From Streptomyces boluensis (GTDB lineage: Bacteria; Actinomycetota; Actinomycetes; Streptomycetales; Streptomycetaceae): a stretch of 41,576 bases of DNA. The stretch lies in assembly GCF_009908195.1 (NCBI RefSeq), contig NZ_JAAAHS010000020.1, positions 1 through 41,576 of the forward strand, in the 5' to 3' direction. Positions within the stretch are counted from its first letter, which is position 1, and the number at the start of each line of letters is the position of its first letter. Made by a program: the position numbers and the translations under genes. Of the stretch, positions 1 to 41,576 are shown piece after piece. Under the pieces are notes generated by a model. That model was not told the origin of the DNA, searched no databases, and saw nothing but the letters and a program-made list of their open reading frames with translations.

Positions 1-612
1 CTCCGCCTCGACCCCGGCGAACCGGGCACCCCTGGGCCTGCGCGACGCACGTGCCGGGCGATCGGGGGCACCCTCGGCACCCGCCGACACGGCGACGGAG
101 GGCGCCGAGCGCTCCAACTCCTCGATCCGGAACCGGAGTTCAGCACTGCGGGCCGTGGCGCGTTCGTGGTCGTCGCGGGCCCAGGCAAGGTCGAGCCGGA
201 GCCGTTCGACGTCCTCGGGTGCGGCGCCGGGCAGCCGCGCGGCGAGGTCGGCCTGGCGCTCGGCCGCGTACCGCCGCTCCACGAGCATCAGGTCGAGCCG
301 CTCACCGAGGAGTTGCCGTACGCCGGGCCGGGCGTCGTGGGCCGTGCGTGCCGCCTCGTGCAGGGTGCGGGCCAGGGCGGTCTCGCGCTCGGCGGCGTGG
401 GTGCCGTGGTCTGCGGCGAGGTCGTGGAGGAGGGCCTGCACCACGTCCCAGGGCGGCACCTCCGCGCCGTCGAGGCAGGCCGCCATGCCATCGGGGTCGC
501 GCTGCCAGAACACTCCGCACCAGCCCGCCTCCTGGTCGAGGCGGGAGAGCAGATCCTCGAAGTACGACGCGAACTCGCCCCCGTCGTCGTGGAGTTGTCG
601 CCCCAGTGCCAT
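1..612 (-). CDS. Hypothetical protein, C-terminus beyond window
   Basis: The frame opens at an ATG at 612 and stays open to base 1, so at least 204 residues are present and the C-terminus lies outside the window. The N-terminus (MALGRQLHDDGGEFASYFED) is acidic. It is followed by a long charged helix-rich stretch with many Arg, Glu and Ala that could form a coiled coil (about residues 60-180). No signal peptide, membrane segment or catalytic motif is visible. I do not recognise the family. GC-rich third positions on this frame, and none of the stop-free alternatives looking protein-like, support it as a real gene. Function is unknown. Confidence 0.6.
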   Translation of the reverse strand, partial: MALGRQLHDDGGEFASYFEDLLSRLDQEAGWCGVFWQRDPDGMAACLDGAEVPPWDVVQALLHDLAADHGTHAAERETALARTLHEAARTAHDARPGVRQLLGERLDLMLVERRYAAERQADLAARLPGAAPEDVERLRLDLAWARDDHERATARSAELRFRIEELERSAPSVAVSAGAEGAPDRPARASRRPRGARFAGVEAE

Positions 613-767
613 CCGCCCGCCCCTGTCCGCTCGGTCAGCGGGGACCGCTCGGCCGCTCCGGCACCGTTTGCCCGGCCCGCCCGTTCGGTCCCGTCATCCG
701 GCAGGCATTCGACACCCACGGTGTTACGGGACGGCTACGGGGAGTTTTCGGCCGGGGCACCGCACCC

Positions 768-1166
768 TCACCCCTCGGCCGGGTCCGCGAGCACCACACC
801 GACGCCCGTGTGCGGCCGCTTCCCCAGGCGGACGAGCGTCGCGGGGATGTCCAACAGCCAGTACTGCAACCGGTACTTGCGCCCCAGGAGCTTGCGCAGG
901 CGCGGCATCTCCGTGGCCGTCAGGAAGCGTGCCGTGCCGTCCACGCCGACGGCGTCAGGCCCCACCCGGCCGCGCAGATCGCAGGCGGTGACGCGGACCC
1001 GCTGGTCGCGGTGGAGGCGCTTGACCTTCCACGAGTCGGTACGGGTCCACACCCACAGCTCGCCGTCCGCGCGCACGACCCACACCGGCGTCGCGACCCC
1101 GGTGCCGTCCTTGCGGTACGTGGTGAGGCTGATGTACCGGGCGCGGCCGAGCTCGTCGAGGTTCAT
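768..1166 (-). CDS. PPOX-class split-barrel F420/FMN-dependent oxidoreductase
   Basis: A 132-residue protein starting at MNLDELGRARYISLTTYRKD. The beginning (A-R-Y-I-S-L-T-T followed by G-T-G-V-A-T-P-V-W) is the usual first strand pair of pyridoxamine-5'-phosphate-oxidase-like split-barrel proteins, many of which use deazaflavin F420 in actinobacteria. A W-x-W-T segment and a K-V-K-R-L segment near residues 40-55 fit the cofactor phosphate-binding region. Length matches the short F420-dependent group. A longer in-frame start at 1280 exists, but the extension is low complexity and the domain begins exactly at this ATG. The substrate cannot be told from sequence. Confidence 0.82.
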   Translation of the reverse strand: MNLDELGRARYISLTTYRKDGTGVATPVWVVRADGELWVWTRTDSWKVKRLHRDQRVRVTACDLRGRVGPDAVGVDGTARFLTATEMPRLRKLLGRKYRLQYWLLDIPATLVRLGKRPHTGVGVVLADPAEG

Positions 1167-1362
1167 GGGCGGGAGCCTAGGCCGTTTCCTTCGGATCAGG
1201 CCGGATCCGGTCGGCGGTGCGGGGCGGTCGAGTTGAGCGGGGTCTGGTGCGTGCAGCTGCAAGGCGGAGGAGGGCGCCACTGCGGAGCATTGGCAACCGA
1301 CGACAACGCCGCAGATGTGCGTGCCAGACCCCGCGACCCCGGCAAGATCCGAAGGAGACGGC

Positions 1363-2622
1363 CTACGTGCCGGGTGCGGGCGGCGAACCGCCCGGACTCC
1401 CGGCGTGCGTGAGGGTCTCCCAGGCGACGAAGAGGTCGTCGGTCCCAGCCGGGCGCATCTTCGCCGCGAGCCGCTCGGTGTGCGGCACGGGCAGGTGCAG
1501 GCGGTTCTTGAGGTGGTTGAGGGCGACTTCGAGGTCCGGCCCGAGGGTCAGCTCCGGCTTGCCGCCGCACAGCCACTTGGGGACGGCACCGCCCGACTGG
1601 TACTCGGCGTGCAACTCCGTTGCGGCGAGCAGCCGTTGGCGTACGTCGCCGTAGAGGTCCACGCCCTGGTGGTGTGCGGTCTCGGCGCTGTGCGCGGTCG
1701 CGGCGACGGCGTACCCGACGTGCTCGAAGTTGCGGCAGGACTCCTGCCCGAGGCCGTCGACGTACCGCCGCTGCCCGAACCAGTACTCCCGGATCCGCTC
1801 CGGACTGTCGGCCTTGCCGCCGGGCGGCGGGACCGGCAGCGAACCGTCGGAGCGCAGATAGAAGTACGCGGGCACGCGCGCCCGGAACCGGCCGATGGCG
1901 CGGTCGAACACCTCGCGGTCGTCCAGGAAGACGCCGATGTTGAGGGCGGCGTCGGTCATGGTGAGGTCCCAGTTGCCGTTGTAGTCGGCGACCTCGACGT
2001 CGAACTCGCCCAGGTAGGCGTGGCGCAGCATGTCCGAGAAGCGCGCCACCCGCGCCTTCGGCCAGCCGTCGTAGGTGTGCCGCACGATCTCGGCGGCGCG
2101 CGCCCATGTCGAGCCCGCCCAGGCGGCCTGCAGCGCGGAGTTGTCCTCGGTGTGGTCGCGCAGCACCTTCGACCAGCCGTCCATGATCCGCACGGCCTTC
2201 TCGGCGTGCGCCCGCTTCCCGGTGACCGTCCAGAGCAGTGCCTGGGTGTACGCGGCGACGGCGTCCTCGCGCTCGGCGGTGCAGGCGGGCGGGTTCTGGT
2301 ACGGCTTGCAGGCGACGACGGCGACGGGGCGCGGCCGGTAGCCGGGCTTCGCGTACCGGCTCCCGGTCATCGCGCGGTACGCGGAGGCCCAGGGTTCGGC
2401 GCCGGACGCCACATGGGCGCGGAGCGCGTCGAGCTGGCCACGGTCGAGGAGCACTCCGGGGTGCGCGAAGGCACGGGGAGCGGCGGACTCGGGCGCGACC
2501 CCGGCCTGCTCGGCGGCCCGCTCAGCGGTGGCCTGCGGGGCGGTGGCGCAGGCGGTCAGGAGCGCGACTGATGCGCCGAGGGCGAGGAACCCACGGCGGA
2601 CGGCGCGCGGTCGGGTGGACAT
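1363..2622 (-). CDS. Alginate lyase family lipoprotein
   Basis: A 419-residue exported protein. The N-terminus has twin arginines (V-R-R-G-F-L-A-L), a hydrophobic core and a lipobox L-T-A-C with Cys25 as the likely lipidated residue, so Tat-dependent lipoprotein export is plausible. The body has the helical-toroid pattern of the alginate lyase family (PF05426/PL5-like): an N-S-A-L-Q-A-A-W-A segment, N-G-N-W-D-L-T-M-T-D, and an E-S-C-R-N-F-E-H-V-G-Y segment carrying the conserved His/Tyr neighbourhood. It probably cleaves an acidic polysaccharide at the cell surface. The frame stays open well upstream of the chosen ATG, but the signal peptide fixes the start. The true substrate in a soil streptomycete is uncertain. 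Confidence 0.85.
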   Translation of the reverse strand: MSTRPRAVRRGFLALGASVALLTACATAPQATAERAAEQAGVAPESAAPRAFAHPGVLLDRGQLDALRAHVASGAEPWASAYRAMTGSRYAKPGYRPRPVAVVACKPYQNPPACTAEREDAVAAYTQALLWTVTGKRAHAEKAVRIMDGWSKVLRDHTEDNSALQAAWAGSTWARAAEIVRHTYDGWPKARVARFSDMLRHAYLGEFDVEVADYNGNWDLTMTDAALNIGVFLDDREVFDRAIGRFRARVPAYFYLRSDGSLPVPPPGGKADSPERIREYWFGQRRYVDGLGQESCRNFEHVGYAVAATAHSAETAHHQGVDLYGDVRQRLLAATELHAEYQSGGAVPKWLCGGKPELTLGPDLEVALNHLKNRLHLPVPHTERLAAKMRPAGTDDLFVAWETLTHAGSPGGSPPAPGT

Positions 2623-2693
2623 ACGAGCAGCGTCACCCGGAGCGTCCCGGCCCGCAGGATCTGTTGCTCCGCCCGCGCCCGCTCCCGCGCCGC

Positions 2694-2960
2694 CTACGCG
2701 GCTGTCGGTGCCGCCGGCAGCGGCGCGCAGCTGCTGAGCAGTTCGTCGAGGGAGAGGCCGAGGGTCCCGGCGAGGGCCGCGACGGTGAAGAAGGCCGGGG
2801 TGGGCGCGCGGCCCGTCTCGATCTTGCGGAGGGTCTCGGCGGAGAGTCCGGCGCTGGCCGCGACCTCGACCATGCTCCGGCCGCCGCGCGCCACACGCAG
2901 CAACTGGCCGAGCCGCTCGCCGCGTTCGCGCTCTTCGGGGGTGAGGGGTGTGCGCACCAT
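2694..2960 (-). CDS. XRE-family helix-turn-helix regulator
   Basis: An 88-residue protein that is almost entirely one Cro/C1-type helix-turn-helix. The pattern V-A-A-S-A-G-L-S-A-E-T-L-R-K-I-E-T-G-R around residues 35-53 is the classic recognition-helix motif, followed by a helix ending L-S-L-D-E-L-L. No effector domain is present. It lies head-to-head with the methionine aminopeptidase gene; the start codons are 49 bp apart and a perfect 12-bp palindrome sits between them, so it very likely controls itself and its neighbour. A TAGAGT hexamer (minus strand, 2972-2967) six bases before the ATG suggests a leaderless or nearly leaderless transcript. Confidence 0.85.
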   Translation of the reverse strand: MVRTPLTPEERERGERLGQLLRVARGGRSMVEVAASAGLSAETLRKIETGRAPTPAFFTVAALAGTLGLSLDELLSSCAPLPAAPTAA

Positions 2961-2966
2961 GCGCCC

Positions 2967-3009
2967 ACTCTACTACGGGCCCCATTTTTATACCGGTATA
3001 GTAATTGGC
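2967..3009. promoter_or_regulatory. Divergent promoter region with 12-bp palindromic operator
   Basis: The palindrome TATACCGGTATA occupies 2989-3000 and is perfect. On the plus strand TATAGT (2997-3002) is a good -10 hexamer lying seven bases before the ATG at 3010, predicting a leaderless mRNA for the aminopeptidase. On the minus strand both TATAAA just beyond the palindrome and TAGAGT (2972-2967) can serve the XRE gene. A repressor bound to the palindrome would cover the plus-strand -10. The operator role is inferred from position and symmetry. Confidence 0.6.
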
Positions 3010-3777
3010 ATGGTGGAACTCAAGACAGACGCGTCCATGGACGCGATGCGCGAAGCGGGCCGCGTGGTGGCCCGCGCACTGACAGCGGTACGGGACGCGG
3101 CGGACGTCGGCGTCACCCTGCTCGACCTGGACGAGGTGGCGCACGGCGTGCTGCGCGAGGCGGGCGCCGACTCCCCCTTCCTCGGGTACCGGCCCGCCTT
3201 CGCGCCGACCCCGTTCCCCGCGGTCCTGTGCACCTCGGTGAACGACGCGATCGTGCACGGCGTCCCGACCGGCTACCGGCTGCGCGACGGCGACCTGGTC
3301 TCCGCGGACTTCGGCGCCCTGCTCGGCGGCTGGGCCGGCGACTCGGCGATCAGCTTCACCGTCGGCGGGGCGCGCGCCGCCGACACCCGGCTCGTGGAGA
3401 CCGCGTTCGCGGCCCTGGACGCGGGCATCGCGGCGGCCGTCGTCGGCAACCGCATCGGCGACATCGCGCACGCCATCGGCACGGTCTGCCGTGGCGCCGG
3501 GTACGGAGTGCCGGACGGCTTCGGCGGACACGGCATCGGCCGCCAGATGCACGAGGACCCGGGGGTGCCGAACGAGGGCCGCCCCGGCCGCGGGATGAAG
3601 CTGCGGCACGGCATGGTCCTGGCCATCGAGCCGATGCTGATCGGCGGCGGCAAGGACGACTACTACGCGGACCGGGACGGCTGGACCCTGCGCACCACCG
3701 ACGGCAGCCGCGCGGCGCACGCCGAGCACACCGTGGCGATCACCGACTCGGGGCCGCGGATCCTGACGGCGCTCTGA
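3010..3777 (+). CDS. map: Type I methionine aminopeptidase (accessory copy)
   Basis: A 255-residue enzyme that removes initiator Met from nascent proteins. All five metal ligands are visible in order: two Asp in S-A-D-F-G-A-L-L-G-G-W-A-G-D-S-A, His in the G-H-G-I-G segment, Glu in A-I-E-P-M-L and Glu in A-E-H-T-V-A-I. The short N-terminus without a zinc-finger extension is typical of bacterial MetAP. The frame is open further upstream, but the ATG at 3010 begins the conserved domain and follows a -10 hexamer closely. Streptomycetes normally have another map in the ribosomal-protein region, so this copy, paired with a dedicated XRE gene, is probably conditional. It ends six bases before the convergent chitosanase gene. 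Confidence 0.92.
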   Translation: MVELKTDASMDAMREAGRVVARALTAVRDAADVGVTLLDLDEVAHGVLREAGADSPFLGYRPAFAPTPFPAVLCTSVNDAIVHGVPTGYRLRDGDLVSADFGALLGGWAGDSAISFTVGGARAADTRLVETAFAALDAGIAAAVVGNRIGDIAHAIGTVCRGAGYGVPDGFGGHGIGRQMHEDPGVPNEGRPGRGMKLRHGMVLAIEPMLIGGGKDDYYADRDGWTLRTTDGSRAAHAEHTVAITDSGPRILTAL

Positions 3778-3783
3778 GCCGCG

Positions 3784-4461
3784 TCAGCTCCCCGCGAGGA
3801 ACTTCCGCGCCAGCGCCGAGCCGACCTTCGCGGCCTGCGCCCGGCTCTGGATCGGCTCGACCTGCGATCCCTGGAAGAAGATGTACGTCACCTCGCCGCC
3901 CGCCCCGCCCCGTACCGGATGCGGGTTGATGCCGAGGGCGCGGGCCGTGGCGTACGACGCCTCGCCGATCAGGTCCGTGGGGCCGGTGTCGCCGACGACC
4001 GCGTACTGCACCTTGCCCCGGTAGATGACGGCCGCCAGGCCACCGCCCCACACCTTGGCGTCGCGGTGGTTCCACATCTTGCTGGCGCCCGGCACCACCA
4101 CGTACGGCAGCGCGGCCGAGTCGAGTTGGCCGCCGCGAGAGTCCTGGAAGGCCGTCTCGGGCTGGAAGTAGGGGTCAGTGCGCTTGTTGCAGACCTGGCT
4201 GGGGCGGCCGTCGCAATCGATGTCCAGGTCGGCCTTCCAGTGCACGACGCCCTTGCCGCCGCAGACCGGGATGTTGGCCGGGGCCCCGTCGTCGGCACGG
4301 TACTTGCCGTGCGAGATCTGCTTGCAACCCTGGACCTTGGCGAGCAGGGCGGCGGCCGCCCCGCCCCCGCCCTCCTGCGCCACCGCGGGCGGAGCCAGCG
4401 TGGCGAGGAGGACGGGAGCGAGAACGGCCGGAACCAGTCGCACGGAATTCAGCGCACGCAA
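3784..4461 (-). CDS. Secreted chitosanase, glycoside hydrolase family 75
   Basis: A 225-residue exported protein with a Sec signal peptide ending A-V-A-Q near residue 29. The mature part matches the GH75 chitosanase pattern: a D-I-D-C-D-G segment, D-P-Y-F-Q-P-E-T-A-F, Y-V-V-V-P, then V-V-G-D-T-G-P with a following I-G-E, where the catalytic Asp and Glu of the family fall. It hydrolyses chitosan outside the cell. The start is TTG with GAGGT upstream. It lies 20 bp downstream of the gamma-glutamyltransferase stop on the same strand, so cotranscription is possible although no functional link is obvious. Confidence 0.85.
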   Translation of the reverse strand: MRALNSVRLVPAVLAPVLLATLAPPAVAQEGGGGAAAALLAKVQGCKQISHGKYRADDGAPANIPVCGGKGVVHWKADLDIDCDGRPSQVCNKRTDPYFQPETAFQDSRGGQLDSAALPYVVVPGASKMWNHRDAKVWGGGLAAVIYRGKVQYAVVGDTGPTDLIGEASYATARALGINPHPVRGGAGGEVTYIFFQGSQVEPIQSRAQAAKVGSALARKFLAGS

Positions 4462-4481
4462 GGGGCACCTCTACAGCTCGG

Positions 4482-6293
4482 TCAGGGGCTCGGGTGCACC
4501 ACCCTTGCCGAGCCCCCGCCCCGCCGCACCTTTTCCGCCGCCGCCAGCCACCGTCCGTCGGGCAGCCGCTGCACACCGGTGGCCGCGCCGATCTCCGGGT
4601 TGGCCTTGAACGCGTGCCCGAGCGCCTCGAGCCGCTGCCTCAACTCACTGTCGTACAGGCCGGGTTCGAGTTCGGTCGCGGCCGCGTTGCGCTGGCTGGC
4701 GCGGGGCGCGGCGATCGCGTCGACCAGCGGCAGGCCGCGGTCGACCACTCCGGTGAGGGTCTGAAGGACCGTGGTGATGATGGTGGCGCCGCCCGGCGAG
4801 CCGAGCGCGAGCACCGCACGGCCGTCGTCGAGGACGATCGTCGGCGACATCGACGAACGCGGCCGCTTGCCGGGACCCGGCAGGTTCGGGTCGTGCACGT
4901 CCGGGTTCGCCGGGGCGAAGGAGAAGTCGGTCAGCTCGTTGTTGAGCAGGAACCCGCGCCCCGGCACCGTGATGCCGCTGCCGCCGGTGGTCTCGATGGT
5001 GAGGGTGTACGCGACCACGTTGCCCCACTTGTCGGAGGCCGTCAGATGCGTGGTGTTCTCGCCCTCGTACGGGGTCGGCGCGGCCTTGTCGCCGGTGCTG
5101 CACGGCTTCGGGTCACGCGGGTCGCCGGGGGCGAGCGGGCTGGTGAGCGCCTTGTCGTCGCGGATCAGGCACGCGCGCGAGTCGGCGAACTCCTGGCTAA
5201 GGAGTTCCTTGGTCGGTACGTCCTCGAAGGCCGGGTCGCCCACCCAGCGGCCCCGGTCGGCGAACGCGATCCGGCTGGCCTCGATATAGCGGTGCAGGTA
5301 CTCGGCCTCGGTGGCCTTCGACAGGTCGGTGCGCTCCAGGATGTTCAGCGCCTCGCCGACGGTGGTGCCGCCGGAGGACGAGGGCGCCATGGAGTACAGG
5401 TCGAGCCCCCGGTACTCGGACCGGCTCGGCGCCTGCCGCTTCACTCCGTACCCGGCGAGGTCCGCGGTGGTGAGGTCGCCGGGGCGGGCCTCGCGCCCGG
5501 AGGCGGGGTCGACGGGCGGCTCGTTGACCGTGTTCACGATCTCGCGGGCGAGCTTGCCCCGGTAGAGGGCGCCGCTGCCCTTGCTGCCCAACTCCGCGTA
5601 CGTACGCGCCAGATCGGGGTTCTTGAACACCGAGCCGACCTTCGGCAGCTCACCGCCGGGCAGGAACAGCTCCGCCGAGGCCGGGAAGTCGGCGAACCGC
5701 TCCTGGTTGCCCTCGGTCTGCGCGCGGAACGTGTCGTCCACGACGAAGCCCTTCGCCGCGAGCCGCTCGGCGGGCTTCAGCAACTGGCCGAGCGAGCGGC
5801 TGCCCCAGGAGTCGAGCGCCGCGTCCCAGGTGGCGGGCGTACCCGGGGTGCCCACGCTGAGCCCGCTGGTGACGGCGGCGTCGAACGGGATCGGCTTGCC
5901 GTCCTCCAGGAACAGCCCCGCGTCCGCGCTGCCGGGCGCCGTCTCACGCCCGTCGACGGTGTGCACCTTGCCGGACTTCGCGTCGTAGTACACGAAGTAG
6001 CCGCCACCGCCGATGCCCGCCGAGTACGGCTCGGTGACGCCGAGCGCGGCGGCCGTGGCGACGGCCGCGTCCACCGCGTTACCGCCCTCGCGGAGCACCT
6101 CGATGCCCGCGGCGGAGGCGTCCGGGTCGACGCTGGACACCGCCCCGCCGTGCCCCACCGCCACCGGCGACTTCGGCGGGGCCGAGGCACCGCCGGACCC
6201 GGCGGGCGACGAAGGGGGCGCTGCCGCACCCACCGCCACCAAAGCGCCCGAAACGGCGAGCAGCGACAGATTCCGCGCAACTGGACGACGCAT
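4482..6293 (-). CDS. ggt: Gamma-glutamyltransferase (glutathione hydrolase)
   Basis: A 603-residue secreted N-terminal-nucleophile enzyme. A signal peptide (R-R-P-V-A-R then a hydrophobic run) is followed by the large-subunit region. Autocleavage should occur before Thr414 in G-E-N-T-T-H-L-T-A-S-D, giving the small subunit. Downstream, L-L-N-N-E-L-T-D-F-S and R-S-S-M-S-P-T-I-V are the family's substrate-binding loops, and G-S-P-G-G shapes the oxyanion region. It hydrolyses or transfers gamma-glutamyl groups from glutathione and related peptides. Length and motifs are complete, so an active enzyme is expected. It faces a divergent membrane-protein gene. Confidence 0.95.
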   Translation of the reverse strand: MRRPVARNLSLLAVSGALVAVGAAAPPSSPAGSGGASAPPKSPVAVGHGGAVSSVDPDASAAGIEVLREGGNAVDAAVATAAALGVTEPYSAGIGGGGYFVYYDAKSGKVHTVDGRETAPGSADAGLFLEDGKPIPFDAAVTSGLSVGTPGTPATWDAALDSWGSRSLGQLLKPAERLAAKGFVVDDTFRAQTEGNQERFADFPASAELFLPGGELPKVGSVFKNPDLARTYAELGSKGSGALYRGKLAREIVNTVNEPPVDPASGREARPGDLTTADLAGYGVKRQAPSRSEYRGLDLYSMAPSSSGGTTVGEALNILERTDLSKATEAEYLHRYIEASRIAFADRGRWVGDPAFEDVPTKELLSQEFADSRACLIRDDKALTSPLAPGDPRDPKPCSTGDKAAPTPYEGENTTHLTASDKWGNVVAYTLTIETTGGSGITVPGRGFLLNNELTDFSFAPANPDVHDPNLPGPGKRPRSSMSPTIVLDDGRAVLALGSPGGATIITTVLQTLTGVVDRGLPLVDAIAAPRASQRNAAATELEPGLYDSELRQRLEALGHAFKANPEIGAATGVQRLPDGRWLAAAEKVRRGGGSARVVHPSP

Positions 6294-6382
6294 CCGTACC
6301 TCCGGTCAACGACTGTCAGCGCAGCGTAACTTCAGCGCACGGCCGCGTCAGGCCCCTCTCGAACATGGGTACGCGGTCGGGC

Positions 6383-6396
6383 TAGAGTGCCCGCCC
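6383..6396 (+). promoter_or_regulatory. Promoter -10 element, near-leaderless transcript
   Basis: TAGAGT at 6383-6388 lies eight bases before the ATG at 6397, a spacing typical of Streptomyces leaderless mRNAs. No convincing Shine-Dalgarno sequence precedes the ATG, and the -35 region around 6360-6365 is weak. Confidence 0.4.
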
Positions 6397-7158
6397 ATGA
6401 GTGAAGACCTTGTGAACGCCGTCCTGGGTGTGCTCGCCGCGGGGGTCGTCGCCTCCCTCGGCTGGTTCGCCCGTACGTATCTGTGGAAGCGCAAGCTGCG
6501 CCGGAAGCAGGCCTTCCTCGGACTGCCCGCCAACGCGGAGTCGCTGCTCGTCGTGCACCGCGAGGGCGGCGGCCCGGAGCTCTCGGTGTCGCGTACCGAC
6601 ATGTTCTCGCTGCTCGAACTCTCCGCGCTGATCAAGGACTGCGGGGCGCACGCCCAGGTGATCGCGCACGACACGGCGCAGCAGGGCTTCGGTGAGCGCA
6701 CCGAGTTCTGTGTCGGCGGGCCGTCCTCCAACCGCCGGATGGCGGCGCACATGCACTCGCTGCTGCCCGGCATACGCGTCAACTCGGACCCGGAGCCGGG
6801 GCCTGACCGGGGCGCGTTCCAGATCGGCAGCGAGCGCTACCGGATGGAGCCGGGCCGCGCCGAGTACGTCGTCCTCGCCCGGCTCACCGCGGGCCAGGGG
6901 CAGGCCGCGAGACCGGTGTTCCTCTTCTGCGGCCAGCGGGCCGTCACCAACCAGGCGGCGACCCGCTATCTGGCCCGCAACCACGAGCGCCTGTCCCGCA
7001 AGCACGGCGCCAACTCCTTCGTCCTGCTCCTGAAGGTCGTCAACTCGCAGGCGTACGGCCCGGACGTCGTCGAGCTGGTCTCCGACGTGACGCGCGCCGC
7101 GCAGGCCCCCGCACCGGCTCCGACGGCGCGCACCTCGCACCGCGCGACCAAGGACTGA
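6397..7158 (+). CDS. Membrane-anchored protein of unknown function
   Basis: A 253-residue protein with one N-terminal transmembrane helix (about residues 7-26, A-V-L-G-V-L-A-A-G-V-V) followed by a basic W-K-R-K-L-R-R-K stop-transfer segment, so the bulk is cytoplasmic. The soluble part has alternating strand and helix segments (S-L-L-V-V-H-R-E, A-H-A-Q-V-I-A-H-D, E-Y-V-V-L-A-R-L, P-V-F-L-F-C-G) that resemble a Rossmann-like sensor fold. I do not recognise a named family. The ATG at 6397 is chosen because upstream in-frame codons are low complexity and a -10 element lies eight bases away. It is convergent with the P450 gene. Confidence 0.72.
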   Translation: MSEDLVNAVLGVLAAGVVASLGWFARTYLWKRKLRRKQAFLGLPANAESLLVVHREGGGPELSVSRTDMFSLLELSALIKDCGAHAQVIAHDTAQQGFGERTEFCVGGPSSNRRMAAHMHSLLPGIRVNSDPEPGPDRGAFQIGSERYRMEPGRAEYVVLARLTAGQGQAARPVFLFCGQRAVTNQAATRYLARNHERLSRKHGANSFVLLLKVVNSQAYGPDVVELVSDVTRAAQAPAPAPTARTSHRATKD

Positions 7159-7170
7159 CCGAGCACACCG

Positions 7171-8466
7171 CTACGCGATCCGCAGCGGCAGCTCCTTGAT
7201 GCCGTTGATGAAGTTGGACACAAGGCGGCGCGGTGGCCCGGCGGGCGCGAGCACCGGGAACTCCCGCAGCGCCTCCTCGTAAAGCACCCGTAGTTGCAGC
7301 CGGGCGAAGTGCGCGCCCAGGCAGACGTGCGGCCCGTCCCCGAACGACACGTGCGGGTTGGCCGTACGCCCCAGGTCGAGGCGGTGCGGCTCGGTGAACA
7401 CCCGCTCGTCGTGGTTGGCCGACGCGTGCAGCACGACGACCTTGTCGCCCGCCTCGATCCGCTGCCCGGCGAGTTCGGTGGCGCGGGCGGCGGTGCGGCG
7501 GAAGGTGAGCACCGGCGGGTGGTGGCGCAGCAGTTCCTCGACGGCCGACGCCATGGAGACCTCGCCCGCGCGCAGGCGGCGCTGCTCGCCCCGGTGTCCG
7601 GCGAGCGCGAGCAGCCCGCCGGGGGCGGCGGAGCGCACGGTGTCGTTGCCCGCGACGGTGAGCAGGAAGAAGAACATCTCCAGCTCGGGCGCGGTGAGCC
7701 GGGTGTCGCCGTCGGTGGCGTGCGCGAGCGCGGTCATCACGTCGTCGCTGGGGTGGCGCCGCTTGAACGCCGCGAGCCGCTGCGCGTAGTCGAACATCTC
7801 CCCCAGCATCGCGGGCGAGCGCGGGTTGGCCGGCCGCCCCTCGGGCCCGTCGGCGGCGGCGCCCGACTCGTCCGGGTCCTGGTAGCCGATGACCCGCTGG
7901 GTCCAGGTGAGCAGCAGCCCGCGGTCGCCCTTCGGTACGCCGAGCAGATCCGCGAGGTTGAGCAGCGCGTAGTCGTCGGTGACGGTGCCGACCAGGTCGA
8001 CGACCTCGCCCGACTCCCGTGCCGCGCCCAGGAGTTGACGGGCCCGCGCGCGGACGACCGTCTCGAAGCGCTCGATCCGCCCCCGCGTGAACGCCCGGCT
8101 GACGAGCCGCCGCAGCCGCAGGTGGTCGTCGGCGCCGCCGCTGCCGGACGACGGGTCCTGGTTGAGCATCATGCGGCGGATGAACGGCAGGTCGGCGGGG
8201 TCGGGGTCGCGGATCTGGGTGGCGCCCAGGTGCGAGGAGAACAGCCGCGGTTCCTTGAGTACGCGGACGACGTCGGCGTGCCGGGAAACCGCCCAGAAAC
8301 CGGGCCCGGCGGGCCAGCCGAGCACCTCATACTCCTCCTGCCAGGCCACCGGGTGGTGCTCGCGCAGCGTGCGGTAGGCCTGGTGCGGGATGCCGGAGCG
8401 GTAGATCCGCGGATCGAAGACATCGGGCACCGACGGCGGGGCCGCGGGCCGCGCGCTGGCCGTCAC
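7171..8466 (-). CDS. Cytochrome P450
   Basis: A 431-residue soluble P450 monooxygenase. The I-helix oxygen-activation motif A-G-N-D-T, the K-helix E-L-L-R and the heme-ligand loop F-G-D-G-P-H-V-C-L-G (Cys382) are all present. The C-helix R-L-R-R-L-V-S-R-A-F-T and the C-terminal I-N-G-I-K-E-L-P-L segment look like the CYP125/CYP142 group of steroid or fatty-chain oxidisers, but the substrate is a guess. The GTG start overlaps the TGA of the upstream hydrolase gene (shared GTGA), so the two are translationally coupled. No ferredoxin or reductase gene is adjacent, so redox partners must be encoded elsewhere. Confidence 0.93.
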   Translation of the reverse strand: MTASARPAAPPSVPDVFDPRIYRSGIPHQAYRTLREHHPVAWQEEYEVLGWPAGPGFWAVSRHADVVRVLKEPRLFSSHLGATQIRDPDPADLPFIRRMMLNQDPSSGSGGADDHLRLRRLVSRAFTRGRIERFETVVRARARQLLGAARESGEVVDLVGTVTDDYALLNLADLLGVPKGDRGLLLTWTQRVIGYQDPDESGAAADGPEGRPANPRSPAMLGEMFDYAQRLAAFKRRHPSDDVMTALAHATDGDTRLTAPELEMFFFLLTVAGNDTVRSAAPGGLLALAGHRGEQRRLRAGEVSMASAVEELLRHHPPVLTFRRTAARATELAGQRIEAGDKVVVLHASANHDERVFTEPHRLDLGRTANPHVSFGDGPHVCLGAHFARLQLRVLYEEALREFPVLAPAGPPRRLVSNFINGIKELPLRIA

Positions 8467-9236
8467 AGGTGCTCCGCGCGCAGGAAGTCCTCGACGGTAC
8501 GGACGAGTTCGAGCGGCGTCTCGTCCATGGCGTAGTGCCCGGCCCGGTCGAGCACGGCCAGTTCGGAGCGTACGTAGTGGCGGGACCAGGTCTGCCGCAT
8601 CAGGTCCGCGCCGAGCGCCGGGTCGAGCGCGCCGACGACGGCGAGCGCGGGCACGGTGCTGCCCGCCACCTCCGTGTGGAAGTCCTCGCGGGCCCAGGAG
8701 TCGAGCCAGGCGCGGAACGCCTTCGCGTCGCTGGTGTCGAAGGACTGCCGCACCATCCGCTCCAGCCAGGCGCCCGGCCGGTCGCCGCCGGTCGTGGAGT
8801 CGAGGATGACCCGCCGGCTCTCCGCCCGCTCGGCCGCGGACGCGAACAGCTCCCACTGCTCCGGCGGCAGCGCGAGCCCCGAGGCGGGCACCGGCGACAC
8901 CCCGACGAGCCGCCGCACCCGGTCCGGCACCTGGGCGAGCACCCGCTGCGCCACCGAGCCGCCCATGGAGTGCCCGATCAGCGAGAACCGGTCCCAGCCG
9001 AGGTGGTCGGCGAGCGCCACCAGGTCGGCGGCGCCCTCCCCGGTGGTGTACGCGCCGGACTCGCTCCGCGCCTCCCCGTAGCCGCGCAGGTCCACGAGGG
9101 CGTATGTGAACGACTCCTGGTCCAGGTCGGCGCGCACCCCCGCGTAGGCGCTCCGGTCGGCGAGCCAGCCGTGCACCGCGAAGACCTTGTGGGGTCCGGT
9201 TCCGATGAGGGCGTGGGGCAACAGGAAGGAGGCCAC
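8463..9236 (-). CDS. Alpha/beta hydrolase coupled to P450
   Basis: A 257-residue alpha/beta-hydrolase-fold protein. Motifs in order are V-H-G-W-L (oxyanion region), D-L-R-G-Y-G, the nucleophile elbow G-H-S-M-G-G (Ser), the acid in V-V-G-A-L-D-P, and a C-terminal D-R-A-G-H-Y with the catalytic His. The GTG at 9236 is preferred because GGAG lies five bases upstream; an in-frame GTG at 9251 and an ATG at 9383 are alternatives with poorer signals. The 4-bp overlap with the P450 start implies the two enzymes act in one pathway, for example oxidation followed by ester or lactone hydrolysis. That pathway is inferred. Confidence 0.85.
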   Translation of the reverse strand: MASFLLPHALIGTGPHKVFAVHGWLADRSAYAGVRADLDQESFTYALVDLRGYGEARSESGAYTTGEGAADLVALADHLGWDRFSLIGHSMGGSVAQRVLAQVPDRVRRLVGVSPVPASGLALPPEQWELFASAAERAESRRVILDSTTGGDRPGAWLERMVRQSFDTSDAKAFRAWLDSWAREDFHTEVAGSTVPALAVVGALDPALGADLMRQTWSRHYVRSELAVLDRAGHYAMDETPLELVRTVEDFLRAEHL

Positions 9237-9487
9237 GGTGACTCCGTTCACGAGAGAGAAGGCGGCGCCGGTCGGCCGCGCGCCCCCCAACCTGGCCCCA
9301 ACTCCCCTTTCCGGCAAGGGCGCAGAGTGGTCATGGGGCCGCATGGCGGATGCGGCCCGCGCCCGCCCTGCGCCCCGGTGCAATCCATGTCACATCGGTC
9401 CGAGGGGATTTTTCCGCCGTACGCGGCAACCCCGGCCCCGCTGCGCGACTCCTCCCCGGTGGAACTGAGAGCACTGGAGGTCTCCCG

Positions 9488-10720
9488 TTGAGCCGCACAC
9501 GCCCGAGCCGCATACGCCGCCACACCCCGCTCGGCCGCCGGGCCCGAGCCGCCGCGTATCTGGGCACGGCCACCCTCACCCTGACCCTGACCGCCTGCGG
9601 AAGCGCCGCCGGTGACGCGGGCGCCGACCTGGGCGGCGCCGAGAACGCCACGATCTCGGTGAATCTGAAGGGCGAGCGGGCGAAGCCGGGCGAGCGGGTC
9701 GAGGTGAAGCTGGCCGCGGGCCGCCTCGCGGACGTACGGGTCGGGGACGACAAGGACGGCGAACTCACCGGCCGGATCGCGAAGAGCGGCCGCACCTGGA
9801 CCTCGGACCGCGTGGCCTCGCCCGGCACCGCGTACACGGTGACGGCGAAGGACGACCGCGGCCGTACGGCGAAGCGGACGTTCGCGACGGAGGCGGCGGG
9901 TCGGGTCAACAAGCTCACCCTCGCCCCCGGGAACAGGACCACGGTGGGCGTCGCCCAGCCCCTGTCGATCGTCTTCGACAACCCGGTGAAGAACAAGAAG
10001 GACGTGGAGCGGCACCTCAAGGTCACCACGTCCAACGGCACAGAGGGTACGGAGGGCTCATGGGGGTGGATCACCGACTACTCCGGCAAGGACCGCGTCG
10101 ACTGGCGCCCGAAGGAGTACTGGAAGCCCGGCACCGAGGTGAAGCTCGCCGCCGACCTCGACGGCGTGAACTCCGGTACGGGCGGCGGCTGGTTCGTACG
10201 CGACTACGACACGTCGTTCACGATCGGCCGGAGCCAGCAGGTCACCGTCGACCTGGACAGCAAGCGCCTGACCCTCGCCCAGGACGGCAAGGCGGTCCGC
10301 TCCGTCCCGATGTCGGCCGGCACCCCCGGCGGCGACAAGGCCTCGTGGGGCGGGGTGAACGTGCTGATGGCGAAGGAGGGCACGATCAGGATGAACTCCG
10401 AGACGGTCGGCCTCGGCGACGCCTACGACAAGATGGTCGACCACTCGATGCGGCTGACCTGGTCGGGCATGTACGCACACGCGGCGCCGTGGAACGCCTC
10501 GTACTTCGGCAACACCAACCACAGTTCGGGCTGTGTCGGCATGAGCGACGGCGACGCCGGGTGGCTCTACGCGGCGGCGCAGGTCGGCGACCCGTTCGTC
10601 ACGAAGGGCTCGGGCCACAAGGGCACCGCGGACGTGGGCAACGGCTACGGGCTCTGGAACCTGAGCTGGGACGAGTGGCAGGCCAAGAGCGCGCTGCACG
10701 GCGGTGGCGAGTCCCAGTGA
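9488..10720 (+). CDS. L,D-transpeptidase lipoprotein
   Basis: A 410-residue cell-wall enzyme starting at a TTG with GGAGG seven bases upstream. A basic N-terminus and hydrophobic run end in the lipobox L-T-A-C (Cys37), so it is membrane-anchored on the outer face. Two Ig-like domains follow (about residues 50-250), then a YkuD catalytic domain with H-S-S-G-C-V-G-M, where Cys349 is the nucleophile. It makes 3-3 cross-links between meso-/LL-diaminopimelate residues of peptidoglycan or attaches proteins to the wall. Architecture matches the actinobacterial LdtMt2-like type. The gene is transcribed towards the secreted peptidase gene 95 bp downstream. Confidence 0.92.
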   Translation: MSRTRPSRIRRHTPLGRRARAAAYLGTATLTLTLTACGSAAGDAGADLGGAENATISVNLKGERAKPGERVEVKLAAGRLADVRVGDDKDGELTGRIAKSGRTWTSDRVASPGTAYTVTAKDDRGRTAKRTFATEAAGRVNKLTLAPGNRTTVGVAQPLSIVFDNPVKNKKDVERHLKVTTSNGTEGTEGSWGWITDYSGKDRVDWRPKEYWKPGTEVKLAADLDGVNSGTGGGWFVRDYDTSFTIGRSQQVTVDLDSKRLTLAQDGKAVRSVPMSAGTPGGDKASWGGVNVLMAKEGTIRMNSETVGLGDAYDKMVDHSMRLTWSGMYAHAAPWNASYFGNTNHSSGCVGMSDGDAGWLYAAAQVGDPFVTKGSGHKGTADVGNGYGLWNLSWDEWQAKSALHGGGESQ

Positions 10721-10722
10721 TC

Positions 10723-10787
10723 GTTACTTTGGCGTAACTTACCGACGGGTTACCTTGGGTAAACGCCAGAGGTTACCGTCGGGTCAC
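10723..10787. promoter_or_regulatory. Cluster of GTTAC-type repeats upstream of secreted peptidase
   Basis: Three related sites occur in 65 bp: GTTAC-N6-GTAAC (10723-10738), GGTTACC-TTG-GGTAAAC (10748-10764) and GGTTACC followed by GGGTCAC (10771-10787). The last two begin 23 bp apart, close to twice an 11-bp unit, and units such as GGTTACC and GGTCACT resemble the 11-bp direct-repeat units of Streptomyces PHO boxes (consensus G-T/G-TCA). The arrangement can also be read as inverted repeats. It probably controls the downstream peptidase gene; regulator identity is inference. Confidence 0.4.
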
Positions 10788-10815
10788 TTTCACATCGGAC
10801 CGTGAGGAGTGACCC

Positions 10816-12417
10816 GTGGGACCCGTGGGAGAACCGCGTCGCAAGGCCCTGCGCAGCACCGCCGCAGGCACACTCTCGGCGGCCCTGGTCGCGGGCGCCG
10901 CCTTCGGCCTGGCCCCCGCCGCCCAGGCCGCACCCGCCACACAGACCACCACCACCGCGGACGTGTGCTTCGTCGACATCGCGGGCGACGGCGGCACCGT
11001 ACTGAAGGCCAATGTCTTCACCCCCGGCGACGCCAAGCCGGGCGCGCACTACCCGACGATCGTGCTGCCCACCAGCTGGGCCATGCCGCAGATCGAGTAC
11101 GTCGCGCAGGCCAAGAAGCTCGCCGACTCCGGCTATGTGGTGGTCAGTTACAACTCGCGCGGCTTCTGGCAGTCCGGCGGCGAGATCGAGACCGCGGGCC
11201 CCGAGGACATCGCCGACGCCCGCAAGGTGATCGACTGGACCCTCGCCCACACCCCGGCCGACCCCGACCGGATCGGCATGGCGGGTGTCTCGTACGGCGC
11301 GGGCATCAGCCTGCTCGCCGCCGCCCACGACAAGCGGATCAAGGCGGTCGCGGCACTCAGCGGCTGGGCCGACCTGATCGGCTCGATCTACTCGGGCCGC
11401 ACCCAGCACCTCCAGGCGGCGGGGCTGCTCGGCGGCGCGGGCGTGCTCACCGGCCGCCCGAGCGCCGAACTCACGCAGACGCTCAAGGACTTCACCAGCT
11501 CCAACCTGGACAAGGAGGAGGAGATGATCGCGTGGGGCAAGAAGCGCTCCCCCGCGACCTACCTCGACGCCCTCAACAAGAACGGCACCGCCGTCATGCT
11601 CGGCAACGCCTGGGGCGACTCCCTCTTCCCGCCCAACCAGTACGCCGACTTCTACGAGAAGCTCACCGGCCCCAAGCGCCTGGAGTTCCGCCCCGGCGAC
11701 CACGCCACCGCCGAGGCCACCGGCCTGCTCGGCCTGCCCAACGACGTATGGACCAACTCGCAGCGCTGGTTCGACCGTTACCTCAAGGACGAGCACAACG
11801 GCATCGACCAGGAGCAGCCGGTCCAGCTCAAGCCCCGCACGGACGGCGCGTACGAAGGCTATGCGGACTGGAAGTCGGTCGGCGCGGACCGCCGCAAGAT
11901 CGACCTCGGCGGCACCCACACCCTGCGTACCAATGTCGACTCGGGCGCCAACGGCGGCACCGTGATGCTGACCGGTCTCCTCGACCAGTTCACGAAGCTC
12001 CCGCCGCTGGCGTCGATCCCGCTGCTGCCGCGCTCGTACGCGGCGGTCTGGCAGTCGGAGAAGTACGCGAGCCCTGGGCGGGTGCGCGGCACCGCGAAGG
12101 TGCACACCACGGTCACGAGCACCGAGTCGAGCGGCACCCTCGTCGCGTATCTCTACGACGTGGGCCCGCTCGGCGTCGGCAAGCTGGTCAGCCACGCGCC
12201 GTACACCTTCCACGACAAGGCGCCCGGCCGGGCGTTCGGCGTGGACCTGGAGTTGTTCTCCACGGCCTACGACGTCCCGGCCGGGCATCGCCTCGCCGTG
12301 GTGGTCGACACGGCCGACCCGCTCTACATCGAGCACAACCCGACCGGCGCGCAGCTGACCTTCTCCTCCCCCGCGGCCGACCCGAGTTACGTGTCGGTCC
12401 CGCTGCGCGAGCAGTGA
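10816..12417 (+). CDS. Secreted S15-type (CocE/X-Pro dipeptidyl-peptidase-like) hydrolase
   Basis: A 533-residue exported protein with a GTG start, GAGGAG ribosome binding site and a Sec signal peptide ending A-Q-A-A near residue 39. The catalytic alpha/beta-hydrolase domain has Y-N-S-R-G-F and the elbow G-V-S-Y-G with nucleophile Ser159; an Asp near N-A-W-G-D and a His in P-G-D-H-A probably complete the triad. The C-terminal ~150 residues form the jelly-roll typical of the X-Pro dipeptidyl-peptidase S15 / CocE group. It likely removes dipeptides or hydrolyses esters outside the cell. Which of the two activities applies cannot be told from sequence. Confidence 0.85.
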   Translation: MGPVGEPRRKALRSTAAGTLSAALVAGAAFGLAPAAQAAPATQTTTTADVCFVDIAGDGGTVLKANVFTPGDAKPGAHYPTIVLPTSWAMPQIEYVAQAKKLADSGYVVVSYNSRGFWQSGGEIETAGPEDIADARKVIDWTLAHTPADPDRIGMAGVSYGAGISLLAAAHDKRIKAVAALSGWADLIGSIYSGRTQHLQAAGLLGGAGVLTGRPSAELTQTLKDFTSSNLDKEEEMIAWGKKRSPATYLDALNKNGTAVMLGNAWGDSLFPPNQYADFYEKLTGPKRLEFRPGDHATAEATGLLGLPNDVWTNSQRWFDRYLKDEHNGIDQEQPVQLKPRTDGAYEGYADWKSVGADRRKIDLGGTHTLRTNVDSGANGGTVMLTGLLDQFTKLPPLASIPLLPRSYAAVWQSEKYASPGRVRGTAKVHTTVTSTESSGTLVAYLYDVGPLGVGKLVSHAPYTFHDKAPGRAFGVDLELFSTAYDVPAGHRLAVVVDTADPLYIEHNPTGAQLTFSSPAADPSYVSVPLREQ

Positions 12418-12423
12418 TCTCCG

Positions 12424-12475
12424 GCTGCTGCCGGGTCGGCTTGGCTCTACGAGCTACTGCGCACCCGGCAGCAGC
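12424..12475. terminator. Bidirectional hairpin between convergent genes
   Basis: GCTGCTGCCGGGT (12424-12436) is perfectly complementary to ACCCGGCAGCAGC (12463-12475), a 13-bp stem around a 26-base loop. It lies just after the secreted peptidase stop and includes the final codons and the TAG of gluD on the other strand. It is therefore placed to end both transcripts. Confidence 0.65.
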
Positions 12476-13326
12476 GTCCCTGGTTCGGCCGGGGCTACGT
12501 GCACGGCCTCCGTCTTGGGACTGCGCCTCTGCCGCTTGGACACCCAGGTGGCGAACCACGACAGAAGCATGCACATCCCGATGTAGATCGGTGAGATCAC
12601 CATCACCACGGGGATGAACGGCAAATCGTAGTCGAGATTCGAGGCGATGAGTTTGCCCGCGTGCAGGAACTCCTCGTAGGTGATGAGGTACCCGAGCGAG
12701 GTGTCCTTCAGGGCGACCACCAGCTGGCTGATGATGGCGGGCAGCATGGCCCGTACCCCCTGCGGGGCCAGGACGTAGTTCATGACCTGCGTCTTGCGCA
12801 TGCCGAGCGAGTACGCGGCCTCCCGCTGGCCGCGCTCGACGGAGTTGATGCCGGAGCGGAACACCTCGGCGAGCACCGAGCCGTTGTAGAGCGTCAGTCC
12901 GGCGACGAGCGCGGGCAGCGGCTGCACCTTCAGGGCCACGAAGATGAAGAAGATCATCACGAGGACCGGCATCGCGCGGAAGAACTCGACGATCAGGGTG
13001 GCCAGCCAGCGCACCGGCTTGTGGTCGGATAGCCGCCCCACCGCGAGCACCGTGCCGAGCGCGAGCGAGAGCACCGCGGCGATGGCGAAGGCCTTGAGCG
13101 TGTTGCCGAGGCCCCGCAGCAGCAGCTCCTGGATGCCCTTGTACTCGAAGGGTGTCCACTTGGTGGCGGTGAACTGCTCGGTGTCGAAGAGCAGATACAG
13201 GACCCAGGCCACGAGCCCCACGATGAGCAGGGTCGAGAGCACGCCGTACGCGAAGTGCCGCTTACGGGTGTTCGGCCCGGGGATGTCGTACAGGGCGGAC
13301 GAGTCGTGCTGTGCGGTCGCGGTCAT
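12454..13326 (-). CDS. gluD: Glutamate ABC transporter permease GluD
   Basis: A 290-residue inner-membrane permease of the polar amino-acid (HisM/GlnP) type. After a hydrophilic N-terminus there is a first membrane helix near residues 28-48, then the MetI-like transmembrane domain. The EAA loop reads E-A-A-Y-S-L-G-M-R, which docks on the ATPase GluA. The ATG overlaps the stop of gluC (ATGA), so translation is coupled. Gene order A-B-C-D and sizes match the glutamate systems of Corynebacterium and Streptomyces; glutamate specificity is inferred from that synteny. Confidence 0.9.
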   Translation of the reverse strand: MTATAQHDSSALYDIPGPNTRKRHFAYGVLSTLLIVGLVAWVLYLLFDTEQFTATKWTPFEYKGIQELLLRGLGNTLKAFAIAAVLSLALGTVLAVGRLSDHKPVRWLATLIVEFFRAMPVLVMIFFIFVALKVQPLPALVAGLTLYNGSVLAEVFRSGINSVERGQREAAYSLGMRKTQVMNYVLAPQGVRAMLPAIISQLVVALKDTSLGYLITYEEFLHAGKLIASNLDYDLPFIPVVMVISPIYIGMCMLLSWFATWVSKRQRRSPKTEAVHVAPAEPGTLLPGAQ

Positions 13327-13967
13327 CGGGCGACTCCCCAGCGCTTCTCCATGTAGTTGAAGATCGCGCTGATGGTGAGGGTGATGATGAGGTAGCCGAG
13401 CGCGATCCAGACGAAGGTCCAGATGATGCTGTAGCCCAGCTCGTTGAGGGTCTTGTAGGTGCCGAGGAGCTCGGTGACGCTGAACGCGCCCGCGATGGCC
13501 GAGTTCTTGGCGAGCGCGATGAGGGTGGACCCGACCGGCGGGATCACGGAGCGGAAGGCCTGCGGCAGCACGACGCTGTTGAGGGTCTGCCCGAAGCTCA
13601 TCCCGAGACTGCGCGCCGCCTCGCCCTGCCCCTTGGGCACGGTGTTGATGCCGGAGCGCAGCGCCTCGCAGATGAACGCGGAGGTGTAGCAGCCGAGCGC
13701 GAGGATCGCGAACACCTTGAAGGGCAGCACGAGTCCGAAGCGCGGCAGCCCGAGCAGCACCGCGAAGAACAGCAGCGTCAGCGGGGTGTTGCGCAGCACC
13801 GCCACCCAGACGGCGCCGAACACCCGGAACGAGCCGACGGGCGCGACCCGGAACGACGCCATCAGGAAGCCGAGCACGAGCGCCAACAGCGAGGCGTACA
13901 CGGTGAGTTCGACGGTGCCGACGAAGCCCTCCACATAGGTGGAGAAGTTGTCTGTCAGTACGTACAT
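13323..13967 (-). CDS. gluC: Glutamate ABC transporter permease GluC
   Basis: A 214-residue inner-membrane permease with about five transmembrane helices. The EAA loop is E-A-A-R-S-L-G-M-S, preceded by the R-S-G-I-N-T segment typical of polar amino-acid permeases. The ATG follows AAGGGGG five bases upstream, just after the gluB stop. It pairs with GluD to form the translocation channel for glutamate or related acidic amino acids. Confidence 0.9.
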   Translation of the reverse strand: MYVLTDNFSTYVEGFVGTVELTVYASLLALVLGFLMASFRVAPVGSFRVFGAVWVAVLRNTPLTLLFFAVLLGLPRFGLVLPFKVFAILALGCYTSAFICEALRSGINTVPKGQGEAARSLGMSFGQTLNSVVLPQAFRSVIPPVGSTLIALAKNSAIAGAFSVTELLGTYKTLNELGYSIIWTFVWIALGYLIITLTISAIFNYMEKRWGVAR

Positions 13968-13978
13968 GACGGCCCCCT

Positions 13979-14911
13979 TCAGCTCGCCGGATAGCGGTCG
14001 ATGGCGGGCGGCGTCGGCGCCGGCACGCCGGACAGGCCGAGGGTGGCTTCGTACGCCTTCTTCCAGTCGCCGTTCTTCTCGTGCTGCTCGAGGGCGTCGT
14101 CGATGGCGAAGCGCAGCGCGTTGTCGCTCCGCGGCACACCGATGCCGTACGGCTCCTCGGAGAAGGGCTTGCCGACCAGCTTGAGCTCCTCGGGCACCTT
14201 GGCCGCGTACCCCTGGAGGATCGCGTCGTCGGTGGTGACCGCGTCGACCTGGTAGGTCAGCAGGTTGTCGACGCAGATCGAGTACGTGTCGTACGCGACG
14301 AGTTCAGCCTTCGGGTAGTCGGACTGGATGCGCTGGTACGGGGTGGAGCCCGCGGCCGAGCAGACCTTCTTGCCGGCCAGGTCCTGCGGGCCCTTGATGT
14401 CGTCCTCGTCCTTGCGCACCAACAGGCCCTGGCCCGCCATGAAGTACGGGCCGGCGAAGCCGACGAGCTTCTTGCGGTTGTCGTTGATGGTGTAGGTGCC
14501 GACGTAGTAGTCGATCTGGCCGTTCTGCAGGGCGGTCTCGCGGTTGGCCGAGGCGATCGTCTTGAACTGGATCGTCTTCGGGTCGAAGCCCAGGGACGCC
14601 GAGACCATCTTGGCGATCTCGATGTCGAAGCCGGTGTAGCCGCCGCCCGCCGGGTCCTTCTCGCCGAGGTAGGGCTGGTCCTCCTTGGCGCCCACCACGA
14701 GCCGGCCGCGCTTCTTGGCCTTCTTCCAGGTCGACGAGTCGGGCAGCTGGAACCCTTGCGCCACTTGGTACTTGGGCAGGTCCTCGGGTTTGGGACCCTT
14801 GACCGGCGGGCTGCCCTCCTTGCCGCAGGCGGTGGCGGCGAGTGCGGTGAGCGCGAGCACGGCGAGCGCCTTGGCGACCCGGCCCGCGGACATACGTGTC
14901 GTACGGATCAT
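13979..14911 (-). CDS. gluB: Glutamate-binding lipoprotein GluB
   Basis: A 310-residue solute-binding protein anchored by a lipobox (A-A-T-A-C, Cys29) to the outside of the membrane. The family-3 SBP pattern is clear: G-Y-T-G-F-D-I-E-I-A-K, the ligand-contact segment D-Y-Y-V-G-T-Y-T-I, and a hinge segment with K-V-C-S-A-A-G-S-T. It captures glutamate and delivers it to GluCD. It lies 16 bp after gluA in the same operon. An internal ATG seven codons in is an alternative start; both leave the signal peptide intact. Confidence 0.9.
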   Translation of the reverse strand: MIRTTRMSAGRVAKALAVLALTALAATACGKEGSPPVKGPKPEDLPKYQVAQGFQLPDSSTWKKAKKRGRLVVGAKEDQPYLGEKDPAGGGYTGFDIEIAKMVSASLGFDPKTIQFKTIASANRETALQNGQIDYYVGTYTINDNRKKLVGFAGPYFMAGQGLLVRKDEDDIKGPQDLAGKKVCSAAGSTPYQRIQSDYPKAELVAYDTYSICVDNLLTYQVDAVTTDDAILQGYAAKVPEELKLVGKPFSEEPYGIGVPRSDNALRFAIDDALEQHEKNGDWKKAYEATLGLSGVPAPTPPAIDRYPAS

Positions 14912-14927
14912 CGGTGCGCGGCCCCCG

Positions 14928-15671
<744 letters not shown>

Positions 15672-15788
15672 GCCCAGCCCTACCCACTCTTCGCTGTATC
15701 GCAGTCCGCGCAAACTATCCGTAGTAATACGGGACTTAAGAGACGACACGCACCTGCCGGGCATTAACCGTATTTCCGGCGGCGAGGG

Positions 15789-16229
15789 TCAGGCCTCGGC
15801 CGCTTCCGCGTACACCTGGGACAGTTCGGGGGCGCCGCCGACCGCCCAGTCGAGGCCCGCCTCGACCACGTGGATCTCCCGCCCCGAGGCGAGCCGCACC
15901 ACCGGATGACCGCCGGGCCACACGTGCCAGACGGCGCCGGGGACAGTGCGGACGATCACGGTGCCGAGGTAGAGCCCCGCGTCGTTGCCGAGCCACGGCA
16001 GCAGCTCCGGGTCGTCGCGCCAGCGCGGCGTCAACTGGTCCAGAGCCTCCAACGAGGCGGCACTGTCGTCGAGTTCGAGGCCCGACTCGCCGACCTGCGC
16101 GCGCAGCAGCTCGCACTCCGAGAGCAACTCGGCCACGCCGTCCGGGTTCTCCTCGAAGGCGACGGCGAGGCCGGTGCCCGGCTCATCGGCCCGCCGCCCG
16201 AGCCACTTGTCCAGGAAAGGCATCTTCAT
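15789..16229 (-). CDS. DUF6278 family protein
   Basis: A 146-residue acidic soluble protein. Segments such as D-P-E-G/D-G-V-A-E-L-L-S-E-C-E, P-R-W-R-D-D-P-E-L-L-P-W-L-G and D-A-G-L-Y-L-G-T-V-I-V-R-T are those I associate from memory with DUF6278, a streptomycete family of unknown role. No signal peptide or membrane helix is present. It stands alone upstream of the glu operon, on the same strand but 117 bp from gluA. Function is unknown. Confidence 0.75.
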   Translation of the reverse strand: MKMPFLDKWLGRRADEPGTGLAVAFEENPDGVAELLSECELLRAQVGESGLELDDSAASLEALDQLTPRWRDDPELLPWLGNDAGLYLGTVIVRTVPGAVWHVWPGGHPVVRLASGREIHVVEAGLDWAVGGAPELSQVYAEAAEA

Positions 16230-16452
16230 GATCCACGCTCCGCCGATTCGGCCCCAATAGCCCTAAATGGCTGTCACTTAGTCGTAGTTGCACTAGATCA
16301 CCTTCGGGTCGCCGCCCCGGAACCCGACACGTCGGCCGCCTTACCCCAATTGTGCGGGCACCTTCCGTTTGCGGGGACCCGTCCCCCTCGAAAAAAGCCT
16401 TCTGTGATCGTGCGGTAGCGGATTGTCAGACCGTGCCCCTAGGCTTCACTCC

Positions 16453-16632
16453 ATGTCCCCCAACTACGAGCCCCGCGGTGGCACACCCTCGGCCGCGGAG
16501 ATCAACGCACAGATACGCGAGCTCTGGTCCCGTACGGACGGCCGGCTCTCCGAGGACCAGCGCAGGGAGTACGCACGGCTGGTCACTCTCTGGGCCGCGG
16601 CGGTGCGCGACGGGGTCGTCGAGGCGGCCTGA
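16453..16632 (+). CDS. Small conserved hypothetical protein
   Basis: A 59-residue charged helical protein starting MSPNYEPRGGTPSAAEINAQ, with I-R-E-L-W and E-Y-A-R-L-V-T-L-W-A-A-A-V-R-D segments that look like two amphipathic helices. The ATG has TAGGCT (16440-16445) seven bases upstream, the spacing of a leaderless transcript. An in-frame TTG at 16423 would add ten residues, but they overlap the promoter hexamer. I know similar small proteins in streptomycetes but no function. Confidence 0.6.
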   Translation: MSPNYEPRGGTPSAAEINAQIRELWSRTDGRLSEDQRREYARLVTLWAAAVRDGVVEAA

Positions 16633-16783
16633 CCCGGCGGGGGGTTTACGGCAACTTTCCCAACTTCCTTGAATTCAGAGCGAGTTCAGACGCCGGACAT
16701 TGACGGGTTCCCCACCTCTCCTTAGCTTCTTGGCGCATCTGTCGTCATAAGGCCTCACCTCGGTGAGTGGGAGGAGATCGTCC

Positions 16784-18553
16784 GTGCGTCGACGCCTGTG
16801 GGGAACCATGCTCGCTCTCGGGCTCCTGGCCGGAGTCGCACCAATAGCCGACGCCGCAGCCGCGGAACCAAGACACGGGCCGCTCCCGCTGGAGCGGCTT
16901 TTCGACAATCGGGCGGTCAGCAGCGACGACCGCCCCGCCGCGGCCGACTTCGACGGCTCCGGCGCCTCGCTCTCCGCGCAGGACCTGGCCGCCGCCGGCT
17001 GGTCCCCCGGCCGCACCATCGGCGTCGACTCGGCCGGCCTGCGCCTGCCCCGTACGACACCGGGCGAGCCCGACAACGTACGCGCGGACGGGCAGTCCGT
17101 GGCGGTGCAGGGGCGGGGGGACGCGCTCGCGTTCCTGGTCGCGGGGACCGGCGGCGATGCCTCCGGCACCGGCACCGTGCGGTACCGCGACGGCTCCCGC
17201 GGCGACTTCCGGCTGACCGCCCCCGACTGGCGCTCCGGCCCGCTGGCCACCAAGTCGGTGGCGCTGCCGCACATCAACACCCCGCTCGGCCAGCTCGCCG
17301 AACCGGCCCGGCTCTACGTGGTCACCGTGCCGATCGCCCGCGGCCGCGACGTCGCCGAGGTGCGGCTGCCCGAGCGGCAGGGCCCCGACCTGCATGTCTT
17401 CGCCGTCTCCGTGCGGCCCGCGACGACCGGATGGACCGGCACCTGGTCGGCGTCGACCGCCGGGTACACCGCCGTGGGCCCCTGGGTCGACCGCACGCTG
17501 CGGCTCGTGGTGCACAGCTCGGTCGGCGGATCGCGGGTACGCGTCCGGCTCGACAACACGTTCGCCCGCACGCCCGTACGCATCGGCGGCGCGAGTGTCG
17601 CCGTGCAGCGGGCGGGCGCCGAGCCCCGTGAGGCTCCGGTGCCGCTGTCGTTCCGTGGCGCCACGGGCACCGAGATACCCGCGGGGGCACAGGCGTTCAG
17701 CGACCCGGTCGGCTTCGATGTGCCCCCTGACAGCAATCTGCTAGTGAGCTTCCACCTGCCGGGCACGGTGGCGGCGGCCCCGGTGCACAGCCAGGCGATC
17801 CAGAAGTCGTACCTGAGCGAGCCGGGCGACCACAGCGCCGACGGCGCCCCCGGCGCGTACACCTCGACGCTCTCGACCTGGCCGTTCCTCACCGGTGTCG
17901 ATGTGAGCGGCGGGCCCGGTTCGGTGGTGATGCTCGGCGACTCCATCACCGACGGCGTGAAGTCCACCCAGAACGCCAATCTGCGCTGGCCCGACGTGCT
18001 TTCGCGGCGGCTGCTCGCCCAGGACGAGATCCCGCACTATGGCGTGATCAACCACGGGATCTCCGCGAACCGTGTGGTCACGGACCGCTATCCGGGAGAC
18101 GGGATCTCCACCGACACCGGCGGGGTCAGCGCCCTGCACCGGCTCGACCGGGATGTCTTCGCACAGACCTCGGCCCGCACGATGGTGGTCTTCGAGGGTG
18201 TCAACGATGTGCGCTGGGGCGCCGGGGCCGGGGATGTCATCGCCGGTCTGCAGGAGATCGCCGACCGGGCGCGGGCCCGCGGTCTGCGCGTGGTGGCCGC
18301 GACGATCGCGCCCTGCGAGGGCGAGACGCTCTGCACAGCCGCCGCCGACGCCGAGCGGGTCGCGGTGAACACCTGGATCCGGTCGAGCGGCAGCTATGAC
18401 GCGGTACTCGACTTCGACGCCGTCCTGCGCGACCCGGCACACCCGGCGCGGATCCTTCCCGCGTACGACAGCGGGGACCATCTGCACCCCGGCGACGCGG
18501 GGCTCACGGCGCTCGCGGAGTCGGTGGACCTGAAGGCGCTCACGGGCGGCTGA
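16784..18553 (+). CDS. Secreted two-domain SGNH/GDSL hydrolase
   Basis: A 589-residue exported protein. The GTG at 16784 is chosen because GGAGGA (16772-16777) lies six bases upstream; an in-frame GTG at 16763 would precede it. A Sec signal peptide (R-R-R-L-W-G-T then a hydrophobic run, A-D-A-A) is followed by a beta-rich domain to about residue 360. The SGNH esterase domain then shows block I M-L-G-D-S-I-T-D-G (Ser), block III G-V-N-D-V, and block V D-H-L-H-P with catalytic Asp and His. It probably deacylates carbohydrate or lipid esters outside the cell. A strong hairpin follows the stop codon. Confidence 0.9.
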   Translation: MRRRLWGTMLALGLLAGVAPIADAAAAEPRHGPLPLERLFDNRAVSSDDRPAAADFDGSGASLSAQDLAAAGWSPGRTIGVDSAGLRLPRTTPGEPDNVRADGQSVAVQGRGDALAFLVAGTGGDASGTGTVRYRDGSRGDFRLTAPDWRSGPLATKSVALPHINTPLGQLAEPARLYVVTVPIARGRDVAEVRLPERQGPDLHVFAVSVRPATTGWTGTWSASTAGYTAVGPWVDRTLRLVVHSSVGGSRVRVRLDNTFARTPVRIGGASVAVQRAGAEPREAPVPLSFRGATGTEIPAGAQAFSDPVGFDVPPDSNLLVSFHLPGTVAAAPVHSQAIQKSYLSEPGDHSADGAPGAYTSTLSTWPFLTGVDVSGGPGSVVMLGDSITDGVKSTQNANLRWPDVLSRRLLAQDEIPHYGVINHGISANRVVTDRYPGDGISTDTGGVSALHRLDRDVFAQTSARTMVVFEGVNDVRWGAGAGDVIAGLQEIADRARARGLRVVAATIAPCEGETLCTAAADAERVAVNTWIRSSGSYDAVLDFDAVLRDPAHPARILPAYDSGDHLHPGDAGLTALAESVDLKALTGG

Positions 18554-18570
18554 TCCAGGTCCGTAAGAAC

Positions 18571-18605
18571 GCGGGGCCGACGGGAACGCGTCCCGTCGGC
18601 CCCGC
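18571..18605 (+). terminator. Intrinsic hairpin terminator
   Basis: GCGGGGCCGACGGGA (18571-18585) pairs perfectly with TCCCGTCGGCCCCGC (18591-18605), a 15-bp stem with a 5-base loop, 18 bp after the esterase stop. There is no U tract, as is common in Streptomyces. It may also stop transcription from the convergent xthA gene. Confidence 0.85.
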
Positions 18606-18649
18606 GCGTCGCTACTCGGCCGTGGCCGACCACGACTGGCCGACTACGA

Positions 18650-19429
18650 CTACACGTCCAGGTCCACCACGACCGGCGCGTGGTCCGAGGCGCCCTTGCC
18701 CTTGCGCTCCTCACGGTCGACGTACGCATCGGTGACGGCCTTGGCGAAGGGGGCGTTCCCATACACCAGGTCGATGCGCATGCCGCGGTTCTTCGGGAAG
18801 CCGAGCTGGCGGTAGTCCCAGTACGTGAACGGCACGTCGTACTTCAGCGGGCGGGGCACCACGTCGTTGAGCCCCGCCTCGCGCAGCGCGGTCAGGGCGG
18901 CGCGCTCGGCCGGGGTGACGTGGGTGGCACCGTCGAAGAGGCTGATGTCCCAGACGTCGTCGTCGGTCGGCGCGACGTTGTAGTCGCCCATCACCGCGAA
19001 GGGGCGGGAACCCGCCGCGTCCCCGGCCACGGCCGCCTTCAGGGCCTCGAACCACTGGAGCTTGTAGGCGTAGTGCGGGTGCTCGGGCTCGCGGCCGTTC
19101 GGCACGTACACCGACCAGACGCGGACGCCGCCGCAGGTCGCGGAGACGGCGCGGGGCTCCTCCACGCCTTCGTACCCCGGGTCTCCCGGCAGGCCCTTGA
19201 CCACGTCGTCGAGGCCCACGCGGGAGACGACCGCCACGCCGTTCCACCTGCCGGTGGCGTTCACCGCCGATTCGTATCCCAGCTCCCGCAGCTCGTCCGC
19301 CGGGAACTGCTCGGCGGCGCACTTGGTCTCCTGGATGCACAGCACGTCCGTGCCGCTGTTCTCCAGCCAGGCCAGGAGGCGGGGCAGGCGGGCGGTGATC
19401 GAGTTCACGTTCCAAGTCGCGATGCGCAT
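18650..19429 (-). CDS. xthA: Exodeoxyribonuclease III
   Basis: A 259-residue AP endonuclease / 3'-5' exonuclease of base-excision repair. Family motifs in order are A-T-W-N-V-N-S, I-Q-E-T-K (metal-binding Glu), Y-V-P-N-G-R, M-G-D-Y-N-V-A-P (catalytic Asp/Asn), F-T-Y-W-D-Y-R, R-I-D and the terminal G-A-S-D-H-A-P with catalytic Asp-His. Length agrees with bacterial ExoIII. It follows the MBL-hydrolase gene by 35 bp on the same strand. Confidence 0.95.
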   Translation of the reverse strand: MRIATWNVNSITARLPRLLAWLENSGTDVLCIQETKCAAEQFPADELRELGYESAVNATGRWNGVAVVSRVGLDDVVKGLPGDPGYEGVEEPRAVSATCGGVRVWSVYVPNGREPEHPHYAYKLQWFEALKAAVAGDAAGSRPFAVMGDYNVAPTDDDVWDISLFDGATHVTPAERAALTALREAGLNDVVPRPLKYDVPFTYWDYRQLGFPKNRGMRIDLVYGNAPFAKAVTDAYVDREERKGKGASDHAPVVVDLDV

Positions 19430-19464
19430 GGCTCACAACCTACCGGGCGGGTACGACAACGGGC

Positions 19465-20115
19465 TCAGAGCGTCGTTCCGTCACCGGACGCGAAGCGGGC
19501 GTGCTCGGCGCCGCCCAGATTCGAGATGTGCAGGTCGTAGATCGGCCGGGCCACATCCGTGAGCAGCGCGTCGTGGATGTCGATGGCCCGCTGCGGCTTG
19601 ATCTCACGGACGTACTCGATCACCTCGGAGACCTTGCTCCAGGGCGCCATCACCGGCAGCAGCAGCGTCTCGACCGGCTGGTCGGGCACGGTCAGCGCGT
19701 CGCCCGGGTGGAACAGCGAGGTGGCGTCCGGGTCGACGAGGAACCCCACGTTCGTGACCCTCGGCAGGTCCGGGTGGATCACCGCGTGCAGCTCGCCGTG
19801 CACCTGGACGTCGAACCCGGCGGCCGTGAACGTGTCGCCGTGCCCGACGGTGTGCACCCGGCCGGGGAACGCGGCCGCGAGCTGGTCGGCGACGGAGCGC
19901 AGGGTCCAGATCTCGGCGCCCGGGTTCGCCTCCATGGCGGCCCGGAGCCGGTCCTCACTGAAGTGGTCCGGGTGTTCGTGCGTGATGAGGACGGCGTCGG
20001 CGCCGAGCGCCGCGTCCTCCTCGCTGAACGCGCCGGGGTCGATGACCAGCGTGCGGCCGTCCCGCTCCAGGCGGACGCAGGCGTGCGACTTCTTGGTGAG
20101 CTTCATGTGTGCCAT
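19465..20115 (-). CDS. MBL-fold metallohydrolase (UlaG-like)
   Basis: A 216-residue metallo-beta-lactamase-fold protein. The metal-binding motif is I-T-H-E-H-P-D-H-F; further ligands are probably the His in H-P-G-D and the His near D-I-H-D. The early K-S-H-A-C-V and V-I-D-P-G segments are typical of the UlaG/YtnP-type subgroup. Substrate unknown. An AGGA lies seven bases before the ATG. It sits between the PcaDC-like gene (31 bp) and xthA (35 bp) on the same strand, so the three could be cotranscribed. Confidence 0.88.
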   Translation of the reverse strand: MAHMKLTKKSHACVRLERDGRTLVIDPGAFSEEDAALGADAVLITHEHPDHFSEDRLRAAMEANPGAEIWTLRSVADQLAAAFPGRVHTVGHGDTFTAAGFDVQVHGELHAVIHPDLPRVTNVGFLVDPDATSLFHPGDALTVPDQPVETLLLPVMAPWSKVSEVIEYVREIKPQRAIDIHDALLTDVARPIYDLHISNLGGAEHARFASGDGTTL

Positions 20116-20146
20116 GACACCATCCTGCGCCGCCCGGCCGCCTCGC

Positions 20147-21427
20147 TCACTCCTGCGGCGTGGTCTCCTCGCGGATCACGGACTGCGCGACCCGGAACGC
20201 CGTGTTCGCCGCGGGAACCCCGCAGTACACAGCGGCCTGCAGGAAGATCTCCTTGATCTCGCCCGGCGTCAGACCGTTGCGCAGCGCGGCTCGTACGTGG
20301 AAGACCAGCTCCTCCTGGTGTCCGCCCGCGATCAGCGCGGAGAGCGTGACGCAGCTGCGCATCCGGCGGTCGAGTCCTGGCCGGGCCCAGACCTCACCCC
20401 ACGCGTACCGGGTGACCAGGTCCTGGAAGTCGCCGGAGAACTCGTCGGCCGCGGCGAGCGCACTGTCGACATGGGCGTCGCCGAGCACCTCACGCCGCAC
20501 CTTGAGACCGCTGTCGTACGGGTCGGGTCGGCCCGACGGAGTCAACTCGTCCGGTACGACGGGGGCGATCTCGGCGACCGGAGAGGCCGGGACCGAGGGC
20601 GCGAGGACCGGCTTGACCGGGGGCGCGGAGATCGCCGAGTGCTGCTCGGTCCAGGCGGTGGAGAAGTGCCGTACGAGCAGGTCGGTGACCGCGGCGGGCT
20701 GCTCGACCGGGGCCAGGTGGGAGGCGCCGGGGACCACCGCGAGCCGGGCGTCCGGTATGCCGGCGACCAGCGTGCGCGCCTCGGCGGGGCCGGTGACCTG
20801 GTCCTCGGAGCCGACCAGGACGAGCGTGGGCACCCCGATCCGGCCGAGCTCGCCGCGGATGTCGAACGCGGCGAGGGCCTCGCAGGCCGAGATGTAGCAG
20901 CCGGGGTCGGTGGTGCGGACCATCTGCACGGCCCACTCGGTGATCGCGGGCTGGTTGGCGGCGAAGCCGGGCGTGAACCAGCGCTCGGGGGAGGTACGGG
21001 CCACCGGGTCGAGGCCGTTCGTCCGGACGATCACGCCGCGCTGGCGGAACTCGTCGGCCGTGCCGAACCGGGGCGACGCCGCGATCAGCGCGAGCGAGGC
21101 GACCCGCTGCGGGTGCCGAAGCGCCAGGTCGGCACCGATGGCACCGCCGAGCGCGCAGCCCGCGTACCCGAAGCGCTGCACACCGAGTTCGTCGAGCGTG
21201 CCGAGCACCCGGTCGGCGAGCGCGCTCACACTGTCGGCCCCGTGCGCCGGGGCGCCGCCGTGGCCGGGCAGGTCGAAGCGGAACACACGCCAGGTCTTCG
21301 CCAGCTCGGGGATCTGCCGGTCCCACATGTGCCATGTGGTACCCAGTGAGGGACCCAGGATCAGGACTGGGGCGTCTTCTGGCCCGTCAAAGCGGTATTG
21401 CAGGCTGTTCTTCGGCGTCTCGCTCAC
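20147..21427 (-). CDS. pcaL: PcaDC-type fusion: enol-lactonase domain plus 4-carboxymuconolactone decarboxylase
   Basis: A 426-residue fusion. Residues 8-255 form an alpha/beta-hydrolase domain like 3-oxoadipate enol-lactonase (PcaD). A Pro/Ala-rich linker follows, then residues ~305-420 match 4-carboxymuconolactone decarboxylase (PcaC), with the R-S-C-V-T-L-S-A-L-I-A-G-G-H segment. Such PcaL proteins catalyse two steps of the protocatechuate branch of the beta-ketoadipate pathway. Oddly, the elbow expected as G-x-S-x-G-G reads G-C-A-L-G-G, so the nucleophile position is Ala92. Asp209 (G-S-E-D) and His237 (G-A-S-H) remain. No other pca genes are nearby. GTG at 21427 is preferred (GAGAGGG upstream); GTG at 21451 is possible. 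Confidence 0.85.
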   Translation of the reverse strand: MSETPKNSLQYRFDGPEDAPVLILGPSLGTTWHMWDRQIPELAKTWRVFRFDLPGHGGAPAHGADSVSALADRVLGTLDELGVQRFGYAGCALGGAIGADLALRHPQRVASLALIAASPRFGTADEFRQRGVIVRTNGLDPVARTSPERWFTPGFAANQPAITEWAVQMVRTTDPGCYISACEALAAFDIRGELGRIGVPTLVLVGSEDQVTGPAEARTLVAGIPDARLAVVPGASHLAPVEQPAAVTDLLVRHFSTAWTEQHSAISAPPVKPVLAPSVPASPVAEIAPVVPDELTPSGRPDPYDSGLKVRREVLGDAHVDSALAAADEFSGDFQDLVTRYAWGEVWARPGLDRRMRSCVTLSALIAGGHQEELVFHVRAALRNGLTPGEIKEIFLQAAVYCGVPAANTAFRVAQSVIREETTPQE

Positions 21428-21469
21428 CCGTCCGACCCTCTCATCTGTCACGACAGCCCCTATGAGCGG

Positions 21470-21755
21470 GGTCCTGGCTGTAGCTGTCCGACCAGGTGGA
21501 AGACCTTGCGGGCCGCATAGCTTTTTACTGCAACGGACGATTTCGCGCCGGGTCTTGCCCCCCTTGGTTCGGCGCTCATAGTAGTCGGGGGTGCGGGGGT
21601 CAACCGGCGTGCGGGGGAAAGACGACGCCGTGCAGCACGGCATCGGCCTGCCGACCGCCGTCGCGGTTGAGGCGACGGAACTGCCGGCGGCTCGAGGAAG
21701 GCGCTACGGGGGCGGCTCGTATGAAGCGGCGAACGACGCCTCAGCGCCGAGCCGT
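21470..21755 (-). mobile_element. Relic of IS110-family transposase (C-terminal part)
   Basis: Reading minus strand from 21755, L-G-A-E-A-S-F-A-A, then Q-F-R-R-L-N-R-D-G, P-R-T-P-D-Y-Y-E-R-R, K-T-R-R-E-I-V-R-C and, after a shift at an A run, Y-A-A-R-K-V-F-H-L-V match the Transposase_20 domain and C-terminus of IS110-type transposases. The pieces lie in different frames, so at least two frameshifts are present and the N-terminal half is absent. It is a dead remnant, with a related relic in the same orientation at 38035-38355. Confidence 0.65.
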
Positions 21756-22214
21756 TCTGAACTTGGTCAAACTGGCTGAGCGCGTCCCCTCCCGGTCCGA
21801 TGACGTGTCGCTTGGCTGCCGGTACCGGGCCGCGTCAGGCGGTCAGGTACGTGAGTAAGCCGCAGTGCTCAACAGGCCCCTATCGGGACACACCCCGCCG
21901 GCCCGGCACCGACAACGCACCATCCCCGGCCAGCAGTCGACGCTGTGACACTCGGACACTTTTCGGTCAGGAACACGATGGGTCAGACCCCGGACCCGGG
22001 ACAGCACCCACCCATCCTCCCTCCCGGCACCTCACCTCTACTCAGGACTGCAGAGCACTGCTCAACCCCCCTCACACAACAGCCCGCACCGATCCCGGCC
22101 GGCCACAACAGGGCACGAAATCGCGGCGTCACGTTCAGAGGACGCCAGACAGTCGTTCGGGCTGAGCGGGGTTTCCGGGATAGGAGGCAGGGGCCCGCCT
22201 CCCGGTGGTCGTCC
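21756..22214. other. Intergenic stretch without recognised gene
   Basis: About 460 bp between the IS110 relic and the IS5-type element. Open frames here have poor codon character and no recognisable domain. No hairpin or RNA gene was seen. Confidence 0.5.
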
Positions 22215-22216
22215 TA

Positions 22217-22794
22217 ATGCGTGTTGCAGAAGGCTTCGGGCCGCCGGGCATCTTCTCTGTATGGGTGGGGTGTTGAGGGCTGAGTCGTTGTGGTGGAGAC
22301 GTTCACGGGTCTGCGGATGCGGCAGTTCGAGCGGCTGCTGAAGGCGGTCCGGGAACGGGGCGGGAACGTTCCTGGTGGTGGTCGGCCTTGGTCCCTGCCG
22401 CTGGCCGACCGGGTGCTGCTGGTGGCTGTGTACTACCGCACGAACCTCACCATGAGGCAGCTCGCGCCGCTGTTCGGCTGCTCGCCGTGCTGGCCGACGG
22501 CGCGTACATCAACACCGGGCTCGTCGTCCCGCATCGCAAACGCCCCGGCAGAGCCCTGCTGCCCGGCGAGGAGGAAGACAACGCCGAACACCGCAGAGTC
22601 CGGGCCCGCGTCGAGCACGCCTTCGCCCGCATGAAGCACTACAAGATCCTCCGCGACTGCCGACAGCGCGGCAGCGGCCTCCACCATGCGGTCCAGGCAA
22701 TCGCCCACATGCACAACCTCACCCTCGCTGTATGAGCAGAGCAGCCGAGAACCCAGCACTGACATGCCCGAACGCGACCTTCTGCAACACGCTT
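22217..22794 (+). mobile_element. IS5-family element, internal-deletion derivative (578 bp)
   Basis: The ends are 17-bp inverted repeats differing at one position: left 22217-22233 (ATGCGTGTTGCAGAAGG), right 22778-22794. Each is flanked by TA (22215-22216 and 22795-22796), consistent with a 2-bp target duplication. The interior holds a transposase relic missing its middle. With intact ends and no working transposase, it is a MITE-like, possibly trans-mobilisable, derivative of an element estimated near 1 kb. Confidence 0.8.
22290..22735 (+). pseudogene. Internally deleted IS5-family transposase
   Basis: The first part (from a GTG at 22290) encodes the helix-turn-helix N-terminal region ending M-R-Q-L-A-P-L-F-G. 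Near 22485 the sequence jumps, in another frame, to the DDE_Tnp_4-type C-terminus V-L-A-D-G-A-Y-I, V-P-H-R-K-R, R-V-R-A-R-V-E-H-A-F-A-R-M-K and I-A-H-M-H-N-L, ending at TGA 22735. Roughly 130 residues, including upstream catalytic Asp residues, are missing, so it cannot be active. Confidence 0.8.
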
Positions 22795-22868
22795 TAGCGC
22801 CTGTTGCGAAAGTGGGAACCGCGCGCCGAGCGGACCGGACGTGGCGTCCGGCGATAGGTTCAGGTGCC

Positions 22869-23270
22869 ATGGCGGAACCCATTTACTACGTTGACCGCTC
22901 GGACATCCGCGAGGGCAAAATCGCCGAGGTCAAGAACGGGATGCGCGACCTGACCACGTTCGTCGAGGCGCGCGAGCCGCAGCTGATCGCCTACCACTTC
23001 TACATCGATGAGTTCGAGTCCACGATGACCGTGGTGGCGGTCCACCCTGATTCGGCGTCGATGGAGTTCCACATGGAGCTCGGCGGACCGAAGTTCCGCG
23101 AATTCAGTGCGCTCATCCGCATGAGATCCATCGACGTGTACGGCCAGCCGAACTCGGTGGTCGTGGACCAGCTCCGCCAGAAGGCCGCGATGCTCGGCGG
23201 CGGCACCGTCGCCCTTCACACCCTGCAGGCGGGCTTCAGTCGACTGCATCCGCCCCGGAACACCGTCTGA
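22869..23270 (+). CDS. Conserved hypothetical, ABM-like dimeric barrel protein
   Basis: A 133-residue soluble protein starting MAEPIYYVDRSDIREGKIAE. The pattern of strand, then E-V-K-N-G-M-R-D-L-T-T-F-V-E-A-R-E-P helix, Y-H-F-Y-I-D-E, M-T-V-V-A-V-H-P-D and S-M-E-F-H-M-E-L-G resembles small ferredoxin-like (antibiotic biosynthesis monooxygenase-type) dimers that appear in soil bacteria. No catalytic residue can be named. It is trapped between two insertion-sequence relics, yet its frame is clean, so it appears functional. Its stop lies directly at the start of the next IS relic, so the downstream context has been lost. Confidence 0.7.
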   Translation: MAEPIYYVDRSDIREGKIAEVKNGMRDLTTFVEAREPQLIAYHFYIDEFESTMTVVAVHPDSASMEFHMELGGPKFREFSALIRMRSIDVYGQPNSVVVDQLRQKAAMLGGGTVALHTLQAGFSRLHPPRNTV

Positions 23271-23895
23271 GGGTGTATTGCGAAAGCGGATCTTGGTCGT
23301 AAATGATCACGTTCTGTGGGGCGTGGAGATCTGACGAACGGCCAGTGGGCCCGGCTTGAGCCGTTGCTGCCGCAGGGCATCAAGCGGGGCCGTCCGCTGG
23401 TGTGGATGCGGCGGCAATTGATAGACGGCATACGGCGGCGGACCCGGACCGGTGCCCCATGGCGCGACGTGCCGGAACGTTACGGGCCGTGGGACCGGGT
23501 CTACGACCTGTTCCGGCGCTGGCAACGGAACAGGATCTGGGCCCGGATCGTCACTCAACTCCAGGCTGAAGCGGATGCGAAGGGCCTGATCACCTGGGAC
23601 GTGAACGTTGACTCCACCGTCTGTCGCACCCACCAGCACGCCGCCGGGGCGGCAAAAGGGGGGATCTCCAAAGGAACCGCCCGGCGGGACCGGTGTCGAG
23701 CCGGCCGATCACGGGCTTGGACGCTCGCGAGGCGGGCTGACCAGCACGATTCACCTTGCTGTCGAGCAGGGCCAGAAGCCCATGTCCGTCGTGATTACGG
23801 CCGGCCAGCGAGGTGACTCACCGCAGTTCGAGCGGGTCCTGGAAGCGATTCGGGCGCCCCGGTTCGGACTGGGGCGGCCGCGCAAGCGTCAGAAC
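23271..23895 (+). mobile_element. IS5-family element, transposase frameshifted and 3'-truncated
   Basis: A GTG at 23316 opens an IS5-type transposase (T-N-G-Q-W-A-R-L-E-P-L-L-P, G-A-P-W-R-D-V-P-E-R-Y-G-P-W). Around 23655, at AAAAGGGGGG, coding continues in the +1 frame as P-G-G-T-G-V-E-P-A-D-H-G-L-G-R-S-R-G-G-L, T-S-T-I-H-L-A and V-V-I-T-A-G-Q-R-G-D-S to about 23890. The slippery run may be the programmed frameshift site known in such elements, or decay. The catalytic C-terminus and right end are gone, replaced by another relic in opposite orientation. Confidence 0.72.
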
Positions 23896-24105
23896 AGAGT
23901 CCGGCCAGCAGCTGGTCGAAGGTGCCGTCGGCGGACCAGCGGGCGAAGCGTCCGTGCACGGTCTGCCACGGGCCGAACCGCTCGGGCAGATCCCTCCAGG
24001 GCACCCCGGTCCGGAACTTGAACACGATGCCCTCCAGCACCTGGCGGTGATCACGCCACCCGCCCGCGCCACCCACCTGTTTCGCGCGCTGCTCGTCCTG
24101 ACGAA
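23890..24105 (-). pseudogene. IS5-family transposase fragment (N-terminal domain)
   Basis: On the minus strand the segments R-Q-V-L-E-G-I-V-F-K-F-R-T-G-V, W-R-D-L-P-E-R-F-G-P-W and F-A-R-W-S-A-D-G-T-F form the N-terminal helix-turn-helix region of a second, distinct IS5-type transposase. Both ends are missing: it joins the plus-strand relic at about 23890 and the CBS gene at about 24110. The junction shows recombination between insertion sequences. Confidence 0.7.
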
Positions 24106-24116
24106 CATCGAGGCCA

Positions 24117-24500
24117 CTACCGACAATTGCCCTGCTCGTCGACGACAGGCAGGGCACCGAGCCGGCGGCCGCGCATTGCGTGCTGGGCCTCGACGATCGG
24201 GGTCACGGGTGAGGTGAACGCCCCGCGGTTGTCGAGAATGTCGCGCAGCTGGACCCGGTCCGTGTACGCGGAGTCGTCATGGACGGCGATGAGCTGGGCA
24301 TGGGTGACCAGTCCGGTGCACAGGCCGTCGTTGTCGCAGATGAGCAGATGCTCGGTGCGGGCACTGGCCATGACGGCCAGGGCCACCTCGACGGTCATGT
24401 CGTCACAGACCTGCGGTCCGGCCGGATCCATGGTGTCGGCCACCGTCCTGTATACGGGGGTGGCTCCCGCCGGGCGGGGTTGCATCTGAGCCAGCGTCAA
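24117..24500 (-). CDS. CBS-domain pair protein, C-terminus probably lost
   Basis: A 127-residue protein with two CBS motifs: T-V-A-D-T-M-D-P-A-G-P and L-R-D-I-L-D-N-R-G, each followed by the M-A-S-A-R-T-E-H-L-L-I-C-D type strand. CBS pairs bind adenine nucleotides and sense energy state. The end (L-P-V-V-D-E-Q-G-N-C-R, then TAG) stops where the final strand and helix of CBS2 should continue, exactly at the border with IS debris, so truncation is likely. TTG at 24500 is chosen for GGAGG six bases upstream; ATG at 24485 is the alternative. It is 46 bp downstream of the DEAD helicase on the same strand. Confidence 0.72.
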   Translation of the reverse strand: MTLAQMQPRPAGATPVYRTVADTMDPAGPQVCDDMTVEVALAVMASARTEHLLICDNDGLCTGLVTHAQLIAVHDDSAYTDRVQLRDILDNRGAFTSPVTPIVEAQHAMRGRRLGALPVVDEQGNCR

Positions 24501-24546
24501 AAGGTGCCTCCTGCAGAGATGGGTCAGCTTCCAGATCACGCGGTGC

Positions 24547-26061
24547 TCAGGCCGCCGCGTCGAAGGCGGATCGCCGCGCGCTCGTGCGCCGGGCCGCCGA
24601 AGCGGGGCTGCGTCGGCCGCGGGGGGCCGCGCTGCGCTGGCGCCGCTCGGCCACCGGCGCGGTGATCGTCACGGGGATGCCGGAAGGGGCCTGGGCACCG
24701 GTGATCTGGCTGAGCGCTTCTTCGCCGGAGCGGACCTGGGTGGTCTGGGGGACGATGCCGGCGGTGGCCATGAGGCGGATCATATTGCGGCGCTGGTTGG
24801 GAGTGACCAGGGTGACGACACGGCCGGACTCGCCGGCCCGCGCGGTACGGCCGCCGCGGTGGAGGTAGTCCTTGTGGTCGGTCGGCGGGTCGACGTTGAC
24901 GACGAGGTCGAGGTTGTCGATGTGGATGCCGCGCGCCGCGACGTTCGTCGCGACGAGCACGGTGACGTGCCCGGTTTTGAACTGGGCCAGGGTGCGGGTG
25001 CGCTGCGGCTGCGACTTCCCGCCGTGCAGCGCGGCGGCCCGCACTCCGCTGTTCAGCAGGTCCTGGGTCAGCTGGTCCACGGCGTGCTTGGTGTCCAGGA
25101 ACATGATTACCCGGCCCTCGCGGGCCGCGATCTCCGTCGTCGTGCGGTGCTTGTCGGCGCCGTGGACGTGCAGGACGTGGTGTTCCATCGTGGTGACCGC
25201 GCCTGCGGACGGGTCGACGGAGTGCACGACGGGGTCGGTGAGGTAGCGGCGGACCAGGAGGTCGACGTTGCGGTCGAGGGTGGCGGAGAACAACATCCGC
25301 TGGCCCTCGGGACGGACCTGGTTCAGGAGCGCGGTGACCTGGGGCATGAAGCCCATGTCGGCCATCTGGTCGGCCTCGTCGAGGACGGTGATCGCGACTT
25401 GGTTCAGCCGGCAGTCACCCCGGTCGATGAGGTCCTTGAGGCGGCCCGGCGTCGCGACGACGACTTCGGCACCACCGCGCAGTGCACTGACCTGCCTGCG
25501 GATCGGCATTCCGCCGACAACTGTGGCAAGGCGCAGCCTCACCGAGCGGGCGTAGGGGGTAAGAGCGTCGGTCACCTGCTGTGCCAGCTCACGCGTCGGC
25601 ACAAGGATCAGGGCGAGCGGCCGGCCGGGCTCGGCACGCTGGTGGGCGGTGCGGGCCAGCAGGGCCAGGCCGAAGGCGAGGGTCTTGCCGGAGCCGGTGC
25701 GCCCGCGACCGAGGACGTCGCGGCCCGCGAGGGTGTTGGGCAGGGTCGCGCCCTGGATCGGAAACGGGGTCTTCATGCCTTGCGCGGTAAGCGAGGCCAG
25801 CATCGGCTCGGGCATGTCGAGGTCGGCGAACGCCTCGACGGCGGGCAGCGCCGGAGTGATCGTCTTCGGCAGGGCGAACTCACCCGACGCCGCCGCGGGC
25901 CGTCGGCCCTGGCCACCAGGGCGGCCCTGCCCTGCGGAACGCCTCGGGGCGGGCGAGCCGGAACGGCTGCTCCGGCGAGAATCGGCAACGGAGCCGAAAG
26001 CGGGACTTCCGGTACGGCCGCGGGTGCGGGAAGAGCGGTTGTTCGTACGTGAGGGGTTCAT
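24547..26061 (-). CDS. DEAD-box ATP-dependent RNA helicase
   Basis: A 504-residue RNA helicase. An Arg/Ser-rich tail (residues 1-60) precedes the core: Q-motif F-P-I-Q, motif I R-T-G-S-G-K-T, Ia P-T-R-E-L-A, Ib T-P-G-R, motif II D-E-A-D, motif III S-A-T, then domain 2 with A-R-G-I-H-I-D-N and H-R-G-G-R-T-A-R-A-G. The C-terminus is again basic, as in RNA-tethering tails. It lies downstream of a cspA-type gene with a hairpin and long leader between, fitting a cold-stress RNA-remodelling role. Start ATG has AAGGAAGG upstream. Confidence 0.93.
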   Translation of the reverse strand: MNPSRTNNRSSRTRGRTGSPAFGSVADSRRSSRSGSPAPRRSAGQGRPGGQGRRPAAASGEFALPKTITPALPAVEAFADLDMPEPMLASLTAQGMKTPFPIQGATLPNTLAGRDVLGRGRTGSGKTLAFGLALLARTAHQRAEPGRPLALILVPTRELAQQVTDALTPYARSVRLRLATVVGGMPIRRQVSALRGGAEVVVATPGRLKDLIDRGDCRLNQVAITVLDEADQMADMGFMPQVTALLNQVRPEGQRMLFSATLDRNVDLLVRRYLTDPVVHSVDPSAGAVTTMEHHVLHVHGADKHRTTTEIAAREGRVIMFLDTKHAVDQLTQDLLNSGVRAAALHGGKSQPQRTRTLAQFKTGHVTVLVATNVAARGIHIDNLDLVVNVDPPTDHKDYLHRGGRTARAGESGRVVTLVTPNQRRNMIRLMATAGIVPQTTQVRSGEEALSQITGAQAPSGIPVTITAPVAERRQRSAAPRGRRSPASAARRTSARRSAFDAAA

Positions 26062-26328
26062 TCAGAACCTTCCTTGATACGGCACGCATCAAAGAATTCT
26101 CGCAGCGGAAGAACAGCGCGGGGAACCCAAGAACGGACCGAATGGAATGGGAAAGCAGACCTGGCTTGCAGTGAATTCGATGCGTGTGCACAGGCGATGG
26201 AACGAGTGACGTCGCGCAGAGTGAAATCCAGGACAGGCGTCAACGGATGACGATTCAGAAGGCCCGCATTCCCGGAAAGGGGTCCCGGGCGGTGGTTCTG
26301 CAGGTGAAACCACAGGAAATGTCCGTAA
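26062..26328 (-). other. Long 5' leader of the DEAD helicase gene
   Basis: About 270 bp between the post-csp hairpin and the helicase start, with no coding gene. Cold-inducible helicases often have long structured leaders; only that analogy and the length support the idea here. No conserved cold box could be verified by eye. Confidence 0.35.
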
Positions 26329-26365
26329 CTGGGGCCCGCACCCCAAAAATGGATACGGGCCCCAG
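26329..26365 (-). terminator. Hairpin between csp and DEAD helicase
   Basis: CTGGGGCCCG (26329-26338) pairs perfectly with CGGGCCCCAG (26356-26365), a 10-bp stem, 20 bp after the cold-shock gene stop. It could terminate the csp mRNA or attenuate read-through into the helicase. Confidence 0.6.
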
Positions 26366-26385
26366 CTACGAAGTATGCGTCGGCG

Positions 26386-26589
26386 TCAGACCGGAACGAT
26401 GTTCTCGGCCGTCGGGCCCTTCTGGCCCTGCACGATGTCGAAGGTGACCTTCTGGCCTTCCAGTAGCTCACGGAAGCCCTGGGTGGCGATGTTCGAGAAG
26501 TGGGCGAACACGTCGGCGCCGCCACCGTCCTGCTCGATGAAACCGAAACCCTTGGCCGCGTTGAACCACTTCACAGTGCCAGACGCCAT
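26386..26589 (-). CDS. csp: Cold shock protein (CspA family)
   Basis: A 67-residue single cold-shock domain that binds single-stranded RNA/DNA as a chaperone. RNP1 is K-G-F-G-F-I and RNP2 V-F-A-H-F-S; it starts [10 protein letters not shown], the actinobacterial CspA signature. The AAAGGAG ribosome binding site is strong. The preceding untranslated region exceeds 200 bp, as is usual for cold-shock genes. Neighbours are a DEAD helicase downstream and a MerR regulator upstream on the same strand. Confidence 0.97.
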
Positions 26590-26932
26590 GTCATATCTCC
26601 TTTGGGGCAGTACGCCGGGGCCCGCAATCCACGGATACCGGGTCGCCGAGATGATGCCCGCCCGGAGAATGACCGGAAATGCAAAACGCTTCCTGCGGCA
26701 GGGGATGCCGACGTTGGCGTTGAAGTTTTTGGGAACCATGACTGCAACTGAGGTCGACAGTAGCATGCGGTAGCGGCCTGCGTACGGCCAATAATTCCAC
26801 TCTGTTCGTCGCGGTAAACACACTGCTCGCGCGGCACATTAAACTCTCGTCTCGCGGTAACAGATATTTATCCACCCGGAACGCGGCGTTCGAGGAGCGC
26901 GGTCGCTGCCCGTGGCTGGACGGCGAGACGCC
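26590..26932 (-). other. Intergenic region with csp leader
   Basis: 343 bp between the MerR stop and the csp start, more AT-rich than its surroundings around 26770-26880. It probably holds the csp promoter and leader RNA. I could not fix a promoter with correct spacing, and no gene was recognised. Confidence 0.4.
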
Positions 26933-27271
26933 TCAGTCCGTGGTCGTCGGCTTCTCCGATTCGGCGGCGCGGCGGTATTCGGCGTTGATGCGCTGCGCTT
27001 CTTCGAGCTGATCCTCGAGGATGATGATGCGGCAGGCAGCCTCGATGGGGGTGCCCTGGTCGACGAGTTCCCGGGCGCGGGCGGCGATGCGCAGCTGGTA
27101 GCGGGAGTAGCGCCGGTGTCCGCCCTCGGAACGCAGCGGGGTGATCAGGCGGGCTTCGCCGATGGCGCGGAGGAAACCCTGGGTGGTGCCGAGCATGTCG
27201 GCGGCCCGGCCCATCGTGTAGGCGGGGTAGTCGTCGTCATCGAGACGCCCGAACGAATCGTCTGCTGTCAT
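26933..27271 (-). CDS. MerR-type helix-turn-helix regulator
   Basis: A 112-residue DNA-binding protein. The winged helix reads Y-T-M-G-R-A-A-D-M-L-G-T-T-Q, F-L-R-A-I-G-E-A-R-L-I-T-P and G-G-H-R-R-Y-S-R-Y, the diagnostic MerR pattern. A short dimerisation coiled coil (I-L-E-D-Q-L-E-E-A-Q) follows, and there is no effector domain, as in HspR/BldC-like small members. The ATG at 27271 has AGAGAGG upstream; open frame further upstream runs through a palindrome and is not coding. Expression appears to be governed by an unusually long leader and hairpin. The targets may include the neighbouring csp/helicase genes (inference). Confidence 0.88.
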   Translation of the reverse strand: MTADDSFGRLDDDDYPAYTMGRAADMLGTTQGFLRAIGEARLITPLRSEGGHRRYSRYQLRIAARARELVDQGTPIEAACRIIILEDQLEEAQRINAEYRRAAESEKPTTTD

Positions 27272-27297
27272 TTGCACCTCTCTGTGGAACGCGTCGA

Positions 27298-27329
27298 GGG
27301 GCCCGGGTGCCGTACGGCACCCGGGCCCC
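27298..27329 (-). terminator. 32-bp perfect palindrome before MerR gene (attenuator)
   Basis: Sixteen-base arms (GGGGCCCGGGTGCCGT in 27298-27313 and its exact complement in 27314-27329) make a perfect GC-rich hairpin ending 26 bp upstream of the MerR ATG and before its ribosome binding site. Its position suits a leader terminator or attenuator better than an operator, though a protein-binding role is not excluded. Confidence 0.65.
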
Positions 27330-27540
27330 GAAGGAACTGCTACACCATCTGCCGGCCCTGATACGGCGCCGGCGCTCCGTTTCCGCTGGCCCGAACTGGA
27401 AGCTGTCGGGACTGCGGGGATCGCGGTTGCTTGACCGGAGACCACCTCACTATCGATGTCCTGCGGTACCCGGGCTCAAGACCTCTACCCGGGCGATCCT
27501 GATGGCGACTGGTTCCTCCGTTTCTTTCCTCTGGGGTCCA

Positions 27541-27885
27541 TCACTTACCTACTGCTGGTACTGCTGGTGATGCGAACCGCTCAGTGACCTGCGGTAGCGC
27601 CACTCTCCGACAGCCAGCCCCGTCGCCCATCCTGCGTCTGCTCCGGCTTAGAACCCCACTGTCGAACTTCCCGGTGCGCGCGTCCGCAGCCGACGCCTTC
27701 ACCGAGGTGCTGCTCACTTACTTCACTGCTGGATCCCGCGAACTGCACTTGCGGGTACTGCCACTGCGGTACTACTCACGGCGCCCCTGATCACTGCGGG
27801 CCACCCGGTCCGGTCGCCAGTCCCGTCGCCGTCCTGCAACAACCCTGGCTTCGAAACTCCACCACCGCACCGTCCTGCGAACTGC
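27541..27885. repeat. Imperfect tandem repeats inside the leader
   Basis: Unit B (27541-27665) and unit A (27714-27870) share, in the same order, TCACTTAC-C/T-T, ACTGCTGG, GCGAAC-T/C-GC, GCCAG-T/C-CCCGTCGCC, then TCCTGC and a GGCTT-C/A-GAA block. A third partial copy of GCGAACTGC with GTACTGC lies at 27877-27893. Offsets between blocks range from 166 to 203 bp, so the units have diverged by indels. Confidence 0.6.
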
Positions 27886-27893
27886 GTACTGCT

Positions 27894-27918
27894 GCCCGGC
27901 AGTTCATCCCTGCCGGGC
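27894..27918 (-). other. Hairpin at the 5' end of the leader
   Basis: GCCCGGCAG (27894-27902) and CTGCCGGGC (27910-27918) form a perfect 9-bp stem with a 7-base loop. It starts about 19 nt after the predicted transcription start and may protect the 5' end or form part of the RNA's folded core. Confidence 0.55.
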
Positions 27919-27943
27919 TTACTTGATCTCGGCTACGAGAGAA

Positions 27944-27972
27944 ACCATAACCACACCACCACCCAATGTCTA
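27944..27972 (-). promoter_or_regulatory. Sigma-70-like promoter for the leader/MerR transcript
   Basis: On the minus strand TAGACA (27972-27967) and TATGGT (27949-27944) are separated by exactly 17 bp. The first matches TTGACA at five of six positions. A start near 27937 is predicted. Confidence 0.55.
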
Positions 27973-27998
27973 CTCCGGCCGCCATAGATTTTCGTGAG

Positions 27999-28298
27999 TC
28001 AGACTGAGAGATAGTCGACCTCGACCACTGAACAGATGCGCCGTGGTCCCTCTCCAGCCAGCTCGCCATCTCTGACCAGCGCCGCTATGCAGCCTCGACG
28101 CCGCGAACACCATGGCGGCAGCACCTGCAGCCTGGATGACTCGTACTGCCGCAGTGGGTGGAACAACGCGGGCAATGTCGCGAGCCGGTCATCAGCCGAA
28201 TCGGCCCCGGACAAGAGCGGTCCCAGTTGCGACGCGACCTCCATCAACCGATCCCGCTTCTCGACGGCGGTGGCGATGCGGGCCAGGCACCTGTGCAC
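27999..28298 (-). CDS. Doubtful hypothetical ORF
   Basis: A 99-residue frame starting at a GTG without a ribosome binding site. Codon use is partly GC3-rich and the first half (V-E-K-R-D-R-L-M-E-V-A-S-Q-L-G) looks helical, but no domain is recognised and the end is Arg/Cys-rich. It may be a fragment of a lost gene in this decayed region. It lies upstream of the leader promoter. Confidence 0.25.
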   Translation of the reverse strand: MHRCLARIATAVEKRDRLMEVASQLGPLLSGADSADDRLATLPALFHPLRQYESSRLQVLPPWCSRRRGCIAALVRDGELAGEGPRRICSVVEVDYLSV

Positions 28299-28407
28299 CG
28301 GCCTGGGTGATAAAGCCGAGACCCGCAGCGGCGACGGCAGGTGTACTCAGGTGGGCGGCTGCCTGATGCGGCGCGGTAGTAGCGACCGGTTTGCTGGATG
28401 GCCGCGT

Positions 28408-28640
28408 TCACACAGTGCGGGTGACCGTGACGAGGACGGTGACCGGTGTCGTTGTTCCGTCCTGGGCCAGGTAGGCGCTGATGGCGGTGCGGACGCGTTA
28501 GCGGACCTGCTGGGCAACATCCAGGACGCGGCGGTCCTCATGCACGACGCAGCGTGCTTCTACGTGCCAGCCGCCTTCGGGCGTGGGTTCGGCCCGGATG
28601 CCGCCCTCGCGGGGAAGATGAAGAAGCACAACTGGAGTAC
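28408..28640 (-). pseudogene. Asp23/Gls24-like protein fragment with in-frame stop
   Basis: On the minus strand the frame reads H-V-E-A-R-C-V-V-H-E-D-R-R-V-L-D-V-A-Q-Q, then R-V-R-T-A-I-S-A-Y-L and P-V-T-V-L-V-T-V-T before TGA at 28408. This alternating strand-helix pattern resembles alkaline-shock (Asp23/Gls24) envelope-stress proteins. A TAA at 28498-28500 interrupts it, and the 5' end is lost at the boundary with the next gene's stop (28646). It is therefore a broken remnant; assignment to the family is moderate. Confidence 0.45.
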
Positions 28641-28645
28641 TGAGC

Positions 28646-30682
28646 TCACAGGCTCGTGGGCCTTTCGAGGGCTTGCAGCGTCCCCCCGGGTAGCCGGTCG
28701 TTGCCCCAGCTGCGCTCGATGTAGCCGGTGATCCGCGCGACGTCTTCGGCGGGCACCCGCTCCGGTTCGCCGTGCTCGAGCGGGTCGGAGTGGAAGATGT
28801 AGAGCCGCGAGGCGAACTGGTCGAAAGGCAGTGAGGCCTCTCCGAACCGCTCGCCGTTGCCCGCGGTGGAGACGACGACGCCGTCGCCCCAGTCCTGGCC
28901 GCTGTCGTTGTTCGGGTTGAAGAAGTACACCCGCATGACGTCCTGCGGATCCGGCGCGACCCGCAGAATCGTGATCGCGTGCCAGCCGACATAGCGTGCC
29001 GCGCTGTCGGTCACGGCGACGCCGGCCGGCTGCGGATGGATCAGCGGCTGCTCGCCGTTGTACGACGGGTGGTAGCTGGCGTGGAACTGCCGCAGGAACT
29101 CGTCGAGGTCGACCAGGTTCCCGGTCGCGACGTCCACGTTGATGTGGAACCCACGGCCCGTCCACCAGCCGTGGAACTCGGGGTTGACCCACCGGTGCGG
29201 GTCCCCCGGCCGCTCGGCGCAGCGCCGTCCCATCTCGGCGTAGATCCGGTCCAGGTGGGGCACCACGAGCAGCGAGACGGGGTCCAGGTCCAGCGGCAGC
29301 GTGCTCGCGACTCCGCTCACGCTGTCCTTCGACGAGATCGGCCGGCCCTCGAAGTGCATGAGGATCTCGTCGTCGCGGGCGGCCCAGACCACGACTTGCA
29401 GCAGGTAGTCCGGGTCGTTGTAGGCCCACATCGACAGCGCGCGGGCCGACTGGCAGGTGGGGTTGTCGCCCTGACCGACGCCGAGCGGCAGGCCCAGCAT
29501 CGAGAGCACCCCCGCAACAAGGCGTGCCCGCGGCCCCGGCGTCTCGCCGAAGACCGTGGTCAGCCGCTCGTGCGCCACCGGGGAGAGTTCGAGCGCCAGT
29601 TGGCGCCAGAGCGCGGGCACCACCGGCGGCTCGTAGAGGATGCCGCGGTCGAGCAGCAGCGCGAGACCGTAGATGCACTGCGCGGTCTGCGGGTGCACGG
29701 CCACCTCGATCAGCCGGTGCACCAACTGGCTGTAGCGCAGCAGGCAGTTGCGGCCGGTGTCGGAGAGACCGAGCGCCTCACCGACGAGGTAGAGGTGCTC
29801 GCTCTCGCTGAGCAGGAACCGGAGCAGTTCCGCGTGGTACGGCGACACCAGGCCGGTGTCGTGCATCGCCCGCGCGAACCCCGTCGCCTCGTACTGCAGG
29901 CCGCCGGCGTCCATCGCCTCGAGCCGGGAGCGGAAGACGTCGATGCCCGGGTCCTCCCGGCACGCCTCGGTGGTCCCGTACAGGCTCGAGATGAGCCGGT
30001 CGATGCCCTGCCCCGACGACACTCCGAGAGCGACGTCCGGGCTGTTGCGGTAGATCGCGATCCGGGTGATCAGGGACTGCGCCGCCTCGACCTGGATCGG
30101 ACGCTGGCGCAGGATCCGCCAGATCTCGTCGACCAGGTCGTCCAGGACGCTGTCGTAACCGATCTCCTCGGCGAGGTGGCGGAACAGGGCGCGGACGAGC
30201 TGTGCGGTACGGCCCTGCTGGACTCGCTCTGCCTCGCTGGGCGCGCTGAACAGCAGCTCCAGGTTCTTCGCCAGTACCTGGGACAGGAACTGGCGGGCGT
30301 CCTCGGCGGGGAACGTCGGGTGCGCGAAGTCGCCGCGGGCGACCGCGAGCATCCGCAGCTCGCTGGTCGCCTCCATGACGACGGTGTCCGCGTCTCCGCT
30401 GTGCAGGCTCCCGCTGACCAGCGCCGGTACGAGGATCTCCGGTGACGCCCAGTCCGTCCCCTGGAAGAGGCCGGCTTCCTCGAGGGCCTGCGCCCTGGCC
30501 TGCACCGCCGCGGCACCGCCCGGCTGTATGAGTACCCGGCGCAGTGCTTCCAGGACCCGCCGCAGCTTCGTGTGCTTGCCGAAGTCGCGGGTTTCGGCCA
30601 TGGCCTGGATGGCGTCGTCGAGTGAGGTCACGCGCTTGTCCAGCGTCGCGGCCTCACCGCTGACGTCGACGGTCGGTTTCAA
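28646..30682 (-). CDS. Unrecognised large protein with papain-like C-terminal half, partner of ATP-grasp enzyme
   Basis: A 678-residue soluble protein; no signal peptide or membrane helix. I do not recognise the family. Residues 1-390 are helical and Leu-rich, like a repeat or scaffold. The second half has a papain-like order: Gln404-x5-Cys410 (Q-G-D-N-P-T-C-Q-S-A), His568 in G-W-H-A-I-T-I and Asn589 in Y-F-F-N-P-N-N. The Q-x5-C spacing equals that of papain's oxyanion Gln and nucleophile. It might be a peptidase, transglutaminase or acyltransferase. The gene follows the ATP-grasp gene closely. TTG at 30682 has GAGGG six bases upstream; GTG at 30715 is the alternative and leaves a 7-bp gap to the ATP-grasp stop. 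Activity is inferred from motif order only. Confidence 0.7.
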   Translation of the reverse strand: MKPTVDVSGEAATLDKRVTSLDDAIQAMAETRDFGKHTKLRRVLEALRRVLIQPGGAAAVQARAQALEEAGLFQGTDWASPEILVPALVSGSLHSGDADTVVMEATSELRMLAVARGDFAHPTFPAEDARQFLSQVLAKNLELLFSAPSEAERVQQGRTAQLVRALFRHLAEEIGYDSVLDDLVDEIWRILRQRPIQVEAAQSLITRIAIYRNSPDVALGVSSGQGIDRLISSLYGTTEACREDPGIDVFRSRLEAMDAGGLQYEATGFARAMHDTGLVSPYHAELLRFLLSESEHLYLVGEALGLSDTGRNCLLRYSQLVHRLIEVAVHPQTAQCIYGLALLLDRGILYEPPVVPALWRQLALELSPVAHERLTTVFGETPGPRARLVAGVLSMLGLPLGVGQGDNPTCQSARALSMWAYNDPDYLLQVVVWAARDDEILMHFEGRPISSKDSVSGVASTLPLDLDPVSLLVVPHLDRIYAEMGRRCAERPGDPHRWVNPEFHGWWTGRGFHINVDVATGNLVDLDEFLRQFHASYHPSYNGEQPLIHPQPAGVAVTDSAARYVGWHAITILRVAPDPQDVMRVYFFNPNNDSGQDWGDGVVVSTAGNGERFGEASLPFDQFASRLYIFHSDPLEHGEPERVPAEDVARITGYIERSWGNDRLPGGTLQALERPTSL

Positions 30683-30722
30683 AGGTTTTCCCTCGGGTTG
30701 GCCTCCCGCGTCCACGAGTTCG

Positions 30723-31964
30723 TCAGACGTAGAAGTCGAGCTCTTCCTGCTTCTTCAACAGGTCGCGCATGCGGTAGGGGTCTTCACCGAAGAAGTACAC
30801 CAGGCCCCAATGGGTGCCGAACGCGGTCCTCTTGGTGACGGTCTCCTCGAGCGGTGTCGAGAGGTCGTGCGACTCGTAGTAGTCGTCGTCCTCGGTCTCC
30901 TCCGGGATCTCCAGTTCGCTGACGACGCGGCGGCGCGGGTAGACACCGAAGCAGCCGGCGATCCCGGACGCGTCGACGACCTCGCGCGGGAAGAAGGCGT
31001 CGATCTCCTCCTCGGTCGTCTTCGGGTCGAAGGCCAGCACCAGCGCCTGGTACGCGTTGAAGCCGTATGCCCGCTCAAGCAGCTCGAACACCTTGAACCC
31101 CGGGGGCCGGTACGCGACTTCGCCGAAGTACATCTCGCCGTCACTCGTGACGAAATACTCGGGGTGCACGAAGCCGAACTCGATGTCGAACGTCTTGATG
31201 AGTTTCTCGATCTGCGCCGTGATCTGCGGGCGGTAGCGCTCCAGTTCCGGGGTCGCCGGCACGAACACCGAGTATCCCAGCGTGACGTATTCGGAGATGT
31301 TGAGGAACTTGATCTTCCCGTTGTGCACCCACGCCTCGACCGCGAACTCCCAGCCGTCGAGGTGGGATTCCATGAGAACGGGGAACTCCTCCTCCGGAAT
31401 CATGTCGATCTCGTCCGGGGTACGGATGACGCGGTGCCCGAGGCATCCCGCCTTGTCGAACGCCTTGAGGTGGATCGGGTCGTTCGGGTCACCGTCCAGC
31501 TTGAGCAGTGTCTGATTGACACGCTTGAGGAAGCGGATCACGTCGTCCCGGTCGTGGGCCTCCTCGAAGATTCCGACCCGGATACCACCGAGTTGAGCGC
31601 GGCGCTTCATCAGCGCCTTGTCCCGCAGCAGCATGGCCTGACCGTACAAGCGCGGGTTGTCAAGGAGAACGGAGTTGATCGCCCCTGCCCATTCAACCGT
31701 CTCCTCGTACAGCGGGATCGCGACGTCGACACCCGCGTCCTTGAGAGTCTCGGCGATCTCCATGGAGCGGTCGTTGAGCCGTTCGAAATTCCATGGCACG
31801 TAGGGGATTTCGTGATCGACGCAGTACTTCTCGGCCCACTCCGGGGCCACGACGACGTATCGCCGGTCGAACCGGTCTAGGGCTTCCACCGCATTGAGAC
31901 TCCAGCCAAGAAGCGCTACATAGCCCTTGTCGGGGTTCTTGGTGGCCGGTTCGCCTTGTGTCAT
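30723..31964 (-). CDS. ATP-grasp ligase of carboxylate-amine type
   Basis: A 413-residue cytoplasmic enzyme. An N-terminal Rossmann-like region (G-Y-V-A-L-L-G-W-S-L-N) precedes the ATP-grasp fold: L-L-R-D-K-A-L-M-K, the lid-loop-like H-L-K-A-F-D-K-A-G-C-L-G, E-F-A-V-E-A-W-V-H-N-G and the metal-binding strand F-G-E-V-A-Y-R-P-P-G. This matches carbamoyl-phosphate-synthase-like L-amino-acid ligases, which activate a carboxylate as acyl phosphate and join it to an amine. AAGGAG precedes the ATG. The tail contains an unusual acidic stretch E-E-T-E-D-D-D-Y-Y. It forms a two-gene unit with the papain-like protein, so ligation followed by amidase or transfer chemistry is plausible. Substrates are unknown. 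Confidence 0.85.
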   Translation of the reverse strand: MTQGEPATKNPDKGYVALLGWSLNAVEALDRFDRRYVVVAPEWAEKYCVDHEIPYVPWNFERLNDRSMEIAETLKDAGVDVAIPLYEETVEWAGAINSVLLDNPRLYGQAMLLRDKALMKRRAQLGGIRVGIFEEAHDRDDVIRFLKRVNQTLLKLDGDPNDPIHLKAFDKAGCLGHRVIRTPDEIDMIPEEEFPVLMESHLDGWEFAVEAWVHNGKIKFLNISEYVTLGYSVFVPATPELERYRPQITAQIEKLIKTFDIEFGFVHPEYFVTSDGEMYFGEVAYRPPGFKVFELLERAYGFNAYQALVLAFDPKTTEEEIDAFFPREVVDASGIAGCFGVYPRRRVVSELEIPEETEDDDYYESHDLSTPLEETVTKRTAFGTHWGLVYFFGEDPYRMRDLLKKQEELDFYV

Positions 31965-32369
31965 AGGCCGTTCTCCTTCGCGTGTGCGCTCATCGACGGC
32001 GTGGCTGGCACGCCAGTGCCCGGCGGCTGCCGCGCAAGCACCTCCTGCCCGCCCGCAAGCACCTCATTCCCGCGCGCTGGGACGGAGACGGCACGGCAAC
32101 CTTCGACCGCCTGCGCAGCATGGCCGTGTAAGGGGCCGACGCCCGCGCCCTCATCACACGCGCCATCGAAGCCCTCACCCAACCGGTTCCCGAAGCCTGA
32201 GCCAGGAAGCTCTTGCACTCCAATTCCATTAGCTGAGCGGCCACTTCACCCGCTCACCGGCCGATGCCCGACCACCGGAGAGTGGGGGCAGGCATTGGCC
32301 CCGCAGTCGAGAGCACGGGTATCGCGGCCCTGCGGCCGGGCGGTTTTGAAGGTGCGCGCCCCGGTGTAC
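31965..32369. other. Intergenic stretch upstream of the ATP-grasp gene
   Basis: About 400 bp with no intact gene. A short plus-strand frame around 32070-32201 (ending I-T-R-A-I-E-A-L-T-Q-P-V-P-E-A, with a TAA inside at about 32128) looks like a gene remnant that I cannot name. A promoter for the two-gene unit should lie here but was not fixed by eye. Confidence 0.4.
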
Positions 32370-32630
32370 TGGAGGCCGAGGCCAAGCGGCGCACCTGGTG
32401 CTGCGAGTGCACCTGCCACTGCGTGACGAAACCGGCCTGGCCCCCGAGGTGGCCGCCGCCCTCGACGCGAGCGAGGGCCGGGCCCTGCGCAGCGCCACTT
32501 CGGTGGCCACCGTGTCCCAGTCGATGGCGCACCGGCTCGTGGCCGAGCACGGGCTACGGCTCGACGCCGTGCACGTCGCCGTCCCCGGCGTACGGATCGC
32601 GGACACTGCGACAGGATCGGCCCCCGCCCT
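32370..32630 (+). pseudogene. Glycosyltransferase family 4 fragment
   Basis: The frame through GTG 32398 reads H-L-P-L-R-D-E-T-G-L-A-P-E-V-A-A-A-L-D, R-S-A-T-S-V-A-T-V-S-Q and L-D-A-V-H-V-A-V-P-G-V, the inter-domain region of actinobacterial GT4 enzymes. The N-terminal domain and the nucleotide-sugar-binding C-terminal domain are absent. A dead fragment, convergent with the DUF2267 gene. Confidence 0.6.
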
Positions 32631-32656
32631 CCCCCGACATCAGGTACGGCCTCCAC

Positions 32657-33049
32657 TCACATCGGGTCGGTGCATCCGAACAACCCGGCATGTCCCGGGG
32701 GGAGTTGGGTGAGGATGCGACGCAGGAGGGCGTCGTCGGTGATCGCGGCGAGGGCGGCGAGGACGGCGTCGACCGCTCGCCTGGCCTCGTCGAGTTCAGC
32801 ACGGCTCAGTTGGGCCACCGCTTCGATGAATCCTGTGGGGGTGAGGGGTTCGCCGGCCGGTTCGGTCACGGTCAGCAAGGGGCCGCATTGCGCGGGGAGC
32901 AGGCGGGCGAGGTCGGTGCGGTCGTCGCCGACCAGGTGGGCGCCGAGGACCTCGAGAACGTTCTGCACGGCTCGGGCCGCCTCCTGAGAGACCTGGTAGC
33001 CCGCGCGTTCTGAGACCTGGGCGAGGAAGGCGTCCAAGGTCAGATCCAT
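32657..33049 (-). CDS. DUF2267 protein
   Basis: A 130-residue all-helical protein beginning MDLTLDAFLAQVSERAGYQV. The first helix with E-A-A-R-A-V-Q-N-V-L-E-V-L and the following L-V-G-D-D-R-T-D-L-A-R-L-L-P match DUF2267, a stress-associated family of unknown biochemistry often next to hemerythrin, CBS and PRC genes. The AAGGAG site five bases before the ATG fixes the start; upstream open frame is low complexity. It lies 121 bp downstream of the hemerythrin gene on the same strand and they may be cotranscribed. Confidence 0.82.
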   Translation of the reverse strand: MDLTLDAFLAQVSERAGYQVSQEAARAVQNVLEVLGAHLVGDDRTDLARLLPAQCGPLLTVTEPAGEPLTPTGFIEAVAQLSRAELDEARRAVDAVLAALAAITDDALLRRILTQLPPGHAGLFGCTDPM

Positions 33050-33170
33050 GGCGACTCCTTGTGGATGCGATGGGTACGCCGGGGCAGTACGGGCCACTCC
33101 CCGCCAGGTGGCGGTACGACGACGGAGCGTCCGGGCGTGCGCGCAGGTGCGTGCGGGGTGTGGCGTGCGG

Positions 33171-33668
33171 TCATGCCGGCACTCCGGCCTGGAGCAGACG
33201 TCGTACGGCATCGACGCTGCCGCACCCCGCACGCAGCATGCGGCAGCGCGCCTTCGCGAAATCCTCGGCGAGTTCCGCTCGCCGGGCGCAACTGAACCGC
33301 GTACAGGCCAGGTTGAGAAGGTTTCGCTCGGTTTCGTCGCAATGGCGATGGGTGGCCGTGGCCATGTGCTGAAGTCGCCACTCCCATTCGGCCGAGCCGA
33401 TCTCCCGCACTTCGATGAGGGCGAGCAACACCTTGACGGCTTCCGCGTGTTCGGCCTCGATGCGCACGAAGGCGCCGGTGTCCGCGTGGGGGCTGAGCGC
33501 GGACAGCAGGACGCTGTGCTCAGCCTCTCCGTGCGCGATCAGCAGGTCCGTGAAGTCGTGGAGAGCCTTCTTCCGGTCGGCTTCCACACTGCGCATCAGG
33601 CGCAGCAGGTCCTCCATCGTGCGGTGGTCGTCGAGGACCAGCTCGACGACGTCCTCTGGCGGCATCAT
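33171..33668 (-). CDS. Hemerythrin-like HHE domain protein
   Basis: A 165-residue four-helix bundle. The di-iron ligand pattern is visible: D-D-H-R-T-M-E in helix 1, H-G-E-A-E-H in helix 2, E-A-E-H-A-E-A in helix 3 and H-R-H-C-D-E-T-E-R in helix 4. Such proteins bind oxygen or respond to oxidative and nitrosative stress. The C-terminal ~45 residues contain three Cys (T-R-F-S-C-A-R-R, A-R-C-R-M, A-G-C-G-S) that could be redox-active. AGGAGG precedes tandem ATG codons; the first is used. Confidence 0.88.
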   Translation of the reverse strand: MMPPEDVVELVLDDHRTMEDLLRLMRSVEADRKKALHDFTDLLIAHGEAEHSVLLSALSPHADTGAFVRIEAEHAEAVKVLLALIEVREIGSAEWEWRLQHMATATHRHCDETERNLLNLACTRFSCARRAELAEDFAKARCRMLRAGCGSVDAVRRLLQAGVPA

Positions 33669-33997
33669 GTCGGTGCGCCTCCTGCCTGAAGTGAGTTCGC
33701 ACCCCGCTACCCGATCCGCCCAAGAATCACGCCCCGGGTGACCCGAATGCCGATCTCCCCAGTTCAGACCGCCGCCAGGAGCAACATCGCACCTCCCGGC
33801 ATCGTCCAGCAGGCCGACGGCCACGTCGGCGATCGGCCGCACCGGTGTCGAGCCCCGCCAGTAACACAGTGTTGGCAGGCCAGCGAGGTTCTTATACGGA
33901 CAGTCAAGTCACGGGAATGTCACGAGCGTTCGTGGGTAGCAGCCTGCCCACGACGCGCTCCCAGCCAGGGGGCGCACTTCTCGTTTCGGGAGTGACG

Positions 33998-34897
33998 ATG
34001 GCGACCGCAATCTCCAGCAATCCCGGCTCCATGAGCTCGTACGCGGAGCGACATACCACCGGTCCGGACGCCGCTCGGGCGGACGTGCCGGGCCTGGAGG
34101 GCCTTGCGCCCCTTCCCGACTCCCAGAGCATCAACGGGCCCGATGCCCGCGCTCTGTCCAAGACGCTCTTCGCCCGCCTCGACGAGCTCGAAGAGGGCAC
34201 TCCGGAGCACTCCTACGTACGCAACTGCCTGGTCGAGTACAACCTCGCGCTCGTCCACTACGCCGTTGGGCGCATGAACGTGCGCAACGAGTCCTACGAG
34301 GACGTGCTGCAGGTCGGCACCATCGGGCTGATCAAAGCCATCGACCGCTTCCAGGTGCAGCGCGGGACCGAGTTCCCCACCTTCGCCATGCCGACCATCT
34401 TCGGCGAGATCAAGCGGTTCTACCGCGACACCACCTGGTCCGTGCACGTCCCGCGCCGCCTGCAGGAACTGCGCATCGACCTGTCCAGGGCCACCGCCCA
34501 ACTCGAGCAGACCCACGGCCGGACGCCGACCGTGCGCGAACTCGCCGAGCGCCTGCACCTGGACGAGGACGACGTCGTCGAAGGGCTGATCGCCGCCAAC
34601 GGCTACACCGCCGTCTCCCTGGACTATCCGAACGACGCCGCGTCCCCGGAAGACACCCTGGCTGAACACTTCGGCTACCTGGACGACGGCCTGGAAAAGG
34701 TCGAGGACCTGCACTCCCTCAAACCCCTCATCGCCGCCCTCCCCGAGCGCGACCGCAAGATCCTCGCGCTGCGCTACGCCGAGGACAAGACGCAGAGCGC
34801 GATCGGCCGCGAGCTCGGCATCTCCCAGATGCACGTCTCCCGCATCCTCAAGCGCCTCCTGAACCGGCTCGGCGCCCAACTCACCGCGCAGCACTGA
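33998..34897 (+). CDS. SigB/SigF-type RNA polymerase sigma factor
   Basis: A 299-residue group-3 sigma factor. Region 2 has D-V-L-Q-V-G-T-I-G-L-I-K-A-I-D-R-F and F-P-T-F-A-M-P-T-I-F-G-E-I-K-R-F-Y-R-D, the SigB/F signature. Region 3 has P-R-R-L-Q-E-L-R, and region 4 the helix-turn-helix K-T-Q-S-A-I-G-R-E-L-G-I-S-Q-M-H-V-S-R. ATG at 33998 follows GGGAG with five-base spacing; upstream in-frame starts add unconserved residues. No anti-sigma factor is adjacent, but a STAS antagonist lies convergent downstream. It probably directs osmotic or general stress genes. Confidence 0.93.
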   Translation: MATAISSNPGSMSSYAERHTTGPDAARADVPGLEGLAPLPDSQSINGPDARALSKTLFARLDELEEGTPEHSYVRNCLVEYNLALVHYAVGRMNVRNESYEDVLQVGTIGLIKAIDRFQVQRGTEFPTFAMPTIFGEIKRFYRDTTWSVHVPRRLQELRIDLSRATAQLEQTHGRTPTVRELAERLHLDEDDVVEGLIAANGYTAVSLDYPNDAASPEDTLAEHFGYLDDGLEKVEDLHSLKPLIAALPERDRKILALRYAEDKTQSAIGRELGISQMHVSRILKRLLNRLGAQLTAQH

Positions 34898-34931
34898 CCG
34901 TTACAACGAACCTCCTCAGCGGCGGACAAGT

Positions 34932-34967
34932 GGCCCTGGCACGGACGCCCCGCGCCGTGCCAGGGCC
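34932..34967. terminator. Hairpin terminator between sigma factor and STAS gene
   Basis: GGCCCTGGCACGG (34932-34944) pairs perfectly with CCGTGCCAGGGCC (34955-34967): 13-bp stem, 10-base loop, 35 bp after the sigma stop and 47 bp beyond the convergent STAS stop. Confidence 0.8.
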
Positions 34968-35013
34968 GGCGCGCGGCCGGTTCGGTGGCGGGGGCCTCGC
35001 CGTCGTGACCGCG

Positions 35014-35487
35014 CTATGGGCCTTCTTCAGCTTCGTACGCTCGCTCATCAGGCAGGTATGTCCTGGGCTGTACACGGGAGTTGGTGTGTTCTGAGTGCGG
35101 GGCGGGGGGCCATGTCGGGCGGCTGGCCTCGGGCAGCTGCGCCAGCGCCTGAGAGACGCTCGGGTAGGCGGGCAGCAGGGCACTGCTGCCGGTCTGCGCG
35201 AGCAGTTCGGCAAGGCGCTGGCCTGCCCCGGCCAACAGGAGCTTGCCGTCGCGGCGTTGGAGTAACCAGCGTGTGGCGAGCAAGCAGTTCAGCCCCCGAG
35301 AGTCGCAGAAGGTCAAAGGGGTCACGTCGAGGACCAGGTGCTGGTGACCGGTGTTGATACTGGTCCCGACGGCTGCCAGGAAGTAGCTCTCGCAGCTCTG
35401 GTCCAGCTCTCCTTTGGCGCGCAGAACCGAAGTGTCGTCGCAGCTGGCGATCGTGCTGATGGTCAGTCGAGGGTTCTGCCGGGACAT
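35014..35487 (-). CDS. STAS-domain anti-sigma factor antagonist
   Basis: A 157-residue protein of the SpoIIAA/RsbV type. Strand L-V-L-D-V-T-P-L-T-F-C-D precedes D-S-R-G-L-N-C-L-L, where Ser63 is the usual phosphorylation site of an anti-sigma kinase. The family is normally ~110 residues; the extra C-terminal tail (from about residue 120, Pro-rich and then acidic) is unusual. When unphosphorylated it should release a sigma factor by binding the anti-sigma kinase. The convergent SigB-like gene is an obvious candidate target, though this is inferred. ATG 35487 is used; a GTG immediately precedes it. Confidence 0.88.
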   Translation of the reverse strand: MSRQNPRLTISTIASCDDTSVLRAKGELDQSCESYFLAAVGTSINTGHQHLVLDVTPLTFCDSRGLNCLLATRWLLQRRDGKLLLAGAGQRLAELLAQTGSSALLPAYPSVSQALAQLPEASRPTWPPAPHSEHTNSRVQPRTYLPDERAYEAEEGP

Positions 35488-35633
35488 CACACCTCACCTT
35501 CCTGGGGCCATTCGCACGCCGCGTCGCAGCGGCTCGTGGTCAGGGATCGGGCAGCCGGAAGTTGACGGGGCCCCGCCGCGGACTTCAAGGCCAGTCGATC
35601 GCTTCTTGCACAGCCGTGCGCGGTGACACCCTT

Positions 35634-36068
35634 ATGGATGAGCCTGCCCAGGATGCGCCCGGGCAGCGGATAGGGATGAGATTCCTCGTCGAGTTCGAAC
35701 GCTCCGTGGAGCGGTGGGGCAATGCCCTGTGGGAGACGCTGATCCCGCCCTCACGCAAACAAGCGGAGGTCGTCGCGAAGCTGCGCAATGAATGTGACGA
35801 CCGGGCCTTGATCCTCGACCGGCAGCGCACCCTGGTGCCCAACGCCTTCGTCGTCCAGCTGCCACCCGACGCGCACCGCCAACTCATTGCCTGCAGCGGC
35901 CAGTTGGGGAGGCAACTGGCCACCCAGATCCGAAGACACGCCGCGGAACAGGGATACACCTTCGCCGGCCCCGTGGTCGTCCACCTGACCGGAACGCCTG
36001 GCGCGGGCGTAGGCCGATTTCGCATCCACAGCCGCATCGCTCCCCTCCAGCGGCGCACCGGTTCCTGA
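35634..36068 (+). CDS. Stand-alone DUF3662 (FhaA N-terminal-like) protein
   Basis: A 144-residue protein matching the N-terminal domain of FhaA: F-E-R-S-V-E-R-W, the L-R-N-E-C-D-D-R-A segment, R-T-L-V-P-N-A-F-V-V-Q-L, C-S-G-Q-L-G and Q-G-Y-T-F-A-G-P-V-V-V-H-L. In FhaA this domain precedes a phosphothreonine-binding FHA domain and works with Ser/Thr kinases at the cell wall. Here the protein ends after it, with no FHA domain encoded downstream. It could be a decoy or partner of FhaA. ATG 35634 lacks a clear ribosome binding site; ATG 35676 is an alternative with GGATAGGG directly before it. Confidence 0.72.
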   Translation: MDEPAQDAPGQRIGMRFLVEFERSVERWGNALWETLIPPSRKQAEVVAKLRNECDDRALILDRQRTLVPNAFVVQLPPDAHRQLIACSGQLGRQLATQIRRHAAEQGYTFAGPVVVHLTGTPGAGVGRFRIHSRIAPLQRRTGS

Positions 36069-36258
36069 AGTTCCTGTCGAGCAGGGGCGCGGGGCAGTGA
36101 AGAAGTAGCGGCCGCGCGGGCCGGCCCACCAGCATCGCCCGCCACAACTGACGGCGGGAGCAGCGGCGGTGCCCGCCCTGCGAACGGAGGGCGTGATCAG
36201 GCAGTGTGCTCGGTTCGCCGGGGAGCGCCACGGGTGCACGCTGCTTGGAATCCTTGGC

Positions 36259-36639
36259 ATGTCGAAGCGTGACGGACTGCTCGTCGATCTCGCCTCCAGG
36301 GTCGAGTCCGCGCAGAGCACGCAGATGTCCCTGACCGTGGCCACCGGGGCGCGGTCATCACCGGCCGGCAGGCGCCCCAGGCGGTCTGGCGGCAGCGGCC
36401 CCGGAGGTCCTGATGGACTCGGAGCGGCTCCGGCCGTTCGCGACCGCCTTCGCCTCGCGAGAAGCGCGGGAAGTGGCGGCCGCAGGCGTTCCGGCACGGT
36501 GCCCACACACCTGCATTTCCACGTCGCGCGGATCCTGCAGGGCGGCATGGGCATCCCCGGGACGGGTGGGATGTACCGGGTCGACATCGCGGAAGTCAAC
36601 GCGTGGACCGTCGGCGACTTCAGCTACTCCGACCGCTGA
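36259..36639 (+). pseudogene. Multiply frameshifted gene, possibly GvpU-like
   Basis: Protein-like segments follow each other in changing frames: R-D-G-L-L-V-D-L-A-S-R-V then S-L-T-V-A-T-G, then G-A-V-I-T-G-R-Q-A-P-Q-A-V-W-R, then E-V-L-M-D-S-E-R-L-R-P-F-A-T-A-F, then T-H-L-H-F-H-V-A-R-I-L-Q-G and A-W-T-V-G-D-F-S-Y. One missing base near 36349, one near 36398 and one near 36500 would restore a single frame of about 128 residues. From memory the pattern recalls GvpU-type gas-vesicle accessory proteins, but I am unsure. It is inactive as read unless the sequence has errors. Confidence 0.5.
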
Positions 36640-36794
36640 CCGGCTGCTCAAGCAGCGCCGTCCGTCAGGCCCACTGGCCGCAGCGCCTCTGCGCGGTCGT
36701 GCGGGCTGAGTACGACGAGCATCTGAAGCAGCTGCGCGGCTTCCTGCACGGTTTCGGCACCGCTGGAGGGCCGGCGTATTCCGCTCCCCGCGTC

Positions 36795-36968
36795 TCACCG
36801 AATCGGGCGGTGGCGCCTGCCGGAACTCCGCAGGTGCAGAGCGAGGTGAACCAGGGCTGCGACGAACACCACGATGCCGATGAGCAGCACGTAGAACAGT
36901 CCTTCGGCGACGGCGCCTATGAGGCCCAGCACGATCGCGGCGATGACGAGGATCAGGAAGAGCATCAT
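36795..36968 (-). CDS. Small hydrophobic membrane protein
   Basis: A 57-residue protein with two predicted transmembrane helices (M-M-L-F-L-I-L-V-I-A-A-I-V-L and L-F-Y-V-L-L-I-G-I-V-V-F-V-A-A) and a basic tail H-L-R-S-S-G-R-R-H-R. AGGAGG lies about ten bases before tandem ATG codons. It is 26 bp downstream of the PRC-barrel gene on the same strand. Small proteins of this kind are common in streptomycete stress clusters; function unknown. Confidence 0.72.
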   Translation of the reverse strand: MMLFLILVIAAIVLGLIGAVAEGLFYVLLIGIVVFVAALVHLALHLRSSGRRHRPIR

Positions 36969-36994
36969 GGCTCGGGCACCTCCTGGGGTCGGGC

Positions 36995-37351
36995 TCAGCG
37001 ACGGGCGAGCTGCCGCTCGCCATTGGCCCCGGGCTGGTAGGGCATGCCGTAGTGCGCGAAGACCGCGGCCTCGTCCTCGGCGGGCAGAACATCGTCCGTA
37101 CCGATCGGCGGGCACTTCTTCACCAGCGACTTTTCGTAATCGACCCTGACGTACCCAGGCCCCGCTATTGCGTCGTTCAGCGGGACGAAGACCAGGTGGC
37201 GGCGGGTGGGCAGTCCGACCTCGACGGTGGCCATGGCCGGGTCGTCGGTGCTGGTGTCCACGTAGATCGCCTCGAGCACGCCGATCTTGTGACCCCTCGA
37301 ATCGACGACGTCATGGTTGCGCCACTCCCGGATGTCCGCCATCTCGATCAT
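36995..37351 (-). CDS. PRC-barrel domain protein
   Basis: A 118-residue soluble protein. D-I-R-E-W-R-N-H-D-V-V-D-S-R-G-H-K-I-G-V-L is the characteristic first PRC-barrel strand-turn, followed by A-T-V-E-V-G-L-P and H-L-V-F-V-P-L-N-D-A. Such proteins bind RNA-processing or photosynthetic partners; in streptomycetes they accompany stress genes. AAGGAGG six bases before the ATG at 37351 fixes the start. It is probably cotranscribed with the small membrane protein downstream. Confidence 0.87.
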   Translation of the reverse strand: MIEMADIREWRNHDVVDSRGHKIGVLEAIYVDTSTDDPAMATVEVGLPTRRHLVFVPLNDAIAGPGYVRVDYEKSLVKKCPPIGTDDVLPAEDEAAVFAHYGMPYQPGANGERQLARR

Positions 37352-37374
37352 CCTGGGCCTCCTTCGCGCGGCAG

Positions 37375-37640
37375 TACGGACCGGTGTCATTCCAGGATGC
37401 TCTTGGAGCCACCCCGAGGCCACCGTGATCAGCAGCGATGACGGATCGAGCGTGAACCAGCACGGAACCTGGAAATGCGGAACGACCTCCGTGACGAGCC
37501 CGGACACCTCCCGCCAGAGCGTGGCCAACTCGCACTGCCGGTCCACCAGCGCGCCGATCCGCTCCTGTACGCGGAGCGTCCGTCCGGCTACACGGTGCGC
37601 TTCCCGGATCGCCCCAGAAATCTGGTGTTCCCGGCCCGGT
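37375..37640 (-). pseudogene. Fragment of a GAF/LuxR-type regulator N-terminus
   Basis: Upstream of the PRC gene and in its frame, the minus strand reads I-R-E-A-H-R-V-A-G-R-T-L-R, then L-W-R-E-V-S-G-L-V, V-P-C-W-F-T-L-D-P-S-S-L-L-I and G-W-L-Q-E-H-P-G. This resembles the start of streptomycete GAF-like LuxR regulators that begin with a substrate-sensing domain. The rest of the gene, including any DNA-binding domain, is absent. Frame sharing with PRC is coincidental because PRC has its own ribosome binding site. Confidence 0.45.
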
Positions 37641-37663
37641 CGAGCAGTCGTAGCGTCAATGGC

Positions 37664-38021
37664 ATGGACAACGCACGCGCACCCTCACCCCCCGCCCGCC
37701 TGCTCCACCCGGCCGACGGGCTCGTCGAGCCCGGTCCCGGCCAGGTCACCGACCGCTTCATGATCGACGGCGTCGACACCGACCAGCGAGATCTTCAAGC
37801 CCCGCGGGCAGTGGCACACGTTCTGGAACCACGGCGACGAGCCGGCCACGGCACTCGAGCTGATCTCACCCGCCGGGCTCGAGCAGTTCTTCCGCTGGCT
37901 GGGCGAACTCGACGAGTTTCCCGACCCCGAGGTCCTCGCCGAGAAAGCAGCGCCGTACCACTGCGACGTGGACGAGGCAGCGACCAAGGCCCTGACCAGC
38001 CGGTTGGGCCTGACCCCCTGA
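37664..38021 (+). pseudogene. Cupin-domain protein with internal deletion
   Basis: An ATG at 37664 starts M-D-N-A-R-A-P-S and reaches G-Q-V-T-D-R-F-M-I-D-G. Near 37785 the coherent sequence continues in another frame as I-F-K-P-R-G-Q-W-H-T-F-W-N-H-G-D-E-P, S-P-A-G-L-E-Q-F-F-R-W-L-G, ending at TGA 38021. The lost middle would carry the first cupin motif with its His-x-His metal ligands, so it should be inactive. The C-terminal piece matches small quercetinase-like cupins. Confidence 0.65.
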
Positions 38022-38034
38022 CCGCTCAAGCGCC

Positions 38035-38355
38035 CGCCCGCGCGGCGGAACTGCCGGTGCCCCGAGGAACGCTCGACGGGACTGCCCCCGCACAGCCCGG
38101 CGAACGACGCCTCACTGCCGAGACGTTCCGGGTTGACCCCCACCGCGATCAGCAAAGCGTCAGCCGTGTCCGGACCGATCCCCACCACCTCCAGCAGCTG
38201 CGGGGCATGGCATTCCACGAGCCGGGCGAGACGAGCGTCCACGTCCCGGATCTGCTCGGAGAGCTGGGCGATCCGGCCGGCCAGCAGACCCAGGGCGATC
38301 CGCGTGGCCTGCAGCACCGACTCCTCGCCGGCCTCCTCGCGGCCTGGCCGTCGAC
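38035..38355 (-). mobile_element. Relic of IS110-family transposase (central part)
   Basis: The minus strand encodes A-L-G-L-L-A-G-R-I-A-Q-L-S-E-Q-I, L-V-E-C-H-A-P-Q-L-L-E-V-V-G-I-G-P-D-T-A, then L-G-S-E-A-S-F-A-G-L-C-G and Q-F-R-R-A-G, i.e. the helical linker and first half of the Transposase_20 domain. The N-terminal catalytic domain and the C-terminus are missing. It is related to, and in the same orientation as, the relic at 21470-21755, with the two overlapping by only about 30 residues of the protein. Confidence 0.7.
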
Positions 38356-38478
38356 ATGACTGGTGTGGCCGGGCGGGTCCAGCGCGATCACCTCGACTCG
38401 CGGCGCTCGAGAAGGCGTTGAGCCCGACTACCGGTGCGGCACGGAACGCGGGGATGCAGACGGCCCCGTGCGTGCTGC

Positions 38479-40323
38479 TCAGGATGTCGGCGGGGTCCCT
38501 GCTCCTCCGGCGCCGGTCATGGGCGCCAGCTTGTCGGCTTCGGCCACGGCGGCGTTCCAGCTGAACTCGTTGTTGTCGCTGAAGTAGTAGTAGGTGGCGC
38601 CGTTCGGCATCATCGCGACGGTGATGCCGCCGTATCCCGACATGAAGGGTACGTAGAAGGGGTTGGTGTAAGCGGGGTTGTCGGCGGAGGTGAACTCTTT
38701 GCCCCAGAAGCCGTTCTGGTACTTCATGGGCTTGGTGCCGGTGGTGGTCATGCCCCGGTCCTGCGGTGTGCGTTGCATGGTGGCCGCGAGCAGTGCCGGG
38801 TCGAGTATCTGCGTGCCGTTGACGGCGCCGTGGTCGTTGTTGAGGAATTTCGCGAACCGGGCGACGGAGTCCTGCGTCCAGAACATGCCGTACCCGCCGA
38901 AGGGTGCCCCGCCGGGGCTGTTGTCGGTGCGGGAGGAGACGAGGGAGTCGGGCCCGACGCCGATGGGTTCGAGCACGTCGTCGCGGAGCATGTCGAAGAT
39001 GTCGGCGTCCGAACCGGCCTTGTCCTGCAGGTAGTTGTTCATCGCGCGGGCGGCGAGGAAGGTGTCCGAGGTGTGGTAGACCCACTTGCTGCCGGGGCTG
39101 GTCTTACGCGGGAAGGACAGGGCGAGACGCATCTTGTCGGCGTAGGGCTCGGCCGCGAAGAAGTCCGCCATGGTGCGGCCCGCCTCGTCGGTCTCGTAGC
39201 CGGGCGAGGTGTAGTTCCCGGTGGCCATGTCGAGGGTGTGGTCGAGGGTGACGCCGCTCCAGGCAGTGTTGCCGGCGGTCTCGGGGATTCGGTCGGAGAG
39301 CTTCTCCTGGGCCACGGCCGGGCCGTAGCGCTGCGCCAGACGCAGCATGGCGGTTCCCGCGAACGCCGACTTCGCCGTCGAGTACGAGGGCAGCAGCATC
39401 TGGCCGCAGAACGGGTAATTCCCTTGTCGGGTACGACAGTTGCCCACGTAGTGGACTCCGCCGAAGTAGAAGCCGAAGGTGCTCAGCGCGGACGGCGTGA
39501 TGCCGGAGCCGAACTTCGCCACGTCCACCCCACTGTCCGGGTGGTCGGTGGCCAGCGCCGAGAGGGGCTTGGTCGGGAGCCGGTCCCCGACCTCGGAGGC
39601 GTACGCGTCGCGCAGGTTCTCGGCGCCGTCGACGGGGCCGGGCCGGTAGTCGGCCGGTACCTGGCCCCACATGTCGAACTGGAAGTACTCGCAGGTCTCC
39701 GTGGTGATCTGGTAGCGGACTTCGGAGATCGATGTGTCGTCGAAGAGGAACGTCAGGGCGCCGTTGTGCACGCAGTTGGCGTTGCGCTCGACGAGCGCGA
39801 ACGGCAGGGAGGCGCGGGTGCGTTGGCCGTCGCCGTCCTCGTTCCACGCGCGGCCGGGTCCCACCGCCAGGTTCCACGCCTGGTTCCCCGTGTACTGCAG
39901 CCCGCGCTTCGCCGGGACGAGGTGGCTGCCGTTCTGCACGAGCGCGATGTCGACCGGCGGTAGGTGCCGGGTGGCCGCAGCGTCTCCGTATCCGTTCGGG
40001 TCCTTCAGTGCGCGGAAACCGCCGGCGGTGGAGAGGCCGTCGAGGGTGAGGGTGCCTTCGAAGCTGTGGGTGGGTGGCGCTGCTTGCGCCGGCAGGGCGA
40101 AGGCGCTGTCGGGCACGGTGTCTTCGGCGCTGCCCCCGGCCAGTTGGCCGGCGGTGAGTTCGGTCCGGTTCACCGCACCGCTTCCGGTGAGTGGATCACC
40201 CGGTACGGGTGCGGTTGCGGCGGGCGCCGCCATCGTCTGTGGCGGGACGGCGAACAGCGCCGCGAGCACGGCGGCAGTGGCGGCGGCACGGCGTAGCCGT
40301 CGGGCATGGAACGGTCTCGGCAT
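38479..40323 (-). CDS. Secreted serine beta-lactamase-fold hydrolase
   Basis: A 614-residue exported protein. A Sec signal peptide with a twin-Arg R-R-L-R-R start ends M-A-A-P near residue 34. Residues 80-290 form an unassigned beta-rich region. The serine hydrolase domain then has the S-x-x-K motif S-T-A-K (Ser315, Lys318), a Y-H-T segment standing for Y-x-N (W-V-Y-H-T-S-D), and the terminal G-Y-G-G-I-T strand in place of H/K-T-G. This is the class C beta-lactamase/DD-peptidase/esterase fold; substrate unknown. GAGG precedes the ATG. The LysR gene upstream on the same strand may regulate it. Confidence 0.85.
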   Translation of the reverse strand: MPRPFHARRLRRAAATAAVLAALFAVPPQTMAAPAATAPVPGDPLTGSGAVNRTELTAGQLAGGSAEDTVPDSAFALPAQAAPPTHSFEGTLTLDGLSTAGGFRALKDPNGYGDAAATRHLPPVDIALVQNGSHLVPAKRGLQYTGNQAWNLAVGPGRAWNEDGDGQRTRASLPFALVERNANCVHNGALTFLFDDTSISEVRYQITTETCEYFQFDMWGQVPADYRPGPVDGAENLRDAYASEVGDRLPTKPLSALATDHPDSGVDVAKFGSGITPSALSTFGFYFGGVHYVGNCRTRQGNYPFCGQMLLPSYSTAKSAFAGTAMLRLAQRYGPAVAQEKLSDRIPETAGNTAWSGVTLDHTLDMATGNYTSPGYETDEAGRTMADFFAAEPYADKMRLALSFPRKTSPGSKWVYHTSDTFLAARAMNNYLQDKAGSDADIFDMLRDDVLEPIGVGPDSLVSSRTDNSPGGAPFGGYGMFWTQDSVARFAKFLNNDHGAVNGTQILDPALLAATMQRTPQDRGMTTTGTKPMKYQNGFWGKEFTSADNPAYTNPFYVPFMSGYGGITVAMMPNGATYYYFSDNNEFSWNAAVAEADKLAPMTGAGGAGTPPTS

Positions 40324-40444
40324 GGTCCGAGGTCCTCTCGGGCTGGCAGCTGATGCGGGATATCGCCGCATGGTGGGGCGCGCCGGCGCCGCCGTCCAAT
40401 GCCTGCCCGGTCTGATCAGGCTGCCCGCCAGGTATACGTCCAGC

Positions 40445-41341
40445 TCATCCGCGGGCGGTGACCTGAGGCCCGTACTGCTCGACGCAGAAGCGCGCCAGCC
40501 CCGTGGCGAACGCCTCGATGCTGCGCAGCGCATAGTGTCCGGCGTCCCACGCGGCGTGCAGATGGATCTGCAGCGGCTCGCCCGCACCGTCGAGGATCAG
40601 CAGCGGGTGCAGGTCGAAACGAGGATCGTCGGAGACCACCGCAATTCCGTGGCCCGACGCCGCCATGGCCTGTGCGACGTGCGGAGTGTCGCATTCCAGC
40701 ACGATGTCGTACGAGGCGTCCGCGTCCTGCACGGCATGGTCCAGGATGCGCCGCGTGCCGTGCGCCGGGGTGAGGACGATGAGGGGCTCCGCAGCGAGCT
40801 CCTCAATGGTGACCCGGTCCCGGTCCGCCCAGGCATGGTCGGCCCGCACATAGGCCCACAGCGGCAGGCGGGCCACCGGGAGCCCGGCGAAACGGCGCCT
40901 CGGGGGTGCCGAGGAGACGGCTACATCGGCGCCCCTCGCAAGGGCCTGGTACGCATGCGCCGGACTCTCCGCCTGCACGGTGACGAGCGGATCCTCCGGT
41001 CCCCAGGTGGCCAGGAACGGCGCGATCACGTCGGTGATGGTGGTGGGCGGCGCCGCCACGGTGATCCGCATGGCACGACCGGCAGCCAGCGCACCGACTG
41101 CGGCCTCGGCGGCGTCCGCGCGGGCGACCAGGTCTCGGGCCAGCGGAAGGAAGCGCCGGCCGGCGGCGGTCAGGACCAGCTGTTTGCCGCCGCGGTCGAA
41201 AAGCGTCATGCCCAACGACGTCTCCAGGCCGCGCAGTTGACGCGAAAGCGAGGGCTGGGCAACGCGGACCTCCTCGGCGGCCTTGGTGACCGAACCGGTC
41301 TCCACGATGGTCAGGAAATAGCGCAGCACTCGAAGTTCCAC
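40445..41341 (-). CDS. LysR-family transcriptional regulator
   Basis: A 298-residue regulator. The helix-turn-helix lies at residues 17-45 (G-S-V-T-K-A-A-E-E-V, A-Q-P-S-L-S-R-Q-L-R-G-L-E), followed by the linker helix and a two-lobed periplasmic-binding-like effector domain (I-T-V-A-A-P-P-T-T, G-A-D-V-A-V-S-S-A). GTG at 41341 starts the conserved V-E-L-R-V-L-R-Y-F; a longer start at 41401 would run through the palindrome upstream. Its ligand is unknown. It lies 121 bp upstream of the serine hydrolase on the same strand. Confidence 0.92.
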   Translation of the reverse strand: MELRVLRYFLTIVETGSVTKAAEEVRVAQPSLSRQLRGLETSLGMTLFDRGGKQLVLTAAGRRFLPLARDLVARADAAEAAVGALAAGRAMRITVAAPPTTITDVIAPFLATWGPEDPLVTVQAESPAHAYQALARGADVAVSSAPPRRRFAGLPVARLPLWAYVRADHAWADRDRVTIEELAAEPLIVLTPAHGTRRILDHAVQDADASYDIVLECDTPHVAQAMAASGHGIAVVSDDPRFDLHPLLILDGAGEPLQIHLHAAWDAGHYALRSIEAFATGLARFCVEQYGPQVTARG

Positions 41342-41378
41342 GGCAGTGGCCTCTCGGAAGACGGAGGAGGCATGGCCA

Positions 41379-41401
41379 TTGCATGCCTCAAAGGCATGCA
41401 A
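41379..41401. promoter_or_regulatory. Perfect inverted repeat, likely LysR operator
   Basis: TTGCATGCCT (41379-41388) and AGGCATGCAA (41392-41401) form a perfect 10-bp inverted repeat with a 3-bp spacer, 37 bp upstream of the LysR start. Such symmetric sites are typical for autoregulated LysR genes. The remaining 175 bp to the window edge show no recognised gene. Confidence 0.6.
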
Positions 41402-41576
41402 GTCAGCCCTCGGAAGTATTTGAGGTTATAGCTGACGAGCCCCACGCTTGTCTCACCGTCGACCTCGCCGCCCGGAGCCCACACCCCCGGCGCCTGAACC
41501 ACCGTCGACTGCTCCCGCCAGAGCCCTTTTTTCGATTGGCTGGTGTTCCCCGCATGGCCCGCCCCCTGCCCCTTAT

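Follow-up and report, generated by a model that had tools for sequence, protein, structure and literature searches.

What could an ATP-grasp ligase and a protein of no recognised family accomplish together, that the two should be encoded side by side? The question is raised by a two-gene locus of Streptomyces boluensis, located in a window (the whole stretch of DNA analysed) of 41,576 nucleotides from contig NZ_JAAAHS010000020.1. The ATP-grasp ligase gene is the first of the pair (30723..31964, minus strand; 413 aa). It is followed by the large-protein gene (28646..30715, minus strand), which encodes 689 aa if read from a GTG start or 678 aa if read from TTG codon 12. Depending on whether GTG or TTG is the start, the intergenic gap amounts to 7 or 40 bp, and the sequence GAGGGA lies 6 nt upstream of this TTG. 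These coordinates confirm the original prediction of two open reading frames on one strand, 7–40 bp apart. That both frames are coding is supported by their GC3 (0.92 for the large frame and 0.87 for the ATP-grasp frame). Residues of the large protein are numbered here from the GTG codon; the numbers of the original prediction are 11 lower because they were counted from the TTG codon, so its Gln404, Cys410, His568 and Asn589 correspond to Gln415, Cys421, His579 and Asn600 below.

The large protein matched no family in Pfam, NCBIfam, PADLOC or PDB, and for the window protein no Pfam family was found at E up to 10. Its 57 chosen homologues gave only stray Pfam matches to 9 families up to E 1 (best E 0.015), and neither PF00648 (calpain C2) nor BtrH_N (PF14399) is among the families matched. 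The best E-values of the homologues were 0.079 against PDB and 0.018 against PHROGs. The protein belongs to a so far unnamed family. It carries in order the Gln415-x5-Cys421 motif (QGDNPTC; 29453..29473, minus strand), which is located at the start of a helix and contains the predicted oxyanion Gln and nucleophile; His579 (28979..28981, minus strand), the predicted catalytic base, in a β-strand; and Asn600 (28916..28918, minus strand), the predicted third catalytic residue, 21 residues further on and directly past the next strand. These assignments are based on conservation and on the structural model. All four residues are invariant in 57/57 chosen homologues with identity down to 49%, as well as in 79/79 aligned rows (the window plus 78 loci; 78 of the sequences are different, and the set lacks 4 of the 80 scan loci), so that the ordered Gln, Cys, His and Asn of the original prediction withstood the comparison with homologues. 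Cys421 is the sole invariant cysteine of the protein; the other four vary.

The AlphaFold2 model agrees with the expected helical N-terminal half: residues 18–380 (29576..30664, minus strand) are all-helical according to DSSP. Conservation is spread over both parts of the protein, with 62/355 columns invariant over residues 25–379 and 109/281 over residues 380–660. The predicted papain-like domain (residues 383–650; 28766..29569, minus strand) is supported by VIA-align rows. Rows 1–18 obtained with the full model are calpain cores with Z from 8.8 to 7.3 (3bow_A: Z 8.8, 209 aligned residues, rmsd 4.4), and unrelated helical rows with Z from 7.2 to 7.0 stand directly below them. When the C-terminal domain was modelled alone, the best Z was only 5.6; 49 of the 50 listed rows were papain-like, among them Mug105, which we take to be a papain-like protein. 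The five domain models disagree (mean pLDDT from 79.5 to 59.0), and the loop 416–419 just before Cys421 has pLDDT < 50. In both the full and the domain model Cys421 is placed at the start of a helix and His579 and Asn600 are on or after strands. Foldseek gave no match at E <= 0.001 against PDB with either model, and nothing at E <= 0.001 against viral models. The papain-like C-terminal fold (clan CA) of the original prediction can be retained at moderate strength, on the grounds of the rows obtained with the full model and with the domain alone.

The Cys-to-His spacing of 158 residues lies between the values for two homologues of calpain from bacteria (156 and 161), Gln being at -6 in each; His and Asn of these homologues were chosen by eye, and a third one was omitted since the fragment ends before them. 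Profile comparison of the large protein with three bacterial calpains revealed no likeness (the reversed-profile control outscored the true profile), and a comparison with ten of thirteen BtrH-like loci likewise revealed none. Because the profile alignment failed, the resemblance to calpains is based on motif spacing and fold rows.

The first protein of the pair had been described as a clear ATP-grasp enzyme. The family assignment is based on PF13535, for which the window protein itself, with 24.4 bits, stays below the Pfam cut-off of 27 bits. PF13535 was found in 32/32 chosen ligase homologues at E <= 0.01 (best E 5.1e-6). The translation also contains the ATP-grasp strand motif E282-V-A-Y-R286-P-P-G289 (31098..31121, minus strand), which aligns with GEIAMRIGG of 4wd3. 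E282, A284, R286 and G289, presumably the catalytic positions of ATP-grasp (E-x-A-x-R-x-x-G), are invariant in 79/79 rows, and the same is true of Lys155, Lys167, Glu206 and Glu269. The closest solved structure by sequence is that of the L-amino acid ligase 4wd3 at a weak E of 0.006, and a second L-amino acid ligase, 3vot, also gave a weak match (E 0.076). In its sequence the enzyme resembles ligases of the L-amino-acid-ligase type. Identity to the window ligase is at least 76% in all 31 ligases compared. Between five sequences from Gammaproteobacteria and twelve from Streptomyces, ligase identity averages 86.5%, which suggests a tightly constrained substrate common to these cells.

In the 84,980 species genomes scanned, at least 588 stretches encode a relative of the large protein, and 80 of these loci, actinobacterial and gammaproteobacterial, were fetched. 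Every uncut fetched locus has the same ligase beside it. The two genes adjoin in 82 of 83 sources (two of which, L027 and L093, are identical in sequence); the exception ends at a contig edge and keeps a part of the ATP-grasp gene. The genomes that carry one gene are also those that carry the other, namely 8/297 Streptomycetaceae and 29/93 members of the Nocardia group. In each genome these searches scored only the 2 to 12 top first-look candidates, so that remoter members of the family may exist. The co-occurrence of the two genes in other genomes, on which the original prediction depended, is strict in these sets. Short matches in other proteins were dropped before counting (G052 with a match of 75 residues, G290, G555, G574 and G678); the G290 locus gave no match at E 0.1. 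Genome G822 harbors a second intact copy of the large-protein gene with no ATP-grasp gene within the 12.5 kb covered there. The distances of the ligase and of the large protein correlate with r 0.80 (<= 0.25 in 1000 permutations), as is expected of any co-inherited genes. The cassette is under purifying selection, the mean dN/dS being 0.07 for the ligase and 0.23 for the large protein (28 pairs from eight Streptomyces sequences).

The pair is rare in the family Streptomycetaceae, as the above count shows, and four relatives lose similarity of the left flank at or before window position 28107, in agreement with its proposed location in an accessory segment. No third conserved gene was found beside the pair in flanks of up to 10 kb, and the genomic sites of the pair differ between carriers; the two genes therefore appear to form a self-contained cassette. 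A nearby gene for a short peptide substrate had been envisaged, but neither a precursor peptide nor a carrier gene was seen: no small open reading frame in the 1-kb flanks is common to several genera, and the few frames common between genera are ordinary longer genes, two genera at a time. Neighbours in the window contain CBS, DUF2267, hemerythrin, STAS and PRC-barrel domains, which we read as stress-type. No relatives were found in viral contigs or phage records, and neither window protein matched a PADLOC defence model up to E 1. One relative was found on a replicon of 1.83 Mb that is filed as a plasmid of Halomonas sp. PA16-9. In the tree a branch with support 99 sets the five gammaproteobacterial rows apart from the others, and the root is unsure because one locus (L029) is a very long branch. 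The tree does not establish a transfer from Actinomycetota to Gammaproteobacteria, and only the short distances between sequences suggest transfer between phyla.

The explanation that we prefer, tentatively and with slightly less than an even chance of being right, is that the two enzymes of this self-contained cassette act on one cytosolic substrate: the ligase would form an amide, and the Cys421 enzyme would cleave or transfer it via a thioester. The ATP-grasp enzyme would activate a carboxylate as acyl phosphate and then join it to an amine, and the large protein, by means of Cys421, His579 and Asn600 assembled in a pocket of papain type, would bind the same amide, or the acyl group, as a thioester. 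The thioester would then be hydrolysed, the two enzymes making up a write-erase pair, or the acyl group would be passed to another amine; the former seems preferable to one-way transfer. The acyl phosphate and thioester chemistry is what the two enzyme families would lead one to expect. A shared substrate is suggested by the co-occurrence of the two genes. A cytosolic location is suggested by the proteins being without a strongly hydrophobic segment (best 19-residue hydropathy 1.32 and 0.96). Since the cassette is without a third gene, the substrate would be supplied by the cell, and the helical N-terminal region of the large protein probably binds its partner or this substrate. A broader proposal, which we regard as rather doubtful, is that of a minimal mobile conjugation system: the ligase would attach an amino acid or another small carboxylate to a widely conserved cellular molecule or protein, and thiol enzymes of calpain type, whose helical region would serve for recognition, would remove or relocate it. 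Such a system would need no tag gene and would have passed from phylum to phylum while its sequence changed little.

It is conceivable that the order of events is the reverse, i.e. that a protein or peptide of the cell is first cleaved by the papain-like enzyme, whereupon the ATP-grasp enzyme ligates something onto the newly exposed carboxylate. The calpain-type spacing and motifs would suit a genuine peptidase, a protein target might be accommodated by the long helical part, and the lack of a strongly hydrophobic segment fits as well; nevertheless, the ATP-grasp enzyme resembles ligases of free amino acids and the ligase gene stands first, and we consider this order unlikely. Somewhat less probable still is a one-way acyl transfer, in which an aminoacyl unit built by the ligase would be moved by the papain-like enzyme to a small-molecule amine. 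A precedent is provided by BtrH, which PMC10318531 places among the papain-like proteins and describes as an acyl carrier protein:aminoglycoside acyltransferase, whereas no conserved carrier protein or other gene lies beside the present pair, the 57 members have no BtrH_N match and the fold rows favour calpain cores.

Two further explanations appear improbable, to about the same degree. The ATP-grasp product could be a small regulator or inhibitor of the partner protease, the latter being an effector in a stress or conflict response. According to PMC12568646, ATP-grasp enzymes take part in making fungal E-64-type protease inhibitors, and the window neighbours, as read here, would fit a stress response. 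Against this stand the missing conserved third gene, e.g. for a reactive warhead, the uniformity of the ligase, which is unlike an arms race, and the failure to match any PADLOC model or phage record. Alternatively, the ligase could make a dipeptide or amino-acid amide as a solute that the papain-like enzyme turns over in salt or drought stress. The ligase does resemble dipeptide ligases, and the names of carriers such as Haloechinothrix, Chromohalobacter, Aidingimonas, Halomonas, Marinimicrobium and Oceanimonas (names only) suggest a saline or marine origin; however, Nocardia, Amycolatopsis and other genera also carry the pair, again with no conserved third gene nearby.

As only two genes are involved, a single knock-out or reconstitution could reveal their function; the large protein would be the first of a new family of papain-like proteins. 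No earlier description of the pair was recognised in the literature searched, but unnamed gene pairs are difficult to retrieve by keywords. The L-amino acid ligases 4wd3 and 3vot have ATP-grasp in common with the window ligase, and the strand E-[IV]-A-x-R-x-x-G can be aligned with 4wd3, although the overall similarity is weak; we know of no fixed pairing of these ligases with a papain-like gene. The calpain protease core is like the large protein in Gln at -6, in the Cys-to-His spacing, in the HA and NP motifs and in giving the best structural rows, and differs from it in the N-terminal region and in the lack of a PF00648 match and of a profile alignment. Butirosin synthesis likewise combines an ATP-grasp ligase, BtrJ, with a papain-like thiol enzyme, BtrH; the present pair differs in having two genes only, with no carrier protein gene and no BtrH_N match. 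Glutathionylspermidine synthetase/amidase is a fused system in which an ATP-grasp part makes the amide and a papain-like part hydrolyses it, whereas here the genes are separate and neither protein has such a Pfam family. In its general logic, the combination of an ATP-grasp ligase and a papain-like enzyme is reportedly that of the amidoligase systems considered by Iyer and others in 2009, and the conserved linkage of the two genes to be expected of such systems is found in the present pair in 82/83 sources.

The ATP-grasp ligase gene (30723–31964, 413 aa) and the large-protein gene (28646–30715, 689 aa) are both found as ORFs on the minus strand of the window, part of an 8.2-Mb genome, separated by a gap of 7 bp, and codon bias backs the coding status of both, in agreement with the original prediction of a two-gene unit. 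The large-protein gene has an alternative start (TTG at codon 12, with GAGGGA 6 nt upstream); the residue numbers of that prediction are 11 below those used here because they were counted from this codon. The ATP-grasp protein scores 24.4 bits against ATP-grasp_4 (cut-off 27), a family also detected in all 32 chosen ligase homologues. Among solved structures, 4wd3, an L-amino acid ligase, is the best by sequence (E 0.006), and the E-x-A-x-R-x-x-G strand of the two proteins aligns; a profile of the 32 homologues gives no match in the PDB at E 0.001.

The large protein has no match in Pfam, NCBIfam or PADLOC and no PDB sequence match; PHROGs yields two weak families of unknown function (E 0.018 and 0.069). 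Its 57 homologues show stray matches alone in Pfam (best E 0.015), and their profile finds nothing better than E 0.079 in the PDB. The full-length model (mean pLDDT 79.1, pTM 0.72) is formed by helices up to approximately residue 450 and is mixed beyond. In a second look at its fold comparison with the PDB, calpain cores fill rows 1–18 (Z from 8.8 down to 7.3, residues 374–650); below them come unrelated helical rows (Z 7.2 to 7.0) and then staphopain (6.9). The papain-like C-terminal fold, which had been proposed from the sequence, has moderate support: of the 50 rows listed for the domain modelled alone, 49 are papain-like, but the best Z there is 5.6, lower than with the full model, and Foldseek gives no E ≤ 0.001 with either model. 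Cys421 lies at a helix start, His579 within a strand and Asn600 after the next strand; the loop preceding Cys421 has pLDDT < 50. The predicted catalytic set of Gln415, Cys421, His579 and Asn600, picked out originally, proves to be invariant in 79/79 aligned rows.

A search of 84,980 species genomes revealed at least 588 relatives of the large protein in at least 592 stretches, and the best 80 of them were fetched. These 80 come from Streptomyces, Saccharopolyspora, Amycolatopsis, Pseudonocardia, Actinophytocola, Haloechinothrix, Williamsia, Nocardia, Rhodococcus and kin, and mycobacteria, as well as from five Gammaproteobacteria. Among 297 family genomes 10 matched at E 0.001 and 8 are real, the window's own counted (the other two, short chance matches, were dropped); among 396 phylum genomes 7 matched, 4 of them at full length (own genome counted). 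A profile of the C-terminal domain, with up to six candidates scored per genome, returned the same 4 carriers and one stray match from 386 phylum genomes.

Pairing was counted in 83 sources: the window, the 80 loci above, L027 (the same sequence as L093) and L029. The two genes adjoin in 82 of them; in the exception, L062, the contig end falls inside the ATP-grasp gene. The co-occurrence expected by the original prediction also holds by genome: a separate ATP-grasp search of the 297 family genomes (E 1e-60) recovers exactly the 8 large-protein carriers, and both genes occur in the same 29 of 93 genomes of one genus of the Nocardia group (E 1e-50). The distances of the two proteins correlate with r 0.80 (0 of 1000 permutations as high), which would also be expected from shared descent alone. 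One genome, G822, has a further intact large-protein gene in addition to a normal pair; the 12.5 kb retrieved with this extra copy contain no ATP-grasp gene. This copy (L148:5095-7179) is 67% identical, keeps the catalytic residues and neighbours a 1036-aa ORF and an ORF resembling a transporter. In Streptomyces daqingensis a fragment of ~117 residues (L037:20166-21158, 88% identical) lies on the opposite strand ~8 kb from the intact pair and is perhaps a decayed duplicate. The most divergent pair found, L029 (large protein 49% identical, ligase ~76%, genes overlapping), is a good entry point toward remoter relatives.

Clustering of 1527 ORFs from the 83 loci (flanks up to 10 kb) leaves only the pair's own genes in most loci (82/83 each, with the gaps explained by errors of ORF calling). 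The next-largest clusters, by our reading an ABC-type ATPase (24 loci) and a short-chain dehydrogenase (21 loci), occur on both strands at scattered positions. The short substrate gene anticipated nearby is not seen: no small ORF common to several genera is present in the 1-kb flanks. Among 12 Streptomyces loci, 9 of 66 pairs have any neighbour cluster in common and one pair has more than three. Four relatives match the left flank, with similarity stopping at or before window position 28107; within the 20 kb retrieved, the right flank is not found where it would be expected, and in one of these relatives a 399-bp segment elsewhere in the stretch corresponds to window 36239–36634. The cassette is therefore accessory, as its placement in an accessory segment had implied, and lies at differing sites. 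ORFs of the region 24117–37546 carry CBS, DEAD-helicase, MerR, DUF2267, hemerythrin, STAS, FhaA_N and PRC-barrel domains, which by our reading makes this an accessory region of the stress type. The pair lies between ORFs resembling rmlC/rmlA and rmlB of dTDP-rhamnose synthesis (names read by eye off the cluster listing) in about nine loci of Nocardia, L093 included.

Averaged across 28 pairs from eight Streptomyces sequences, dN/dS is 0.07 in the ligase gene and 0.23 in the large-protein gene; mean identity across 79 rows is 85.5% and 73.3%, respectively. Streptomyces rows are nearest to the window's large protein in the tree. Within chosen groups, identity to Streptomyces is 86.5% for gammaproteobacterial (60 pairs) and 84.5% for Nocardia (168 pairs) ligases, and 67.4% vs 69.7% for the large proteins. 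Identities on a par for such distant sources suggest that the pair was transferred between phyla.

The cassette consists of two paired genes with a fixed set of residues, as originally observed. The original interpretation was right in outline, its chemistry is still putative, and the substrate gene it anticipated was not seen in the 1-kb flanks. The best explanation, drawn from the families, is a pair working on a single substrate: the ligase would form an amide bond, and the thiol enzyme would cleave or transfer that amide. That the cassette has no third gene suggests a substrate already present in the host. The calpain-like features tentatively favour a peptidase-like cut over a transfer like that of the butirosin acyltransferase BtrH; calpains and BtrH fall in one cluster of papain-like proteins (PMC10318531). 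The available part of that paper describes no ATP-grasp pairing of this kind, its sole ATP-grasp mention being the title of a 2009 survey, and the accessible portions of PMC4431377 and PMC12419801 contain nothing on the present pair. E-64 synthesis, according to the part of PMC12568646 at hand, involves ATP-grasp enzymes. PMC2922099 mentions a new family of papain-like proteins encoded next to genes for peptide synthesis, in larger operons that also include a paralogue of methionyl-tRNA synthetase and a cupin. Bacterial calpains are reported to be rare (3/30 Streptomyces species in the section seen of PMC4631099). Two bacterial calpain homologues have Gln at −6, as the large protein does; its Cys-to-His spacing of 158 residues falls between their 156 and 161, and His to Asn is 21 in the large protein and 18 and 17 in the calpain homologues.
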